The position numbers were made by a program, and so were the translations under genes. From Paraburkholderia phenazinium (GTDB lineage: Bacteria; Pseudomonadota; Gammaproteobacteria; Burkholderiales; Burkholderiaceae): DNA of 64,000 bases. Location: positions 3,472,001 through 3,536,000 of the forward strand of contig NZ_FSRM01000001.1 of the NCBI RefSeq assembly GCF_900141745.1, in the 5' to 3' direction. Shown here piece after piece: positions 1-64,000 of the stretch. The notes below the pieces were generated by a model. The model was given only the letters and a program-made list of their open reading frames with translations, made no database searches and was not told the origin of the DNA. How positions within the stretch are numbered: the stretch's first letter is position 1; each line of letters begins with the position of its first letter.

Positions 1-458
1 GCAGCGGGCTGCGGGGTATCCAGAGCGAGTTCCGCATAGCCGCGGGTGGCCGCCCAGTGATCGGCGAAGGCCAGCAGCAGCGTACCGATGCCGCGCGCCT
101 GCCAGGCCGGTTCGACGCCGAACTGGCGCAGGCTCGCGATATCGTCGCGGCAGTACAGTTCGCAAGGCGACTCGCGATCGGGCGCATACAAGGTCATGGT
201 GCCGACGATGCGGCCATCGCATACAGCCACGTAGCAATCGCCGCGTGAAGCCCGCGAACGCGTCACCGCGACGCTCTGATCGACGCAGCTACAGTTCAGG
301 CCCATCGTGCCGAGCCGCTCAAACGCGCGATGCAGCATGGTTGTGAGCGCATCGAACGAATCGCGCGCCGGATCGAAGCGCCGCAGTTCGATACGGCCAA
401 GGCCGCGCCGGACATACTCGATCCGCTGGGGCTGCTGCAGGGCTGCGCGCTGATTCAT
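1..458 (-). CDS. GNAT family N-acetyltransferase (3' end cut by window edge)
   Basis: Reverse-strand reading gives about 152 residues without a stop before the window edge. The C-terminal part contains the acetyl-CoA pyrophosphate-binding loop of GNAT enzymes (WQARGIGTLLL, QxxGxG type), preceded by a beta strand with the phrase GRIVGTMTL, as is usual in the fold. GNAT enzymes move an acetyl group from acetyl-CoA to an amine; the substrate cannot be read. The ATG at 458 has AAGGTGAG just upstream. The gene points away from the exopolysaccharide genes and is separated from the next minus gene by a hairpin, so it is probably a separate unit. The family call is firm, the role unknown. Confidence 0.8.
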   Translation of the reverse strand, partial: MNQRAALQQPQRIEYVRRGLGRIELRRFDPARDSFDALTTMLHRAFERLGTMGLNCSCVDQSVAVTRSRASRGDCYVAVCDGRIVGTMTLYAPDRESPCELYCRDDIASLRQFGVEPAWQARGIGTLLLAFADHWAATRGYAELALDTPQPA

Positions 459-560
459 ACTCACCTTGACCATCCACATTCATCATCAGGTGATTGAAGT
501 GTAGATTTGGCCTGTGAGCACCCGCAAGAAAAAATGTCGTAAAAACTGCATACATCGCCG

Positions 561-578
561 GGCGGCCGGGTGGCCGCC
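561..578 (-). terminator. Hairpin terminator of the glycosyltransferase gene
   Basis: A perfect 7-bp stem GGCGGCC/GGCCGCC with a four-base loop lies 33 bases past the stop of the minus-strand glycosyltransferase. Read on the minus strand, a run of five T follows about 15 bases later (541-545), so the U-tract is displaced and the terminator may be inefficient. Confidence 0.5.
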
Positions 579-610
579 GCCAAGGCTTGCAGCAGGAAAG
601 CGGGCGTGTA

Positions 611-1705
611 TCAAACGAAGTGACCACACTCGCGGACAATTTCGCCCGTGCTGCCGACGATCGCCGCGGCCGCGATTTCATCCATGCTTGCGCTCCACCT
701 GTCACGCACGACCTTGTCGTGAGCTTGCGCCCCCTCCATGATTTCGCTTCGTTCGAAGTGAGCTTCTGCATGCTTTATATATGCGCCGTAAGCGGCACCT
801 TGCGGCACCAGCACGCCGAAGCCACCGAAGTTCTCCCTGAAAGTTGCGCGGTCAGGAACGACCGGACGGCAGCCACACAGCGCCGCTTCGAGAACCGGCA
901 TGCAGAAGCCCTCGAGGTCCGAGGTCGAAATGACCGTGGCGGAACGACGGTAAATACTCGAAAGTTCGTCATCGCTCAGGCCCGTGAATACCTTGATTCT
1001 CTTTGCGAGCCCTAGCGCCTCGACCTCTTGCGTCAGAACCGGCGCCGCCTCGCGCGGCACGACCATCGCGACAGTCCCCGTGCCCTCGGCGTCTTCCTTG
1101 ACGTATCCCAGCACGCGCTGATAGTTCTTGTGCTCAGCCAACGTCCCCACCCACACCGCTTCGTAGCGTTCACCGGCAGGCGCCTCGCCGACAGAGGACA
1201 GAAACTGCCTGTCTATCGGAACGCCGCAGATGTGGTACGGCAACTTTCCGTAGACCTGATTGATCATGCGTCCAGTCGCATGGGTCACGCTGTAAATAAA
1301 GCCCATTTTTCTGGAAGCCCATGGCAGGTAGTAGCGATAAAACAGAAGCGACTTTCTGTTGCGCGGATAGAAGTACTGGATGATGTCGTGATAGATCGGA
1401 ATCTGCTTTGAAAATGCGAACGGAACCACGTATTCCTGGGATGTCACGACAATCAACGGATAACCCGCCGAGCGCCACGCATCGAACACGAAAGCCCAGT
1501 AAATCACGAGCCAGGGAACGTGCAGCCTGCCGAGGATTCTCAATACGGCATGATTCCGCTGCGCGTCTTCCAGCTCCTTCGCCCCTAGCACGATGACTTC
1601 GCAACCGTGCGACCTGAGCGCCCCGGTCATGTGCGTCAGAAAGCGTGCCATGCTCCCCGGCCCACCCACATTGGCTCCTGGCCCGCATACCAAAACTGAT
1701 TTCAC
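611..1705 (-). CDS. GT4-type glycosyltransferase of the EPS locus
   Basis: A 364-residue GT-B fold glycosyltransferase, predicted to transfer a sugar from a nucleotide donor to the lipid-linked EPS repeat unit at the inner face of the cytoplasmic membrane. The N-terminus KSVLVCGPGANVGGPGSMA is the usual glycine-rich opening of family GT4. The C-terminal half has the EX7E-like motif EGFCMPVLE and the phrase WVGTLAEHKNYQRVL at the start of the donor-binding domain. The start is the GTG at 1705, preceded by GGAGG at a spacing of four bases; a longer reading to 1831 is open but lacks a ribosome site and would put nonsense sequence ahead of the fold. It is divergent from wzy across about 280 bp. 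Donor and acceptor are unknown. Confidence 0.85.
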   Translation of the reverse strand: MKSVLVCGPGANVGGPGSMARFLTHMTGALRSHGCEVIVLGAKELEDAQRNHAVLRILGRLHVPWLVIYWAFVFDAWRSAGYPLIVVTSQEYVVPFAFSKQIPIYHDIIQYFYPRNRKSLLFYRYYLPWASRKMGFIYSVTHATGRMINQVYGKLPYHICGVPIDRQFLSSVGEAPAGERYEAVWVGTLAEHKNYQRVLGYVKEDAEGTGTVAMVVPREAAPVLTQEVEALGLAKRIKVFTGLSDDELSSIYRRSATVISTSDLEGFCMPVLEAALCGCRPVVPDRATFRENFGGFGVLVPQGAAYGAYIKHAEAHFERSEIMEGAQAHDKVVRDRWSASMDEIAAAAIVGSTGEIVRECGHFV

Positions 1706-1894
1706 CTGGCCTCCGCGCAATCGATAAACGTGCGATGAATTAATGGTCCACTGAGCTATACGCGCTCGCCCGCCAACATAGCGGCGTTCGCAGACAGGCC
1801 GTAGACGATCAACCTGACGAGTGTGCGCCACCGATCCGTGCGGCGCCGCCGAAAATTAGTCGTTTGACGCCGCGCGTCCGAATGGCGGGGTACC

Positions 1895-1929
1895 CACTGT
1901 TATATTCAGAAAAAAAGGGGGATACGGTC
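1895..1929 (+). promoter_or_regulatory. Extended -10 promoter and G-rich leader upstream of wzy
   Basis: The sequence CACTGTTATATTC contains an extended -10 box (TGT followed by TATATT at 1901-1906) without a recognisable -35 box. GGGGGATACGGT follows at 1917-1928, just before a short leader reading frame. Almost the same arrangement lies at 8367-8405 in front of a plus-strand glycosyltransferase gene, which supports a real shared control element. Promoter activity is inferred. Confidence 0.55.
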
Positions 1930-1983
1930 ATGGCAAATACCATCTGCCGGGGCGATCCATGTGGAACAAGAGAGAGCCCGTGA
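1930..1983 (+). CDS. Possible 17-residue leader peptide coupled to wzy
   Basis: ATG at 1930 opens the frame MANTICRGDPCGTRESP, which stops at TGA 1981-1983. The stop overlaps the wzy ATG at 1983 by one base (TGATG), the classic arrangement for translational coupling. A GGGGG run lies 8-13 bases ahead of the ATG. No family is recognisable; the peptide may only serve to deliver ribosomes to wzy, or may be chance. Confidence 0.3.
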   Translation: MANTICRGDPCGTRESP

Positions 1984-3407
1984 TGCGCAATTTCTTCACT
2001 TCGTTCTGGCTATGGATCTTCCTGTTGCCGCTCGCGCTGGACTACAAGGCGGCCGACGACGCGCGCAGCCATCTCGCGCAGATCCTGCTCGTCATACCGG
2101 TGCTAGGCGCCGGCTTCGTCCTCGAACTGATTGCACCACGCTTTGCACGCAAGGCCAAGCTTCGTTCGATCGTCAGCGTTGCGGTGATGGTGACTGTCCT
2201 CGGCAGCATCGTGCCGCAACTGCTGGAAGGTAACGATTTCGGCAACTACCTGCGCGTTCTGCTGCCATTTCTGCTGTTCCTGCTCGGCTACCGGGTAATG
2301 TGCCATCCCTGGCACGAACAACGCATCGGGCAGATCGAGAAGGCCCTGTTCTGGGCGAACGTCCTCTGTCTGCTGTTCACGCTGGTGTACGGCATGAAAA
2401 CCACGGCCACCGGTCTCGACGACGTCCGCTACCGCATCGTCTCCCCCACCTTCCTGGTCCTTCAGGCTGCCCTGCTCCACGAATTCGTCATTGCGAAGCG
2501 CTTTACCAAGTTCTCTATCTTCATCTTCATGATCACGGTGGTGATCGAACTGCTAAGCGTTACGCGAAGCCTGATGCTGGGCACACTGCTCCTGCTCATG
2601 CTGGCGACCTGGCTGGGTGCGCCGTCGATCCATCGTCTGATGCGCGCAGTGCTGCGCGCGGCGCTCGTCGCCGTCATCTGCGGTGCGGTGATCGCAGGCG
2701 GAGCCTCGTTCTTCCCGACCGTCGCCGAACACTGGACTATCCGCATGTCCGCATCGAAGGCGACCGAGTCGGGCAGAGATCCCACCACGATAACGCGTCT
2801 GGCTGAAATGAAGGATCAGTATGACCAGATCACGTCTTCGCCCGATTCGCTGCTGTTCGGCAAGGGCTATGGACACTATTACCGCTACTCTCCGTCGTAT
2901 TTACCGGATCTGGCAGGACAGATCAGTGCCAAGGACTTCTACGCAATCCACGAGTGGTTCGCCGGGCACAACTTCTGGGTCTACCAGTTGTTCGCAGGCG
3001 GCATCGTATTCGGTCTTGCGCTACCGTTAGCGCTGCTCTACTCGCTCTACCGCTGCTGCATCGCTTACAGAAAATGGCGGGCAGTCGCACCCAATTCACT
3101 GTACCTGCCGGTGATGGGACGCGCGATTCTGATGGTGGCGGCCTTGCCGGCGACGTCGATAGGTGGCAATCCGCTCGGCCCACGCTTTGCGGGGCTGGTG
3201 TTCGGTGTCGCCTTGGGCCTGATGATCTCGATGCACGCGCACCTGCATCGGATGCACGTAGCACGCACTCGCCGCGCGATGCCGATCAACGTTGCGCGCG
3301 CCAGGCTGAACGCGGGCGTCACGGGTGTGAAGGGCATGCCGCACCTGCCTGGTGTGCCCGGGGTGACTCGTGTGCCGGGCTCGTCCGGAATGCCGGGCAT
3401 GCAATAG
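1983..3407 (+). CDS. EPS polymerase, Wzy/O-antigen ligase-like membrane protein
   Basis: A 474-residue, very hydrophobic protein with about ten to twelve predicted membrane segments, a long soluble loop near residues 245-320, and a soluble Arg-rich tail. This is the build of Wzy polymerases, which join undecaprenyl-linked repeat units at the periplasmic face. Sequence identity within this family is low, so the call rests on topology and on its place in a Wzx/Wzy cluster. The start chosen is the ATG at 1983, with GAGAG seven bases upstream and coupled to a leader frame; an in-frame ATG at 1959 is the alternative. The last 30 residues form Gly-X-Y-like triplets (positions 3315-3404), which is not normal for Wzy. 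It is a single plus-strand gene between minus-strand neighbours. Confidence 0.75.
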   Translation: MRNFFTSFWLWIFLLPLALDYKAADDARSHLAQILLVIPVLGAGFVLELIAPRFARKAKLRSIVSVAVMVTVLGSIVPQLLEGNDFGNYLRVLLPFLLFLLGYRVMCHPWHEQRIGQIEKALFWANVLCLLFTLVYGMKTTATGLDDVRYRIVSPTFLVLQAALLHEFVIAKRFTKFSIFIFMITVVIELLSVTRSLMLGTLLLLMLATWLGAPSIHRLMRAVLRAALVAVICGAVIAGGASFFPTVAEHWTIRMSASKATESGRDPTTITRLAEMKDQYDQITSSPDSLLFGKGYGHYYRYSPSYLPDLAGQISAKDFYAIHEWFAGHNFWVYQLFAGGIVFGLALPLALLYSLYRCCIAYRKWRAVAPNSLYLPVMGRAILMVAALPATSIGGNPLGPRFAGLVFGVALGLMISMHAHLHRMHVARTRRAMPINVARARLNAGVTGVKGMPHLPGVPGVTRVPGSSGMPGMQ

Positions 3408-3440
3408 CGCAGCCTGGCGACGAGACAGAAGCAGAAGCGA

Positions 3441-3467
3441 TTACGCGTAATGCCTGCCTACGCGTAA
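3441..3467. terminator. Palindromic hairpin between convergent wzy and rmlC-like genes
   Basis: The arms TTACGCGTA and TACGCGTAA form a perfect 9-bp stem with a nine-base loop. The right arm runs into the last codons of the minus-strand epimerase gene. It could end transcription from both sides. There is only a short A/T run after it on the plus strand. Confidence 0.5.
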
Positions 3468-4009
3468 AACTCGCTCTCGTACAGCCGCTTGCCGGCTTCG
3501 TCCTTGGGCGCGAGGATGGGCGCAAACTCGATCGGCCAGTCGATGCCGATATCCGGGTCGCTCCACAGGATGCTGCGCTCGTGTTCGGGATACCAGTAGT
3601 CGGTTGCCCTGCACAGGCACTCGGCCATATCCGACATCACCACGAAGCCATGCGCGAATCCGGGCGGCACCCACATTTGCCGGCGGTTGGCTGCGCTCAG
3701 ATGCACGCCGATCCATTTTCCGAAGGTATGCGAACTAAGGCGGACATCCACCGCCACATCGAAGACGTCTCCCACTACTACACGCATGAGCTTGCCCTGC
3801 GGGCGGTGAATCTGGTAATGCAGACCACGCAACACGCCGCACTTCGAGCGTGAATGATCGTCCTGTACGAATTCGACGCCACCGGCCACCGACTCGGCGA
3901 ATTCGTCGGCGTTGAATGTTTCGAACGAGCTGCCCGCCTCGTCGCAGAACAGGTCTGTTTCGACGATCTTGACTTCCGGAAGCGCCGTTCGTGTCACCTT
4001 GATGCTCAT
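3458..4009 (-). CDS. rmlC: RmlC-like dTDP-4-dehydrorhamnose 3,5-epimerase family protein
   Basis: A 183-residue cupin of the RmlC family, which epimerises C3 and C5 of 4-keto-6-deoxy nucleotide sugars. The family signature GVLRGLHYQ with the catalytic His, the following QGKLMRV, and the motifs PPGFAHGFVV and DYWYPEHERSILWSDP are all present, and length is typical. The ATG at 4009 matches the usual family N-terminus. An upstream in-frame ATG at 4141 has a better ribosome site (AGGAG) and would add 44 residues of unfamiliar sequence, so the true start needs care. No rmlA, rmlB or rmlD is in the window, so the real substrate may be made elsewhere in the genome or may not be dTDP-rhamnose precursor. 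Confidence 0.8.
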   Translation of the reverse strand: MSIKVTRTALPEVKIVETDLFCDEAGSSFETFNADEFAESVAGGVEFVQDDHSRSKCGVLRGLHYQIHRPQGKLMRVVVGDVFDVAVDVRLSSHTFGKWIGVHLSAANRRQMWVPPGFAHGFVVMSDMAECLCRATDYWYPEHERSILWSDPDIGIDWPIEFAPILAPKDEAGKRLYESEFYA

Positions 4010-4237
4010 GCCGCTCTTCCCGTGAAGAGGTGCTGCCGTCCCGCCATGAGGACCGGCGCGTCGACTGGCTAGCCGTTCGTAACCGCTGCACACACTGCGC
4101 GTGACGCCCTGCTTCGCAGCATGTGAAAAATGTGCGCTCATGCGATCACTCCTTCGATCCCGCGGGCGATCGCCAGGCACCGCTTCGCCAGAGATCCTGC
4201 GCCCCGTCGACGACACGTGGGCACTCAAAAACCTGCA

Positions 4238-5485
4238 TCACGTCCTCTTCACACTCCGGTAAAACATCCAGCCGGCGCTGCCGACGAGACCCACTGTCAT
4301 GGACCACGCCACACCCGTGACGCCCCAGAAGTGCGTCGCAGGCGGCACGGTGATGACGAGCGTGATGATCTGCAGAACCGCAGCCTGGGTCGCTACCTTC
4401 GGCAACCCGATTGCACGCACGTAGGCAACCAGCACGGCGATGAGCGAGCCGATCGCCATGTTGATGACAAAGATCCTGAAGAGTGGTACCGCAGACATCC
4501 AGGCCGGTCCGAGCACGAACATGAACAGCGGCCCGGCGACGGCGCGCAACACGAGCACCAGAAGCACCAGCCCAACCGTAGCGATGGCAAAGTAGCGCAC
4601 AAACAGCTTTTGCGCCGAGCCGTCCTCGCGCCGATGATGGGCGGAAAAGGTCGGAAACAGGTACTGCTGCATGGCGATGGCCGCGTCCGCGAGCAACATC
4701 TGCGCAAACTTCGACGACATCTGATAAGCGCCCAGCGCCGCCGGCCCAAGCAGTTTGCCGACCAGCACCTTGTCGAACTGGTTGAGCAGCAGGTTGACGA
4801 TACTGCCCGCCCAGATCCAGCGGCTGAAGTTCACGTAATGACCAATGCCGTGCCACGACAGACGAACCGGCGGCCGTGGCGACATCGTGGTCCACGTCAG
4901 CGCCGTCTTCAGCGTCTCTCCGGCGATCATGCCGATCAACATGGCGTAAGCACCTGTACCCGCCCAGGCACACGCGAGTCCGAGCGCGCAATCGGTAAAC
5001 GCCGCTGAGGTTTCGACGCCAGCCAGCTGCTGAAAACTCCGCTCGCGCTGAAGCATGAAATATGCTGGCGAGGCGAGGCCACGGATCAGCGGCAACGCAG
5101 CGGCCAGTTGCAACAGCAACAGCGAACCGCCCAGATGGAATTGCGAATTCATGAGCGGTGCAAGCGCGATCAACAGCAGCGCAATCATGGCGCCACGTGT
5201 GGTCAGCGTCGTCCACACCGCACCGAGTTCCGTGCGAGTGGGCGTGCTCTTCGCCTGCACCACGGCCTGGGCGAGGCCGGTATCGCTCAGGGACTCGGCA
5301 ATCGCCACCGCGAGCAACGCGACACTGACGCTACCGATCGCAGACGGTCCGAGCAGACGTCCAATCGCGAGAAATTTGATCGCCACGAGGCCACGTACGA
5401 CAATCTGCTGGATCAGGACCCAGGTCGCCGCACTGCTATTGAAAGCAGGCCTCATCGAGACAAGCGGAACCCTGATCGATCTCAC
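4238..5485 (-). CDS. Wzx-type polysaccharide flippase (MOP superfamily)
   Basis: A 415-residue integral membrane protein with about twelve predicted helices, the size and build of polysaccharide flippases that move undecaprenyl-diphosphate-linked repeat units across the inner membrane. The N-terminal stretch (QIVVRGLVAIKFLAIGRLLG) and the phrase NQFDKVLVGKLLGPAALGAY in the middle are typical of the PST/Wzx branch. The start is GTG at 5485, with GGGGAGG six bases upstream. It is separated from the rmlC-like gene by 228 bp, so co-transcription is possible but not tight. Together with wzy, wza and wzc it completes a Wzx/Wzy-dependent assembly route. Confidence 0.85.
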   Translation of the reverse strand: MRSIRVPLVSMRPAFNSSAATWVLIQQIVVRGLVAIKFLAIGRLLGPSAIGSVSVALLAVAIAESLSDTGLAQAVVQAKSTPTRTELGAVWTTLTTRGAMIALLLIALAPLMNSQFHLGGSLLLLQLAAALPLIRGLASPAYFMLQRERSFQQLAGVETSAAFTDCALGLACAWAGTGAYAMLIGMIAGETLKTALTWTTMSPRPPVRLSWHGIGHYVNFSRWIWAGSIVNLLLNQFDKVLVGKLLGPAALGAYQMSSKFAQMLLADAAIAMQQYLFPTFSAHHRREDGSAQKLFVRYFAIATVGLVLLVLVLRAVAGPLFMFVLGPAWMSAVPLFRIFVINMAIGSLIAVLVAYVRAIGLPKVATQAAVLQIITLVITVPPATHFWGVTGVAWSMTVGLVGSAGWMFYRSVKRT

Positions 5486-5619
5486 AGCGGACCTCCCCTT
5501 TAGTATTTGCTACAGCATGCCTGACACGGTAACGCGGCTGTTTATGCGGGGACCGCCATCTCCTAGCCGATATCGGCCCCGCGCAGGCCTGTGACAATGT
5601 TTTTCGCTACCTTCGGGGT

Positions 5620-6891
5620 ATGACAAAAGACACTATCCTCGTGATCGAACCCGACTTCTCCGGACACCGTTGGCGCTATGCCGAGTGGGCCGGACAAGCG
5701 TGTGTCGAAGCCGGCTACCAGTGCGTCATCGTGACCGCCTCGGCGAACGCGACGCATCCGCTTGCGCAACGCCTTGCCGCCGGTAACCGCAACGACAACG
5801 GCACCGGCAGCAACGCGGACCTGCAGATCACCTTCGTCGACCCGCCTGCCGAAGCGAGCCGCGCGAGCCTCAGCTCAGTGAGCTACGTGCGCTACTTCCG
5901 CCATTTCCAGCACATCTATCGCACCGTCAGCCGCGAGTACCGCGTGGTGCTGGCAGTCGTACCGTATGTGGACTACTTCTTTTATGCGTTGCCATTTCTC
6001 GGCTCACCGTTCGGCAACACACCGTGGATCGGCATCACGATGCGTGCGGCCTTCCATCATCACGAGGCTGGCGTGCGCGCACCGCGCCGTCCGCTGGTCA
6101 ATGCCATCAAGGAGCAGCTATTTCGCCGCGCAGTGCGGACAAGCGGCCTGAAAACCTTGCTGACCATCGACCCGACGCTCTCCGACTGGTGCGCGAGCCA
6201 TCCTGAACCCGGCGCTGCGCCGGTGCAGTATCTCGCCGACCCCTCCCCTGATGCCGTGCCTGGCGACCCGTGGCTCGCCCGCGAGCGGCTCGGTCTGCCC
6301 GGCTACGGGCAGTATGTGCTGGTGTATGGCTCGATCGGCGAACGCAAGGGCATCTTCGAGCTCATCGAGGCGCTGGCTGCGCGAGAGGACGCACCGACGC
6401 TGGTGATCGCCGGCGCCCAGGAGAAGGACGCACGAGCGCCTCTGCGCGACGCGCTCGCGCAACTGAGCCCCGAGCCCGTGGTGCTCGACCGCTTCATCGA
6501 CAGCGACGCCGAACAGGATCTCTTCTCGGCCTGCGACATCATCTGGCTCGGCTATAAAGGACACTACGGCATGAGCGGCGTGCTGGTGCAGGCGTATCGC
6601 GCAGGGCGGCCGGTCATCGCCACAGCGGACGGACTGATTGGCTGGTTTTGCCGGGACGGCGAACTGGGCCCGGTGATCGACGATCTCACGCCAGACTCGA
6701 TCAATCAGGCTCTCGACACGCTGCTGGATTCCATCTGGGTGAGGCCGGGCGCATCGAACGGCCATCTGCTCGAGCGCAACACCCTGGCTCACTTCAAGCA
6801 GACGCTGCAGTCCGCGATTCAAGTGTCGTCGGCGCGCCAGACTCGCGGCGCGGCCTCACTGCCCACTCAGGCGGCAGTGCCACGCCCATAA
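5620..6891 (+). CDS. Putative glycosyltransferase of the EPS locus
   Basis: A 423-residue soluble protein with a two-domain GT-B layout. The N-terminus (ILVIEPDFSGHRWRYAEW) and the donor-domain opening VLVYGSIGERKGIFELIEAL at about residue 230 resemble GT4-like transferases, followed by an ACDIIWLGYKGHYGMSGVL segment in the place of the EX7E region. The acidic motif is weak, so it may be a divergent member. It should act at the cytoplasmic membrane on the growing repeat unit. The ATG at 5620 has only a weak ribosome site (CGGGG very close). The gene is a lone plus-strand unit between the flippase and acyltransferase genes, both minus. Confidence 0.7.
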   Translation: MTKDTILVIEPDFSGHRWRYAEWAGQACVEAGYQCVIVTASANATHPLAQRLAAGNRNDNGTGSNADLQITFVDPPAEASRASLSSVSYVRYFRHFQHIYRTVSREYRVVLAVVPYVDYFFYALPFLGSPFGNTPWIGITMRAAFHHHEAGVRAPRRPLVNAIKEQLFRRAVRTSGLKTLLTIDPTLSDWCASHPEPGAAPVQYLADPSPDAVPGDPWLARERLGLPGYGQYVLVYGSIGERKGIFELIEALAAREDAPTLVIAGAQEKDARAPLRDALAQLSPEPVVLDRFIDSDAEQDLFSACDIIWLGYKGHYGMSGVLVQAYRAGRPVIATADGLIGWFCRDGELGPVIDDLTPDSINQALDTLLDSIWVRPGASNGHLLERNTLAHFKQTLQSAIQVSSARQTRGAASLPTQAAVPRP

Positions 6892-6932
6892 GTGGCTCCT
6901 TGAGCAGTTCCCTGAGCAGGGATTTAAGCGAA

Positions 6933-6964
6933 GAACCCCTAAGCAATGCCTGCCAGTGGGGTTC
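6933..6964. terminator. Hairpin between convergent glycosyltransferase and acyltransferase genes
   Basis: The arms GAACCCC (6933-6939) and GGGGTTC (6958-6964) are perfect complements around an 18-base loop, placed between two converging genes. No T-run follows directly, so efficiency is uncertain. Confidence 0.4.
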
Positions 6965-6969
6965 CTCTG

Positions 6970-8136
6970 TTACGAGACCTGTCCGCCGACCGCCGGCACT
7001 TCCAGTTCCTCCGGCATGCCCTCGCCCTTCGCGCCCTTGCGGCGAGCCGGGAAAATCGCATCGCGGATACGCAGGAACGGGAACTCGATGGCGCGCGTCG
7101 TCACATAGCCGATCACGATCGCAATCGCAAACTGCGCGATCAGCACCGGCGCCCATGCGGCGATGGCCGGCACATGCAATGCGGCGAACTTGCGGATCAA
7201 CATGTCGCCGGGTGCAAGCGCCAGCGAGTGCCACAGGTAGATACCGTACGAGTAGACGCCGATCCACGCCACCGCACGGAACAGCCATGCTTCGCGCAGC
7301 TTCTGCGAGTACTCGATGGTCAGCACGATCAACGCGCAAAAGCCGAGCGCCTGGATCGTGTAACCGATGCTCTCGTCGAGCGGAATGTTCTTCGTGGCGA
7401 GCACGAGCCATGCAACAAGCGCCAGCACCAGCGCTATCAGGGTTTTCTTGTGCGCGGCCAGGCGGCGATAAAGCTCCGGCTTCATCCAGTACACCGCCGC
7501 CAGAATCACGCCGAACAGCAGGCTGTCGATGCGGTATTGCGTGTAGAAGAACGCGGCATCCAGATTGCCGTTCGCGACCACCGCGCAGCGCGCCGCCAGT
7601 ACGATCACGCAGATGGTCAGCAGCGTGGCGATGACCGCATTCGCCCGCAGTCTGAGCGCCGCGACGATCATCAGGAGTGCTGGCAGAAACAGATAGAAGT
7701 GCTCTTCGACCGCCAGACTCCACGTCTGACTAATCGAGGAGCCCAGATAGTTCTGCATATGCGTGAGATTCTGAACCAGGAAAGTGCTGGCCGGATGGCG
7801 TCCCGAGAGCACATGGAACAGGATCAGCACATAGTAGGCGGGCCAGATCTTGAAGATCCGCCGGATAATGAAGCGTCGCGCATCGATGTGGCCCACCTTG
7901 GCATACTGCTTGAGCAGCAGCCCACCCACGAGGAAACCGCTCAACGTGAAGAACAAGTTGACCCCTTCACGGCCGAAACTCTTCAGCGGATACTCGATGG
8001 CCGCGATAATCGCACTGCCCGTTTGTACGCTGTGGAAATGAAAACCCATCACCGCAATGATCGCAATGCCCCGAATGAAATCGAGCTCGATCGAGCGTTG
8101 GGGCCCTTTGCTATTTTCTGTCCCAAACCAGCGCAT
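6970..8136 (-). CDS. Acyltransferase_3 (OafA-like) membrane acyltransferase
   Basis: A 388-residue membrane protein of the acyltransferase-3 family, which uses acyl-CoA (usually acetyl-CoA) to decorate sugars of surface polysaccharides. The N-terminal family signature RSIELDFIRGIAIIAVMGFH carries the conserved Arg and His residues, and NLFFTLSGFLVGGLL, the second family block, follows about 50 residues later. About ten membrane helices are visible. The ATG at 8136 has AGGGGG at good distance. The gene is convergent with the glycosyltransferase ending at 6891 and divergent from the one starting at 8409. It most likely adds acetyl groups to the EPS; the acceptor residue is unknown. Confidence 0.88.
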   Translation of the reverse strand: MRWFGTENSKGPQRSIELDFIRGIAIIAVMGFHFHSVQTGSAIIAAIEYPLKSFGREGVNLFFTLSGFLVGGLLLKQYAKVGHIDARRFIIRRIFKIWPAYYVLILFHVLSGRHPASTFLVQNLTHMQNYLGSSISQTWSLAVEEHFYLFLPALLMIVAALRLRANAVIATLLTICVIVLAARCAVVANGNLDAAFFYTQYRIDSLLFGVILAAVYWMKPELYRRLAAHKKTLIALVLALVAWLVLATKNIPLDESIGYTIQALGFCALIVLTIEYSQKLREAWLFRAVAWIGVYSYGIYLWHSLALAPGDMLIRKFAALHVPAIAAWAPVLIAQFAIAIVIGYVTTRAIEFPFLRIRDAIFPARRKGAKGEGMPEELEVPAVGGQVS

Positions 8137-8366
8137 GATTTTTCCCCCTGACACGGAATTGACGTGTTCAAAACGTGTTTCCGCGATCCGTCCTCTTATC
8201 TTCTTGTGACGGATACGGTTTGATCCGCCAACATCACGGCTTTCACGGCCATTGTGTGTACTGTTGGCGAACTCCAACACCCGTGTGCGAAGACGTACCA
8301 AGGCAGCAGTCGATTCACGCCGAAGGCTAGCCGCCTTGCGCCTCGCGAGGCGGTTACGCGAATGTG

Positions 8367-8408
8367 CACTGCTATATTCGAAACCATAATTGGGGGGAAT
8401 ACGGTGCC
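8367..8408 (+). promoter_or_regulatory. Extended -10 promoter and G-rich leader, second copy
   Basis: CACTGCTATATTC (8367-8379) has the extended -10 arrangement TGC plus TATATT, and GGGGGGAATACGGT follows at 8392-8405. Both blocks match the element at 1895-1928 upstream of wzy, with 12 instead of 9 bases between them. No -35 box is evident. Confidence 0.55.
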
Positions 8409-9608
8409 ATGAAGATTCTGCATTTGCTGTCGACGCTCGACCCGCGCGCAGGTGGTCCCACGGAAGGCGTGCGGCAAAGCGGCGTGAACATGACAGCGCT
8501 CGGCCATCGGATTGAAGTCGCGACTGTCGACGACCCGTCTGCGCCATGGCTCGAATCGTTCCCACTCCCCGTTCATGCACTCGGCCCCGCCAGAGGCTCG
8601 TACGGCCTCACGCCGAAGCTGGTGCCGTGGCTCAAGGCACACGCTGCCTCATTCGATGCCGTGATCGTCAACGGTCTATGGCAGTACCACGGCTACGCCG
8701 CCTGGAAAGCACTGCGGCATCTCGACGTGCCGTATTACGTGTTTCCGCACGGCATGCTGGATCCATGGTTCAAGCGCACCTACCCGCTCAAGCATCTCAA
8801 GAAGTCCCTCTATTGGCCGTGGGCCGAGTACCGGGTCTTGCGCGATGCGACGCGTGTGATGTTTACCGCCCAGGAAGAATGTCGCCTCGCGCGCGAATCG
8901 TTCCGCCTCTACCGGGTCAATGAAGAAGTCGTCGCGTTCGGGACCAACCGGCCGCCCGCCGACGCGGGAAGTTTGCGCGAAGCGTTTTACGCGACCTATC
9001 CGGCCCTGCGCGGCAAGCGGTTGATCCTGTTCCTCGGCCGTATCCATCCCAAGAAGGGTTGTGACCTGCTGTTGCAGGCGTTTGCCGCGGCGCGCGATCT
9101 CGATCCAGCGGCACATCTTGTGATGGCCGGCCCGGACGGCGGCCAGTGGAACGCGACGTTGAAGACCCTGAGTGCCAAACTCGCGATCGAGAGCCGCGTC
9201 ACATGGACTGGCATGCTGCAGGACGATCGAAAGTGGGGGGCGTTCTATGCCGCTGATGCGTTCGTCCTGCCGTCACACCAGGAGAACTTCGGCATTGCTG
9301 TGGCCGAAGCGCTCGCCTGTGGCCTGCCAGCGCTGATCTCCGACAAGGTGAATATCTGGCGCGAAGTCGAAGCGGATGGTGCGGGCTTCGTGGCGCCTGA
9401 TACGGTTGCAGGCACACTCGCCAGCCTCACCCGCTGGCTGCAACTCGACGCAACCGATGCGCAGAAGATGCGCAAGCAGGCCTTGCACTGCTTCGAGCAG
9501 CACTTCACGGTGGATGCAATGTCGGCCGATCTGCTGCGTGTGCTGCAGCAGGGCCGCCGCAAGCAAGGCGCAGAGGAGCGTTCGCCGCTAGCGCTGGGGC
9601 AAGGTTAG
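8409..9608 (+). CDS. GT4-type glycosyltransferase of the EPS locus
   Basis: A 399-residue GT-B glycosyltransferase. The opening MKILHLLSTLDPRAGGPTEG is the typical acceptor-domain start with the glycine loop. Residues near 210 read ILFLGRIHPKKGCDLLLQAF, the standard beginning of the GT4 donor domain, and PSHQENFGIAVAEALACGLP supplies the EX7E motif that binds the nucleotide sugar. It should add one sugar to the EPS repeat unit at the cytoplasmic face. The start at 8409 is 45 bases inside a longer open frame and follows the shared G-rich leader. It is divergent from the acyltransferase gene and convergent with the GMC oxidoreductase gene. Confidence 0.9.
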   Translation: MKILHLLSTLDPRAGGPTEGVRQSGVNMTALGHRIEVATVDDPSAPWLESFPLPVHALGPARGSYGLTPKLVPWLKAHAASFDAVIVNGLWQYHGYAAWKALRHLDVPYYVFPHGMLDPWFKRTYPLKHLKKSLYWPWAEYRVLRDATRVMFTAQEECRLARESFRLYRVNEEVVAFGTNRPPADAGSLREAFYATYPALRGKRLILFLGRIHPKKGCDLLLQAFAAARDLDPAAHLVMAGPDGGQWNATLKTLSAKLAIESRVTWTGMLQDDRKWGAFYAADAFVLPSHQENFGIAVAEALACGLPALISDKVNIWREVEADGAGFVAPDTVAGTLASLTRWLQLDATDAQKMRKQALHCFEQHFTVDAMSADLLRVLQQGRRKQGAEERSPLALGQG

Positions 9609-9657
9609 GTTTAGTCAGGTTACCGAAGCATAGTCGCCAAAGCCCAGAGCCCCACGC

Positions 9658-9676
9658 GCGCCCCAACTCCGGGCGC
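9658..9676. terminator. GC-rich hairpin between convergent genes
   Basis: GCGCCC (9658-9663) pairs with GGGCGC (9671-9676) across a seven-base loop between the glycosyltransferase and oxidoreductase stops. No T-run is present, so this is a weak terminator candidate. Confidence 0.3.
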
Positions 9677-9688
9677 CCGCGCTTCTCC

Positions 9689-11437
9689 TCACTTCTTCGC
9701 CAGAAACAGCAGATCCTCGCCCAACGGCCGCACCTCGGCTGCGAACGGCAATTTTTCGCCCACCAGTTCCCCACCCGCCGCCGGCGCTTGCGTCAGCGTA
9801 GCGAGGTTCGCCTGCAGCCCGGGCTCGCGGCCCTTGAGCGCGTGCGCCACGTGTTCGGCGAGCCGCAACGTCAGGGCCACAATCGTGATGGTCGGGAAAT
9901 TTGCGCCCACGGTCGGAAACACCGAACTGCCGGCTACGTACAGATTGGCAATGCCATGCACCTTGCAATCGCGATCCACTACACCCTGGCGCGGCGAATC
10001 GTGCATGCGGGTGGTCCCCATGTGGTGCCATGTGCCTTCGATCTGTTCCGGCCATGGCCGCCCTTCGAGCGGTGCATCGAGCGAGACGCTCGCCACCCCG
10101 CCCAGTTGCATCTCCTGTGCGAGCAATGCGTTGGTGCGGTCGAAGGTGCGCTTCACCAGTTCCGTCAACTGCCAGTCCACTTTCACACGCTGCATGCCGA
10201 GACGGTCGCGCTGCGTCGACAAGGTCACGCGGCTATCGCGATTCGGCTCTGCCTCCACGATGGTCTGGAACTTCACGTCGGTGATCAGCGCGCGCGGCTG
10301 AAACAGGCGCGCCGCGCCAAAGCAGCCAGCCTCGACCGGATGCAACGCCATCGTGGCGATATCGCGGCGCAGGCTCCAGCCCGGCTGGTCCTTTTTCAGC
10401 AAGGCCTGCTTGCAGCGGATCAGTGCTTCAGCACCATCGGTGTTCTCACCATAGAACATCGAATAGAACCACACGCGCGCGTTGAGCAGCTTCTCGCGTT
10501 CGAGCACCTCCTGGGTCAGCGCGAACTGCGACGAGATATGCTGGCCGTGAGCCTTCACCGCGTCGTTCTGGTAGTGATACTTGATGTCGTAGAGCTTGTT
10601 GCGCGCCCACGCCGGATTGAAGCGAATGCTGCCCGACATGATGCGCGGATGGTCCATGAAATACCGGCCCACCAGATCGTGGCCATTGCCGAGACCCACC
10701 GCCTGCACCTTGTTGGCCGCCAGCAGCAGACGCGCATTCTCGATGCCGCCCGTGGCCAGAATGAAGATCTTTGCAGTCACCACGAAGTGGCGCCCGCTCA
10801 GCGTGACGACCTGCACGCGCGAAACGTTCTGCGCCTGGGTATCCGTGTCGATGTCGAGCACGTTGGCGTTAAGGAAGACGCGCACATGGTGCGACTTCTG
10901 CAATTCGCCGCGGTACAGTTTGCCAAAGCGCACCGGCGGGCTGAACTGCGAGATCGTGTCGCGTACGTTGCCGCTCGGCAGCGGATGCCGGCGCACATCG
11001 GAACGGTTGATCGAGCTCTCCCAAAACGCCGGATCGAAATTCTGCGGTCCGAGCTTGAGCAAGCCATGCGTCGCCGCGTAATAGGGTTTCAGTTCCTCGA
11101 GCCCGAACGGCCAGCCGCTGTCTTTGACCCAACCACGCTTTTCGAAGTCCCAGGGATCGAGCGGGCGGCACCAGCCACCCCAGCAATTGCTGCTGCCGCC
11201 GAGAAAGCGGCTGCGGCTGCCATCCGCGAACGTATAGGGAATGCCGACGTTCTCGCCGCGATACAGGTCGCGTGTTTCGTCGTCGGCCTTGTAACCGCCG
11301 CTCTCGAGCAGGCATGTGTCGATGCCGAGCTTGTTCATTTCGAGCGCGAACGTAATACCGGCTACGCCTGCTCCGATTATGCAAACGGTGGTCCTAATGA
11401 CCGACCGCTCTTCCACACCCCGGCTGTCGATGAACAT
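9689..11437 (-). CDS. GMC-type FAD-dependent oxidoreductase in the EPS cluster
   Basis: A 582-residue flavoprotein of the glucose-methanol-choline family. The dinucleotide-binding motif GAGVAG sits at residues 22-27 with an acidic residue at the end of the second strand (LLESGG). GGSSNCWGG is the second FAD contact, and the C-terminal block HHMGTTRMHDSP plus VAGSSVFPTVGANFPTIT is the conserved active-site and FAD-binding end of the family. Members oxidise alcohol groups of sugars or other alcohols. The ATG at 11437 has CGGGAGCGGGG directly upstream. No signal peptide is seen, so a cytoplasmic substrate such as a nucleotide- or lipid-linked sugar is likely, but this is inference. The gene is flanked by EPS genes and lies 281 bp downstream of the wcaF-like gene. 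Confidence 0.85.
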   Translation of the reverse strand: MFIDSRGVEERSVIRTTVCIIGAGVAGITFALEMNKLGIDTCLLESGGYKADDETRDLYRGENVGIPYTFADGSRSRFLGGSSNCWGGWCRPLDPWDFEKRGWVKDSGWPFGLEELKPYYAATHGLLKLGPQNFDPAFWESSINRSDVRRHPLPSGNVRDTISQFSPPVRFGKLYRGELQKSHHVRVFLNANVLDIDTDTQAQNVSRVQVVTLSGRHFVVTAKIFILATGGIENARLLLAANKVQAVGLGNGHDLVGRYFMDHPRIMSGSIRFNPAWARNKLYDIKYHYQNDAVKAHGQHISSQFALTQEVLEREKLLNARVWFYSMFYGENTDGAEALIRCKQALLKKDQPGWSLRRDIATMALHPVEAGCFGAARLFQPRALITDVKFQTIVEAEPNRDSRVTLSTQRDRLGMQRVKVDWQLTELVKRTFDRTNALLAQEMQLGGVASVSLDAPLEGRPWPEQIEGTWHHMGTTRMHDSPRQGVVDRDCKVHGIANLYVAGSSVFPTVGANFPTITIVALTLRLAEHVAHALKGREPGLQANLATLTQAPAAGGELVGEKLPFAAEVRPLGEDLLFLAKK

Positions 11438-11718
11438 CCCCGCTCCCGTGATTCTTGTGCAGCCGCCGTACCGGCACTCCACGCCGTGCCACCCAATGTT
11501 CCTGAGCACTGCCGAGGACCTTTGCGGTACACGCACTTGCCATGCCGCCACCTGGCCCGCGGCGACATTCAGTGGTACGTGTTCAGGCACCTCTGCACTG
11601 CTGTCGACATGCCGCTCGATACGGTCTGCTGTCGCCCGGGATGAACGGTCCCGAATACGCCAAGTACTGCCATCTATCTTTCATGCGGATTGCGAACAAC
11701 GGTGTGCGCTATCACGCA

Positions 11719-12381
11719 TTACTGCACGCGTTGTGGCGCAAACCGCTGCTTGATAAATCGCGCCGGATTGCCTCCATAGACACCGTTGGCCGCCAGCGAT
11801 CGATGCACCACCGAAAGCGGCGTCACGAGCGCAGAACGGCCGATCGTCACGCCCATCTGCACGACGCATTTCGACGCTATCCACGCACCGTCTTCAATCA
11901 CGATCGGCGCCACGCGCAGATCCATGTTGGTGGCGTAATCGTGTGAACCGGCGGTGAGAAAAACGCCCTGCGAGATGCACACGTTCGAGCCGATACGGAT
12001 CAGCGCCTGGTTATAGATCCACGCATCGACGCCGAACCACGAGTTCGCACCGACCTCGAGATTCCATGGCGCCTTGATGCGGAGTGGATGCACGAAGCGA
12101 CAGTTGGGGCCGATCTTCGCGCCGAACCAGCGCAACAGTGTGACGCGCAACGCCGAGAACGGCACCAGCTTGTTGTTGATGACGCACGCTTCCACCACGA
12201 ACCACAACGCTTCGGTCAGGCGGCTCACCTGCCGCACATAATTGCCCTTGCCCGCGAGGCTGAGATCGATGACCGGGCAAAGCGCCGGCGTCGCCTTTGC
12301 GGCATCCGCCTGCCATTCCCTCGCTGCATCGAGTTCGTTGAGTTCGTCGCGTTTCATCTGAGTATTGCGCTCCACTTGCAT
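11719..12381 (-). CDS. wcaF: WcaF-like left-handed beta-helix acetyltransferase
   Basis: A 220-residue acyltransferase of the hexapeptide-repeat class. From about residue 95 the sequence follows hexapeptide spacing (phrases such as VGANSWFGVDAWIYNQALIRIG and IEDGAWIASKCVVQMGVTIG), ending with GGNPARFIKQRF, the usual C-terminus of WcaF/NodL/LacA-type enzymes. These use acetyl-CoA to O-acetylate sugars; in colanic acid, WcaF acetylates fucose. The start at 12381 has GAGGT seven bases upstream; ATG codons at 12411 and 12357 are alternatives. It is divergent from the small secreted protein gene, with a 251-bp shared region that contains the palindrome ATTACGTAAT at 12444. Confidence 0.85.
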   Translation of the reverse strand: MQVERNTQMKRDELNELDAAREWQADAAKATPALCPVIDLSLAGKGNYVRQVSRLTEALWFVVEACVINNKLVPFSALRVTLLRWFGAKIGPNCRFVHPLRIKAPWNLEVGANSWFGVDAWIYNQALIRIGSNVCISQGVFLTAGSHDYATNMDLRVAPIVIEDGAWIASKCVVQMGVTIGRSALVTPLSVVHRSLAANGVYGGNPARFIKQRFAPQRVQ

Positions 12382-12632
12382 GCTGCTACCTCGATGTGGA
12401 CCTTCGTCCATCGTCGCTGCCAGGCACTATTTCGCCTTGTAGCATTACGTAATAAATTGGCACAGTCCTCGCAAGGTTTCGTTCTTGCTAGCGACGATTG
12501 GCTTGATGCGCACAGGCTTTGTCGGCTTTGGACTGGCATCTTATTAGGGACGTTGCGCGGTTGACACTACCATTAGCATGACGCAGCGCGATAGCGCGTG
12601 CCGCCAACCTGTAGTACCCCGGACGCCTTGCC

Positions 12633-13205
12633 ATGAAACCTCGTGCCCTGCGCATCACGCTCTCCTTCTCCCTCGCACTGGCCAGCACTGCAACCTGCGT
12701 TGCGAGCTATGGCCAGTCGCTTGCAACCTACGGCAACGCCCCCGCTGCCGAAGCAGCAGGCGCAGCTGCCGCTGCGAATCGCGCTGGCGACCGGGCCGCG
12801 TTTGCACCCGGCACTAACGATGCCTCGCTACTGGGCGGCCCGACTGCGTATGGCGAGGTCTACCGCGCACAGACGCTTGACGACGACCAGCAGCAAAACG
12901 TTCCTGCTACGGCGGCCAATCCGCAAGGCCGTGGCGTCACGCCGGTCGAACATATGCTCGCCACCCCCGGCACGCCTCAGCCCGGCGGTGTTGCCCTGCG
13001 CACCGCAAACGCCGGCACCCCAGGACTCAAGGCTGGCGGCAATGCCGCCACTGCGGGCCGTGGCGTCGCCACAGGCGTGTTGAGCGAGGATCCGAATATC
13101 GCCGCACAGCAGCTCTACGGCAGCAGCAAGGCGACACAACAGCTCTATGGCGGCGGTGCAGCAGCCGGTGCCGGTCAACGCGAAATCTACAAGTCGCCCT
13201 GGTAA
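12633..13205 (+). CDS. Small secreted low-complexity protein, function unknown
   Basis: A 190-residue protein I do not recognise. It begins with a clear Sec signal peptide (MKPRALRITLSFSLALAST, then CVASYGQS). The mature part is rich in Ala, Gly, Thr and Gln and looks disordered. Near the C-terminus a short unit is repeated, AAQQLYGSSK and TQQLYGGG. No catalytic motif is visible. It is a lone plus-strand gene lying between wcaF-like and wcaI-like genes of the EPS locus, so it could be exported with, or bind to, the polysaccharide; that is speculation. The reading frame is intact and its codon use looks like that of its neighbours, which supports a real gene. Confidence 0.7.
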   Translation: MKPRALRITLSFSLALASTATCVASYGQSLATYGNAPAAEAAGAAAAANRAGDRAAFAPGTNDASLLGGPTAYGEVYRAQTLDDDQQQNVPATAANPQGRGVTPVEHMLATPGTPQPGGVALRTANAGTPGLKAGGNAATAGRGVATGVLSEDPNIAAQQLYGSSKATQQLYGGGAAAGAGQREIYKSPW

Positions 13206-13234
13206 AAGCCGCGCGTCCAGCGGGGCGATCACGC

Positions 13235-14593
13235 TCAGTCGACCTGGGTCGGCTCCAGCGGTGCAGCCGCCAACTTCTCCTGTACCAGACCGTTGCCCGT
13301 GTTCGGGCCTCGCACGACACCGCCAGGACCAGCGCCCTCAGCGCCGCTTACCACCGCGCTATCCCGTCCACACAACTCCAGTAGTTTCCTGTTCAACGCA
13401 CCGAACACGCTTGTGCTCGACAATGCGCGTTCGGCATATTCGCGTCCCGCTGCACCGAGCGCTGCACGACGTGCCGGATCGGCGGCCAGCGTCACGATTG
13501 CTTCAACCAGCGCGCCGACGTTCTCGGGCGGCACAACCACTCCGCGCGGCGCCACGACGTCATGGAGCTCGGTGCCTGGGCATGCCATCGCGACAATCGC
13601 GCGGCCGCTCGCCAGCATGCCGTTGAGCTTCGATGGCATCACCAGATCCGCAGCGCCACCGCGTTGCGGCAGCACGTGAATGTCGGCGAGATTGAGCAAC
13701 TGGTTCAACTGACGCGCAGGTTGCAAAGCCATAAAACTGCAGTTCGGCAGGTCCATGCAACGCGCTTCGAGCATCGCCCGCGCCGGCCCGTTGCCGCAAA
13801 ACACGAAACTGATGTCCGTGCGCCCCGCAAGTTGCACCGCAGCTTCGGCCAGCACTTCAAGTCCTTGCTTCGATCCCATGTTGCCGGCATACAGAATCAC
13901 CGTCTGCGGCAAACTGCGCTTCTCGAGTCCGAGCAGCTCGCGGTAATAGCGGGCGTGCACGAGGGGAACGATGGCGCGGGTATCGACCCAGTTCGGCAAA
14001 CAGTACGCCTTGAGCGGATCGACTCCCTTGAGGACGGCGCGCTCGACCATCCTGGTGGAGAGACTCGACACGACGTCGAAGCGCGTCAACAGCCAGCGCT
14101 CGATCGCAAGCGCGACACGCCGCGCACGCGAGCCCTGAATGAGTCCGAGATCGAACGCCGCGTCTACCTCGTAGTCCTGAATGTGAAGCCACGCGCGCGC
14201 CCCGCTCAAACGTGCCACGAGCCAGGCGGCAGGCGCGCTCATGAGGCTCGGCGCAATGCTCATCACAACCTCGGGACGCCACACGAGTTGCGCCGCTAGC
14301 ACCGGCAGCGACGTCAGCGAATAGCTCGCCAGATGCAGGAGACGCGCAACGCCGGTGGGCCTTTCCGGCACCCACAGCGGTACCCGCTGCACCCGCACCC
14401 CGTTGCGCATTTCGCGGCGATAGCGCCAGGCGCTGAAGCTTTCGGCGACGCGCCACTGCGGGTAGTACGGCGGCCCGCAGACGACCCGCACCTCATGACC
14501 TTCGGAGACCAGTGCTTCCGCCATCTCGGCGGTATATTTGCCGACTCCGGTGAGCTCTGGCGCGTAGTTGAGCCCAACAATCAGTATTTTCAT
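13235..14593 (-). CDS. wcaI: WcaI-like glycosyltransferase (colanic acid type)
   Basis: A 452-residue GT4 glycosyltransferase closely resembling WcaI of colanic acid clusters. The N-terminus MKILIVGLNYAPELTGVGKY and the phrase VVCGPPYYPQW are strongly characteristic of WcaI, and WLHIQDYEVDAAFDLG follows. The donor domain begins at about residue 225 with VILYAGNMGSKQGLEVLAEA. In the usual EX7E place it has RGGAADLVMPSKLNGMLASG, also as in WcaI. The start is ATG 14593 with GGGGATGGG ahead; a longer open frame exists but lacks sense. Length is slightly over the usual 400 because of a Gly/Ala-rich C-terminal tail. It lies 77 bp after the neighbouring glycosyltransferase gene in the same direction. 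Confidence 0.88.
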   Translation of the reverse strand: MKILIVGLNYAPELTGVGKYTAEMAEALVSEGHEVRVVCGPPYYPQWRVAESFSAWRYRREMRNGVRVQRVPLWVPERPTGVARLLHLASYSLTSLPVLAAQLVWRPEVVMSIAPSLMSAPAAWLVARLSGARAWLHIQDYEVDAAFDLGLIQGSRARRVALAIERWLLTRFDVVSSLSTRMVERAVLKGVDPLKAYCLPNWVDTRAIVPLVHARYYRELLGLEKRSLPQTVILYAGNMGSKQGLEVLAEAAVQLAGRTDISFVFCGNGPARAMLEARCMDLPNCSFMALQPARQLNQLLNLADIHVLPQRGGAADLVMPSKLNGMLASGRAIVAMACPGTELHDVVAPRGVVVPPENVGALVEAIVTLAADPARRAALGAAGREYAERALSSTSVFGALNRKLLELCGRDSAVVSGAEGAGPGGVVRGPNTGNGLVQEKLAAAPLEPTQVD

Positions 14594-14670
14594 ACCCATC
14601 CCCATTCGGCACATCACGCGGCGCGCGCCGGCGCCTGCGTGTCAATTTTTTCAACCACGGCCTCGTCAAG

Positions 14671-15816
14671 CTAGCTTGCGAGCATCACCGCGCAGCCTCG
14701 TGCAATGTTCGATGCCGCATTCGGTGGATCGAAGCGCTGGATGACGTCCATGCAGGCGCGCGCGGTTTTCTCCGTATCCGCAAACGCCTCGAGGGCCTTC
14801 AGCATCGTGCGATGCAGCGACGCGCCGTCGCCGGAGCGGAACGCGTACCCCGTCACGGCGTCGATCACGAGTTCGGGCACGCAGCCGCAGTTGTCGCTGA
14901 CCACCACCGGACAGCCATGACTGAGCGCTTCGTTCACGACAAGACCCCACGGCTCGCTAAAGCTCGGCAGCACCAGGCACGATGCGCCGAAATATTCGCG
15001 CGACAACCCTTCGTCCTGCAGACTACCGACGAAGCACACGGCTTCACCGAGTCCGCTTTCGTTCACCCGATTCTGCAGCTGCTCGCCCTGCGGGCCGGTG
15101 CCGACGATGCGTAACTTTGCTTGTGGAATGCGCTGGCGAATCGCGGCAAACGCATCGAGCAATGCGTCGACGCCCTTCTCCTGCGAAAGCCGGCCAACGA
15201 ACAGGAACACCGGGTCCTGATTGCGGCGCGCATGCAGACGCTCGTCGAGCGCGCGCTCCGGCACGAACGACCACGGTAACGCCGCCGCCTGACACGGCAC
15301 GAAGATACGTTCACGTTTCGCGCCGAGTGACATCAGATATTCGCGGCTGCGCTCGCCAAAACCGAAATAGCCGTCGCACAAGGAGAAAAACACTCGCTTC
15401 GGGATCGACGTCAGCAGGCGGCGCGGCCGGTCGCGCCCGGTGGAGTCGCAGAACACCGCGCGGCGCTTGCCGGTCGCAATGCAGGCAAGCAGCATCGCCC
15501 AGTACTCGGGCCGATGGTAGCCCGGCAGCACCACGAGATCGGCCGGCGTGCGCAGGACTTCCATCGTGAGACGGTACATCATGCGCCACGTCGGCACGTC
15601 CTCGTAGCAGCCGTTGAACAGCGTGCGCATCGGATAGCGGTGGTATGAATAATCGACCTCGGAAAAGCCGAGCCGGAAGTGTTCGGTCTCGGAAATCTGA
15701 ACGATCGAATATTTGATCGGGCTTGCCGCCGAGATCGTATGCAGTGCCGAGAAAACGACAGCCTTGTGGCGCGACCAGACCACGTTATGAAAGATCGTGA
15801 CCGAACCCGTTGCCAT
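14671..15816 (-). CDS. GT4-type glycosyltransferase following fcl
   Basis: A 381-residue GT-B glycosyltransferase. The donor domain starts at about residue 185 with VFLFVGRLSQEKGVDALLDA and carries PSFSEPWGLVVNEALSHGCP, a textbook EX7E motif. The N-terminal half (FHNVVWSRHKAVVFSALH) is less standard, but such acceptor domains vary. The ATG at 15816 lies two bases after the TGA of fcl, so the two are translationally coupled. That pairing suggests, but does not prove, that this enzyme uses GDP-fucose or acts next to the fucose residue. Confidence in the family is high, in the sugar low. Confidence 0.88.
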   Translation of the reverse strand: MATGSVTIFHNVVWSRHKAVVFSALHTISAASPIKYSIVQISETEHFRLGFSEVDYSYHRYPMRTLFNGCYEDVPTWRMMYRLTMEVLRTPADLVVLPGYHRPEYWAMLLACIATGKRRAVFCDSTGRDRPRRLLTSIPKRVFFSLCDGYFGFGERSREYLMSLGAKRERIFVPCQAAALPWSFVPERALDERLHARRNQDPVFLFVGRLSQEKGVDALLDAFAAIRQRIPQAKLRIVGTGPQGEQLQNRVNESGLGEAVCFVGSLQDEGLSREYFGASCLVLPSFSEPWGLVVNEALSHGCPVVVSDNCGCVPELVIDAVTGYAFRSGDGASLHRTMLKALEAFADTEKTARACMDVIQRFDPPNAASNIARGCAVMLAS

Positions 15817-15817
15817 G

Positions 15818-16774
15818 TCACACCGTCCCTTCGGAAAGCGTGGCCGCGCCGAAGCGCGTAACGAAGTCCCGATAGGTCGCCTCGATCCCTTCATGCAAGC
15901 CAATGCGTGCCCGCCAGCCCATACGTGCAAGACGTGACACATCGAGCAGTTTGCGCGGCGTGCCGTCGGGTTTCGAGGTGTCGAAAACAATCTCGCCGTC
16001 GAAGCCGACCGCCTCGGCGACCTGCTGCGCCACCTCGCGGATCGACAGGTCATCGCCCATGCCGACGTTCAACAATCCGTCGGCCACTTCGCGATCGAGC
16101 ACGAACTCGGTGGCTGCCGCCAGGTCGTCGACATGCAGAAACTCGCGACGGGGCGTGCCGGTGCCCCACACGGTCAGCACGCTGTCACCATGCAGTTTTG
16201 CTTCGTGTGCCTTACGGATCAGCGCCGGCAGCACGTGACTGCTGCGCAGATCGTAGTTGTCGTTCGGGCCGTACAGATTGGTCGGCATCAGCGCGACGAA
16301 CTTCGTGCCGTACTGGCGGTTGTACGCCTCGCATAGCTTTAGCCCGGCGATCTTGGCAATCGCATAAGGCTCGTTGGTCGCTTCGAGCGGTGAGCTCAGC
16401 AGATATTCTTCTTCGATCGGTTGCGGGCAGTTCTTCGGATAGATGCAAGACGAACCGAAGAATACGAGCCGCGTCACGCCTGCCTGATAGGCGGCGTGAA
16501 TCACGTTGGTTTCGATGGCGAGATTCTGATAGATGAAGTCAGCCGGCTGCGTGGCGTTGGCAAGAATGCCGCCCACGCGCGCTGCCGCCAGCAGGACGAC
16601 ATCCACGTGTTCAGCGGCGAAAAAGCGCTGCACCGCCTTCTGATCGAGCAGATCCAGCTCGGTGTGCGTTCTCGTTAAAATGTCCGTGTAGCCGTCTTCC
16701 TGCAGACGGCGTACCAGTGCCGAGCCGACCATACCCCGATGGCCGGCCACGAAGATGCGTGCGCTCTTGTCCAT
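15818..16774 (-). CDS. fcl: GDP-L-fucose synthase
   Basis: A 318-residue short-chain dehydrogenase/reductase of the extended type, which epimerises and reduces GDP-4-keto-6-deoxymannose to GDP-L-fucose with NADPH. The N-terminus ARIFVAGHRGMVGSALVRRL contains the NADP-binding GxxGxxG motif, SSCIYPKNCPQPI holds the catalytic Ser-Cys-Ile-Tyr segment, and NEPYAIAKIAGLKLCEAYN supplies the YxxxK pair. Length is typical. The ATG at 16774 is preferred over the GTG at 16783. It follows gmd by 17 bp and is directly followed by a glycosyltransferase, forming a compact GDP-fucose operon. Confidence 0.95.
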   Translation of the reverse strand: MDKSARIFVAGHRGMVGSALVRRLQEDGYTDILTRTHTELDLLDQKAVQRFFAAEHVDVVLLAAARVGGILANATQPADFIYQNLAIETNVIHAAYQAGVTRLVFFGSSCIYPKNCPQPIEEEYLLSSPLEATNEPYAIAKIAGLKLCEAYNRQYGTKFVALMPTNLYGPNDNYDLRSSHVLPALIRKAHEAKLHGDSVLTVWGTGTPRREFLHVDDLAAATEFVLDREVADGLLNVGMGDDLSIREVAQQVAEAVGFDGEIVFDTSKPDGTPRKLLDVSRLARMGWRARIGLHEGIEATYRDFVTRFGAATLSEGTV

Positions 16775-16791
16775 AACCGTCACTCTCGATG

Positions 16792-17910
16792 TTATTCGTG
16801 ATGTTCGAGGGCCTTGAAACCGGCCAGCGTCACCAGCGCGTCGCGACGCGCAATCTGGAAGTCCGATCGCACCATTTCCTTGACGAGTGTCAGGAACGGC
16901 GTGGTCGGTCTCCAGCCCATTTTGGCGTGCGCCTTCGACGGATCGCCGAGCAGCGTCTGCACTTCAGTCGGACGGAAGTAGCGCGGATCGACCCGCACCA
17001 GCACGTGACCCGGCGAAAGGCGTGTTTCTTTGCCCTCCACCCTGTCCACGATGCCGACTTCATCCACGCCCTGGCCTTCGAAGCGCACCATCACGCCCAA
17101 CTCGGCGGCTGCGGCCTGGACGAACTCGCGCACGCTGTACTGCTGGCCCGTGGCGATCACGAAGTCTTCGGGTTCCTCCTGCTGCAGCATCAGCCATTGC
17201 ATCTCGACGTAGTCGCGCGCATGGCCCCAGTCGCGCATGGCGGACAGGTTGCCAAGGTACATGTCGTCCTGCAGGCCCACCGCAACCCGTGCGAGCGCGC
17301 GAGTGATCTTGCGCGTCACGAAGGTTTCGCCGCGCACCGGTGACTCGTGGTTGAACAGGATGCCGTTGCAGGCATACATGCCATACGCTTCGCGATAGTT
17401 GACGGTGATCCAGTACGCGTACAGCTTTGCCACGGCGTACGGGCTGCGTGGATAGAACGGCGTGGTCTCTTTCTGCGGCGTTTCCCGCACGAGCCCGTAC
17501 AGTTCCGAGGTAGACGCCTGATAGAAGCGGGTCTTTTTCTCGAGTCCGAGAATGCGCATCGCCTCCAGAATCCGCAACGTGCCGAGGCCGTCTGCATTGG
17601 CGGTGTACTCCGGTTCCTCGAACGACACTGCAACGTGGCTTTGCGCGGCCAGGTTGTATATTTCGTCGGGCTGCACACGCTGGATGATGCGGACCATACT
17701 CGACGAATCGGTCAGATCGCCGTGATGCAAAAAGAAATGCCGGTCGGCCACGTGCGGATCGCACATCAGGTGATCGATCCGATCGGTATTGAACAGCGAC
17801 GTGCGCCGCTTGATACCGTGCACATCGTAGCCTTTGGCGAGCAGCAGATCGGCAAGATACGAGCCGTCCTGGCCTGTTACGCCGGTTATCAAAGCGACCT
17901 TACGATCCAT
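16792..17910 (-). CDS. gmd: GDP-mannose 4,6-dehydratase
   Basis: A 372-residue extended SDR enzyme that converts GDP-mannose to GDP-4-keto-6-deoxy-D-mannose, the first step to GDP-fucose (and GDP-rhamnose). The N-terminal NADP-binding sequence [18 protein letters not shown], the signature [17 protein letters not shown], the catalytic STSELYG, and the YxxxK in [12 protein letters not shown] are all clear. The ATG at 17910 has GAGGGG six bases upstream. Its substrate comes from ManC, encoded at the head of the locus. It is the first gene of the gmd-fcl-glycosyltransferase-wcaI series and lies 111 bp downstream of the wzc-like gene. Confidence 0.96.
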
Positions 17911-18021
17911 TGTGTTCCCCTCGTCGAAACGTTTGACTACAGTGCTGCACGTGCGGCGGCCCACCGCGCGCGCGTAGAAATCGTCTAGCCTGACCGCACG
18001 ATCTGTGACGCCCGCGCAGCG

Positions 18022-20253
18022 TCAATCCGCGCGGCTTTCGTATCCGTAATAGCCGGTGTAGCCACCCAGGTTGAGCTTCGGCGGCGGCACATCGGTCAAC
18101 AGCACGCCGTGCAGGTTGACGCCTGCATTGACAAGGCGTTTAAGCGCTTCGGAGATTTCCGTCGGCGGATGGCGGCCGTGGCGCACCACCATCAGCGTCG
18201 TGCCCGCGTGCTTGCCGATCAGCGCGGCGTCGGTCACGGCCAGCACCGGCGGCGTATCGACGATCACCAGGTCGTAGACCCGCCCGAAATGTTCGAGCAA
18301 AGTCCGGAAGCGGTCGCTCATCAGCAGCTCGGATGGATTGCCCGGCAAACCGCCCTTGGTGAGGACGTCAAGGCCGGGCAGCACGTCGCGCAGCACGCAC
18401 TCCTGAATATCTGCGCCATTCAGTACGTCCGCGAGACCCGGGGTATGCGGCAAGCCAAAATGCTTGTGGATATCGCCCCGCCGCATATCGCCGTCGATCA
18501 GCAGCACCCGCTTGTGTGCCGAAGCCACCAGCGCAGACAGGTTGACCGACATGAACGATTTGCCGGCATCCGGCCGCGAGCCGGTCAGCATGACGACGTT
18601 ATTGCGTGCCGAGGTTAGCGCGTACTGCAACGTGGTGCGCAGGCTGCGCACGCCTTCCACGGCGACGTCGTCCGGCGCCTGGGCGGCAAGCACGTGCACA
18701 CCGGCGCGACGCAAGCCGACATTGCGCTGCACGCGAATCTGCAGGTTGCTGCGCGGCACTACCGCACACACCGGCACGCCGAGCAGCGATTCGATTTCCG
18801 TGGTGTTCTGCACGCCGCCATACAGCGTCTTGCGCGTGAATGCCGCGAGGATGCCGAGGACGAGGCCCAGGCCGGTGCTGATCAGGATCAGCAACGCGCG
18901 TTGCGGGCGGACTGGATCGTCAGCAGGCTCCGCATAGTCGACCACGCGCACATTACCCACCTGCCCCGCCTTGACGATGCGCAACTGCTGGGCACTGTTG
19001 AGCAGGTTGGTGTAAAGCTCGGTATCCACGCGGACGTCACGCAACATCCGCAGTGCGGTTTGTTCCGTGTCCGGCAGCGTCGACACGTTATGCGTCAAGC
19101 CGCCCTGCACGCTTTGCAACTGGGCGATCTGCGCGTCGAGCGCGGCTACCGCGGGGTGCGCTGCGGTAAAGCGCGTGGCCAGTTCGGCGCGCTGTTGCTG
19201 CAGGTCCACGAGCTTGGTCTTGTTCTCGACGATCTGTTGCAGCAGCAGCCGGCTTTCCTCGCTCAGATCGACCGTACCCTCCTTGTTGCGGAAGGTGTTG
19301 TAGCGCTGCTCGGCCTGATCGAGTTCGGTGCGCAACTGCGGCAACTGCTGGTCGAGAAACGCCAGCGTATGCTCGGCCTCGGCCGACTTGCGGTCGATGT
19401 CCTGCTGCACGTACTGGCGGGCGATGTTATTGACGATCGCCGCCGTCAGTTCGCTATCGGCGCCTTCGAGCGTCACCGCGATGATGCCCGACTGCACGGT
19501 CGTCTCTACGACATTGAGTTCTTTCTGCAGCTTGTTGACCGTATCGAGCGTCGACGCGCGGCTCAGACTGAATTGCGTGCCGGGACGTGCGATCAACTGG
19601 TCGATCTGCAGCCGCACAGGGCCGCGCGAAGTGGTGCCGACCGCGAGTTGTCCGGTCCGCGCACGCAACACTTCGGCGCCGCTTTCGTCGGTCACCACAT
19701 ACGAGTCGTCCGGCAGTACGGTCAGCGCAAACGGCTTGTCGTACATGTCCTTAGGCGTGTCGAACAACGAGACCGTGATCTGCTCGCCGCCCCATCCGTA
19801 CTGCGGCATGCCGAACAGCGGCGGAGCAAGCCCGTCGCTGCCGCGCCAGCGCGCCAACATCTTGCCGATCACGGGGAAATGATGCGGCGCCGCGGTGATG
19901 TCGAGATGGAGCTTGCGCACCGTCTCATCGATCACGAGCCGCGAGCGGAGCAACTCGATCTGTGCCGAGGTCACCGCCTTGGTGTCGAAGATCGACGCCA
20001 TGGTCTGCAATGCGTCCTTGTTGCCGTTGGCATTGCCGCCGTTGCCGTCGTTCGCGGTGTCCACCTGGATCATTGCGTCCGCGCGGTACACCGGCGTCTG
20101 CACGAACGCCACCGTGGTGCCGATCAGCAGCGCCGATAGCGTCACCACGAGGATCATCCGCCAGTGCTGCGAAATGACGGTCAGATAGTCAGACAGACGC
20201 AGCTCGTCGGCGGTCTGGACATCGACATATCGGTTTTCAAAATTGGTAGCCAT
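18022..20253 (-). CDS. wzc: Wzc/BceF-type polysaccharide co-polymerase and tyrosine autokinase
   Basis: A 743-residue inner-membrane BY-kinase. An N-terminal Wzz domain with membrane helices near residues 33-50 and 450-470 encloses a coiled-coil periplasmic part. The C-terminal cytoplasmic kinase domain has Walker A GSRPDAGKS (558-566), Walker A' VLLIDGDMRRG and Walker B DLVIVDTPPVLAVTDA. The last residues hold a Tyr cluster, Tyr732, 735, 736 and 738, the autophosphorylation tail. Such proteins set chain length and couple polymerisation to export through Wza. ATG 20253 is taken; a TTG 24 bases upstream is possible. No low-molecular-weight tyrosine phosphatase gene (the usual partner) is seen in the window. 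Confidence 0.94.
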   Translation of the reverse strand: MATNFENRYVDVQTADELRLSDYLTVISQHWRMILVVTLSALLIGTTVAFVQTPVYRADAMIQVDTANDGNGGNANGNKDALQTMASIFDTKAVTSAQIELLRSRLVIDETVRKLHLDITAAPHHFPVIGKMLARWRGSDGLAPPLFGMPQYGWGGEQITVSLFDTPKDMYDKPFALTVLPDDSYVVTDESGAEVLRARTGQLAVGTTSRGPVRLQIDQLIARPGTQFSLSRASTLDTVNKLQKELNVVETTVQSGIIAVTLEGADSELTAAIVNNIARQYVQQDIDRKSAEAEHTLAFLDQQLPQLRTELDQAEQRYNTFRNKEGTVDLSEESRLLLQQIVENKTKLVDLQQQRAELATRFTAAHPAVAALDAQIAQLQSVQGGLTHNVSTLPDTEQTALRMLRDVRVDTELYTNLLNSAQQLRIVKAGQVGNVRVVDYAEPADDPVRPQRALLILISTGLGLVLGILAAFTRKTLYGGVQNTTEIESLLGVPVCAVVPRSNLQIRVQRNVGLRRAGVHVLAAQAPDDVAVEGVRSLRTTLQYALTSARNNVVMLTGSRPDAGKSFMSVNLSALVASAHKRVLLIDGDMRRGDIHKHFGLPHTPGLADVLNGADIQECVLRDVLPGLDVLTKGGLPGNPSELLMSDRFRTLLEHFGRVYDLVIVDTPPVLAVTDAALIGKHAGTTLMVVRHGRHPPTEISEALKRLVNAGVNLHGVLLTDVPPPKLNLGGYTGYYGYESRAD

Positions 20254-20337
20254 AGTGTCATCAATCCCGCACAACAATTACGTTGAATCGGCGTGCCGCG
20301 CCGGGTACGTTCTTGCCCCAACGTGCCCGGCTACGGC

Positions 20338-21510
20338 TTACTTCGTCACGATTGCCGCGGTCAGTCCTGCGTTGACCAACGGCAACAACAGGTTCAGCAC
20401 ACGGTTAAAGCGCACCAGGCCGCCCGCGTCCACATACACCACGTCTTTCGGCTCCAGATCGAACTGGTTCGCGAGCAGCATCGAGACCGGCGAAGTAGCG
20501 TCGAGATGCCAGACCTGCGGCTTGATTCCGGGGCCGCCGCGAATCACGTAGAGTTCCTTCGCGGCCGCGGTGGTGGAATTCAGGCTGCCTGCCTGCGAGA
20601 TCGCCTCGCCGAGCGAGAGCTTGCCGTTCTTCATCGGCAGCACCGTTGCGGGCTTGTTGACTTCGCCCATCACGTAGACGCCGTAGTCTTCGCGCGCCTC
20701 GACCCGCAGCAGATCGCCGTTCTGAAGCACGATCTTCGAGGGGTTCTGGTTGTTGTGCAGCATCTGCGAGACATTGATGTAGTAGGTCTTGTCGTCGCGC
20801 ACGATCACCACATGGCCCTGGTCGGCGGTCGGCGCAAAGCCGCCCGCGCGGCTGATCGCTTCGGTCAACGTCATCGGAATGTCGTTGATGGTTTGCGAGC
20901 CGGGCGCGCGCACCTCGCCGTCGATGTAGACCTGCGACGCGCGGAACGACGCAATGCGCACCGTGACCTGAGGCTTGACCATCACCTTGCCAAGGTCGGC
21001 GGTAATCCTGCGCTGCACCTGCTCCGCACTTTCGCCGGCTACATGTAGCGTGCCGACATACGGAAACTGCAGGTTGCCTTCGTGATCGACCAGAAAGCCC
21101 AGCGCGGCATCCGAGGGACGCGAGGGCGCGACCGGCTGACCGAGCGCGGCCGCCAGCTCCGGGTGATCCCAGACGGTAATCTGCAGCACGTCGCCGGGGC
21201 CGATCTTGTAGGGTCCGACGGTACCCAGCAGCGGCGTCAGATCATTGCCGTCGCCGCTCACCATAGCCTGATGCTCCTGCTGGATGGTTGCGAGCGTGAT
21301 ATCGGTGATCGGAATCTCTTGCGAACCGGTGGCCTTGCCATCGTCAGTATTGCTAACCGGCAGGCTTGGTGGCTGCACCATGCGCTGGCCGGGTACAACC
21401 GAGCACGCTGCCAGCATCGCAACGGCCGCCATGATGCCGAACAGACGCGCACGCTCAATTGCCGTGTGCCTGACACCAACCCTATACGTCGCGCTTTTTA
21501 TTTGACTCAT
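20338..21510 (-). CDS. wza: Wza/BceE-type outer-membrane polysaccharide export lipoprotein
   Basis: A 390-residue exported lipoprotein. The signal peptide ends in the lipobox LAAC (AMLAAC, followed by SVVPGQRM). The poly_export domain begins at YKIGPGDVLQITVWDHPEL, and two SLBB-type beta-grasp repeats follow (VYIDGEVRAPGSQTINDIPMTL-like and VYVMGEVNKPATVLPMKNGK-like segments). The hydrophobic amphipathic C-terminus (NRVLNLLLPLVNAGLTAAI) fits the helix that forms the outer-membrane pore in Wza. The ATG at 21510 has GAGGGAGA upstream. It sits 84 bp upstream of wzc and 19 bp downstream of the initiating transferase, as expected for one export operon. Confidence 0.94.
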   Translation of the reverse strand: MSQIKSATYRVGVRHTAIERARLFGIMAAVAMLAACSVVPGQRMVQPPSLPVSNTDDGKATGSQEIPITDITLATIQQEHQAMVSGDGNDLTPLLGTVGPYKIGPGDVLQITVWDHPELAAALGQPVAPSRPSDAALGFLVDHEGNLQFPYVGTLHVAGESAEQVQRRITADLGKVMVKPQVTVRIASFRASQVYIDGEVRAPGSQTINDIPMTLTEAISRAGGFAPTADQGHVVIVRDDKTYYINVSQMLHNNQNPSKIVLQNGDLLRVEAREDYGVYVMGEVNKPATVLPMKNGKLSLGEAISQAGSLNSTTAAAKELYVIRGGPGIKPQVWHLDATSPVSMLLANQFDLEPKDVVYVDAGGLVRFNRVLNLLLPLVNAGLTAAIVTK

Positions 21511-21529
21511 TTCAGTCTCCCTCACCGCG

Positions 21530-22918
21530 TCAATATGCATTGTTATGTACCAGGCCTTTGACGATCGTTGCCGCGATGATGCGCATGTCCAATCCAAAGG
21601 ACCAGTTACCGAGGTAGTACAGGTCATGCTCCACACGCCGCTCCATTTTTTCGATCCGATCAGTCTCGCCGCGATAGCCGTTGATCTGCGCCCATCCCGT
21701 GATGCCCGGCTTGATCCGGTAACGCTGGATGTAGCCGGCCACCACCTTCTGATACAGATCGTCATGCTCAAGGGCGTGCGGGCGCGGTCCGACGACCGAC
21801 ATATCGCCGCGTAGCACGTTGAAGAATTGCGGCAGCTCGTCGAGACTGGTGCGGCGCAGGAACGCGCCCACCCGGGTGATGCGCTCGTCGTGACGGGTCG
21901 CCTGACGCAGCGCTCCGGGCTTTTCCGTGTGCAGCCGCATGGAGCGGAACTTGTAGATCGTGAAGACGCGGCCGTCGGCGCCCTTGCGTTTCTGCCTGAA
22001 CAGAACGGGGCCACGCGAGGACAGCTTGACCGCGATCGCAATGCCCAGCAGCAGCGGCGCGAGCGAAATCAGCGCGACGGCGGCGAACACGCGATCGAAC
22101 ATCTCCTTTTGCAGTTCGGAGGTCTGCGAGAGCGGCGAGGCGACCAGGTTGATGGCCGGCACGCCGAGCAGATCGATCATCGAACTCTCGAACATTGCGA
22201 CGCTGCGCAGATCGGGCATGAAGCGGATGTTGACGAGGTCTTCACGCAGCTCCTTCACACACTCGTAGATCGTGTGTTCTTCGGATAGCGGCAAGGCCAG
22301 CCACAACTCATGGACGTCCTGCGCGCGGATATAGTCGGTGAAGGTGTGCAGATCGTCGAAGGCGGGCACCGTCGGAATCACGTTGCTGAGCGCCGGGCCA
22401 TCGTGCAACACGTCGAGCACCGCCGCGGTACGAAAACCCGCTGCCGTGCAGCCGTCGATCTTGCGCACCAGTTCCGCCGCATGCGAGCCGCGCCCCACCA
22501 CCGCGACCTTGCGCAGATTCAGGCCGGCCACGCGCATGCGCGCCAGCACGCGGTGCACGACGATTCTCGAGGCGATCATCAGGGCGCCGGTCATGGCGGT
22601 CCAGTAAGCAAACCACAGACGTGAGACGAAGTCGCTACGGTGCAGGGTGAACATCAACACGAGCGCGCAGGTTTGTACGGTCAGCCAAGCGAGCGACACC
22701 TGCCCGGCCAGCCCCATCTTCGAGCGGCCGCGCCATGACTCGTAGACGCCGAAGGCGGGGAAAAGCGCGAGGGCGAACGCAGCCGCGAACGCGACGAAGG
22801 CGTAATAGAAGCTGCGCTGCCCAATGTCATCAAAGCGTATCTGGGACGCGAAATAGGCGCCCGAAACGACCAGCACGACATCCAGCACGCGCGCGGCCAA
22901 CGCTACAGGCTTGATCAT
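21530..22918 (-). CDS. wcaJ: WcaJ/BceB-type undecaprenyl-phosphate sugar-1-phosphate transferase
   Basis: A 462-residue polyprenol-phosphate hexose-1-phosphate transferase that starts the repeat unit by moving sugar-1-phosphate (usually glucose) from UDP-sugar to undecaprenyl phosphate. Four N-terminal membrane helices are followed by a Rossmann-like central domain (VAVVGRGSHAAELVRKI). The catalytic C-terminal domain has the membrane hairpin near residue 275, KFRSMRLHTE, DELPQFFNVLRGDMSVVGPR and KPGITGWAQINGYRGET, the family signatures. ATG 22918 has GGGGAGAG four bases upstream; a longer open frame into manC is not needed. The gene is second in the export operon, between manC and wza. Confidence 0.94.
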   Translation of the reverse strand: MIKPVALAARVLDVVLVVSGAYFASQIRFDDIGQRSFYYAFVAFAAAFALALFPAFGVYESWRGRSKMGLAGQVSLAWLTVQTCALVLMFTLHRSDFVSRLWFAYWTAMTGALMIASRIVVHRVLARMRVAGLNLRKVAVVGRGSHAAELVRKIDGCTAAGFRTAAVLDVLHDGPALSNVIPTVPAFDDLHTFTDYIRAQDVHELWLALPLSEEHTIYECVKELREDLVNIRFMPDLRSVAMFESSMIDLLGVPAINLVASPLSQTSELQKEMFDRVFAAVALISLAPLLLGIAIAVKLSSRGPVLFRQKRKGADGRVFTIYKFRSMRLHTEKPGALRQATRHDERITRVGAFLRRTSLDELPQFFNVLRGDMSVVGPRPHALEHDDLYQKVVAGYIQRYRIKPGITGWAQINGYRGETDRIEKMERRVEHDLYYLGNWSFGLDMRIIAATIVKGLVHNNAY

Positions 22919-22968
22919 TTTTCTCTCCCCACCACCTGCATTGAAACGGTTTCGCCAACTACGCAGAC

Positions 22969-24513
22969 TCAATTGCAGCGGCCGTACGTATCGTCGAACC
23001 GCACGATATCGTCTTCGCCGAGATACGATCCTGATTGGACTTCGATGATTTCGAGCGGCACCTTGCCGGGGTTTTCAAGCCTGTGACGTACGCCGAGCGG
23101 AATGTAGGTCGACTCGTTTTCGCTCAGTAGAAAGCGCTCCTCGCCGCGCGTGACCATCGCTGTGCCGCGCACGACGACCCAGTGTTCCGCGCGATGGTGA
23201 TGCAGTTGCAGCGAGAGCCGCGAGCCCGGCTCGACCACAATGCGCTTCACCTGGAAGCGGTCGCCCTGGTCGATGGAATCGTAAAAGCCCCACGGGCGCC
23301 GCACCTTGCGGTGTGCGTCGGCTTCGGGTGAACGGTCGGCCTTGATGCGTGCGACCAGCCCCTTGACCTCCTGCACGTGCGAACGGTCGGCGACCAGCAC
23401 GGCGTCCGCCGTTTCGACCACGACGATATTGCTGATGCCTACGCAGGCCACCAGACGCCCTTCCGAATGCGCGTACGACGAGGAGCTGCCTTCGAACACC
23501 ACGCGGCCACGGCCGACGTTGCCGGCGTCATCCTTGTCGAGCGCATCCCATACCGCGTCCCACGATCCCAGATCGGACCAGCCCGCCACCAGCGGCACGA
23601 CGACACCCTCGAAGGGCTGGCCTTCGGGTCCTGCTGTATTGAGCCGCTCCATCACGGCGTAATCGATCGAATCCGACGGCGCCTTGGCAAACGCCTCCGC
23701 CTGCGGGCGGAAGAACGTGCCATCCGTCTTGCCGCCGGCAACGGCGGCGAGGCAAGCCTCGGCCATGGCAGGTTGCAGGCGTTCGACCAGTTCAAGCCAT
23801 ACCGAAGCGCGCACGACGAAGATGCCGCTGTTCCACCAGTACGCACCCGAGGCGACGTATTGCGTGGCCAGTTCGAGCGCGGGTTTTTCGACGAAGCGGT
23901 CGATGCGGAAGGTGTCCGGTTCGATCTCGGCGCCGAGGCGGATATAGCCGAATGCCGTGTCGGGCCGCGTCGGCGGCACGCCGAGCGTGGCGATTGCGCC
24001 GCGCTGCGCATGCTCGGCGGCGCGTGCGAGGGCCTGCTGGAACGATGCGGTGTCGAGCACGGCGTGATCGGCCGGCATCGCGACCAGAATCACGTCGTCG
24101 CCGTCGGCTATCGCCAGTGCGGCAGCGAGCGTCAACGCCGGCGCCGTATCGCGGCGCGCCGGCTCGACGATGAGCTGTGCCTCGACGCCGTTCTCGCGCA
24201 ACTGCTCGGCCGTCACGAAGCGATGCTCTTCGCCGCAGATGATGATCGGCGCAGACCTGACCGTCCATTGCGCGGAAAAGCCTTGCATGCGCGAGACGGT
24301 GTCCTGCAGCAGCGATTGCGTGCCGATTACGTCGATCAACTGTTTGGGGTGGTTCTCGCGCGACAGCGGCCAAAGGCGGGTTCCCGAGCCGCCAGCAAGA
24401 ATCACCGGGGCAATGCTCAAACCGCTCGACGGCTGTTCGGTAAATGTCAGCTTGTCCGCGCCATCGCCGGTGCTGCCGTCCTGGTCGGCGTTATCCCGGT
24501 ACGCATTTTCCAT
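22969..24513 (-). CDS. manC: Mannose-1-phosphate guanylyltransferase / mannose-6-phosphate isomerase (BceA type)
   Basis: A 514-residue bifunctional enzyme. The N-terminal nucleotidyltransferase domain has LAGGSGTRLWPLSR at residues 39-52, the GTP-binding signature, and FVEKPALELA for mannose-1-phosphate. The C-terminal cupin has QLHHHRAEHW, the metal-binding isomerase motif. It makes GDP-mannose from fructose-6-phosphate with a phosphomannomutase that is not in this window. It has an N-terminal extension of about 35 residues compared with most ManC. ATG 24513 follows AGGAGT. It is the first structural gene of the export operon, 156 bp from the AraC-type regulator gene, with wcaJ starting 50 bp after its stop. 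Confidence 0.95.
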   Translation of the reverse strand: MENAYRDNADQDGSTGDGADKLTFTEQPSSGLSIAPVILAGGSGTRLWPLSRENHPKQLIDVIGTQSLLQDTVSRMQGFSAQWTVRSAPIIICGEEHRFVTAEQLRENGVEAQLIVEPARRDTAPALTLAAALAIADGDDVILVAMPADHAVLDTASFQQALARAAEHAQRGAIATLGVPPTRPDTAFGYIRLGAEIEPDTFRIDRFVEKPALELATQYVASGAYWWNSGIFVVRASVWLELVERLQPAMAEACLAAVAGGKTDGTFFRPQAEAFAKAPSDSIDYAVMERLNTAGPEGQPFEGVVVPLVAGWSDLGSWDAVWDALDKDDAGNVGRGRVVFEGSSSSYAHSEGRLVACVGISNIVVVETADAVLVADRSHVQEVKGLVARIKADRSPEADAHRKVRRPWGFYDSIDQGDRFQVKRIVVEPGSRLSLQLHHHRAEHWVVVRGTAMVTRGEERFLLSENESTYIPLGVRHRLENPGKVPLEIIEVQSGSYLGEDDIVRFDDTYGRCN

Positions 24514-24669
24514 TTTTAGTACTCCTACACCTAAATAGGGCGTTCTTTTCGTTGACAGGCCGAGGTGCGCGAACACGCGCATCCAACCCACGCTCACGGG
24601 CGGCCTGCCCCGTTCGCACCCCCAGATCTCAGGCGGCGATGCCGCTCGCCATTCCCGGATCCGTCGTGT

Positions 24670-25668
24670 TTAGTCCTGCGTAACAGTACGGCTGCGAGCG
24701 CGGTATTCCGTCGGTGAGAGCGCCATGCGTTTGCGGAAGATTTTCGCCAGCCGGTCGCCATTGCCGGTGCCGCTGCGCCGTGCAATCTTGTCCACGGGCA
24801 ACTCCGTTTCCGTAAGGAAGTTGCATGCGATGCGCAAGCGAACCTGCAACAGGTAATCGGACGGCGTAACGTGCATCTCATGCTTGAAGCGGCGCAGGAA
24901 ATTACGCTCGCTCATGGCCGCCACATGCGCGGCATCGGCTACCGACACCGGTCGATCGCAGTTGGCCTCCATCCAGCGTGCCGCCGCGCGGATCTTTTCG
25001 CCGACGCTCATCGTGCCGCCCTCGGCGAGCCGCGGCATCAAGGCAGCGCCCATGCCGGGCATGACGCGATCGGCGACATTGCGGGCCACGTCGAGACCCA
25101 GATCGCGCTTGATGGACATCAGCGCGCTCTTGCTCGAGTCATGATGGTCGTTCGCTTCGCTGAGCGTGCTGTCGTTCGCGACGTGCGTCAGATATGGACT
25201 CGTATGTCTGATGTCGTCGTGTTCGGCGAGACCTGCAGCGGCCAGGATCAGACGGCCCTCGGCGATTGGTTCGATGGTGCGGGTGCGCGAGCGCACCGAG
25301 CGCAGCCAGCCGAGCAGGCGTTCGTCGCGAGCCGCCAGGTTGGCGCCATAGCCGCCTGCTACGAACAGCACATCGAAGCCGGTGTTGTAGCGTGCGTCGA
25401 CGCCATCCGTCCACATCCGCGCGGACGACGAGCTGGCAATGCTGCCGCCTTCCATCGAGAGAAATTGCACTTCGTAAGGTGGGTCGTCGCCGCCATGCGC
25501 GGTGGCGATTTCGTTGGCCGTATGGAACATCTCGGCCACGATGCCCGCGCCCAGCAAGCCGAATCGTTCGAACAACAGGATGCCTACGCGGCGCGCTGCA
25601 CATCGCACATTCACGTTAGGCGTATGCAGCCAGGTAATCCTCGCGGTATCAACGGACATATGCGGCAT
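24670..25668 (-). CDS. AraC-family regulator with DJ-1/PfpI-like domain (GlxA type)
   Basis: A 332-residue regulator. Residues about 27-190 form a DJ-1/PfpI class I glutamine amidotransferase-like domain (GILLFERFGLLGAGIVAEMF and DVLFVAGGYGANLAARDE). The position where enzymes of this fold have a nucleophilic Cys reads ILAAAGLAEHDD, so it is probably only a ligand-sensing fold. Residues about 225-325 are a double helix-turn-helix AraC domain (VADAAHVAAMSERNFLRRFK and VDKIARRSGTGNGDRLAKIF). The ATG at 25668 follows GGGGAAG. It stands directly upstream of manC in the same direction, so control of the EPS operon is the natural guess. A long intergenic region lies on its other side. Confidence 0.88.
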   Translation of the reverse strand: MPHMSVDTARITWLHTPNVNVRCAARRVGILLFERFGLLGAGIVAEMFHTANEIATAHGGDDPPYEVQFLSMEGGSIASSSSARMWTDGVDARYNTGFDVLFVAGGYGANLAARDERLLGWLRSVRSRTRTIEPIAEGRLILAAAGLAEHDDIRHTSPYLTHVANDSTLSEANDHHDSSKSALMSIKRDLGLDVARNVADRVMPGMGAALMPRLAEGGTMSVGEKIRAAARWMEANCDRPVSVADAAHVAAMSERNFLRRFKHEMHVTPSDYLLQVRLRIACNFLTETELPVDKIARRSGTGNGDRLAKIFRKRMALSPTEYRARSRTVTQD

Positions 25669-25980
25669 GATCTTCCCCTACCATGTCATGCGTTGCGGGC
25701 CGAATCTTCTGATTTTCTAACTTTTTAATAACATTGCACTGCATCATATCCACGCCGAAAATCGCCGTTGATGACAGTGACCGAAATGCGCGCGATGTTG
25801 GCGGATTGCGTCGCTATATATAAATTCGCAAAATGGAAATCGATGCGAACGTACAACAGCTTGGCTAATCGCGACATTTGACTCATTGATATCCTTGTGC
25901 CGCATTTTAGCGGAACGTATAAAACATCAGATGAATCAAAACGGTCTACTGGACGAGCGCAAGCCGGTACGGCAGGCGAA

Positions 25981-26000
25981 ATTGCCGGTGAAACGGCAAT
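25981..26000. repeat. Perfect inverted repeat (7-bp arms, 6-base loop)
   Basis: ATTGCCG and CGGCAAT flank GTGAAA. It lacks a T-run, so a protein-binding site or an RNA hairpin in the regulator leader are both possible. Confidence 0.5.
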
Positions 26001-26159
26001 GTTGCTCTGCATGTGAAAGGAGTCCGTGGAGGAATCCTCGTACGATGGCCTGTTTTGAACTTTATGATGCATCGCACCAAGCACGTCGCGTACCAGCCTG
26101 ATGTGGCGGGGGATTGCGGGGAGCAGCACCTCGCCGTGCTGTCCCGGACGGCGAAAAAC

Positions 26160-26175
26160 GTTTCAAAGGTGAAAT
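26160..26175. promoter_or_regulatory. Imperfect dyad GTTTCA-N4-TGAAAT, operator candidate
   Basis: GTTTCA (26160-26165), AAGG, TGAAAT (26170-26175): one mismatch from a perfect 16-bp dyad and the same layout as the site at 26321. The binding protein is unknown. Confidence 0.4.
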
Positions 26176-26320
26176 TGATTGAAGGAGCCAGATCGGCTTT
26201 AAGCAATTGGAACGAAGAAGTGAGGCTTTTATTATTTTATGAAATCGCCGGCAATACCCTATTTACAGCCCACAACCGGATTTGTTTCAAAACCGTACAG
26301 AGTCCGGAGGTGTCGAAAAT

Positions 26321-26336
26321 GTTTCAATATTGAAAC
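26321..26336. promoter_or_regulatory. Perfect 16-bp palindrome GTTTCAATATTGAAAC, operator candidate
   Basis: A perfect dyad of half-site GTTTCA with a four-base AT centre, 161 bp from a near-identical dyad. A third isolated GTTTCA half-site is at 26284. This is the shape of a dimeric repressor site. Confidence 0.5.
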
Positions 26337-26592
26337 GCCATGCAAATTCAATAAGTCTGATCTATTCGTCCGACCGGATTTCGAATCGGCTCCGCATAAG
26401 CGGCCAGTTATGACGAGAGCGTTTCATCCGGGTAACTATTTCGCTCGTCAGACGATTTATTCCGACGGGCGCAAGCATCTATTACTGATTAAAAAAACGG
26501 CGCGATCATAGCATTGCATATTTTGTCTGTAAGCTCGCGCGGATTGCACAACGCGCGACGTTTATTGCTCCGATGACCTGGAGTTTGTCGTG

Positions 26593-26607
26593 GCGTACCA
26601 GGTACGC
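26593..26607. promoter_or_regulatory. 15-bp palindrome GCGTACC-A-GGTACGC
   Basis: Seven-base perfect arms around a single A, about 235 bp before the glycoside hydrolase start. It may be an operator. Confidence 0.4.
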
Positions 26608-26842
26608 GTCCCCTATGCTGAGATTTGACACCACAAGCGGGCGTACGCCGGCGATGAGGGTGCTAACGCTGCACCACGTTGACGAATCGCTGCACCGCGC
26701 GTGGAACGGCCGAAGACAACACGCGAGCTGCGTGGTGTAGCGCACTGGACGGGGTTTTATCGTGTGCCTGAATGATGTGAGTATTGCTTCCGCCATGTTC
26801 ACAGCGCTACTCGCGCGCCGCTGCGTCGTTCTTCGGACCACC

Positions 26843-29383
26843 ATGAGACACACACCGTCCTCGCAGCACGAGCTTGCGCCATCTGTGTCCCTCTTTCGGC
26901 GTGGCGGATTTTCACTGACGACGCTGGCGCTTCGTCTGATGGTGGCGCTCACCATCGCCGCCTGCAGCCAGCACGATGTCGCTGTGAACGCGGCCACGGA
27001 AAACGACCCGCAAGCCCCACAGGCATCATCGGCGCAGACGGCCAGCCCGGCGACGCTGTGCGCAGCAGAGCGCGGGTTTTGCCGCTTCTCCGGCACCGAA
27101 CAGGTTCGCTACGGCACCTCGAACCGCTACGTCGTGCTCACGCTCACCGGCGGCAAGCCTTGCAATAACAGCGTATTCGGCGACCCGGCACCGGGCTCGC
27201 AAAAGAGTTGCTGGATCGTGCGCACCTCGGCGACGAACGCCGCGGCGCCACCGAACCCAGCCGCAACGCTTGTCGCAGACGGAACCGATGCCCGCTCTCA
27301 GGATCCGCCACCGGCCGCCACCGCCGCGCCCCACCGTGCCGCTATCACCTGGACCGCGTGCGCCAGCGAGCGCGGCACGTGTGCTTTCTCAGGTACGCAC
27401 GACGTCAAGTACGGCAGCGATTCAAAATATGTCATCCTGACCTTTACCGGCGGCACGGCGTGCGACAACACCGTGTTCGGCGATCCGGCGCCCGGCGCGC
27501 AAAAACGCTGCTGGTACGACAGCGGCGTGGCGCCGGCACCCACGCCGACATCGATCATCGCGACGCCTGGCAAGAGTGCGCTGACCTGTGGCGCACCGTC
27601 CGAACCGGCCAACGCGGCGGCCGACGGCCCCGCCATCGAAGCGGATACACCCGGCGGCGACGGTACGCGCATGTTCGCCAACGGTCGCCCCTTCGCGGTG
27701 GAACTCACCACGCGCGCCAGGCAGCGCGACACACTCGACTGGCAGATTCTCGATACGTGGAGCAACGTGCGCGCATCTGGGCAATTCCAGGTCGCGAGCG
27801 GCCCGCAGGTCGTCACGCTCAATTGCGTATCGACGCTCGCCGGTTACTTTGCCATCTCCGCGAGCCTGAGTTCGGCCGGCGCAGAACTGCCGGCTCGCGG
27901 CACGCGGCCGGTCGGCATGGCGAGCTTCGGCGTTCTGCCCGATCTGTCTGGCGTCCTCACTCCCCCCACCTACGCGCGTGAGGACCTGCACCGGTTCGGC
28001 GGCCAGGGCTCGGCCTATGTGACGCCCGGCCAGCACTGCTGCTCGGGCGACGGCTACCGGCCGCTCTACCCCGATCTGGGACTGCGGTGGGTCAACGATA
28101 ACCGCAACTGGTACATGATGGAGCCGAACGGCCCGAACACCTTCAACGCCGCGTCCTATCCGCTCGCACCGTTCCTCAAGGGCGGCGATCTGCTGCGCCT
28201 GATCCAGCTGGACGGGATTCCCGCATGGGCGAGCCCCACGCACGTTGCCACCCACAGCTATCTGCCGGTCTCGGTGCCGGCGTATCAGGCCTTCATGACC
28301 AAGGTCGGCCAGGAGTCGAACCAGGTGCGCACCCAGCACTTTCCGCGGCAATCGCGCAACTACTATCAGGTGACGTGGGAGCCCGATTACAACAGCGGCT
28401 TGCCGTGGAAGGACACGGACGCCAATCTGGTCGCGCTGTATCAGGCCACCTGGCAGGCCATTCACGCAAGCGACCCCAATGCCGTGATCATGGGCACCAC
28501 CAACGCCTCGGTCGCCACCAATACCGAATGGCTGCAGCGGCTCCAGCCGCTCGGCATCGCGAAGTACCTCGACGGCGTGTCGATTCATGGCTACTACGAC
28601 GTCGGCACCACGCCGTCTCATCCACCCGAGCGGCTCGTGGGCGACAGCGATCCCGCCAAGGCGGCCCAGTCGCTGCGTGCGACCATGCGTGCGCTGCGCC
28701 AGCAGATTGCCTCGACGCTCAAACCCGGCGCGCGTCTGTTTGTCACCGAAACCGGCATCAGCTACGACATCGGCTCGAAATATGGCCCGAACTATCCGAC
28801 GCCGAACGTGCTGTACGCCCAGGGCGCGCTGGTCGCGCGCACGCATCTGATCCTGCTCGGCGAGGGTGCCGATGTGACCTATCTGTTCTATGCGACCGAC
28901 TTTCCGGACCAGGCTGGTTATGGATTGTTCTTCGATCTCGCCGATCCGCAAGGTGGCTACGGGCCGTCCGCCATCAGTCCGAAGCCCGCGGCCATGGTCA
29001 CCGCTGCGATGACCCGCCTTATCGACGGCACCAACACGCTCGGCCCGCTCAACAATCTGCCGGCCGGTGTCTACGCGTATGCGTTCCAGCAGTTGAATAA
29101 CGGCGCGGTGGTCACGGCCCTATGGACCCATAACAATGCAGACTGGAACGCGAGCAAGGGCTTCAGCGCAACCTATCAGGTGCCCTACAGCCTGCAGGTC
29201 GACGCGCCGGGCAGCTCCGGCCAGGTGACGGTGCTCGACATGATGGGCAATCCGTCGAGCCTGCCCTACAGCAACGGCGTGGCTGCGCTCACGCTGACTG
29301 AGGCGCCCATCTACGTGATTTCGACCAACGCAGGCGTCGCTCGCGCCAACGTCACGACGCCGGCCGGTTACGTCGCGCAGTGA
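26843..29383 (+). CDS. Lipoprotein glycoside hydrolase (clan GH-A, GH39-like) with two Cys-rich modules
   Basis: An 846-residue exported lipoprotein. The signal peptide ends at the lipobox TIAAC (Cys41). Two 51-residue modules follow at residues 73-123 and 173-223, each with the pattern C-x2-ERG-x-C, GT-x2-V(R/K)YG and VFGDPAPG ending in Cys. They resemble small carbohydrate-associated modules of secreted enzymes. The C-terminal part is a TIM-barrel-like hydrolase with WEPDYN (Glu513, likely acid/base) and FVTETGIS (Glu636, likely nucleophile), then a beta-sandwich end. It may trim or degrade the EPS, as PslG does for Psl; that role is inference. ATG 26843 is chosen for the signal peptide; GTG 26762 and ATG 26795 are in frame, and none has a good ribosome site. 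Confidence 0.75.
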   Translation: MRHTPSSQHELAPSVSLFRRGGFSLTTLALRLMVALTIAACSQHDVAVNAATENDPQAPQASSAQTASPATLCAAERGFCRFSGTEQVRYGTSNRYVVLTLTGGKPCNNSVFGDPAPGSQKSCWIVRTSATNAAAPPNPAATLVADGTDARSQDPPPAATAAPHRAAITWTACASERGTCAFSGTHDVKYGSDSKYVILTFTGGTACDNTVFGDPAPGAQKRCWYDSGVAPAPTPTSIIATPGKSALTCGAPSEPANAAADGPAIEADTPGGDGTRMFANGRPFAVELTTRARQRDTLDWQILDTWSNVRASGQFQVASGPQVVTLNCVSTLAGYFAISASLSSAGAELPARGTRPVGMASFGVLPDLSGVLTPPTYAREDLHRFGGQGSAYVTPGQHCCSGDGYRPLYPDLGLRWVNDNRNWYMMEPNGPNTFNAASYPLAPFLKGGDLLRLIQLDGIPAWASPTHVATHSYLPVSVPAYQAFMTKVGQESNQVRTQHFPRQSRNYYQVTWEPDYNSGLPWKDTDANLVALYQATWQAIHASDPNAVIMGTTNASVATNTEWLQRLQPLGIAKYLDGVSIHGYYDVGTTPSHPPERLVGDSDPAKAAQSLRATMRALRQQIASTLKPGARLFVTETGISYDIGSKYGPNYPTPNVLYAQGALVARTHLILLGEGADVTYLFYATDFPDQAGYGLFFDLADPQGGYGPSAISPKPAAMVTAAMTRLIDGTNTLGPLNNLPAGVYAYAFQQLNNGAVVTALWTHNNADWNASKGFSATYQVPYSLQVDAPGSSGQVTVLDMMGNPSSLPYSNGVAALTLTEAPIYVISTNAGVARANVTTPAGYVAQ

Positions 29384-29503
29384 GCTTGTCCTGATGCGCA
29401 GAGAGTTCGGCGCATTTGGCAGGGATGCCGCTGGCGGATGCGCCGGCACGAAACGCTAGACTGAGATCTGCTCGCGCAGACGACTGAGGAGATCGACGCT
29501 ACC

Positions 29504-29956
29504 ATGCTTGCCCGCCCCGAATTCCTCGACGTCGTCCGCCTGACGCCGCTCATCTCGATCGACCTCATCGTCGTCGACGACCAGGGACGGGTGCTGCTCG
29601 GACGACGCGTCAACCGCCCCGCACTGGGCGCGTGGTTCGTGCCCGGCGGAAGGATCCACAAGGACGAATCGCTAAGCGGCGCATTCAGCCGGATCGCGCG
29701 CGAGGAACTCGGGCTGGAGAATCAGTCGCAGAATGCGGCCTGCTTTCGCGGCGTATTCGAACATCACTACGACGAAAACTTCGCCGGCGCGGCCGATATC
29801 TCAACTCACTACATCGTGCTCGGCTATATGCTGGTGCTGCGCGAAACTGCGCGTATCGGTCGCTTCGAACAGCACAGCGACTACGTCTGGATGACGCCGT
29901 CGGAACTGCTGGCCTGCAGCGACGTGCATGAGAACACCAAGGCGTATTTCCGCTAA
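29504..29956 (+). CDS. gmm: GDP-mannose mannosyl hydrolase, Nudix family (WcaH type)
   Basis: A 150-residue Nudix protein. The Nudix box reads GGRIHKDESLSGAFSRIARE-ELGL: the Glu of the usual REU segment is replaced by Ile, a known feature of the GDP-mannose hydrolase branch, which uses a His elsewhere as base. These enzymes hydrolyse GDP-mannose (and GDP-glucose) to GDP and sugar and may tune sugar-nucleotide supply. Length equals that of WcaH. ATG 29504 has GAGGAG upstream at a slightly long distance. It lies 120 bp after the glycoside hydrolase and converges with galU across a hairpin. This enzyme fits well with the GDP-mannose/GDP-fucose EPS locus. Confidence 0.9.
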   Translation: MLARPEFLDVVRLTPLISIDLIVVDDQGRVLLGRRVNRPALGAWFVPGGRIHKDESLSGAFSRIAREELGLENQSQNAACFRGVFEHHYDENFAGAADISTHYIVLGYMLVLRETARIGRFEQHSDYVWMTPSELLACSDVHENTKAYFR

Positions 29957-29991
29957 GAAAACTTAGAAGCGCTTAATACACAAGCACACAA

Positions 29992-30018
29992 GCGCGGCTG
30001 CAGGCTTCTCAGCCGCGC
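29992..30018. terminator. Hairpin between convergent gmm and galU
   Basis: GCGCGGCTG (29992-30000) pairs perfectly with CAGCCGCGC (30010-30018) around a nine-base loop. The T-run is weak on both strands. Placement between converging stops supports a bidirectional terminator. Confidence 0.6.
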
Positions 30019-30033
30019 ATTGTCACACCCGGC

Positions 30034-30927
30034 TCATTCGGCCATTTCCAGGCTATCTGCCGCGAGTTTTGCATTCAGATAAGCTTCAAAGCCCGCTTTC
30101 ACCTCGGGATGCCTGAGCGCGAACTCAACCGTCGCCTTCAGATAACCGAGCTTGCTGCCGCAGTCGAAACGCTTGCCGTGGTAGCGGTAGGCGAGCACCT
30201 GTTCGTCGGCGAGCAGCGACTGGATCGCATCGGTCAACTGGATCTCGCCGCCGGCGCCCGGCTGCGTCTTGCGCAGATGCCCGAAAATCCCCGGCGTCAG
30301 CACATAACGCCCCACGACACCTAGATTCGACGGCGCCCGCGCCGGTTCGGGTTTTTCCACCACGCCCGACATGCGGAACACGCGGTCGTCCCACGCCTTG
30401 CCCTCTATCACGCCGTAGGATCGCGTTTCCTGCGGCTCGATCTCTTCCACGCCGATCACCGAACAGTGGTAATGGTCGAAGACGCCGATCATCTGCGTCA
30501 GCACGGGTGGGCGGCCGTCGATCAGATCGTCGGCCAGCATCACGGCAAACGGCTCATCGCCAATCAGCTTCTCAGCGCACAGAACCGCATGGCCGAGGCC
30601 GCGCGGCTCCGACTGCCGCACATAAAAGCAATCGACGTGGCTCGGCTTGATGCCGCGCACCAGAGCAAGCAGATCCTGTTTGCCACGGGCCATCAGTTCG
30701 GCCTCGATCTCGTATGACTTGTCGAAGTGATCTTCGATCGCGCGCTTGCCGCGCCCCGTGACGAAGATCATTTCGGTAATGCCGGCGGCGATCGCTTCTT
30801 CGACCGCATACTGGATCAAGGGCTTGTCGACGATCGGCAGCATCTCTTTGGGGCTGGCCTTGGTGGCGGGCAGAAATCGCGTTCCGAGTCCGCCTACGGG
30901 AAAAACCGCTTTATGAACGTTGCGCAT
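30034..30927 (-). CDS. galU: UTP-glucose-1-phosphate uridylyltransferase
   Basis: A 297-residue nucleotidyltransferase that makes UDP-glucose from UTP and glucose-1-phosphate. The N-terminus [28 protein letters not shown] sequence is the UTP-binding signature, with [20 protein letters not shown] following, and [12 protein letters not shown] holds the metal-binding Asp. [21 protein letters not shown] is also typical. ATG 30927 is taken, with GGGGAG upstream; the in-frame GTG at 30936 lies on top of that site. UDP-glucose is the likely substrate of the initiating transferase, so galU fits the locus even though its direction and spacing make it an independent unit. Confidence 0.95.
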
Positions 30928-31171
30928 TTTCTTCACTCCCCTTTCGTGTCGTTGTTTCCGGTTTCCCGCTATGTGAATCCGAGCCTATTCCGCAGCTGTC
31001 GAAATTACCTGCCAACTGTTCGCCGTTTCCCGCCGCCGGTGGCGAAGCCAGCCTATACCGGGTCACGCGTTACTTAAATTAAGTTTCATCAAACGATTGC
31101 CCTGTTTCAGCCAACGCGCGCGGCCGCCGATCCATAATTTCCTCAACGTGATACGTATTGAGGAGACGGAC

Positions 31172-31546
31172 ATGCCGATGAGCATCGAGATGATCAACGA
31201 GTACGGTGACAATGCAGTACGGGTTGCCGTCGACGACAATTCTGTACTGCTGGCGGCGAGCGAAGTCGACGCGGTCATCGAGCGCCTGAGCCTGCTGCGC
31301 GCCGCGATGCGGCCTGAAGTGCCGAAAGAGCCGTCGCGCACGCACCAGTATGTAATCGAAATGGATCCTTGCTGGCACACGGAGAAACATCCGCTCTATG
31401 ACGGCGCCGTGCTGTTCATGCGACACACCGGTCTCGGCTGGGCCGGCTTTGCGCTGCCCACGGCAAGCCTCGCCAAACTTAACGACGCCTTGTCGAAGCA
31501 TCTCAAGCAGCTGGAAGTGGAAGAGGCGCACGCGCTGATGAATTGA
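31172..31546 (+). CDS. Conserved-looking hypothetical protein, 124 residues
   Basis: I do not recognise a family. The 124-residue soluble protein has no signal peptide and no membrane segment, is acidic, and ends in a predicted helix (LAKLNDALSKHLKQLEVEEA). A strong ribosome site (AGGAG, six bases before ATG 31172) decides the start within a longer open frame. It is divergent from galU across about 240 bp and followed by two hairpins with T-runs. Codon use matches the neighbours, so it is very likely a real gene. Confidence 0.75.
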   Translation: MPMSIEMINEYGDNAVRVAVDDNSVLLAASEVDAVIERLSLLRAAMRPEVPKEPSRTHQYVIEMDPCWHTEKHPLYDGAVLFMRHTGLGWAGFALPTASLAKLNDALSKHLKQLEVEEAHALMN

Positions 31547-31622
31547 AGCGTTGCAACGATTTGTTCCGCTTTGTGCAGCAATGTATTTCAAAGTTCGTCT
31601 CCACTGCGCACATGCGACACCC

Positions 31623-31656
31623 TATACTGACCTTTCCGCATCACTGCGGTCTTTTT
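31623..31656 (+). terminator. Hairpin CCGCA-TCAC-TGCGG with T-run, preceded by a TATACT box
   Basis: The stem at 31636-31649 is followed by TCTTTTT. A good -10 hexamer TATACT lies at 31623-31628, with no clear -35. The hairpin may end the upstream gene or be the 5' part of a short RNA that ends at the terminator at 31671. Confidence 0.5.
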
Positions 31657-31670
31657 CAAGATCTCCTTAC

Positions 31671-31696
31671 AGCGCGGCTTGTCCGCGCTTTTTTTT
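31671..31696 (+). terminator. Strong intrinsic terminator
   Basis: AGCGCGG (31671-31677), a five-base loop, and CCGCGCT (31683-31689) run into a tract of eight T. This is the clearest Rho-independent terminator in the region. The remaining part of 31547-31865 holds the palindrome GTTCATGAAC at 31760 and an AT-rich stretch just before the LysR gene. Confidence 0.85.
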
Positions 31697-31865
31697 GCCT
31701 GTCGCTTTTGCAAGGCGACCCGCGCACCGCGCCTCCGACGCGCGCAATGTATCCACGCAGTTCATGAACATTGCACAAAATTAAAAAAGACTTAATCAAG
31801 CTGGCAGTGCCATGTTATCTGCGAGCGCCCATGATGCACGCATCGTCCTTTCCTAGTGTACGAAC

Positions 31866-32789
31866 ATGAACCAGCTACAAGCGATGCGTGTCTTCACACG
31901 CGTAGTCGATCTCGCCAGCTTCAACCTGGCCGCGAGACAACTGGGCATGTCGGCTGCCGCCGTCACGCGCAGTGTCAGTATGCTCGAGGCGCATCTGAAC
32001 ATGCGCCTGCTCAACCGCACGACGCGCAGCCTGTCGCTCACGGAAGTGGGCAAGGAGTATCTGGACGGCTGCCGCACGATCATCGAAAAGCTCGATGAAA
32101 TGGAATCGAACCTCGTGCAGACCACCCGCGACCCGCGCGGCACCTTGCGCATCGCCACACCCATGACCTTCGCGACCTCAGGGCTCGGCAACCTGCTCGC
32201 CTCCTATCGAACGCTGCATCCCCGGGTCGATTTCGACATCACCACCTTCGACACGCATATCGACATGGTGGAAGGCGGCTACGACGTGTGCTTCTCCGAC
32301 GACCGCCGCCTCGCCAGCTCCACACTGGTAAGCCGCACACTCACGAGCATCGAGGAAGTCACGGTCGCTTCGCCGTCGTATCTGGCTCGCCACGGCACGC
32401 CGCGCGACCCGGCTGCACTGAATCGTCATGGCTTGCTGACGGTCTCCGACGGCACCTCGCGGACCTGGGAATTCGCGGATGCCGACGGCGTCTACCGCGT
32501 CAACACCGGTAGCGCGTTGACGGCGACCAGCAGCGCGATGGTGCGGGTGGCCGCTCTCAACCACATGGGCATCGCGTTGCTGCCGCTGCCGTTCGTTGAC
32601 GAAGACCTCGCTCACGGCACGCTCGTGCCGGTGCTCGAAGAGTACCAGGTGAATGGCGGTCCCCGTCATGTGTCGATCCTGTACTCCGGCCGCAACTATC
32701 TGTCGATGAAGGTGCGCAGCTTTATCGACTTTGCTGTGAGCCAGTATCGCGCACCCGACAAGCAGGTCGCGTTGCGGGTCGTCGCCTGA
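31866..32789 (+). CDS. LysR-family transcriptional regulator
   Basis: A 307-residue LysR-type regulator of the CrgA/DsdC-like branch common in Burkholderiales. Residues 1-60 form the winged helix (FTRVVDLASFNLAARQLGMS, then VTRSVSMLEAHLNMRLLNRT). The rest is a periplasmic-binding-protein-like effector domain beginning at GTLRIATPMTF. Effectors cannot be told from sequence. It is followed after 28 bp by a response regulator gene in the same direction, so both are probably one transcript, upstream of the RND efflux operon. It may control that operon or itself. Confidence 0.92.
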   Translation: MNQLQAMRVFTRVVDLASFNLAARQLGMSAAAVTRSVSMLEAHLNMRLLNRTTRSLSLTEVGKEYLDGCRTIIEKLDEMESNLVQTTRDPRGTLRIATPMTFATSGLGNLLASYRTLHPRVDFDITTFDTHIDMVEGGYDVCFSDDRRLASSTLVSRTLTSIEEVTVASPSYLARHGTPRDPAALNRHGLLTVSDGTSRTWEFADADGVYRVNTGSALTATSSAMVRVAALNHMGIALLPLPFVDEDLAHGTLVPVLEEYQVNGGPRHVSILYSGRNYLSMKVRSFIDFAVSQYRAPDKQVALRVVA

Positions 32790-32817
32790 TGGCCCTGAAG
32801 AAATACGCTAGCGAACC

Positions 32818-33492
32818 ATGCCGAAGATACTGACGATCGAAGACGATGAACTGATCGCGGACGATATCGTGCGCACGCTCACATCGAGCGGTTTCTCGGT
32901 CGACGTGGCTCGCACCGGCCGCGAAGGCATGGCCAAGGTCATGGCAGGCGAATACGACGTCGTCACGCTCGACCGCATGCTGCCGGATCTCGACGGTCTG
33001 ACGATCGTCGCCACCATGCGCGGTGTGGGCATGGAAACGCCGGTGCTGGTGATGAGCGCGATGTCCGATGTCGATCATCGCATTCAGGGGCTGCGCGCCG
33101 GTGGCGACGACTATCTGACCAAGCCGTTCTCAGCCGACGAGATGTTTGCACGCGTGGAAGTACTGCTGCGGCGGCGTCCGCGTAATGCCAAGGCCGAGAC
33201 CTTGCTGCGTACCGGTGCGCTTGAGCTCGACCTGGTGCGCCGACGCGTCACCCACGGCAAGCGCGAACTCGAACTGCAGCCGACCGAATTCCGCGTCCTC
33301 GAATTCATGATGCGTCATGCAGGCCAGGTGCTAACGCGCACGATGATTTTCGAAGCGGTGTGGGGTTGCCGCTTCGATCCGGGCACCAACCTCATTGACG
33401 TGCACGTGGGGCGTCTGCGCAAGAAGGTGGACGTGCCGGGCGAGCGTCCACTGATCCGTACCATTCGCGGCTCCGGCTACCTGTTCGGTTGA
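32818..33492 (+). CDS. OmpR-family response regulator without adjacent kinase
   Basis: A 224-residue response regulator. The receiver has the acidic pair Asp9/Asp10, the phospho-acceptor Asp52 (VVTLDRMLP) and Lys102 (LTKPF). A winged-helix trans_reg_C domain follows (LELQPTEFRVLEFMMRHAGQ and NLIDVHVGRLRKKVD). It is complete and should be active. No histidine kinase gene is adjacent. It is strikingly similar along its length to the regulator at 42635-43312, which does have a kinase, so the two are paralogues and may share a kinase. It is followed by a 284-bp leader region and the RND efflux operon, a likely target. Confidence 0.93.
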   Translation: MPKILTIEDDELIADDIVRTLTSSGFSVDVARTGREGMAKVMAGEYDVVTLDRMLPDLDGLTIVATMRGVGMETPVLVMSAMSDVDHRIQGLRAGGDDYLTKPFSADEMFARVEVLLRRRPRNAKAETLLRTGALELDLVRRRVTHGKRELELQPTEFRVLEFMMRHAGQVLTRTMIFEAVWGCRFDPGTNLIDVHVGRLRKKVDVPGERPLIRTIRGSGYLFG

Positions 33493-33666
33493 CGCGCAAG
33501 CGCGTCGCCGCCCTCTCCCCTCTCATCGAACACAGCGTGCCCAATGCGGCGCGCTGTGTGTCTTTGCACGTGATCGCGCTGCCGCACGGCCAACGCATCG
33601 TCACCGTACTGTGAATTTCGTCATGCCTGGCAACTAAAACTTGTTTCATTTTTTTAGTCGCAGGGT

Positions 33667-33727
33667 GTTAGGGCCTGCTCTACAGAATACCGACATCGGG
33701 TAATCCACCAGTGGGATTTGCCCTAAC
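33667..33727 (+). promoter_or_regulatory. Nested inverted repeats upstream of the RND operon
   Basis: GTTAGGGC (33667-33674) and GCCCTAAC (33720-33727) are perfect 8-bp arms enclosing 45 bases. Inside, AATCC (33702-33706) pairs with GGATT (33714-33718). This could fold as one long hairpin in the leader of the pump gene or act as an operator. The rest of 33493-33776 has an AT-rich run (TTTCATTTTTTTAG) and no gene. Confidence 0.5.
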
Positions 33728-33776
33728 CGACTGACGCCGCCGAGTCATCGCGCCATTCTGAACGGAGCAGCTTTCG

Positions 33777-36700
33777 ATGTTAAAAATAGTCCGGCTAGCG
33801 CTAACGCGGCCTTACACGTTCATCGTGCTTGCGCTGCTGATCGTCCTGATCGGCCCGCTGTCCGCGTTGCGCACGCCAACCGATATCTTCCCCGACATCC
33901 GTATTCCGGTGATCAGCGTGGTGTGGAACTACGCGGGCCTGCAACCGGACGACATGGCCGGGCGCATCGTCACGTATTACGAGCGCACGCTCGGCACCAC
34001 GGTCAACGATGTTCAGCACATCGAATCGCAATCGTTTCGCGGCTACGGCATCGTCAAGATATTCTTCCAGCCGAACGTCGATATTCGCACGGCCACGGCG
34101 CAGGTCACCTCGGTTTCGCAGACCGTACTGAAGCAGATGCCGCCTGGCACGACGCCGCCGCAGATCCTCAACTACAACGCCTCGACCGTGCCGGTTCTGC
34201 AACTGGCGCTCACCAGCAACACACTCGACGAACAGAAGCTCGCCGACTACGCGACCAACTTCATCCGTCCGCAACTGCTGAGCGTGCCCGGCGTGGCGAT
34301 TCCGACCGCCTACGGCGGCAAGACCCGCGAAGTGCAGATCGACCTCGACCCACAAGCGCTGCAGGCAAAGAAACTCTCCGCGCAGGATGTCGCCGACGCC
34401 CTGGCGCAGCAGAACCAGATCATCCCGGCGGGCACCGAGAAGATCGGAAGCTTCGAATACAACATCAAGCTGAACAACAGCCCGCTGTCGCTGCAGGAAC
34501 TGAACAACTTGCCGATCAAGACCGTGGACGGCGCAACCATCTATATTCGCGACGTCGCCCACGTGCGGGACGGCTATCCCCCGCAGACCAACATCGTACG
34601 CGTGGACGGACACCGCGCGGTACTGATGAGTATCCTGAAGAACGGCTCAGCCTCCACGCTCGACATCATCGCGGGTGTCAAGGCGCAACTGCCGCGCATC
34701 GAGGAGACGCTACCACCCGGGCTCAAGCTCGTTACGATGGGCGATCAATCCACCTTCGTGAAGGGCGCCGTGAGCGGTGTGGCGCGGGAAGGCATCATCG
34801 CCGCGGCGCTGACGTCGCTGATGATTCTGCTGTTCCTCGGCAGCTGGCGCTCGACGCTGATCATCGCGGCGTCGATTCCTCTCGCCGTGCTGGCAGCGAT
34901 TGCCGGCCTCTCGGCGATGGGCGAAACGCTCAACGTGATGACGCTAGGCGGTCTTGCGCTTGCGGTCGGGATTCTGGTGGACGACGCCACCGTCACGATC
35001 GAAAACATCAACTGGCACCTCGAGCAAGGCAAGGATGTCAGAAGCGCGATCATGGATGGCGCCGCGCAGATCGTCGGGCCGGCGTTCGTCTCGTTGCTGT
35101 GTATCTGTATCGTGTTCGTGCCGATGCTGCTGCTGAACGGCATCGCCCGCTTCCTGTTCGTGCCGATGGCCGAAGCGGTGATCTTTGCGATGGTGGCGTC
35201 GTTTGTGCTGTCGCGCACCTTCGTGCCGATGCTCGCGCAGTATCTGCTGAAGCCGCATGCGTCGGGCGGTCATGCCTCCGGCGAACTGGCGGCGGCGATG
35301 GAACCGCACGGCGGCCACCATCACCCACCCGCATCGCGCAATCCGCTGGTGCGCTTTCAGCGGGGCTTCGAGCATCGCTTCGAACGCGTGCGTGCTGTGT
35401 ATCGCATCGTGCTTGGCCTCGCGCTGACCAACCGCAAGCGCTTCGTGGTTGGCTTTCTGATCGTGGTCGGCGCGTCGTTCCTGCTTGCGCCATGGCTGGG
35501 GCGCAATTTCTTTCCCGACATCGATTCGGGCGAAATCTCGCTTCATGTCCGCGCGCCGGTCGGCACGCGCATCGAAGATACCGCCGCCGAGTTCGATCAC
35601 ATCGAGAACGCCGTGCGCAGTGTAGTGCCGCCCAATCAACTCGGCAGCATCATCGACAACGTCGGGCTGCCGAACAGCGGTATCAACCTGACCTACAACA
35701 ATAGCGGCACTACGGGGCCGAACGACGGCGACATCATGATTTCGCTGAACGAAAATCATGCACCTACCGCCGGCTATGTGAAAACACTGCGCAAGATCCT
35801 GCCGCGCGAATTCCCCGGCACGACCTTCTCGTTTCTGCCGGCTGATATCGTCAGCCAGATTCTGAACTTCGGCTCACCGGCACCGATCGACCTGCAGGTG
35901 GCGGGCCCGAACCAGGATGCCAACCATCGCTACGCCAACGAAGTGATGCGTCGCATGCGCCTGATTCCGGGCATTGCCGATACGCGCATCCAGCAGGCGT
36001 CGACTTACCCGCAGTTCACCGTGGCGGTCGACCGGTCGCGCGCGGACGAACTGGGCATCACCGAACAGGACGTGACCAATTCCGTGGTAGCGAGCCTCTC
36101 TGGCACGAGCCAGGTGTCGCCCACCTACTGGCTGAATCCGCATAACGGTGTGTCGTATCCGATCGTCGCACAGACGCCGCAATACCGCATGGAGTCGCTC
36201 TCGGCGCTGAACAATTTGCCAATCACAGGCAAGAACGGCCAGTCGCAGATTCTGGGTGGCATTGCGACGATCGAGCGCGGCGTCGGCGATGCGGTCGTCT
36301 CGCACTACAACATCGAGCCGCTCTACGACGTATTTGCAACCACCCAGGGGCGCGATCTGGGCGCAGTCGCAACGGATATACAGCACATCCTGCATGCCAC
36401 GGCGAAAGACGTGCCGAAGGGCTCGACGGTCACCTTGCGCGGCCAGGTCGAGACGATGAACAGCGCTTTCCTCGGACTCTCGCTTGGCCTCGTCGGCGCG
36501 ATCGCATTGATCTACATGCTGATTGTCGTCAACTTCCATTCGTGGTCCGATGCATTCGTCATCGTCACCGCGTTGCCTGCTGCGCTCGCCGGGATCGTCT
36601 GGATGCTGTTCACCACGCATACGCCGCTCTCGGTGCCGGCGTTGACCGGCGCCATTCTCTGCATGGGCGTGGCCACGGCCAACAGCATTCTGGTGGTGAG

Positions 36701-37028
36701 CTTCGCACGCGAACGCCTCACCGTCACGGGCAACGCGCTGGTCGCAGCAATGGAAGCCGGCTTCACACGCTTTCGCCCAGTGCTGATGACCGCGCTCGCG
36801 ATGATCATCGGCATGGCGCCGATGGCGCTCGGTCTTGGCGACGGCGGCGAACAGAACGCGCCGCTTGGACGCGCGGTGATCGGCGGTCTGATCTGCGCAA
36901 CCTTCGCCACGTTGCTGTTCGTCCCGGTTGTGTTCAGCCTGGTGCACCGTCGCGATGCGGCGAAGCACCCTCCTGTCAAAGAAAAAAATCATCCTACTTC
37001 CGAAACCGGAGCCCTCCATGTCCACTGA
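33777..37028 (+). CDS. RND-type efflux transporter, inner-membrane pump
   Basis: A 1083-residue RND pump (HAE-type hydrophobe/amphiphile efflux) driven by the proton gradient. Twelve membrane helices in two halves with large periplasmic loops are readable. TM4 has the proton-relay pair in GGLALAVGILVDDATVTIEN. The N-terminal FPDIRIPVISVVWNYAGLQPDDM matches the family opening. A His-rich cytoplasmic stretch (EPHGGHHHPP) between the halves is unusual but not unique. ATG 33777 has GGAG upstream. The adaptor gene overlaps its end by 11 bp and the outer-membrane factor follows, so this is a full tripartite system in one operon. Substrates cannot be read; organic solvents, dyes or antibiotics are usual. 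Confidence 0.92.
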   Translation: MLKIVRLALTRPYTFIVLALLIVLIGPLSALRTPTDIFPDIRIPVISVVWNYAGLQPDDMAGRIVTYYERTLGTTVNDVQHIESQSFRGYGIVKIFFQPNVDIRTATAQVTSVSQTVLKQMPPGTTPPQILNYNASTVPVLQLALTSNTLDEQKLADYATNFIRPQLLSVPGVAIPTAYGGKTREVQIDLDPQALQAKKLSAQDVADALAQQNQIIPAGTEKIGSFEYNIKLNNSPLSLQELNNLPIKTVDGATIYIRDVAHVRDGYPPQTNIVRVDGHRAVLMSILKNGSASTLDIIAGVKAQLPRIEETLPPGLKLVTMGDQSTFVKGAVSGVAREGIIAAALTSLMILLFLGSWRSTLIIAASIPLAVLAAIAGLSAMGETLNVMTLGGLALAVGILVDDATVTIENINWHLEQGKDVRSAIMDGAAQIVGPAFVSLLCICIVFVPMLLLNGIARFLFVPMAEAVIFAMVASFVLSRTFVPMLAQYLLKPHASGGHASGELAAAMEPHGGHHHPPASRNPLVRFQRGFEHRFERVRAVYRIVLGLALTNRKRFVVGFLIVVGASFLLAPWLGRNFFPDIDSGEISLHVRAPVGTRIEDTAAEFDHIENAVRSVVPPNQLGSIIDNVGLPNSGINLTYNNSGTTGPNDGDIMISLNENHAPTAGYVKTLRKILPREFPGTTFSFLPADIVSQILNFGSPAPIDLQVAGPNQDANHRYANEVMRRMRLIPGIADTRIQQASTYPQFTVAVDRSRADELGITEQDVTNSVVASLSGTSQVSPTYWLNPHNGVSYPIVAQTPQYRMESLSALNNLPITGKNGQSQILGGIATIERGVGDAVVSHYNIEPLYDVFATTQGRDLGAVATDIQHILHATAKDVPKGSTVTLRGQVETMNSAFLGLSLGLVGAIALIYMLIVVNFHSWSDAFVIVTALPAALAGIVWMLFTTHTPLSVPALTGAILCMGVATANSILVVSFARERLTVTGNALVAAMEAGFTRFRPVLMTALAMIIGMAPMALGLGDGGEQNAPLGRAVIGGLICATFATLLFVPVVFSLVHRRDAAKHPPVKEKNHPTSETGALHVH

Positions 37029-38235
37029 GATCGAGATCAATTCGCCCAAGCGGCTACGTCATCTGAAGCTGGTTGGCATCGTCGTGCTGCTCGCTGCTGC
37101 GGGGATCGTGACAACCGGCATCTTTACCCGCGTGCACGCCAAACAGGAAATGACCGCGTGGTCTGCCGCGCAGGCCATTCCGACCGTCGCCGCGCATACG
37201 CCGGGTCAACAGGGCGCAACGCAATCCCTGGTTCTGCCAGGTCATCTGTCCGCCTTCGTCGACGCACCCATCTACGCACGGGTGCCGGGCTATCTGCACG
37301 CGTGGTACGCGGATATCGGCACGCATGTGAAGGCCGGACAACTGCTCGGCCTGATCGATACGCCCGATCTCGACCAGCAATTGCTGCAGGCCAAAGCCGA
37401 CTTGCAGGACGCGCAGGCGAACGAAAAGCTCGCGGCATCCACCGCCAAACGCTGGACCGAAATGCTCAAACAGGATTCCGTCTCGCAGCAGGACACCGAT
37501 GAGAAGACCGGCGACCTGGCTGCCAAGCAGGCGATCGTGGCAAGCGCCCAGGCGAATGTGAACCGTCTCGAAGCACTTGAATCGTTCAAGCGGATCACCG
37601 CGCCGTTCGATGGCGTCGTCACCGCGCGCAAGACCGATATCGGCGACCTGATCAACGCAGGCGGCGGTGACGGTCATGAACTGTTTACGGTTTCCGACGC
37701 GCGTCAGTTGCGGGTGTATGTCAGCGTGCCGCAAAGCGACGCTGCAGCCATCAAGCCGGGCATGACGGCAACGCTGACCATGCCTGAGCGTCCCGGGATG
37801 ACATTCGAAGCGAAGCTGCTCGACACCGACGATTCGATCACACAGTCTTCGGGCACATTGCTCGTGCAACTCGAGGTAGATAACCAGAACGGCCTGCTGA
37901 TTCCAGGCGAATACACCGAAGTCCACTTCGCAATGCCCACCGACCCTCATGCGCTGCTCGTTCCAGCCAGCGCGTTGATCTTCCGGCAAAGCGGCTTGCA
38001 GGTGGCGGTGGTCGGCAAGGGCGATCACGCGATACTCAAGCCCGTCACCATCGCCACGGATCTCGGCACCCAGGTCGAAATCGGCTCGGGCCTCGAGGCC
38101 AGCGACCGCGTGATCGACAACCCGCCCGACTCGATCGCCACAGGTGACGCGGTGCGAATCGCGGCGGCGCACGCCGCCAACCCATCTTCCACGTCGCTCG
38201 CCGACCATGGCGACGCGGAGCGCGCCCATGGCTAG
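37018..38235 (+). CDS. RND periplasmic adaptor (membrane fusion protein)
   Basis: A 405-residue HlyD/AcrA-type adaptor. One N-terminal membrane helix (residues about 18-35), a lipoyl-like segment (PIYARVPGYLHAWYADIGTHVKAGQLLGLID), an alpha-helical hairpin rich in Ala, Gln and Lys, and the beta-barrel part (RITAPFDGVVTARKTDIGDLI) are in order. It links the pump to the outer-membrane factor. ATG 37018 with GGAG upstream lies inside the pump gene by 11 bp, a sign of coupling. Its end overlaps the next gene by 8 bp. Confidence 0.92.
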   Translation: MSTEIEINSPKRLRHLKLVGIVVLLAAAGIVTTGIFTRVHAKQEMTAWSAAQAIPTVAAHTPGQQGATQSLVLPGHLSAFVDAPIYARVPGYLHAWYADIGTHVKAGQLLGLIDTPDLDQQLLQAKADLQDAQANEKLAASTAKRWTEMLKQDSVSQQDTDEKTGDLAAKQAIVASAQANVNRLEALESFKRITAPFDGVVTARKTDIGDLINAGGGDGHELFTVSDARQLRVYVSVPQSDAAAIKPGMTATLTMPERPGMTFEAKLLDTDDSITQSSGTLLVQLEVDNQNGLLIPGEYTEVHFAMPTDPHALLVPASALIFRQSGLQVAVVGKGDHAILKPVTIATDLGTQVEIGSGLEASDRVIDNPPDSIATGDAVRIAAAHAANPSSTSLADHGDAERAHG

Positions 38236-39715
38236 GCTCAAGTTAAAGCGCAGCCTGTGCGTGGCGCTGGCCGTCAGCGCACTGTTTAGCGGCTGCTCGT
38301 TCGCACCGGTCTATCAGGTGCCGCCCACGGCCATTCCGACGGCCTTCAAGGAAAGCGGTGCCTGGCAACTGGCCAAACCCGCCGATCAGGTGCCGCGCGA
38401 TGGCTGGTGGCAGGTATATCGCGACCCGGTGCTCGACAAGCTCGAAGTGCAGGTGGCGGCGGCCAATCCGAACGTCGCTGCTGCAGTGGCGCGCCATGAC
38501 GAAGCCGTCGACTATCTGGCGCAGGCGCGCTCGGGCCTGTTCCCGACCATCGGCGCGCAGGCCAATGTCTCGAGCAACCGGCAATCGGAGAACCGGCCGT
38601 TGCGCGGCTCCGGCGAACCTTCGGTGTATGGCTCGAACACGGTCGACGTCGGCATCAACTACGACCTCGATCTGTGGGGCAAGGTGCGCAACGAAGTAGC
38701 CGCAGGCCAGGCGGCCGCCCAGGCTAGCGACGCGGATCTCGCCTCCGTGCGTCTGAGCTTGCAGGCGAGTCTTGCGGACGCCTACTTCAATCTGCGCGGA
38801 CTCGACGAGCAGCAACAACTGCTGGCGGACACGATTACCACCTATGAACGCGCCTTGCAGCTCACGATGAGCCGTCACGCCGGCGGCATTGCTTCGGACC
38901 TCGATGTATCGCGCGCGCAGACGCAACTCGCTTCGGCGCGTGCCGCTGCCGAGGACGTCAAGGCTCAACGCGCACTGTACGAACACGCCATTGCATCGCT
39001 GACCGGTGTGCCGGCGTCGTCGTTCTCGCTCACAGCATCGACCGGCCTCGCCTATCTGCCGTCCATTCCAACCGGCCTGCCCTCGGCGCTGCTGCAGCGG
39101 CGTCCCGATATCGCCGCTGCCGAGCGGCGCGTGGCTGAGGCGAACGCAAAGATCGGCATCGCCAAGGCGGCGTTCTTCCCGGACGTTTCGCTGGGACTCG
39201 ACGGTGGCTTCCAGAGCGACACGCTTTCGCCGTGGATCATGGCGCCCAACGAAATCTGGTCGATCGGTCCGAGTCTCGTGATGACCCTGTTCGACGGCGG
39301 CCGCCGCGAAGCCATGACACAGGAAGCGCGTGCAAAGCTGGCGGAAAACGGCGCGAAATACAAGGCAGCGGTGCTGCTCGCGTTCCAGCAGGTCGAAGAC
39401 AATCTGGCCCAGCTGCATCATCTTGGCGATGAGGCGACGCAGCAGGACGAAGCGCTCACCGACGCGCAACGCACCTTGAATCTCTCGATGTCGCGCTATC
39501 GCGATGGAACGGTCAGCTATCTGGATGTGGTGACCGCGCAGACCACTGAACTGAATACGCAGATCCTCGCGTTGAACGTGAATACGCGGCGCTTACTGGC
39601 TTCGGTGGGACTGATCGAGGCGCTGGGCGGCGGATGGTCGGCGGATCAGACGGCGGTGGCAGCCGCGCCTGCTACGCCGGTTCAGGCAAAGGCGCTATCC
39701 GCTGCACGTGGATAA
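38228..39715 (+). CDS. Outer-membrane efflux lipoprotein (NodT/OprM type)
   Basis: A 495-residue TolC-superfamily lipoprotein. The signal peptide ends in FSGC (lipobox) and is followed by SFAPVYQVPP, typical of NodT-family factors. Two OEP repeats carry the pattern of long amphipathic helices (for example LQASLADAYFNLRGLDEQQQ and ALTDAQRTLNLSMSRYRDGT), and LPSALLQRRPDIAAAERRV is the signature at the start of the second half. ATG 38228 overlaps the adaptor gene by 8 bp and has GGAG ahead. It completes the tripartite pump. Confidence 0.93.
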   Translation: MARLKLKRSLCVALAVSALFSGCSFAPVYQVPPTAIPTAFKESGAWQLAKPADQVPRDGWWQVYRDPVLDKLEVQVAAANPNVAAAVARHDEAVDYLAQARSGLFPTIGAQANVSSNRQSENRPLRGSGEPSVYGSNTVDVGINYDLDLWGKVRNEVAAGQAAAQASDADLASVRLSLQASLADAYFNLRGLDEQQQLLADTITTYERALQLTMSRHAGGIASDLDVSRAQTQLASARAAAEDVKAQRALYEHAIASLTGVPASSFSLTASTGLAYLPSIPTGLPSALLQRRPDIAAAERRVAEANAKIGIAKAAFFPDVSLGLDGGFQSDTLSPWIMAPNEIWSIGPSLVMTLFDGGRREAMTQEARAKLAENGAKYKAAVLLAFQQVEDNLAQLHHLGDEATQQDEALTDAQRTLNLSMSRYRDGTVSYLDVVTAQTTELNTQILALNVNTRRLLASVGLIEALGGGWSADQTAVAAAPATPVQAKALSAARG

Positions 39716-39867
39716 ATTTCTTTTCACGTTTAGATCGTCGAACCGCTATCCCCCGGCGACTATCCTTCTAATCAACCGGGCAGCGAATTCTTTACTTCGC
39801 TTTTAACTTCGCGCCGCGGTCAGGCAACCCGATATAGACCGACCACTAATTCGTAAGGACAACCAAC

Positions 39868-40140
39868 ATGAAATACCTGATGATCGCTATCGCTTTTGTG
39901 GGCGCCACGGCTACCGCTTCCGCTTTCGCGCAAACCAGTGCATCGACCACGCAGCAACCGGCCGCTTCGGCACAACTGGCACAGAACTCGAACTCCACCG
40001 TCGAGCAGGCCGGCCAATGGGTTCCGCCGTATGGCGAGGAACAGGCCCCCAAGACGCGTGCGCAGGTCTACCAGGAACTGGTGCATGCCGAACAGGATGG
40101 CCAGATGCAGTATCTCAACTCGACGATCTACGAACACTAA
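39868..40140 (+). CDS. DUF4148-type small exported protein
   Basis: A 90-residue protein with a Sec signal peptide (MKYLMIAIAFVGATATASAFA) and the short C-terminal motif KTRAQVYQELVHAEQDGQM, which marks the DUF4148 family found mainly in Burkholderiales. The function of the family is not known; several members respond to stress. ATG 39868 has TAAGGAC at good distance. It lies 152 bp after the efflux operon, with its own short leader, so it may be transcribed separately. Confidence 0.85.
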   Translation: MKYLMIAIAFVGATATASAFAQTSASTTQQPAASAQLAQNSNSTVEQAGQWVPPYGEEQAPKTRAQVYQELVHAEQDGQMQYLNSTIYEH

Positions 40141-40201
40141 GGCTAGCGGAATAGACGCCGCTGCGCGCGCTGTCCATACCGCTTCACGCCGGATCAGAGC
40201 C

Positions 40202-40351
40202 ATGAAAGCCCGTACCGTACTCAAGCGCGCCGTAATTTACGCGCTCGCCGCCGCCGGACTGCTGCTATCCGGCTGCGCGGCGCCCGGCCCCGACACCGCC
40301 AACGGCTGTGTCGGACCGCCCGGCTTCTGCACACCGTATTTCGGTTCATGA
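40202..40351 (+). CDS. Tiny Cys-containing lipoprotein, 49 residues
   Basis: ATG 40202 opens a 49-residue product with a positively charged start, a hydrophobic helix (VIYALAAAGLLLSG) and the lipobox LLSGC, then a short mature part with two further Cys residues (NGC and GFC). This is a small lipoprotein of unknown function. There is no strong ribosome site, but signal and lipobox are convincing. It follows the DUF4148 gene by 61 bp. Confidence 0.6.
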   Translation: MKARTVLKRAVIYALAAAGLLLSGCAAPGPDTANGCVGPPGFCTPYFGS

Positions 40352-40468
40352 GCGTCAGCATGAACGACACGAGCGCGCTCCCCATACGGGTTAGCGCGTT
40401 CGTTTCATTGCGGCTTCGTCTTAAGATTTGAGGCGTATCACCCTGAGGAAAGGGGTGGGCGGCGTCCC

Positions 40469-41182
40469 TCAGTGCGATCCAGTACTGATCTGGTAGCCGT
40501 AACGGCTGACGGTCTCGATGTGCACTTCCGGCAGATATTGTGCGAGCTTGCGCCGCAAACGCGAGACCACCAGATTGACGCTCGACGGGTCGACATCGTC
40601 CTTCTCGGGCCACGCATAGCGAATCAGTTGCTCGCGCGGGACCGGCGCGTTGAACTGGCGCATCAGGCATTCGATCAGCAGATACTCGCGCCGCGTCACC
40701 ACCAGCCGCCGTTCGCCGTCGACCAGTTCATGCGTCAGCGGATCCAGTGAGAGCGTGGCGCTCGCCTCACCGGGAGCGGTCGCCATCGCCGGCGGCAAAT
40801 CGTGTGCAGCGCGCGAGGCCGCCGTGCGCCGCAACGCCTGCAGACGCTCGTGCAGTTCGATGAAGGAGTACGGTTGCCCGAAACAGGCGTCGGCGCCCGC
40901 ACGCAGCACCCGGCTGCGGTCCTGGGCGTTCGAGTGGCCAAGCACGGCGATGATCGCCGCGCCCGCACCGGCCGTGACGAATTGCGGCAGCGTCTCCAGC
41001 AGGCTTGCATAGGACGAGGCGTCGAGGGCCATCACAACAATCGCGTCGAACGGCTCCTGCGTGGTCAGAAACGCGCCGTCGCGCACGTCCTCGGCGCGTT
41101 GCAGACTGTGTGCGCTCTCCTGCAGCGCTTTATAGAGCCAGGCGGATTCGGGATGGGACGCGGCGACGAACAGGATACGCAT
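40469..41182 (-). CDS. OmpR-like transcription factor with degenerate receiver
   Basis: A 237-residue protein with a receiver-like N-terminal domain and a winged-helix trans_reg_C domain (VVTRREYLLIECLMRQFNAP and DPSSVNLVVSRLRRKLAQYL). The receiver lacks the working residues: the acidic pair is replaced (VAASH), the acceptor Asp position holds Met51, and the conserved Lys is Gln103 (FGQPYS). Phosphorylation in the standard way is therefore unlikely. It is the last gene of a minus-strand operon with a normal response regulator and kinase, 38 bp after the kinase. It may act as a modulator or respond to another signal. ATG 41182 has GGGAGG ahead. Confidence 0.85.
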   Translation of the reverse strand: MRILFVAASHPESAWLYKALQESAHSLQRAEDVRDGAFLTTQEPFDAIVVMALDASSYASLLETLPQFVTAGAGAAIIAVLGHSNAQDRSRVLRAGADACFGQPYSFIELHERLQALRRTAASRAAHDLPPAMATAPGEASATLSLDPLTHELVDGERRLVVTRREYLLIECLMRQFNAPVPREQLIRYAWPEKDDVDPSSVNLVVSRLRRKLAQYLPEVHIETVSRYGYQISTGSH

Positions 41183-41220
41183 TCAACCTCCCGTGCAGAA
41201 GGGAAAGAGAGCGGGAAGGC

Positions 41221-42624
41221 TCACGCGAGCGTCCTCGACCAGCATTCGATGCTCACCCACGCGCCAGGCTCCGCATTACCGATGCGGATCGTAAAGTCAT
41301 GCACACGCATCACGGCAGAGACGATCGAAAGCCCCAGACCCGAGCCCGCCAGATGGCGAGTACCCTCGCCGCGATAAAAGCGTTGCAGCACCGCGTCGCG
41401 CTCATCGAGCGGAATGCCAGGCCCGTTGTCGACGATCTCGACCAGCGGCCCTGCGGGCGTTTGGCGCAACGACATGCGCACCACGCCGCCGGCCGGTGTG
41501 AACTTGAAGGCATTGTCGAGCAGATTGCTGAACGCTTCGAACAGCAGCGCACGATCGCCGTGGATCGGCTCGACGGCTTCGGATTCGACAACAAACTGCA
41601 GCGAGCGAAGCTCCGCCAGCGGTTCGTACAGTTCGCCGACTTCCTCGATGAGCGCCTGCAGTTCCACGGTCGCAAAACCGCCGCGCCGCTGCAGCGTGCC
41701 GATCTCCGAAATGCGCAGCATGGCGCGGAAACGGTCGAGCAACGCGTCGGTCTCGTCACGGGCACGCGCGACCAGCGCCGACACGGCAACGTCATCGAGG
41801 ATATCCGAGCGTTCCGCGATGTGCCCGAGCAACGTCCGCACGTGTGCGAGCGGCGTGCGCAGATCATGGGCGATACCGTCGCACGCGCCCTTGACCTCGT
41901 TCATGAGGCGCTCCACTTCCTCGAGCATGTGATTGACGAGGTGCCCAAGCATGTCGATCTCATCGCGCCCGCCGATCGGCAAACGCTGACCGAGATCGCC
42001 CTGGGCGATGCGCAGCGTGACGCGGCGAATCGCCTTCAGGCGGCGCATTTGCCGCACGCTCAGCGCAAGGCCGCCCACCACGCCGGCAACGAGACACAAC
42101 AGCCCGCCGCCGATCAGCGCGTTGATGATGGTCTGGCGAATCCGCAGGATATGGGTGAGGTCGCGCGCCAGCACGAGGGTCTCGCCGTCGCGACGGCGTT
42201 CGGCCATTGCGCGAACCACGGGCGAGGGCTCCCCGCTCAAGGTCTGCAGGCTGTTGCGGGCGAGTGTCACGCCGCCCCGGTCAGGTGCCAGTCCCGGCGG
42301 CAGCGCAAGCACGTCACCCGCGACATAGTGGCCGTCAGGCGAAAACAGACCGTAGTAATTGGCATGCATGCGCTCGTGCTCGAGCCGGCGATGGATCGCA
42401 TCGGCCAGCGCGCTATGCGGCATCGAATCGAAGTAGATGAGCTGCCACTGCATCACGACGTCGGTCTCGTGCTCCATGTCGCCGGTGACCGCGGCGCCGA
42501 TGAAGCCCAGCAGCGACATGACGGAAATGGAGAAGATCACGGCGTACACCGCGATCAGACGAAACGTCGTGGAATGCCAACGGCGCCCCAGTGCGGATTG
42601 CGCGGGGAAAGAGTTGTCCGTCAA
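41221..42624 (-). CDS. Membrane sensor histidine kinase
   Basis: A 467-residue sensor kinase. Two membrane helices (residues about 21-47 and 166-190) enclose a periplasmic sensor of about 115 residues. A HAMP segment follows, then the H-box GIAHDLRTPLAHVR with the phospho-acceptor His253, the N-box SNLLDNAFKFTP (Asn371), and G-boxes DNGPGIP and GSGLGLSIV. It pairs with the regulator encoded immediately upstream. The start used is a TTG at 42624, only 10 bases after the TGA of the regulator gene and without a strong ribosome site, so translation may depend on coupling; no other good start is in the N-terminal region. Confidence 0.9.
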   Translation of the reverse strand: MTDNSFPAQSALGRRWHSTTFRLIAVYAVIFSISVMSLLGFIGAAVTGDMEHETDVVMQWQLIYFDSMPHSALADAIHRRLEHERMHANYYGLFSPDGHYVAGDVLALPPGLAPDRGGVTLARNSLQTLSGEPSPVVRAMAERRRDGETLVLARDLTHILRIRQTIINALIGGGLLCLVAGVVGGLALSVRQMRRLKAIRRVTLRIAQGDLGQRLPIGGRDEIDMLGHLVNHMLEEVERLMNEVKGACDGIAHDLRTPLAHVRTLLGHIAERSDILDDVAVSALVARARDETDALLDRFRAMLRISEIGTLQRRGGFATVELQALIEEVGELYEPLAELRSLQFVVESEAVEPIHGDRALLFEAFSNLLDNAFKFTPAGGVVRMSLRQTPAGPLVEIVDNGPGIPLDERDAVLQRFYRGEGTRHLAGSGLGLSIVSAVMRVHDFTIRIGNAEPGAWVSIECWSRTLA

Positions 42625-42634
42625 GGTTATCTGC

Positions 42635-43312
42635 TCACGCGAGGATGTAGCCCGAGCCCCGCACGGTCTGGATCATCTGTTTCACGCCGGGAGGATCGAT
42701 CTTCTTGCGCAGACGTCCCATGTGCACGTCGATCAGGTTAGTGCCCGGGTCGAAGTGGTAACCCCACACCGCTTCGAACAGCATGGTGCGGGTAATGGTC
42801 TGGCCGGCGTGGCGCATCATGAATTCGAGCACGCGGTATTCGGTCGGCAGCAGCACGATCTCCTCGCCATCGCGCTGGACCTTGCGCGAGATCAGATCGA
42901 GTTCGAGCGGGCCGACGCGTAGCGTAGTTTCGAACTGCGTGGCCGGCGTTTGACTGCGGCGCAGCAGGACTTCGAGGCGCGCGGTCATTTCTTCGGGGTC
43001 GAACGGCTTGGTCAGATAGTCGTCGCCACCCGCGCGCAGACCACGCACGCGTTCGTCCACGTCGCCGAGCGCGCTCAGCATCAGAACCGGCGTCTGGATA
43101 CCGATGCTGCGCATGGTGGTGAGGATGGTCAGGCCGTCGACGCCCGGCAGCATGCGGTCGAGCGTGATGACGTCGTATTCGTCGCTGACGGCGCGCGCCA
43201 TGCCATCACGGCCGTTCGCCACCCAGTCCACGGTGAAGCCGCGGCTTTTTAGCTCGCCGACTATTTCGTTGGCGGTGATCTCGTCATCTTCGATTGTCAG
43301 CACTCGCGACAT
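42635..43312 (-). CDS. OmpR-family response regulator (partner of the kinase at 41221)
   Basis: A 225-residue response regulator with Asp9/Asp10, acceptor Asp52 (VITLDRMLP) and Lys102 (LTKPF) in the receiver, and a C-terminal winged helix (VLLPTEYRVLEFMMRHAGQT and NLIDVHMGRLRKKID). It is very close to the orphan regulator at 32818-33492. The ATG at 43312 sits inside a longer open frame; the shorter product matches the family start (MSRVLTIEDDE). It is the first gene of the regulator-kinase-regulator operon. Confidence 0.93.
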   Translation of the reverse strand: MSRVLTIEDDEITANEIVGELKSRGFTVDWVANGRDGMARAVSDEYDVITLDRMLPGVDGLTILTTMRSIGIQTPVLMLSALGDVDERVRGLRAGGDDYLTKPFDPEEMTARLEVLLRRSQTPATQFETTLRVGPLELDLISRKVQRDGEEIVLLPTEYRVLEFMMRHAGQTITRTMLFEAVWGYHFDPGTNLIDVHMGRLRKKIDPPGVKQMIQTVRGSGYILA

Positions 43313-43653
43313 GATGATTTCACGCGCGACAGCGAACTCAGCCGACCTGAGCGGCGTGCGCGACCGGTTATCAGTAGAAGTACATGATGCCATATTCGGC
43401 TTGCAGGTTTGAGTTCGGAAGCGGACGGCGCGCCGGGCGCCGCAACGTGGACAACAGATGGCCACAGGCTACGCGCGAGGCCGTAACGCTCACATATCGG
43501 TTTCATTAAAAAATATTTAAACAAGGAAAAGGCGCCCAGAACTCACGGGGATCCGCGCGCAGCGCACGCTTTGACGCCCTCCCCGGCGGCGGCGCAAAGA
43601 TGAACGATCTTTCATCGTTAAGAGGGCGAAACGGTATGGGCCCTCCACTAGCC
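43313..43653. other. Intergenic region with divergent promoters
   Basis: About 340 bp between the two-component operon (minus) and the DUF4148 gene (plus). It includes an AT-rich stretch TTCATTAAAAAATATTTAAA near 43502-43521, a likely promoter part. No gene was seen. Confidence 0.5.
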
Positions 43654-43722
43654 TGTTTGCATCCGGTAGCCACTTTTTCCTGGCTGCCTTTGTACGAAGT
43701 ACTCCACCAAGGGATGCAAACA
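43654..43722 (+). promoter_or_regulatory. Leader hairpin that would pair with the ribosome binding site of the DUF4148 gene
   Basis: TGTTTGCATCC (43654-43664) is a perfect 11-base complement of GGATGCAAACA (43712-43722). The right arm contains the ribosome binding site and the A of the start codon. The 47 bases between hold a smaller stem AGCCA/TGGCT (43668-43672 with 43681-43685). If it forms in the mRNA, it would hide the start, as in RNA thermometers or other translation switches. The pairing is seen; the function is inferred. Confidence 0.55.
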
Positions 43723-44069
43723 TGAAACTCGCGACACGCACCGTTTTGATGGCCCTGTTGCTCGCCGGCAGCGCTTCTGCAATGGCCGCTCCCGGTCTCA
43801 CGCCAAAGCAATGCAACAGTTATCCGTTCACGAAGCTCAAGGGCGAAGTCACGCACAAGCAGTTGATGCGCGAACTCGGCGAACTGGAGGCCATGGGCTA
43901 CAACCCCGCCACGGACGAAAACGTCTACCCTGCCGACCTCGAGGCGGCCGAAGCGAAGCTGCAGGCCGAATACCGCGCCGACTGCATGCCGCCCGCTTCA
44001 GCGACCGATGCGCACCCTGATAACACCGCGGCACCGGCAACGACCGGCGCAGTGAACCCGGCGAGCTGA
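43722..44069 (+). CDS. DUF4148-type small exported protein, second copy
   Basis: A 115-residue protein with signal peptide MKLATRTVLMALLLAGSASAMA, a helical core with the DUF4148-like segment (LMRELGELEAMGYNP and YPADLEAAEAKLQAEYRADC), and a short disordered Ala/Thr-rich tail. Two Cys residues are present in the mature part and might form a disulphide. It is divergent from the two-component operon and is therefore a likely target of it. Function unknown. Translation may be controlled by the leader hairpin. Confidence 0.85.
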   Translation: MKLATRTVLMALLLAGSASAMAAPGLTPKQCNSYPFTKLKGEVTHKQLMRELGELEAMGYNPATDENVYPADLEAAEAKLQAEYRADCMPPASATDAHPDNTAAPATTGAVNPAS

Positions 44070-44147
44070 CCGTGCATCGGGCAAGCGCTCACGTGCCTTT
44101 GAAATCCGCCGCACAGACCGTCGAAACCAGGCGTCTAGGCGAATACC

Positions 44148-44174
44148 CTGCAAGCGCGCTTCTCGCGCTTGCAG
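44148..44174 (+). terminator. Long perfect hairpin downstream of the DUF4148 gene
   Basis: CTGCAAGCGCG (44148-44158) and CGCGCTTGCAG (44164-44174) form an 11-bp stem with the loop CTTCT. There is no T-tract after it, so it may act with Rho or stabilise the mRNA end. Confidence 0.6.
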
Positions 44175-44976
44175 TCCTCATCCCGCTCTCATCATTTGCA
44201 GGCGCCGCCCTTGTCACGCGCGAACTTCGCGGACATTGCACGATGCGCGTGGCTATCCATTTCGCACACCCCGCGGTACGTTTTTTTCCCGTGCAGCCAA
44301 CCGGCGACCTGCTTTAGAATCGTGTCGCGTAGCGCAAGGCGTTGACGCTGTTTTTTATCGCGTCGTAAATCAGTATTAACGTCAGCCTTCACAAGCTTAC
44401 AAAAGCATTTGGCATAACGTTGAAGTTAAACGACTTTTTCGCCCCAACCATTCACTCTTGTAAGCTGGCCGGCGAAATGCGCTCCACATGATTAGAGCGC
44501 ATCCTCTAAACACAGTATGCCCCCATCAAAAAAAGTTTGACGCGAGATTTTGAACTGATATCGTTCCGTCGCAGGAATTACAGCCGCAGCTAATGACGGT
44601 CTGTGAAATACGTGTGACGTTCGAGCATCTTTTCGTCCGTCACGGCCTGCGCCAAAGCGAAGGGGATGTATCAAATACCGTCTATTAGTACTTCTACGCA
44701 GATAGATTACTGGCTGTTTCCGCTCATCCCCGCGGACCGCTCAGAATCTGTCCGACGCGGGCATGCGCCTTGCACACAGACGGCCTATAGCCGTTGCAAC
44801 CCGGGATCTGAACCCAAGGCGCAAGCCTTTAGGCTCGAGTCGAGTGCTACGGCCCGCCCATCTGGAGTCCAAAAAGAATGTTGCGCGCCCTCGTTAGGGC
44901 TGAAGGAAACAATGTTTCGACGTAGCAAGAACGCTGCAGTCACGGAAATGGGCGGTTCACGCCGGGAGGAACGAAG
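44175..44976. other. Intergenic region upstream of tonB
   Basis: About 800 bp without a convincing gene. The left part is AT-rich, with T-runs near 44281 and 44350. The right part (about 44740-44870) is GC-rich and holds several hairpins, given separately. The short open frames seen here have no ribosome site or family. Confidence 0.5.
44780..44844 (+). promoter_or_regulatory. Structured leader RNA candidate upstream of tonB
   Basis: Three small stems follow one another: ACGGC/GCCGT (44780-44794), AAGGC-GCAA-GCCTT with a GNRA-type loop (44816-44829), and CTCG-AGT-CGAG (44834-44844). A GGG/CCC pair lies between the first two. I could not match this to a known riboswitch. It may be a leader structure of the TonB operon or a small RNA. 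Confidence 0.35.
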
Positions 44977-45684
44977 GTGGTTATGAAAGTTGAAGGGCAG
45001 TTTCCGGCGGGCACGACCGCAGTTCACAGAACTGGGCGCCCGCGCGAATTCGGGAAAAAGCAGCAGAACCCCGTGCGCCGCTTTGGCGGTATTGCCGCCG
45101 TTCTTCTCCTCCATATAGTGCTGATCTATGCACTGCTCAATGGCCTCGCCACCAAGGTGGTGCAGGTCATTCAACATCCGATTGAAACCAAGATCATCGA
45201 GCCGGTGAAGCCGCCGCCTCCGCCGCCGTTGCCGACCGTGCAGTTGCCGCCGCCGAAGTTCGCGCCGCCGCCGCCGCCGTTCGTGCCGCCGCCGGAAGTC
45301 AACGTGCCGACTCCGCCGCAGCCCACCATTACGCACCAGGCCGCTCCGGTCGTGGCGCAGCCGGCACCGCCGCCTGCCCCGCCCGCTCCGCCGGCCCCGT
45401 CGAAGCCGGTGAGCGCCCAGGTCGACGTGGCGTGCCCGAACTCCGACCAGATCCGCTCAACCGTGGTGTATCCGAAGGAAGCTCAGGAAAACAACGTCAC
45501 GGGTGACGTACTCATCGAATTCGTAGTCGATCCGCAGGGCCATATTACGGATGAGCATGTCGCGAAATCGTCGGATGACTCTTCCCTCGATCGCGCGGCG
45601 TTCAATGCGGTAAAGAAGTTTAGTTGCGTTTCCCAAGGCCAACCTGTCCGTGTCCAGGTTCCGTTCTCGTTCAACCTGAACTGA
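44977..45684 (+). CDS. tonB: TonB-family energy transducer
   Basis: A 235-residue TonB protein. A cytoplasmic start of about 37 residues is followed by one membrane helix (IAAVLLLHIVLIYALLNGL), then a long Pro-rich linker that spans the periplasm (VKPPPPPPLP, PPPPPFVPPPEV), and the C-terminal TonB domain (STVVYPKEAQENNVTGDVLI and VRVQVPFSFNLN). It passes proton-motive force from ExbB/ExbD to outer-membrane receptors. GTG 44977 lies seven bases after GGAGG; the ATG at 44983 is the alternative. Two Cys residues in the C-terminal domain could form a disulphide. It heads the operon tonB-exbB-exbD-exbD-TPR. Confidence 0.93.
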   Translation: MVMKVEGQFPAGTTAVHRTGRPREFGKKQQNPVRRFGGIAAVLLLHIVLIYALLNGLATKVVQVIQHPIETKIIEPVKPPPPPPLPTVQLPPPKFAPPPPPFVPPPEVNVPTPPQPTITHQAAPVVAQPAPPPAPPAPPAPSKPVSAQVDVACPNSDQIRSTVVYPKEAQENNVTGDVLIEFVVDPQGHITDEHVAKSSDDSSLDRAAFNAVKKFSCVSQGQPVRVQVPFSFNLN

Positions 45685-45764
45685 ACTGAACCCACGAACC
45701 GAGCGGTACCGGTAGCGATTTATTAGTCACGTTGTACAAGTTCAACGCATGAACTGGAGCAGAC

Positions 45765-46685
45765 ATGAAGAAGCGTTCTCTCGCCGCAGTGGCGGCAAGC
45801 ATGGTGTTGACCGTAACCACGGCAACGACCTTTGTCGCACCGCAAATTGCCTACGCGCAAGCTAGCGACGCAACCGTAGCAGCATCGGCAACCGACGCCG
45901 CACCGACGGCCGCACCCGCAGCAGCACCGGCGGACCAGGCTGTGCCGCCGCCGGCACCCGCCACCTCCGAAACCGTCAACAACCCGTACGGTCTTGGCGC
46001 CCTGTGGAAAAACGGTGACTTCGTTGCCCGCTTCGTGCTGATCCTGCTGGTGATCATGTCGATGGGCAGCTGGTACATCATGATCACGAAGTTCTTCGAA
46101 CAGTTCCGTGCGAACCGCCGCTTCAAGAGCGCGGACGAACAGCTGTGGACCGCGCCTTCGCTCGCCGAAGGCGCGAAGATGCTGGACGAAGGTTCGCCGT
46201 TCCGCTTCATCGCCGAAACCGCGATCGATGCCGGTGAACACCATGACGAAGCGCTCCTCGAAGCCGTCGACCGCAACACCTGGATCGACGTGTCGGTCGA
46301 GCGCGCTATCACCAACGTGTCGAACCGCCTGCAGGACGGCCTCGCCTTCCTCGGTACGGTCGGCTCCACGGCGCCGTTCGTCGGCCTGTTCGGTACGGTC
46401 TGGGGTATCTATCACGCACTGACGGCTATCGGTATCGCCGGCCAGGCTTCGATCGACAAGGTGGCAGGTCCGGTCGGTGAAGCGCTGATCATGACGGCAA
46501 TCGGTCTGGCAGTGGCAGTTCCGGCGGTGCTCGGCTACAACTTCCTGGTTCGCCGCAACAAGTCGGTGATGGAACGCGTCCGCGGCTTCGGCGCACAACT
46601 GCACACCGTCCTGCTGGCCGGCAGCGGCCGCGCAAAGCGCCCGGCTGCAGCCCAGAAGGCTACGTTGGTCGAACACGCGGGGTAA
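45765..46685 (+). CDS. exbB: ExbB-type proton channel subunit with N-terminal signal peptide
   Basis: A 306-residue MotA/TolQ/ExbB protein. The first 31 residues look like a cleavable signal peptide ending in IAYA, then an Ala/Pro-rich periplasmic stretch of about 40 residues. Three membrane helices follow: the first near residue 88, the second and third in the conserved block (GTVGSTAPFVGLFGTVWGIYH and ALIMTAIGLAVAVPAVLGYN). This longer form is the one found with two ExbD copies. ATG 45765 has GGAG ahead. It lies 80 bp after tonB. Confidence 0.94.
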   Translation: MKKRSLAAVAASMVLTVTTATTFVAPQIAYAQASDATVAASATDAAPTAAPAAAPADQAVPPPAPATSETVNNPYGLGALWKNGDFVARFVLILLVIMSMGSWYIMITKFFEQFRANRRFKSADEQLWTAPSLAEGAKMLDEGSPFRFIAETAIDAGEHHDEALLEAVDRNTWIDVSVERAITNVSNRLQDGLAFLGTVGSTAPFVGLFGTVWGIYHALTAIGIAGQASIDKVAGPVGEALIMTAIGLAVAVPAVLGYNFLVRRNKSVMERVRGFGAQLHTVLLAGSGRAKRPAAAQKATLVEHAG

Positions 46686-46688
46686 GCC

Positions 46689-47114
46689 ATGGCTATGAGC
46701 GTCGGGCAAGAGGGGGATGAGGACGAAGTCATCTCCGCCATCAACACCACGCCGCTAGTCGATGTGATGCTGGTTTTGCTGATCATCTTCCTGATCACGA
46801 TTCCTGTTGTTACGCACACGGTGCCGGTGAAGTTGCCGAATGAGGCAGTCCAGCCGCTGCAGACCACGCCCAAAAGTATCGTGATCGCGGTCAACCGCGA
46901 TGGCGATTTCTTCTGGAACGAGAAGCACGTGGATGCAGCGACGCTGCTCACGCAGTTGAAGACCGTGTCGGTGATGCAACCGCAGCCGGAAGTCAACGTG
47001 CGTGGCGACCAGAACACGCGTTATGAGTTTATCGGCCGCGTGATCACCGCCTGCGAGCGTGCTGGCATCGCCAAGGTGTCATTTATCACTGAGCCGCCGC
47101 CGCGCGGGGGCTGA
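46689..47114 (+). CDS. exbD: ExbD-type subunit, first copy
   Basis: A 141-residue ExbD/TolR protein with a short cytoplasmic start, one membrane helix (VDVMLVLLIIFLITIPVV) that carries the conserved Asp in NTTPLVDVMLVL, and a periplasmic domain (VNVRGDQNTRYEFIGRVITA). With ExbB it forms the proton channel. It starts three bases after the exbB stop codon. Confidence 0.94.
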   Translation: MAMSVGQEGDEDEVISAINTTPLVDVMLVLLIIFLITIPVVTHTVPVKLPNEAVQPLQTTPKSIVIAVNRDGDFFWNEKHVDAATLLTQLKTVSVMQPQPEVNVRGDQNTRYEFIGRVITACERAGIAKVSFITEPPPRGG

Positions 47115-47129
47115 GGAAGGGAATCGATT

Positions 47130-47558
47130 ATGGGAATGAACGTCTCTTCAGGTAAAAGCGGCGAACCGGATGTGATGGTCGACATCAACACCACGCCGCT
47201 GATCGACGTGATGCTGGTGTTGCTGATCATGCTGATCATCACGATTCCGATCCAGACGCACGCCATCAAGATGAACCTGCCAGTCGGCAACCCACCTCCT
47301 CCGGCGGTCCAGCCGGAAGTGGTGCAGATCGATATCGACTTCGACGGCACGATGATGTGGAACGGTACGGTTATTCCGGACCAGGCCACCCTCAACTCGA
47401 AACTGTCTCAGGTTGCTGCCGAGCCGGTGCAGGCTGAGATTCATCTGCTGCCGAACAAGCTGGTGCCGTACAAGGATGTCGCTGCCGTGCTGGCTGCCGC
47501 ACAACGTATTGGCGCCACCAAGATCGGGTTGATCGGCAACGAGCAGTACATGCAATAA
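47130..47558 (+). CDS. exbD: ExbD-type subunit, second copy
   Basis: A 142-residue ExbD/TolR protein, a paralogue of the one before it. NTTPLIDVMLVLLIMLIITI holds the functional Asp and the membrane helix; the periplasmic domain begins after a Pro-rich turn (PVGNPPPPAVQPEV). Two ExbD copies in one operon are known from Xanthomonas-type TonB systems, in which the second ExbD is needed only for some substrates. It lies 15 bp after the first copy. Confidence 0.93.
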   Translation: MGMNVSSGKSGEPDVMVDINTTPLIDVMLVLLIMLIITIPIQTHAIKMNLPVGNPPPPAVQPEVVQIDIDFDGTMMWNGTVIPDQATLNSKLSQVAAEPVQAEIHLLPNKLVPYKDVAAVLAAAQRIGATKIGLIGNEQYMQ

Positions 47559-47574
47559 GGATGTGAGAGTGCTA

Positions 47575-48777
47575 ATGATCCATCAACGGTTCAAGCGTGC
47601 CGTGATAGCGGCCGCTTTCGGGGGGTTGTCTGCCCTCGTCGTGCTGCCGACCGTGTCGCATGCTGCCGACACCCTGCGTCCCGAAGTGGCCAAGCCGCTG
47701 AACGCGGCGCAGGATTCGTACCGGGCTCACAAGTATCAGGACGCGCTGGCGAAGATCGCGCAGGCCGACGCAGTCCCGAACAAGACGCCCTACGAAAACT
47801 ACATGATCGAAGAGATGCGCGGCGCGGCTGCCGCTGCGGCCGGCGACTCCGGTACCGCAGCGAAGGCCTACGAAACGCTGCTCGCTTCGGGCAAGCTGAC
47901 GGGCGCCGACGAGCAACGCACCACCGCTGCTCTCGCTGGCATCTACTTCGAGGGTAAGAACTATCCTCTGGCGATCAAGACCGCGCAGCGTTACATGAAG
48001 GCCGGCGGCACGGATCCGGACATGCGGACCCTGCTGATCCAGTCGTACTACCTGTCGAACGACTGCGGCAACGTGGTGAGCCTGCTCAAGCCTACGGTGG
48101 ATGCACAGGCGCGTGCCGGTCATGCTCCGGACGAATCGCAGCTGCAGTTGCTGGGCACGTGCGCGCAGCGCTCCAACGACTCGGCCACCTATCGCGGTGC
48201 GCTCGAAAAGCTGGTGGCGTACCACCCGAAGCAGTCGTACTGGGATGATCTGTTCTCGGCGATCCGCAGCAAGCCGGGTTACGCGTCGAATCTGGATATC
48301 GACACCTACCGTTTGCGCCGTGCTACCGGTTCGCTGACGACGGCTGACGACTATATGCAGATGACGCAGTTGTCGATCCTTGCCGGCACTCCGGTTGAAG
48401 GCAAGCAGGTGGTGGATCAGGGCTTCTCGTCAGGCGTGCTCGGCAAGGACGCCGGTGCGGACCGCGAAAAGCGTCTGCAGGCGCTGGCGACCAAGCGTGC
48501 GACGAGCACGGTCGACAGCAACGGTGTGCCGATTCCGCCGTTCGATCTGGCGTTCAACCAGGTCTTCGCGGGCCAGGCGCCGCAAGGTCTGGCGACGATG
48601 GAAGGGCTGATTGCCAAGGGCGGTCTGCCGCATCCGGATCAGGCGCAGCTGCATCTGGGCGAAGCGTATTACTTCGCCGGGCAGAAGCAGAAGGCGATTC
48701 AGGCGTTCAAGGCGGTCAAGGGCGACGACGGCTCGGCTGACCTGGCGCGGTTGTGGATTCTGGTGGCGTCGAAGTAA
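47575..48777 (+). CDS. Exported TPR-repeat protein of the TonB operon
   Basis: A 400-residue protein with a Sec signal peptide (ending PTVSHAA) and helical repeats of the TPR type: DSYRAHKYQDALAKIAQADA, TAALAGIYFEGKNYPLAIKT and HLGEAYYFAGQKQKAIQAF are visible in order. It should be periplasmic and could hold the TonB-ExbB-ExbD complex to partner proteins, but no direct function is known. ATG 47575 is preferred, with GAG five bases upstream; GTG 47563 is the longer alternative. It starts 16 bp after exbD and ends the operon at a strong terminator. Confidence 0.85.
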   Translation: MIHQRFKRAVIAAAFGGLSALVVLPTVSHAADTLRPEVAKPLNAAQDSYRAHKYQDALAKIAQADAVPNKTPYENYMIEEMRGAAAAAAGDSGTAAKAYETLLASGKLTGADEQRTTAALAGIYFEGKNYPLAIKTAQRYMKAGGTDPDMRTLLIQSYYLSNDCGNVVSLLKPTVDAQARAGHAPDESQLQLLGTCAQRSNDSATYRGALEKLVAYHPKQSYWDDLFSAIRSKPGYASNLDIDTYRLRRATGSLTTADDYMQMTQLSILAGTPVEGKQVVDQGFSSGVLGKDAGADREKRLQALATKRATSTVDSNGVPIPPFDLAFNQVFAGQAPQGLATMEGLIAKGGLPHPDQAQLHLGEAYYFAGQKQKAIQAFKAVKGDDGSADLARLWILVASK

Positions 48778-48808
48778 GCGCTCCTCCTTCGCTGTACACG
48801 CTGTACCT

Positions 48809-48860
48809 CGCGCCGCAAGCTGGACTCTCCGAGTCCCGGTTAGCGGCGCGATTCTTTTTT
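48809..48860 (+). terminator. Two-tier intrinsic terminator of the TonB operon
   Basis: Outer arms CGCGCCGC (48809-48816) and GCGGCGCG (48843-48850) are perfect; inside them GGACTC-TCC-GAGTCC forms a second stem. ATTCTTTTTT follows. This is a strong terminator for the plus-strand operon. Confidence 0.85.
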
Positions 48861-48898
48861 GCTCCCTTCCCTTCGTTTCGTCTCCCCGCTGACGCCGG

Positions 48899-49033
48899 CT
48901 TAGATCAATCTTGGATCATTCTTAGATCAATTTATGGGTCTTGAATCATTCTTAGATCAATCTTGGATCATTCTTGGTTCATTTTCCGTCCGTTTTGAGC
49001 TAAGATTGATTCAAGAATCAATCTTGAATCAAT
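48899..49033. repeat. Array of nine 11-bp repeats (iteron-like), consensus CTT(A/G)(G/A)ATCA(A/T)T
   Basis: Direct copies start at 48899, 48910, 48921, 48940, 48951, 48962, 48973 and 49023; an inverted copy is at 49005-49015. Copies 1-3 and 4-7 are head to tail with no gap, with eight bases between the two blocks. The unit length is close to one DNA turn, so bound proteins would stand on one face. The array is AT-rich in GC-rich DNA and ends 22 bp before the ATG of the wHTH/Fic gene, overlapping where its promoter should be. It is most simply an operator array for that protein. Confidence 0.85.
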
Positions 49034-49055
49034 TTTGCAGGTATCCAGCGAGAAA

Positions 49056-50441
49056 ATGGCGAAGCGCGGACTGTACGACACCGTTCTGAGGTTTCTGGCC
49101 AGGCAGCGCGATCTGGGACACCACGAGTTGTCCCGGTCGTACATCGCGGCGGCACTGGGTGAGCCGCCGGCGACGGTACTCCGCTACCTGAACCGGCTCA
49201 AAGCGGACGGAAAAGTAGTCCAGTCGGGAAGTACCTCGGCCTCCCGTTACAGCCTTGCCAGTTTCGAGGGTGCGGTGCAAGCACCCGCGCCTTCCTCCGT
49301 CACACGTCCCGGCTCAGTAATTCCAACGGGATCCCCCTCGTGGTCTCCGTCTTCAAGCGATCTCCTCGCTGCTCTCGAGGTGCCTCTCGGCGCCCGTCAG
49401 CCGGTAACTTATCAGCGCAAGTTCGTCGACGATTACGAACCCAATCAGACGTTCCTGCTGCCTGAGTCGCTCGCAAACGATCTCTATCGAGAAGGACGGA
49501 TGCAAGGACAACAGCCCGCCGGCACGTACGCGCGCAATGTCATCGAGCCACTGCTGATCGACCTGTCTTTTTCGTCGTCCCGGCTCGAAGGCAACCGCTA
49601 CACCCGGCTCGATACCGAGGTCCTGTTCCGGTCGGGGCACGCCAACCCGCAGGACAAGGACGCGATCATGCTGCTCAACCACAAGCGCGCGATCGAGTTC
49701 CTGATCGACGAGGTGCCGCTCTATGGGCTCACCGTGATGGTGATCCGGAACATCCATACCTTGTTGATGCAGGGCCTGCTGCACGACGAAGATTCGCTCG
49801 GGGCGATTCGCCAGAAGGTCGTCAACATCAGCAACACGGCGTATGTGCCGGCACATATGCCTTCGCTGCTCGAGGAGATGCTCGGCATCATCGTTGCGAA
49901 GGCACGTGATATCAAGAATCCCGTAGAGGCCGCTTTCTTCCTCTGGGTGAACCTCGCCTACCTCCAGCCGTTCGAGGACGGCAACAAGCGAACCAGCCGG
50001 CTCAGCGCAAATATCCCGCTTCTGATGTACAACTGCGCGCCGCTCAGTTTTCTCGACGTGACGGACGACGACTATAGTCGCGCGAGGATCGGCGTGTATG
50101 AGAAGCTGGACGTCAGCATCGCTGCGGATCTGTTCGCGTGGACCTACCGCCGCTCGATCGGGAAATATGCCGTGCAGATTCAGGCGGCGGGCCTGCCCGA
50201 TCTGTTTCGCGCGACGCATCGCGATGCCATCAACGAACTGGTGAGCCGCGTTGTGCGAGAAGGCCATCCGCTCGGGGCGGCCATCGCCGAATTTGACCTC
50301 CCTGCGCAGGATGCCGAGAAGCTCGCCGAGATCGTCAAAGGAGATATCGTCCGGCTCGGCGAGCATAACTTCGCCCGTTACCGCCTGACGCTACGCGAGT
50401 TGATGCGTTGGGTCGATGCAGGACGCCCTGTCACCGAGTAG
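49056..50441 (+). CDS. Winged-helix and Fic-domain protein with Gln in place of the catalytic His
   Basis: A 461-residue protein. Residues 1-70 look like a winged helix-turn-helix (HELSRSYIAAALGEPPATVL). A Fic domain follows at about residues 115-380. The inhibitory motif [S/T]xxxE[G/N] is present (Ser174-Glu178-Gly179 in SSSRLEGN), which marks a class II-like Fic. The active-site loop HxFx[D/E]GN[G/K]RxxR reads QPFEDGNKRTSR at 304-315, so the His needed for AMP transfer is Gln304; the rest is kept. It may bind nucleotide without transferring it. The product could be a repressor that binds the repeat array directly in front of it. ATG 49056 is used, with GCGAG upstream. Confidence 0.8.
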   Translation: MAKRGLYDTVLRFLARQRDLGHHELSRSYIAAALGEPPATVLRYLNRLKADGKVVQSGSTSASRYSLASFEGAVQAPAPSSVTRPGSVIPTGSPSWSPSSSDLLAALEVPLGARQPVTYQRKFVDDYEPNQTFLLPESLANDLYREGRMQGQQPAGTYARNVIEPLLIDLSFSSSRLEGNRYTRLDTEVLFRSGHANPQDKDAIMLLNHKRAIEFLIDEVPLYGLTVMVIRNIHTLLMQGLLHDEDSLGAIRQKVVNISNTAYVPAHMPSLLEEMLGIIVAKARDIKNPVEAAFFLWVNLAYLQPFEDGNKRTSRLSANIPLLMYNCAPLSFLDVTDDDYSRARIGVYEKLDVSIAADLFAWTYRRSIGKYAVQIQAAGLPDLFRATHRDAINELVSRVVREGHPLGAAIAEFDLPAQDAEKLAEIVKGDIVRLGEHNFARYRLTLRELMRWVDAGRPVTE

Positions 50442-50495
50442 CGAAGAAAGGCGCGCCGTCGGCGCACATGGCATGAGCCGACGACATCGCTTTAC

Positions 50496-53400
50496 CTACT
50501 GCGACTCCATCTCCCGGTCCGAGCGCGCCGGGCTCACCGGCCCATCCGGCCTACGCTCATCCGCCGCGACATGCCCGGCGTCAGCCAGACGCCGGCGCTT
50601 GCCCTGCGTCAGCGACGCAACCGCGTGGAACGCCACCGGCGCGAACACCAGGCCAAGGAGCGTGGCCGCCAGCACCCCGCCGAATACGCCGGTACCGATC
50701 GACTGACGGCTCTCGGCCCCTGCTCCGCCCGATATCACCAGCGGCGCCACGCCCAGCAGGAACGCCGCTGAAGTCATCACGATCGGCCTGAAGCGCGCGG
50801 CCGAGGCATCGATCACCGCACGCGTCAGCGGCAGGCCGCGCGCATGCAGATCGCGGGCGAACTGCACGATCAGAATCGCGTTCTTCGCCGACAGCCCGAT
50901 CACGGTGATCATCCCCACCTTGAAGTACACGTCGTTAGGCATGCCACGCATCAACACCGCCGACACCGCGCCGATCACGCCAAGCGGCACCACCATCAGC
51001 ACCGCGAACGGAATCGTCCAGCTTTCGTACAACGCGGCGAGCGCCATGAAAACGGCGAGCAGCGACAAACCGATCAGCAGCGGCGTCTGCTTCTCCGCCA
51101 GCGTTTCCTCCCGCGCGGCATCCACCCAGTCGTACGCCACGCCTACCGGCAACGCCGAGGCGAGCCGCTCCATCTCCTTCATCGCCGCGCCCGAACTGTA
51201 GCCGCGCGCCGCGCGGCCGCTCACGTCGAGCGACGGGTAGCCGTTGTAGCGGCTCAACGCCACCGGCCCGACCGTCCACTTGCGCGTCGCGATAGCCGAC
51301 AGCGGCACCATGGCCCCCTGCGAATTCATCACGGAGAGCGCCATCAGATCGTCGTCGGTCATGCGAGTCGACGCGTCACCCTCCACCACCACGCGCCGCA
51401 TCTGACCCGAAGCCGGGAAGTCGTCGACATAGGTCGAACCGAAGGTGCTGCCCAGCAGGTCGGAAAGCTTGTCGAACGACACACCCAGCGCATAGGCCTT
51501 GGCCCGGTCGATCGTCAGCTCGACACGCGGCGCGTCGGGCAGGTCTTCGGAATGCACATCGGCAAGGACCGGATCGGCTTTGGCCTTCGCGAACAGGTCC
51601 TCGCGCGCCGCCTTAAGCGCGTCCAGACCGACGCCGCCGCGATCCTCCATGCGGAACACAAAGCCGTCCGAGCGCCCCACCCCCGGTACCGACGGCGGCA
51701 ACTGCGCGTCTACCCTGCCATCGAGAATGCTCGCGAATTCGCTATTCAACTGGTCCTGCAACTGGATTGCGCTGACTGTGCGCTTGTCCCAGTCCTTCAG
51801 TTCGACGAAGGCCATGCCGACGTTCTGGCCACTGCCCTGGAAACTCCAGCCAATCAGGCTCGTCACGTGCGCGATCTCGGCGTGGCGATTCAGGATCTGC
51901 TCGACCCGCTTGATCACCCCCAGCGTGCGCGCCTGGGTCGAACCGGCCGGCAACTGAACCATCACCTGCAGTTGTCCCTGATCTTCCGTCGGCAGAAAGC
52001 CGCCCGGCATCTTCCAGTAGAGCAAGCCGCAGACGCCGACCAGCACCGCATAGATGGCGAGCATGCGCCCGATACGTTGCGAGGTGCGCGTGGTAAGCCA
52101 GCGGTAGCCATGCGAAGCCCCGTCGAAACCCTCGGCGAACTTCGAGGCGGCGCGCGCGAACAGGCCGCGCAGACCGCGGCGCGCTTCGCGCTGGTGCGGC
52201 GTCGAGCCGGTCGGTTTCAGCAGGTTGGCGCAGAGCGCCGGCGTGAGCGAAAGCGCCATGAACGACGACACCAGCATCGAGGCGATCATCGCCACCGAAA
52301 ACTGGCGGTAGATGCCGCCGACGCTGCCCGGAAAGAACGCCATCGGCACGAACACCGCCGTCAGTACCGCGGTCACACCCACGATCGCACTGCCAATCTG
52401 CGACATCGCCTTGCGGGTCGCCTCTCGCGGCGGCAAGCCCTCCTCTTCCATCACGCGGTGCACGCTCTCGACCACCACGATCGCATCGTCGACCAGAATC
52501 CCGATCGCCAGCACGAGGCCGAACATCGTGAACACGTTGATCGACAGGCCGAACGCCCACATCGCGAGGAACGCGCCCATCAGCGTGACCGGGATCACCA
52601 CCGTCGGCACCAGCGTATAACGCAGGTCACGCAGGAACAGCCACATCACGAAGAACACTAGCACCACAGCTTCGATCAGCGTGTAGACCACCTCACGAAT
52701 CGCGATCTGCACAAAGTGCGCACTGTCGAAAGGGATCTGCATCTGTATGCCGGGCGGCAAGCTCTTCGACAGTTCGGCGAGGCGCGCTCGAATCGCGTTC
52801 GAGGTTTCCAGGGCATTACCACGCGGTCCTAACTGAATCCCGACGGTCGCGGACGAGCGGCCGTTCAGCCGCGACCAGAACGAGTAATCGTCGCGGCCGA
52901 GTTCGACGCGTGCCACATCGCGCAGGCGCACGGCCGATCCGTCCGGCTTCGCCTTCAGCACAATCTGGCCGAATTCCTCCGGCGATACCAGTTGCCCCTT
53001 GACGTCCACCGAGGCCACCAGCTCCTGCCCCGGCACCGAGGGCGCGTCGCCGAGCGTGCCGGCCGTCACCGTGGCGTTCTGGGCCGTGATCGCGGCGTTG
53101 ACGTCGCCGGCGGCAAGTCCGTATTCGCGCAGCTTCATCGGATCGAGCCAGATCCGCAAGGCCTGATCGGAGTCCCACAGTTGCGCCGAACCCACTCCGG
53201 GCGCGCGTTTCAGCTCGCGTATCACGTAGCGGTTCATGTAACTGCCAAGGTCGGACGAATCGCGCGTGCCGTCGGTGGACGTGAGCGCGACCAGCATCAG
53301 GAACGTATTCGAGGCCTTGAAGACGCTGATGCCGTTCTGCACCACCTGCTGCGGCAAACGCGGCTCGACCTGCTTGAGCCGGTTCTGCACATCGACCATC

Positions 53401-53708
53401 GCGATGTCGGGATTGGTGGCGGGCGAGAAGGTCGCGTCGATTTCCAGATTGCCCTGACCGTCGCTGCTGGTTTCGTAGTACAGCATCCCATCGGCGCCAT
53501 CGAGACTCTCCTCGATGATGCTGCCCACGTCGCCGTCCACCACCTCGGTGGCTGCGCCCGGGTAGCTCGCGACGATCACGATGCGCGGCGGCGAGAGACG
53601 CGGATATTGGGCGACGGGAAGCTGCGGAATGGCGATCGCGCCTGCCACCATGATGGCAAGCGCGACAATCCATGCGAAGACCGGCCGGTCGATAAAAAAT
53701 GAGGGCAC
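50496..53708 (-). CDS. AcrB-like RND multidrug transporter without adaptor gene
   Basis: A 1070-residue HAE1-type RND pump. The start SFFIDRPVFAWIVALAIMVAG and the block GLVLAIGILVDDAIVVVESV with the proton-relay Asp pair are typical of AcrB/MexB; GFLPTEDQGQLQVMVQLPAG opens the second periplasmic loop. Twelve membrane helices are readable. The start is GTG 53708, with AGGA six bases ahead and 11 bases after the stop of the first GNAT gene. No adaptor or outer-membrane factor is encoded beside it, so it must borrow them, perhaps from another locus. It is the last gene of the Yej-Tld-GNAT series, suggesting it exports the product handled by that series; this is inference. Confidence 0.92.
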   Translation of the reverse strand: MPSFFIDRPVFAWIVALAIMVAGAIAIPQLPVAQYPRLSPPRIVIVASYPGAATEVVDGDVGSIIEESLDGADGMLYYETSSDGQGNLEIDATFSPATNPDIAMVDVQNRLKQVEPRLPQQVVQNGISVFKASNTFLMLVALTSTDGTRDSSDLGSYMNRYVIRELKRAPGVGSAQLWDSDQALRIWLDPMKLREYGLAAGDVNAAITAQNATVTAGTLGDAPSVPGQELVASVDVKGQLVSPEEFGQIVLKAKPDGSAVRLRDVARVELGRDDYSFWSRLNGRSSATVGIQLGPRGNALETSNAIRARLAELSKSLPPGIQMQIPFDSAHFVQIAIREVVYTLIEAVVLVFFVMWLFLRDLRYTLVPTVVIPVTLMGAFLAMWAFGLSINVFTMFGLVLAIGILVDDAIVVVESVHRVMEEEGLPPREATRKAMSQIGSAIVGVTAVLTAVFVPMAFFPGSVGGIYRQFSVAMIASMLVSSFMALSLTPALCANLLKPTGSTPHQREARRGLRGLFARAASKFAEGFDGASHGYRWLTTRTSQRIGRMLAIYAVLVGVCGLLYWKMPGGFLPTEDQGQLQVMVQLPAGSTQARTLGVIKRVEQILNRHAEIAHVTSLIGWSFQGSGQNVGMAFVELKDWDKRTVSAIQLQDQLNSEFASILDGRVDAQLPPSVPGVGRSDGFVFRMEDRGGVGLDALKAAREDLFAKAKADPVLADVHSEDLPDAPRVELTIDRAKAYALGVSFDKLSDLLGSTFGSTYVDDFPASGQMRRVVVEGDASTRMTDDDLMALSVMNSQGAMVPLSAIATRKWTVGPVALSRYNGYPSLDVSGRAARGYSSGAAMKEMERLASALPVGVAYDWVDAAREETLAEKQTPLLIGLSLLAVFMALAALYESWTIPFAVLMVVPLGVIGAVSAVLMRGMPNDVYFKVGMITVIGLSAKNAILIVQFARDLHARGLPLTRAVIDASAARFRPIVMTSAAFLLGVAPLVISGGAGAESRQSIGTGVFGGVLAATLLGLVFAPVAFHAVASLTQGKRRRLADAGHVAADERRPDGPVSPARSDREMESQ

Positions 53709-53719
53709 TCAGGTTCCTG

Positions 53720-54274
53720 TCAGTGCTGCACGAAGGACGGCGCGTCGACGAGACGGGCCATGTGCAAGACATCGGCCAACTGGCCGTCGCGCATGGCATA
53801 GCCACGCGAACGTCCCTCTTCGACGAAACCAAAGCGGCGATAGAGCGCAATGGCCGCCACATTGTCCGCAAACACGGTCAGTTCGAGGCGGCGCAAACCG
53901 AGCGAGCCATCCGCGCATTCGACCAGCGCGGCGAGCAGCGCGGCACCCACACCGCGCCCCTGGAAGGCGTCGTGCACGGAGATGCCGATGGCGCCGATAT
54001 GCGCACGGCGCGGCGTTTTCGCCAGCAGGCCGGCATGTCCGACCACGCGGCCGTCAAGCTCCGCGCACACATTGATACTGCCGGCGGGCAGTTTGGCGAG
54101 CCACTCCCGCAAGCCTTCCGCGGTGCGATAGCCGATCGTCAGCGTGCCACGCCGGACACCCGGTTGACACATGACGTCGGCGATCGCCTCCATGTCGGAC
54201 GCTTCGCACGCGCGCACGACCACGCGCGGTGTCACCTGTGCTTCTCTCTCAAACCTCACGCTGCTCGTGTTCAT
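53720..54274 (-). CDS. GNAT acetyltransferase (RimJ/RimL or PhnO-like), second in tandem
   Basis: A 184-residue GNAT protein. The acetyl-CoA loop is GRGVGAALLAALVE (QGRGVG), preceded by the strand AHIGAIGISV and followed by LELTVFADNVAAIALYRRFGF, where the Tyr is the usual general acid. It is related to the protein encoded before it. The ATG at 54274 overlaps the end of that gene by 26 bases and lacks a good ribosome site, so it may be translated by coupling. It may acetylate a small peptide or amine. Confidence 0.85.
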   Translation of the reverse strand: MNTSSVRFEREAQVTPRVVVRACEASDMEAIADVMCQPGVRRGTLTIGYRTAEGLREWLAKLPAGSINVCAELDGRVVGHAGLLAKTPRRAHIGAIGISVHDAFQGRGVGAALLAALVECADGSLGLRRLELTVFADNVAAIALYRRFGFVEEGRSRGYAMRDGQLADVLHMARLVDAPSFVQH

Positions 54275-54821
54275 TATTGTGGTCCGTTGCGAATGGCATC
54301 GGCTCACGCAACCGCGCCATGAAGTAGCAATCGATCAGTACACCGTCACGTAAAGACGCTCCACGATGTAGTGCTTCTACTTCGAAACCGTATTTCCGGT
54401 AGAGCGCGATGGCCGGACCATTGTCCGTGAACACATAGAGTTCGACGCGCCGCAGACCCAGCCAGTTATCGGCCAGGTCGAGCATTTCGGCGACCAGCGC
54501 ATTGCCGACGCCGCGGCCATGCCACGCTTCATGCACGCCGAGGCCGATCATGCCCGCATGAGCCCGACGCAGCTTGCCGGGGACCAATCGTCCGAAGCCG
54601 ACCAGTATATCGCCGACCATCGCGGCAATGGCTACCTCGGGTAAAGCAATTTTCTCGATGCCCTCACGAGTCTTTTCGAGGGTCGGATACGGTGGATGCG
54701 GATGGCCGCGCAGCATGGCGGGCTGCAGCTCCAGTGCATGGAACTGCGCCGCATCCGCGACGCGCAAGGCGCGCAGCGTGAACGCTTCAGGCAGTGATTT
54801 TGCTGGCGCGTTCTTATCCAT
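54249..54821 (-). CDS. GNAT acetyltransferase, first in tandem
   Basis: A 190-residue GNAT protein with the acetyl-CoA loop HGRGVGNALVAEMLD and the C-terminal block VELYVFTDNGPAIALYRKYG. The similarity to the next gene (same loop, same FTDN/FADN-xxAIALYR phrase) points to a gene duplication. ATG 54821 lies four bases after the pmbA stop codon. Enzymes of this type acetylate amino groups; MccE-type enzymes of the same superfamily detoxify microcin C, which makes the placement next to a Yej importer noteworthy. Confidence 0.87.
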   Translation of the reverse strand: MDKNAPAKSLPEAFTLRALRVADAAQFHALELQPAMLRGHPHPPYPTLEKTREGIEKIALPEVAIAAMVGDILVGFGRLVPGKLRRAHAGMIGLGVHEAWHGRGVGNALVAEMLDLADNWLGLRRVELYVFTDNGPAIALYRKYGFEVEALHRGASLRDGVLIDCYFMARLREPMPFATDHNNEHEQREV

Positions 54822-54825
54822 CCGC

Positions 54826-56190
54826 TTAAAGCGTCAACTCGAACGAACGCGTGAGGACCCCAGGCAGATGCATCCCGCCGGTCGCGCGTTCTCCGTAGGT
54901 GGAATCGTTCAACAGCAGTTCCGGTTGCGCGCCCAGCCGTTCCAGCTGATCGCCGAGCAGCCTGTACATGCTGTCGTCAAAGCGCATCGCCTCGACCGGC
55001 GCGAGGATCTTGCCGTTCTCCACCCAGAACGTCGCGAAGCGCGTCATGCCGGTCAGGCGGCAATTCATCCGGTCCGAGAAATTCACGTACCAGAGGTTGC
55101 CGATGTAGAGGCCGGTGTCGAGCTGCGTCAGCACGTCCTCCTCGGCGAGGTCGCCGCCCTCCATCGACAGCGCAACAGGCGATTCGGAGTCCAGTGCGCC
55201 GTTGGGCTGCAGGCCGTATTCGCGGGCGCTGCGGGCATTGGTCAGACGCTCCAGGCTGCGACCGTCCTGAATCAGCGGCACGCTGGCGCGCAGATAACCG
55301 TCTTCGTTGAATCCCGGTGTGATGCCGATGCTCAGGTCTTCAGTCAACGTCACGCGTGGATCGAGCGCCGCTTCGCCGGTATGCAGCTTGTATAGCGAGC
55401 TGCGCGACGTAGCCTGCGCGCGGGCCGAGAAGCCGCTCCACGAGGTCACGCCCAATAGTTCTTCGAGCGCAGCGGGCGCAAGATACGACCGGTAGCGCCC
55501 CGGCGCCAACGCCCGCGGTGTCAGCGCGAGAATGGGCAGACGGGCTGCCGCCTGCTCGACCTTGCGGGCGAACGTGACGTCGCTCCAGTGGTCGCCGGCG
55601 TAGCTCGTCTTGATAGCGCGGCCGCTCGGGTCGTACAGCGACCAGCTGAAGTTGAAGTTGCTGACTTCGTACCAGCCGCGGCTGCCTTTGGTCGATGCGA
55701 AACCGCGCACAATCGTGCCACCGGCATAAAAGCCCACGAAATCGAGCCCCTTCGCGCATTCGTCTACGGTACGTACCAGCGCTTGCGGCTCCGGCACCTT
55801 GCCGTCGCGGCGCGTCGAGCGTTCCCACTGCGACGTATCGAACAGCAGATGAGGATCGTCCGGTGCATCGCGCAGTCCGTCGCGCAGCGTGGCGAGCGCA
55901 CGGCTCACGTCCTGCAGGTCGCTCTCGGTTTCGCCGCAGACAGTCAGCGTGGAATACGCCTGACGTGCCCCGTCGATCACGCGCAGCGTCAGCTTGCCTT
56001 GCGAGACACTGCCGATCTGCCGCACCTTGGCCGCGTTGAAGCGGATGAAATCGGATTGCTCAGCCGAGAACGAAATCAGCGTGATTTCGGCACCCCGCTG
56101 CGCATGCTCGACGGCATCGGCGAGCAGCAGGAAATGACGATACCAGTCCACCGTCGACGCATTTTGCAACATCATGGAGCCGCTCATCAT
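54826..56190 (-). CDS. pmbA: PmbA/TldE-type modulator of peptide-processing protease
   Basis: A 454-residue PmbA/TldE family protein. In E. coli, TldD and TldE form a heterodimer that degrades unfolded peptides and matures microcin B17. Typical phrases are present (FVGFYAGGTIVRGFASTKGS, LYIGNLWYVNFSDRMNCRLTG-type and FWVENGKI). It has no HExxxH motif, as expected for the partner without the metal site. The ATG at 56190 overlaps the tldD stop by four bases (ATGA), so both are made together. GGAGG precedes the start. Confidence 0.9.
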   Translation of the reverse strand: MMSGSMMLQNASTVDWYRHFLLLADAVEHAQRGAEITLISFSAEQSDFIRFNAAKVRQIGSVSQGKLTLRVIDGARQAYSTLTVCGETESDLQDVSRALATLRDGLRDAPDDPHLLFDTSQWERSTRRDGKVPEPQALVRTVDECAKGLDFVGFYAGGTIVRGFASTKGSRGWYEVSNFNFSWSLYDPSGRAIKTSYAGDHWSDVTFARKVEQAAARLPILALTPRALAPGRYRSYLAPAALEELLGVTSWSGFSARAQATSRSSLYKLHTGEAALDPRVTLTEDLSIGITPGFNEDGYLRASVPLIQDGRSLERLTNARSAREYGLQPNGALDSESPVALSMEGGDLAEEDVLTQLDTGLYIGNLWYVNFSDRMNCRLTGMTRFATFWVENGKILAPVEAMRFDDSMYRLLGDQLERLGAQPELLLNDSTYGERATGGMHLPGVLTRSFELTL

Positions 56191-57623
56191 GCGCCTCCAA
56201 AGACATCGATATTGCTGAACACGCAGGCAGGCGACGCATGGCCGACCCGGATCGCCTGGGCCGGCTCACCTTTGCCGCACATCGGCGTGCCGAACAGCTG
56301 GCGGGTGCTCGCGTTGCCGACCGCGGAAAGGCTGCGCCAGAAATTCGCGGAGATGCCCCGATAGTTGGGCTGCTTCACGACCTGGGTGAGCTTGCCGTTT
56401 TCGATCAACTGACCGAACTCGCAGCCAAACTGAAACTTGTTGCGATGGTCGTCGATCGACCACGACGTATTGCTGCGCATCAGGATTCCGTGTTCGATAT
56501 TGGCGATCATCTCGTCGAGCGACTGGTCACCCGGCTCGATATTCAGATTCGCCATCCGGTCGATCGGCGGCCGGTTCCAGTTCGACGCGCGCGAATTCGC
56601 GACACCCGGCAGATGCGCACGCTGTTGCGATAGCGCGCCGCCCAGCGGCCGCTCGAGCAGGCCGCCGCGAATCAGATAGTGCTTGTGTGCCGCGCTGCCG
56701 TCGTCGTCGAAGGCGTAGGCCGCCGCTTCTTCGCGCAGTTCCGGATCGAACGTAACGTTCAGCAGTTCGGAGCCGTATTGATAGTGGCCGAACATCTCCG
56801 CCTTCACGAAACTCCAGCCGGCGTAGTTGCGCTCGTCGCCGAGAATACGGTCGAGCTCGAGCGGATGGCCGATCGACTCGTGAATCTGCAGCATCATCTG
56901 GTCGGGCATCAGCAGCAGATCGCGCTTGCCGGACGGGCAATTCGGCGCGTTGAGCAGTTGCAGCGCCTCGTGGGCGATGCGCGCGCCGGCGCCGTCGAAA
57001 CCATAGCGCGCCAGCACTTCGAGGCCGCCCTGCGCGAGCGTGCCGTAGTTACCGCCCAGCGTGCGCACTTGTGTGTCGCCATTGGCATGCGCGGCGACAC
57101 TCAACTGCGGCATCACAAAACGGAAATGCTGGTCGATCCGCACGCCGTCGCCGGTCATGTAAAGCTGATCGGTGTGCGTCACCTGCACGCTCGCCGCGCG
57201 CTCGACGATGCGCGGGTCGATATTGGCGGCCGCGCACTCGCGCGAGAGCCGGTCAAGCCAGTCGCGCCGGCTCGGCAATGCGTGCTCCGTGTTCGGCGAC
57301 ACGTAGTGGCCGCTCGCGGCCGGACGCGCGATCTCGCGATGATCGATCAGCGACAGCTCGCTGCTCGCCCTCGCGCGTGCGGTTGCGATATCCAATGCAG
57401 CCTGCAAACCGGCTGCTGAGAGATTGGCGGTGGCCGCATAGCCGGCACCGGCGCCGGCATAGGCGATCAGCATGGCGCCGCGGTCACGCACGGTGCGCAG
57501 CGGCTGGGCGACATCGTCGCGGACTTCATGATCGTCGATCGTTTCGTCGACGACGCGCAGCGACCAGAAATCCGCGTCGCTTTTCAGCGTGCGGGCAGCT
57601 TGCGCCCACCTTTCGTCAATCAT
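56187..57623 (-). CDS. tldD: TldD-type metalloprotease
   Basis: A 478-residue TldD family protein with the zinc motif HESIGH (HExxxH) at residues 248-253, followed by PLELDRILGDE, the family signature. GGLLERPLGG and the C-terminal VKQPNYRGISANFWRSL also match. With PmbA it forms a protease for short or unfolded peptides. The ATG at 57623 overlaps the yejF stop by four bases. A TldD/PmbA pair inside a peptide-transport operon, rather than in its usual separate places, suggests a dedicated peptide substrate. Confidence 0.92.
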   Translation of the reverse strand: MIDERWAQAARTLKSDADFWSLRVVDETIDDHEVRDDVAQPLRTVRDRGAMLIAYAGAGAGYAATANLSAAGLQAALDIATARARASSELSLIDHREIARPAASGHYVSPNTEHALPSRRDWLDRLSRECAAANIDPRIVERAASVQVTHTDQLYMTGDGVRIDQHFRFVMPQLSVAAHANGDTQVRTLGGNYGTLAQGGLEVLARYGFDGAGARIAHEALQLLNAPNCPSGKRDLLLMPDQMMLQIHESIGHPLELDRILGDERNYAGWSFVKAEMFGHYQYGSELLNVTFDPELREEAAAYAFDDDGSAAHKHYLIRGGLLERPLGGALSQQRAHLPGVANSRASNWNRPPIDRMANLNIEPGDQSLDEMIANIEHGILMRSNTSWSIDDHRNKFQFGCEFGQLIENGKLTQVVKQPNYRGISANFWRSLSAVGNASTRQLFGTPMCGKGEPAQAIRVGHASPACVFSNIDVFGGA

Positions 57624-59263
57624 GCAATTTTCTCTTGGATATCGGACACGGGCGCGATCATCGACGACGCCAGCAACGACTGGGTATACGGGTGCGACGG
57701 CGCGTGCAGCACGTGCATCGTATCGCCCGCTTCGACGATGCGGCCCGACTTCATCACGATCACGCGATGCGCCATGGCTTTCATCACCGCCAGATCGTGG
57801 GTGATGAACAGGTAGCTAAGCTTGTACTTTTTCTGCAGATTTGTCAGCAGATTCAGGACCTGCTTCTGGATCGACACGTCGAGTGCGCTGGTCGGCTCAT
57901 CGAGCACCAGCAGTTCGGGTTCGACGGCCAGCGCGCGCGCGATGGCAATACGCTGACGTTGGCCGCCGGAAAACTCGTGCGGGTAACGCAGCATCGATTC
58001 AACCGGCATACCCACTTCTTCGAGCAACGCGCCGACGCGATCGCGCCGCACCCTCGCGTCGATGTCGGGCCGATGCACGGCCAGGCCTTCGCCGATGATC
58101 TGCTCGACCGTCATGCGTGGCGACAGCGAGCCGAACGGGTCCTGAAACACCACCTGCATGCGCGCGTACAGCGCCCGCTTAGCCTTGGCGTTTTTCAACG
58201 ACGAGAGCGCCAGCCCGTCAATATCGATCGTCCCGGCGGCCGGGTGCTGCAGGCCGAGGACGGTCGCAGCGAGCGTCGATTTGCCCGAGCCCGATTCGCC
58301 GACGATGCCGAGCGTCTCGCCGCGGCGCAACGTCAGGTCCACGTCGTGCACCGCGCGGAAGGTCGACTTGCCGAAGATCGAACGCAAGCCTTTCGCCGAC
58401 ACGTGATAGTCGACGGCCAGACCCTTTACGTCGAGAATCTGCCGTGCGTCCGCCTCGACCGCGTCGATGTTCCGTTGCGGTTCGCTATCGAGCAGGCGCT
58501 TTGTATAGGGATGCTGAGGATTCGCAAACAGGGCCTCGGTAGTGTTGGTTTCGACCAGCACGCCCTTTTCCATTACCGCGACGCGCTGCGCAAAGCGTTT
58601 CACCAGATTCAGGTCGTGCGTGATAAGCAGCACCGCCATACCGCGTTCGGCGGCTTCCTGTTCCTGCAACTCGATCAGCAGATCGACGATCTGCTGTCGC
58701 ACGGTGACGTCGAGTGCGGTGGTCGGTTCGTCGGCCAGCAACAAACGCGGTCGACAGGCGAGCGCCATGGCGATCATCGCGCGCTGACGCTGGCCGCCCG
58801 ACAACTGGTGCGGGAAACTGTCGATGCGACGTTCCGGCTCGGGAATCCCGGTACGGCGCAGCAGCTCGATGCCGCGCTCGCGCGCCGCGTTCGGGCGCAT
58901 GCCCTCGTGCAGGCGCAAGCTTTCGGCAATCTGCTTGCCGACCGTGTAAAGCGGATTCAAGGCCGTCATCGGCTCCTGAAACACCATCGCGACATCCGCG
59001 CCGCGAATTCCGCGCATCTGCTGTTCGGTCTTTTGCAGCAGATCTTCGCCGTCGAGCAACATGCGCCCGCTCAGATCCGCCTGGTCCACGAGCCGCAGGA
59101 TCGACAAGGCGGTCACGCTCTTGCCCGAGCCCGATTCGCCGACCAGCGCGACGCGTTCGCCGCGAGCAATCGACAGGCTCAGTTCCTGCACCGCGACTTT
59201 TTCGCCGAAGCGCACCGAGAAGCGGTCGATTTCCAGCAAAGGCCTGTTTAAAGGTTTGTTCAT
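57620..59263 (-). CDS. yejF: YejF-type peptide ABC transporter, fused ATPase
   Basis: A 547-residue protein with two ABC domains. The first has Walker [11 protein letters not shown] and signature LSGGQRQR; the second has [10 protein letters not shown] and FSGGQRQR, each followed by a Walker B with Asp-Glu ([24 protein letters not shown]). This fused form is that of YejF/NikDE-like transporters, known for microcin C uptake. ATG 59263 overlaps the stop of yejE by one to three bases. Confidence 0.94.
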
Positions 59264-60375
59264 TACTTGCCACCCCCGAACGCCGAAGCGCGCATGCGCG
59301 TATCGAGCGCGTTGCGCAGGGCGTCGCCCATGAAGGTCAGCAACAGCAGCGTGATCACCAGCGCGGAGAACGCAGAGATCGAAATCCACCATGCATCGAG
59401 ATTGTTCTTGCCTTCGGCGAGCAACTCGCCGAGGCTCGGCGTCGGCGGCGGCACACCCAGGCCGAGGAAGTCGAGACTGGTCAGCGACAGGATGGCCGCG
59501 CTCATGCGGAACGGCAGAAACGTGATCACCGGCGTCAGGCTGTTAGGCAGCACGTGTTTCCACATGATCTGCCAGTTCGACAGGCCCATCGTGCGGGCAG
59601 CCTTCACGTAATCGAGCGAGCGGTTGCGCAGGAATTCGGCGCGCACGTAGTCCGACAGCACCAGCCAGCCGAACATCGACAGCAGGATAAAGAGCAGCCA
59701 TAGCGTCGGTTCGAAGATCGAAGCGAAGATGATCAGCAGGTACAGGTCCGGCATCGAGCTCCAGATTTCGATCAGACGCTGGCCGATCAGGTCGGTGCGT
59801 CCGCCATAGAAGCCCTGAATGGCGCCCGTGAGCACGCCGATCACCACGCCCGAAATCGTCAACGCGAACGCCATCAATACCGACAAACGGAAGCCGTATA
59901 GCAGCCGCGACAGCACATCGCGGCCGAACTGGTCGGTGCCGAGCCAGTTGCTCGACGACGGCGGCGCCGGATACGGATGCGCCGCGAAGTAGTCGATCGT
60001 GTCGTAGTGGTAATGGTTCGGCGGGTACACCGCGAAGTTGCCGTTGCCCTGAATGCGCGAACGGATATATGGATCGAGGTAATTGGTCCTGGCCGGGAAG
60101 TCGCCGCCGAACAGCGCCTCCGGATAGTCCTTCACGATCGGAAAATAGTAGTGGCCGTCGTAATGCACGATGAGCGGACGGTCGTTGGCCAGCACTTCGC
60201 CGAACAGGCTGATCACGAACAGCGCGCCGAAAATCAGCAGGCTCCAGTAACCGAGACGCTGGCTCTTGAAACGCTGCCACGTGCGCCGCCACGGCGACAC
60301 AGAGGCGACGAGCGTGACTGCCGACGGGTCAGCGGCCCAGGCGGTTGAATTGGATGCGGGGGTCGACGAGGACAT
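59263..60375 (-). CDS. yejE: YejE-type peptide ABC transporter permease
   Basis: A 370-residue permease of the BPD_transp_1 class. The conserved EAA loop is visible (YVKAARTMGLSNWQIMWKHV), with about six membrane helices. A long periplasmic loop after the first helix (DRPLIVHYDGHYYFPIVKDY) is typical of YejE. ATG 60375 is used and lies inside the end of yejB by 47 bases; TTG 60390 is possible. There is no good ribosome site, so coupling is likely. Confidence 0.92.
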   Translation of the reverse strand: MSSSTPASNSTAWAADPSAVTLVASVSPWRRTWQRFKSQRLGYWSLLIFGALFVISLFGEVLANDRPLIVHYDGHYYFPIVKDYPEALFGGDFPARTNYLDPYIRSRIQGNGNFAVYPPNHYHYDTIDYFAAHPYPAPPSSSNWLGTDQFGRDVLSRLLYGFRLSVLMAFALTISGVVIGVLTGAIQGFYGGRTDLIGQRLIEIWSSMPDLYLLIIFASIFEPTLWLLFILLSMFGWLVLSDYVRAEFLRNRSLDYVKAARTMGLSNWQIMWKHVLPNSLTPVITFLPFRMSAAILSLTSLDFLGLGVPPPTPSLGELLAEGKNNLDAWWISISAFSALVITLLLLTFMGDALRNALDTRMRASAFGGGK

Positions 60376-61381
60376 AGCAGACGTCAGCAATAAGTTTGGT
60401 TACAAGACCGATCAGCGTGAACAGGAAGAGCGAACCGAGTACGACGGGGTAATCGCGGCGGATCACGGAGTCGTAGGACAGTTGGCCCATACCGTCGAGC
60501 GAGAACAGGGTTTCGATCAGCAGGTTGCCGTTCAGGAAGGCGCCCACGAAAGCGGCGGGCAGACCTGTCAGCAGCGGAATCGCAGCGTTGCGCAGCACGT
60601 GCTTCCACAGCACGTCGCGCTCCGGCGCCCCTTTGGCTCTTGCGGTCAGCACGTATTGCCGGCCAATCTCCTCAAGGAAGGTGTTCTTCGTCAGGATCGT
60701 GACGATAGCGAAGTTGCCGACCACCGATGCGGTGACAGGCAGCACGATGTGCCACAGGTAGTCCAGCAGCTTGCCGAACAGGCTCAGGTCCTGGAAGTTA
60801 TCCGAGGTGAGACCGCGCATCGGAAACACCTGCCAGAAGGTACCGCCGCCGAACAGCATCAGCAGCAGTACACCGAGCACGAAGCCCGGGATTGCATAAC
60901 CTGCCAGCACCATAACGCTGGTGACCGTGTCGAACCGTGAGCCGTTGCGCACCGCTTTCGCGATGCCCAACGGCACCGATATCAGGTAGGTCAGTATCAC
61001 CGTCCATAAGCCGAGGGTGATCGACACCGGCAGCTTGGACTTGATCACGTCCCACACGCTGTCGTGCTGATAGTAGGACTGCCCAAGATTGAAGGTCGCG
61101 TAGTTCTTCATCATCAGGAAGTAACGCGTGAGCGGCGGCTTGTCGAAGCCAAACTGCTTCTTGATCTGCTCGATCTGCTGCGGATCGACGCCCTGGCTGC
61201 CGTGATAGCCGCCGCCACCCGCCCCCGCCTCTCCGCCACGGCCTTTGCCGTGGCGGAGTTGCGTCATCACCTGTTCGACCGGCCCACCCGGCACGAACTG
61301 CGTGACGACAAAGGTTAGGGTCACGACGCCGATCAAGGTCGGCACCATCAACAACAGACGTCTAAGAATGTAAGCAAGCAT
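60329..61381 (-). CDS. yejB: YejB-type peptide ABC transporter permease
   Basis: A 350-residue permease of the DppB/OppB class with N-terminal signature (LAYILRRLLLMVPTLIGVVT), six membrane helices and the EAA loop (VLTARAKGAPERDVLWKHVL). A Gly-rich insert (GGEAGAGGGGYHGSQG) near residue 50 is similar to that of YejB proteins. ATG 61381 has GAGGTT ahead, eight bases after the yejA stop codon. Confidence 0.93.
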   Translation of the reverse strand: MLAYILRRLLLMVPTLIGVVTLTFVVTQFVPGGPVEQVMTQLRHGKGRGGEAGAGGGGYHGSQGVDPQQIEQIKKQFGFDKPPLTRYFLMMKNYATFNLGQSYYQHDSVWDVIKSKLPVSITLGLWTVILTYLISVPLGIAKAVRNGSRFDTVTSVMVLAGYAIPGFVLGVLLLMLFGGGTFWQVFPMRGLTSDNFQDLSLFGKLLDYLWHIVLPVTASVVGNFAIVTILTKNTFLEEIGRQYVLTARAKGAPERDVLWKHVLRNAAIPLLTGLPAAFVGAFLNGNLLIETLFSLDGMGQLSYDSVIRRDYPVVLGSLFLFTLIGLVTKLIADVCYVLVDPRIQFNRLGR

Positions 61382-61389
61382 GGTGAACC

Positions 61390-63333
61390 TCAGTTTGCTG
61401 CGGATGGAGCAGAAACCGGCGTGGCCGCGGAAAGCGCCGCCTGCGATTTCTTGTACCAGTAGTCGATGATCCAGTCTTCCGCCTGGTACGTGACCGGCAC
61501 GATCTTCGGATACGCCATTGTCGTCTTGTAGCCGATGCGGGAGTTCGCGTTGTAGTACTGCGGCACGAGGTAGTACTCGTTGATCAGCACACGGTCGAGC
61601 GCGCGGGTGGCCGCTTCCAGGTCGTCCAGGTTGTTCGCGGAGAGCGCTGCATGAACCAGCGCGTCCACCGCTTTCGACTGGATGCCCGGGTAGTTTTCCG
61701 AGCCCACCTGCGTCGCGGCCTCGCTGCCAAACCGGCGCTCCAGCTCCGCGCCCGGAATCGTGACCGGCGGGTAGATGAAGGTGGTCATGTCGTATTCGAA
61801 GTTGTCGAGACGCTTCTGATATAGCGCGCTGTCGATTTCGCGCATGTGTGCCTGAATCCCGAGCGTACTGAGAGCCTGCATGTACGGCAGGATCAAACGG
61901 TCCATGCCGGGTTCGTCGTCCATGACCTCGATCGTCATCGGATTGCCGTTGGCGTCACGCAGAGCGCCATCACGGTAGTGCCAGCCGGCTTGCGCGAGCA
62001 GATCGCGAGCTTCGACGAGGTTGCCGCGCAGCGAGTTCGGCGGCAACGTGTTGGCCTGCTTCACTGCCGGGCCGAACACTTCAGGCGGCAGGTCCGCGCG
62101 GAACGGCTCGAGCAACGCGAGTTCCTTCTGGCTCGGCATACCCGTCGCGCCAAACGGGCTGGCGTCGAAATAGCTGTTCAGACGCGTGTACTGGCCGTAG
62201 AACATCATCCGGTTCATCCAGTCGTAGTCGAACGCAAGCGCCAGTGCGTGGCGCACGCGGACGTCCTTGAACATCGGCCGGCGCAGATTGATCAGGAAAC
62301 CTTGCATTTGCGCCGGGCCGTCCGGCACATCGACCTGCTTGAGCAGACCGTTCTTGAAGTTCTTGCCGACATACTTGCGCGCCCATTGAGTGGCGCTGTA
62401 TTCGACCCGGACGTCCGAATCGCCGGCCTTGAAGGACTCCAGCATCGTGTACTGGTCCAGATACAGCTTGAAACGGATGCGGTCGAAGCGGAACATGCCG
62501 CGCCGCGTCGGCAGATTCGCCGCCCAATAGTTCGGATTACGGACGTATTCGATGTCCTTGTCGTTCTTGCGCTGGGCGATCAGGTACGGGCCGCTTGCGA
62601 TCGGCGGCGTTACTGCGATCTGGTCGAACGGCGGACGTTTGCCGTCAGCCGTCATACCCCACTTTGGCGAAAACACCGGCAGGTCACCGGCAATCAGGGG
62701 CGCATCGCGCTCGGCTCGCTTGAAATCGAAGCGGATCGTCATCTTGTCGACGACCGTCGCGCTTTTGATGATCGAGAACTGCGCGTTGAACAGTGGCGAG
62801 GCCTGCGGGCTCGTCAGCGTATCGAAGGAATATTTGACGTCGGCGGCCGTGATCGGGTCGCCATTCGAAAAGCGCGCGGCGGGATTGATGTGGAACGTCG
62901 CGGAAGTCAGGTCCGGCGCCACATCCACATTGTCCGCAATCAGGGCGTATTCGGAAGCGAGTTCATCCCAACTGCGCTGCATCAGCGTATCGAACATCAG
63001 GTTCTGGATGTCCGGCGCGGGCGCGCCGCGAACCAGAAACGGATTGAGCGAATCGTAGCTCTGCAGTTCGTTGTAGTTCTCGAAATTCAGCGTGCCCGTG
63101 TTCGGCGCGTCAGGGTCCGCATAGTCGAAATGCGTGAAATTGGCGGGGTATTTGGGCTGGTCGTATTGGGCGATCGCGGAGGCGGCATGGGCCGGCGTCA
63201 CCGCCAGACTCATTGCACCAAGCAGTGCGGCAACCAGCGCCGGAGCAACGCGCGTGGCAGCTTGCCGGGTCGCCAGAGCGCAAGAGATCGTCCATGCGGC
63301 GCGCGGCAACCGAAACTTCACAAGTCTCATCAT
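61390..63333 (-). CDS. yejA: YejA-type peptide-binding periplasmic protein
   Basis: A 647-residue extracytoplasmic solute-binding protein, family 5, in the YejA branch. The signal peptide is rather long (cleavage near TPAHA-ASAI). Typical phrases are FTHFDYADPDAP and NYNELQSYDSLNPFLVRG, and FDYDWMNRMMFYGQY in the middle. YejA captures microcin C and similar peptides. It is the first gene of the import operon and follows the TonB receptor gene after a terminator. Two ATG codons (63333 and 63330) can start it; no strong ribosome site was seen. Confidence 0.92.
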   Translation of the reverse strand: MMRLVKFRLPRAAWTISCALATRQAATRVAPALVAALLGAMSLAVTPAHAASAIAQYDQPKYPANFTHFDYADPDAPNTGTLNFENYNELQSYDSLNPFLVRGAPAPDIQNLMFDTLMQRSWDELASEYALIADNVDVAPDLTSATFHINPAARFSNGDPITAADVKYSFDTLTSPQASPLFNAQFSIIKSATVVDKMTIRFDFKRAERDAPLIAGDLPVFSPKWGMTADGKRPPFDQIAVTPPIASGPYLIAQRKNDKDIEYVRNPNYWAANLPTRRGMFRFDRIRFKLYLDQYTMLESFKAGDSDVRVEYSATQWARKYVGKNFKNGLLKQVDVPDGPAQMQGFLINLRRPMFKDVRVRHALALAFDYDWMNRMMFYGQYTRLNSYFDASPFGATGMPSQKELALLEPFRADLPPEVFGPAVKQANTLPPNSLRGNLVEARDLLAQAGWHYRDGALRDANGNPMTIEVMDDEPGMDRLILPYMQALSTLGIQAHMREIDSALYQKRLDNFEYDMTTFIYPPVTIPGAELERRFGSEAATQVGSENYPGIQSKAVDALVHAALSANNLDDLEAATRALDRVLINEYYLVPQYYNANSRIGYKTTMAYPKIVPVTYQAEDWIIDYWYKKSQAALSAATPVSAPSAAN

Positions 63334-63589
63334 CAGTATGCGTAGGTCGCGCGCTGGCTTGTGGCCGACACGCGGTTCGTCGGATCGACCTGGGCAATGC
63401 CAACCGCCATCGCCCGGATCACTTAAGGCGTCGCATGGCGCCTTGGGTTACGGGTAGCGTCGCACGACAAGTCCCGAACAGCAAGACCACATCGCTTACG
63501 CAATCCCTGCGTTCCTCTCGCGCTGGCCGGTCCGGCATGACATGCCCGTCACGGCGACGTACGGAGAAGCTCACAGTGTGCTACTTACG

Positions 63590-63630
63590 AAAAAAAGTCG
63601 CTCCGGCGGCACAAAGAATGCCGGAGCGAC
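63590..63630 (-). terminator. Intrinsic terminator of the TonB receptor gene
   Basis: On the minus strand GTCGCTCCGGC and GCCGGAGCGAC form a perfect 11-bp stem with a 12-base loop, followed by at least seven T. It lies 25 bases past the receptor stop codon and separates that gene from yejA, which must therefore have its own promoter in 63334-63589 or rely on read-through. That stretch contains the further dyad AAGGCG/CGCCTT (63425-63444). Confidence 0.85.
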
Positions 63631-63654
63631 AATCGTCAACAGGCTTACAACTTG

Positions 63655-64000
63655 TTAGAACTTATACGTTGCACCCACTTGCAGGTAACGGCCCATGTAC
63701 GTGTACAGGGACTGGTCGTAACCGGTCAGGTCGGTTGCATTGACCCACAGCGGATCGTACGGAGGCGCACGATTGAAGATGTTGTTCATGCCGCCGTAGA
63801 TCGTCCAGTGCTTGAAGCCCGTGTACGCCACGTTCAGGTTGAACACGCTATACGAACCGGTCGTGTAGTTCAGACCCAGCGCGTCGGAGTACGGCCCCGT
63901 GTATTGCCATTCCAGATCGGCATTCCACTGGTGGAAGTTCCACGACAGGTCCGTGTTGCCCTTCCAGCGCGGGAACGAACCACCGAACGGCTGCGCGAGC
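63655..64000 (-). CDS. TonB-dependent outer-membrane receptor (C-terminal part only)
   Basis: The minus strand reads 114 residues that end in RYLQVGATYKF, with the terminal Phe typical of outer-membrane beta-barrels. Alternating barrel strands are visible (WNADLEWQYTGPYS, FNLNVAYTGFKHWTIYGGMN), and NIFNRAPPYDPLW fits the last strands of TonB-dependent receptors. The start lies beyond the window. The receptor stands upstream of a Yej-type peptide importer in the same direction, so it may bring the same compound across the outer membrane. Confidence 0.85.
   Translation of the reverse strand, partial: LAQPFGGSFPRWKGNTDLSWNFHQWNADLEWQYTGPYSDALGLNYTTGSYSVFNLNVAYTGFKHWTIYGGMNNIFNRAPPYDPLWVNATDLTGYDQSLYTYMGRYLQVGATYKF

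Follow-up and report, generated by a model that had tools for sequence, protein, structure and literature searches.

The array of 11-bp words that precedes the wHTH-Fic gene in the window (the whole 64,000-nucleotide stretch of Paraburkholderia phenazinium DNA that was analysed) is very probably the operator of that gene, at which the encoded protein, a Fic protein with an N-terminal winged helix (wHTH), would bind cooperatively and repress its own expression, with array and recognition helix forming one specificity cassette. The first-pass annotation had proposed the Fic protein as the factor that binds the array and regulates its own gene, and comparison of sequences across the family lends support to this proposal through the recurrence of arrays in front of homologous genes, a link between word and recognition helix, the helical phasing of the copies and a joint change of array and wHTH.

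The array itself had been described as eight direct copies and one inverted copy, mostly head to tail with a period of 11 bp. A word search for CTTRRATCAWT with at most one mismatch returned the same count within positions 48899-49033, with starts on the plus strand at 48899, 48910, 48921, 48940, 48951, 48962, 48973 (one mismatch) and 49023, and five of the six start-to-start steps in the upstream block measure 11 bp and one 19 bp (11, 11, 19, 11, 11 and 11), which confirms the observation; a second inverted copy with two mismatches came in addition (Table 1). Across the full window the word has 12 matches, nine of them in the array, against 2.62 expected and a maximum of 8 over 100 shuffles, and the best 8-mer in 210 bp around the gene start occurs in 9 copies versus 3.5 in shuffles, none of 100 shuffles equalling 9. 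A genome-wide count, for which a two-word pattern with at most three mismatches was used in place of single words, matched nothing but the array in the 8.3 Mb genome (seven overlapping matches; backwards control, 0), so that, if the protein reads the array, no second array of the same word is available to it there.

Table 1 Features of the array and of the wHTH-Fic gene in the window.
Feature	Position	Strand	Basis
Inverted repeat followed by T run, possible terminator of the upstream operon (TonB according to the first-pass annotation)	48808..48858	+	inferred
Three 11-bp words head to tail, CTTAGATCAAT CTTGGATCATT CTTAGATCAAT	48899..48931	+	word search
Four 11-bp words head to tail, the last with one mismatch; starts 19 bp past the start of the preceding word	48940..48983	+	
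Weaker inverted copy CTTAGCTCAAA, two mismatches	48994..49004	-	
TAAGAT, possible -10 element, overlapping the inverted copies	49001..49006	+	alignment read by eye; putative
Inverted copy CTTGAATCAAT	49005..49015	-	word search
Direct copy CTTGAATCAAT; ATG 22 bases further on	49023..49033	+	word search
wHTH-Fic gene, 461 aa	49056..50441	+	ATG at 49056 supported by homologue alignment
Code for N-terminal winged helix (model residues 2-67)	49059..49256	+	model; sub-threshold HTH_IclR
Code for recognition helix (residues 38-50; Thr40, Leu42, Arg43, Tyr44)	49167..49205	+	model, alignment
Code for class II inhibitory motif SSRLEGN	49575..49595	+	
Code for Fic motif QPFEDGNKRTSR; Gln304 replaces the catalytic His	49965..50000	+	

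A terminator ahead of the array, as annotated earlier, is plausible from the inverted repeat at 48808-48851 and the T run after it, although the terminator scan made no call at this place; a second inverted repeat is nested within the first. At its thresholds the scan for promoters and terminators returned nothing, including no consensus promoter for the wHTH-Fic gene. The hexamer TAAGAT, a candidate -10 element, is present in five of seven aligned sequences (the window and six relatives), and sequence conservation in this alignment is high over the segment that contains the inverted copies.

Direct repeats spaced by about 11 or 21 bp resemble iterons, and a homologue of the protein is found on 36 plasmid records (matches at E ≤ 1e-20, of which 19 cover at least 80% of the protein). 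That the array represents plasmid-type iterons or a replication origin from a mobile element nevertheless deserves almost no credence and was rejected: it lies on a 4.48 Mb contig beside a TPR-protein gene and an AcrB-type gene, no replication gene or initiator was noticed among the open reading frames of 44.0-54.5 kb (three of them profiled with Pfam), and such arrays accompany the Fic gene across many different genomes. The plasmid relatives come from Polaromonas, Cupriavidus, Comamonas, Rhizobium and others, and phage records gave two weak partial matches only.

Pfam places the Fic domain (PF02661) at residues 226-320 with 47.8 bits versus a cut-off of 24, and at the N-terminus it yields sub-threshold HTH matches only, HTH_IclR among them; NCBIfam profiles likewise gave only matches below their cut-offs. 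In the structure model (mean pLDDT 78.5, with five models spanning 53.8-78.5 and Fic-motif residues 305-307 below 50), the N-terminus consists of helices at residues 2-19, 27-34 and 38-50 and strands at 54-57 and 64-67, and by this model residues 2-67 are a winged helix with residues 38-50 as its recognition helix. The description of a Fic protein with its own N-terminal winged helix is upheld in this respect; it was silent on the missing catalytic His. Among solved structures, the model comes closest in fold to C. elegans Fic-1 and FICD/HYPE, followed by 7xux (rank 16) and SO_4266 (rank 17), and in the alignment FICD reads HPFIDGNGRTSR where the window protein has QPFEDGNKRTSR.

The same replacement runs through the family. 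Among 178 homologous loci, 174 of which were aligned and four left out, Gln stands in place of the catalytic His in all 174 aligned proteins and in 177 of 178 overall, the exception being L151 with Leu; the catalytic motif HxFx[DE]GN[GK]R with its His is accordingly absent from all 178. Invariant in all 174 aligned sequences are S174, L177, E178, G179, N180, H209, F306, K311, R312 and R315, while N310 is retained in 173 and P305 in 159. The class II inhibitory motif [ST]xxxE[GN] is kept in 174 of 174 aligned homologues, and the usual inhibitory motif was not found in L151, one of the four unaligned proteins. From the Gln in 177 of 178 proteins together with the invariant neighbouring residues, we conclude that the active site is altered yet under strong constraint, and the conservation of the Gln, of the inhibitory Glu and of the Arg residues suggests that nucleotides are bound, with transfer absent or altered. 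A C. difficile Fic protein without the catalytic His is reportedly active. One locus (L018, genome G027) carries a Fic remnant in which residues 1-41 and 378-461 are fused in one open frame; its array is shortened, and an AcrB-type gene adjoins.

The family is widespread. A Fic match of some kind, other Fic genes counted too, occurs in 25 of 98 relatives, and a scan of one genome per species yielded at least 571 confirmed relatives, 80 of which were kept. In the protein database, 4565 proteins among 7999 scored match at E ≤ 1e-10, a set that is not restricted to Gln or wHTH members; in the one-genome-per-species scan, record titles name Proteobacteria (delta-proteobacterial ones included), Bacteroidota genera, Verrucomicrobia and Chlamydiae-related bacteria.

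Arrays before homologous wHTH-Fic genes, for which the first-pass annotation had proposed to look, are on the whole present. For 97 loci (17 from relatives and the 80 from the scan, close relatives such as L009-L014 among them), the best 8-mer was determined in about 200 bp upstream of starts picked by script near the expected position, and it reached a mean of 5.62 copies against 3.14 in shuffles. Significant arrays were obtained for 59 of the 97 at p ≤ 0.01 and for 65 at p ≤ 0.05, whereas upstream regions of other open reading frames at the same loci gave 9 and 15 of 203, respectively, and the control subset with at least 100 bp of non-coding DNA gave 8 of 137 at p ≤ 0.01. Removal of near-identical proteins left 54 of 91 at p ≤ 0.01 and 60 of 91 at p ≤ 0.05. 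Other Fic genes in the same genome set, ten in number with the most upstream ATG taken as start and a clear HPF motif in eight, showed no array at p ≤ 0.05 (0/10). Even p ≤ 0.05 was missed by 32 of the 97 homologue upstream regions. At L038 and L039, whose proteins are 73% and 69% identical to that of the window, the copies are degenerate and the array is not significant; no clear array is visible upstream of L072, L005 has two CTTATCA words only, and L046 and L055 have little.

A search with the consensus itself, also suggested earlier, fared differently in its two parts, as arrays recur upstream of homologues but the exact 11-bp word is confined to close relatives. Exact CTTRRATCAWT had no match in 197 of 213 loci, and the matches obtained cover, apart from the locus in the window and its repeats, five homologous loci, same-strain pairs being counted once or more. 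Because the word changes from clade to clade, a search for the exact 11-bp word would miss the wider family.

Spacing was analysed for 93 of 156 loci that have strong motifs by a score cut-off, with alignments taken from the motif program and a median of seven sites. Among 341 neighbouring copies on the same strand, 132 are spaced at 10-12 bp and 140 at 19-22 bp, with 15 at 13-18 bp, and neighbours on opposite strands show a peak at 16 bp. Relative to the start codon, the first site lies 149 bp upstream (median), and the gap between the end of the last site and the codon has a median of 7 bp; in a quarter of the loci the last site ends at the codon or past it. This spacing fits units arranged on one face of the helix and extending across promoter and start. 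In L006, L042, L074 and L107 the last word abuts or overlaps the start codon, and with a word in this position binding could affect the start of translation too.

These positions also bear on whether the protein, bound to the array, activates its own gene instead of repressing it. Many words lie far upstream, as the median of the first site illustrates, and regulators such as PhoP, in the published descriptions of its binding, use direct repeats too; PhoP also activates. Copies that reach the start codon would, however, be out of place for an activator, and CccR, the nearest studied protein by plan, is described as a repressor (PMC9755527), so that we consider activation improbable. Negative self-control by cooperative binding is the most economical reading in view of the indirect evidence and the CccR precedent.

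Motifs were obtained for 156 of 157 non-redundant loci with a program that takes the best word per locus and was wrong or vague in some of them (L005, L039, L120 and L205). Where residue 42 is Arg, words of the ATC(T/Y)GCTCA type occur in 15 of 16 loci, the exception being L072, and where it is Lys, GCTC-type words occur in 14 of 18, the remainder being two GGGCC words, one GGTGCA and one unclear case. Of the 18 loci with Asn42, nine carry a clean CTTATC or CTTGTC, six have a degenerate form and three have neither; with Gly42, five of six have ATCTn(C/G)TC-type words, and L042 has a clean ATCTCCTCA. In the window's own clade, defined by Leu42-Arg-Tyr, the motif program reported a clean CTTRRATCA-like word in four of seven loci, and exact CTTRRATCAWT is present twice in L039 and four times in L120 although the program chose another word there. 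The 87 loci with Gln42 display TGGCGCAA, TGTCGCGA and many variants, with mostly TTGCGCA in the case of Gln-Tyr helices. Thr40 is found in 135 of 156 loci and Ala40 in four, of which L056 and L061 have words ending in TCG and GCA rather than TCA, and L202 and L203 have quite other words. The link between word and helix is looser in the Gly and Asn classes and in that of the window. A further class of words is seen in L210, L211 and L213, where helices with RRWL after Val or Leu go with the GGCC words AATGGCCAG, TACGGCCAA and ATACGGCC.

Word similarity correlates with HTH similarity when Fic identity is held (partial rank correlation 0.20; maximum of 300 permutations, 0.05) and with Fic identity when the HTH is held (0.32), the latter indicating that common descent explains part of the link; these permutation and partial tests remove kinship incompletely. 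When HTH columns were tested on pairs with Fic identity below 0.6, residue 39 ranked first and residue 42 second. Once Fic identity had been residualised out, the HTH (67 columns) contributed seven of the 11 highest-ranking columns out of 409, with Fic columns 172 and 199 ranking above every HTH column. Independent sister pairs (46 to 78) gave, for five helix residues selected after the earlier column results and the word sorting had been seen, partial correlations of 0.18-0.44 with p values of 0.02-0.09 depending on the motif cut-off; for the whole helix p ranged from 0.03 to 0.12, and the top single columns were mixed, many of them outside the HTH. Taken together, these comparisons indicate that common descent accounts for part of the word-helix link, though probably not for all of it.

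A joint change of array and wHTH is visible between two Massilia genomes, M. rubra (L053) and M. mucilaginosa (L061). Their DNA is 87-94% identical upstream and 93-97% identical over the Fic part, whereas a segment of about 400 bp, which includes the array and most of the wHTH coding sequence, is 45-64% identical, after which identity climbs through 82%. At the protein level 330 of 345 Fic residues are identical versus 36 of 69 in the HTH, and as half of the wHTH differs, single residues cannot be blamed. The upstream cores comprise seven of the GAGCC type and one of the GCACC type in M. rubra, and one and seven, respectively, in M. mucilaginosa. Exchange by recombination would be the natural reading of this pattern, with fast joint divergence in place of exchange as a conceivable alternative. 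In a second pair, L154 and L159 (Fic 95%, HTH 39%), TGTCGC words face GGCGC words at different sites. In each of nine genomes that contain two family members, the words at one gene differ from those at the other, in a comparison for which the L205 word was read by eye and L038, with an identical protein, stood in for L118; the paired members belong mostly to different subfamilies, so the difference in words is partly old.

Two further explanations can be weighed against this covariation. Control in trans is common among genes, and the array might on that general ground be the operator of another cellular regulator with the Fic gene merely as target, for which we found no specific support. We rejected this explanation as highly improbable, given that differences in the word between clades follow the helix of the protein that the adjoining gene encodes, that array and wHTH changed jointly between the Massilia genomes, and that a search for partner or target genes found no neighbouring gene cluster common to more than 5 of 62 loci (some of the clusters resemble shadow ORFs). 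A functionless, neutral expansion of tandem repeats would account for the likeness of copies within an array and for their degeneration in L038 and L039. It would not account for copies in both orientations, for helical phasing or for the word-helix link, nor for the recurrence of arrays upstream of a single gene family when control genes rarely have them; we rejected it as hardly credible.

For the favoured reading, a cooperative autorepressor, we infer the following course. Copies of the wHTH-Fic protein would bind the words head to tail on one helix face, at spacings of 10-12 and 19-22 bp, and would also bind the inverted copies near the start cooperatively, and the array so occupied would hold down the gene's own promoter. 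Residues of the recognition helix at about 38-44 would read the word, a change in the wHTH would be followed by a change in the array, and the two would act as one specificity cassette. The Fic part, in which Gln replaces His while the remaining residues of the active site and the inhibitory motif hardly vary, would most likely act in sensing or assembly and determine when the array is released.

Were self-control to hold, a large group of Gln-type Fic domains would turn out to be self-controlled DNA-binding proteins, each gene holding both the reader (wHTH) and many copies of its word. With reader and words in one gene and at least 571 relatives, hundreds of natural helix-word pairs would stand side by side; paired helices and words of this kind make a winged-helix recognition code and the co-change of repressor and operator directly testable, and the Massilia pair amounts to a natural swap experiment. 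A more far-reaching reading, which we regard as doubtful, is that of a large new class of self-addressed regulators in which a pseudo-Fic nucleotide sensor assembles head to tail on a private array and array and wHTH form an exchangeable cassette for specificity. Diverging words would then keep family members in one cell from cross-repression, and a gene entering a naive cell would be derepressed, like phage immunity groups or plasmid incompatibility.

Both autoregulators of the Fic-HTH plan and operators made of direct repeats have precedents. In searches of the open PubMed Central literature we did not come across their combination with a Gln-type Fic domain, an N-terminal wHTH and private arrays specific to each clade, and we recognised no report of operator arrays before wHTH-Fic genes. 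The closest precedent is CccR of Yersinia pseudotuberculosis, a secreted Fic-HTH effector that, as its report describes, binds upstream of its own gene and represses it, the action proposed here for the window protein (PMC9755527). Both have a Fic domain and a DNA-binding domain in one chain as well as a class II inhibitory motif, and the best PDB sequence match of the window protein, 7xux, has CccR's length (380) and motif. According to the same report, however, the DNA-binding domain of CccR is C-terminal and not N-terminal, its motif HPFGNGNGR retains the catalytic His where the window protein has QPFEDGNKR, and its operator is a single inverted pair of 10 bp with a 26-bp gap instead of a direct-repeat array (PMC9755527). 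Fic domains in which Gln takes the place of His had been pointed out in 2015 by Khater and Mohanty, whose section on Fic/Doc clade D2 (45 sequences, Qx[FY]x[DE][GV]NKR) left their function open and held that such proteins need not be dead (PMC4454073). QPFEDGNKR, like the QPFxD(G/V)NKR of most wHTH-Fic members, fits the D2 consensus, a match by motif only; D2 proteins are there called "usually" single-domain, whereas the wHTH-Fic members have an N-terminal HTH (by the model and matching aligned N-termini), and that section mentions no regulatory DNA, whereas wHTH-Fic genes usually have an upstream array (PMC4454073).

The SoFic type (SO_4266, 3eqx) also joins a Fic domain and a winged helix in one chain, and the PADLOC SoFic model matches the window protein weakly (53.9 bits, residues 162-316 only). 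As described for these proteins, the winged helix of SO_4266 is C-terminal (PMC2686095) and EcSofic uses its catalytic His, judging by the H194A mutant (PMC12249575), in contrast to the N-terminal winged helix and the Gln of the window protein. CbFic2 of Coxiella burnetii is likewise an HTH-Fic protein and, in the account of its assays, its Fic activity responds to DNA binding (PMC10628234), which shows that DNA binding and the state of the Fic domain can be coupled; unlike the window protein it has a C-terminal HTH of the DeoR type and the motif HPFDDGNGR, and those assays used random DNA and named no specific site, where the window presents an array of words (PMC10628234). Outside the Fic proteins, PhoP, with 7-bp motifs and a 4-bp spacer that add up to an 11-bp period, and BldC are described in the accounts of their DNA binding as cooperative binders of direct repeats, as is proposed here for the wHTH-Fic protein. 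PhoP serves a regulon, and BldC is described as doing so too, whereas the wHTH-Fic protein would serve a private array in front of its own gene.
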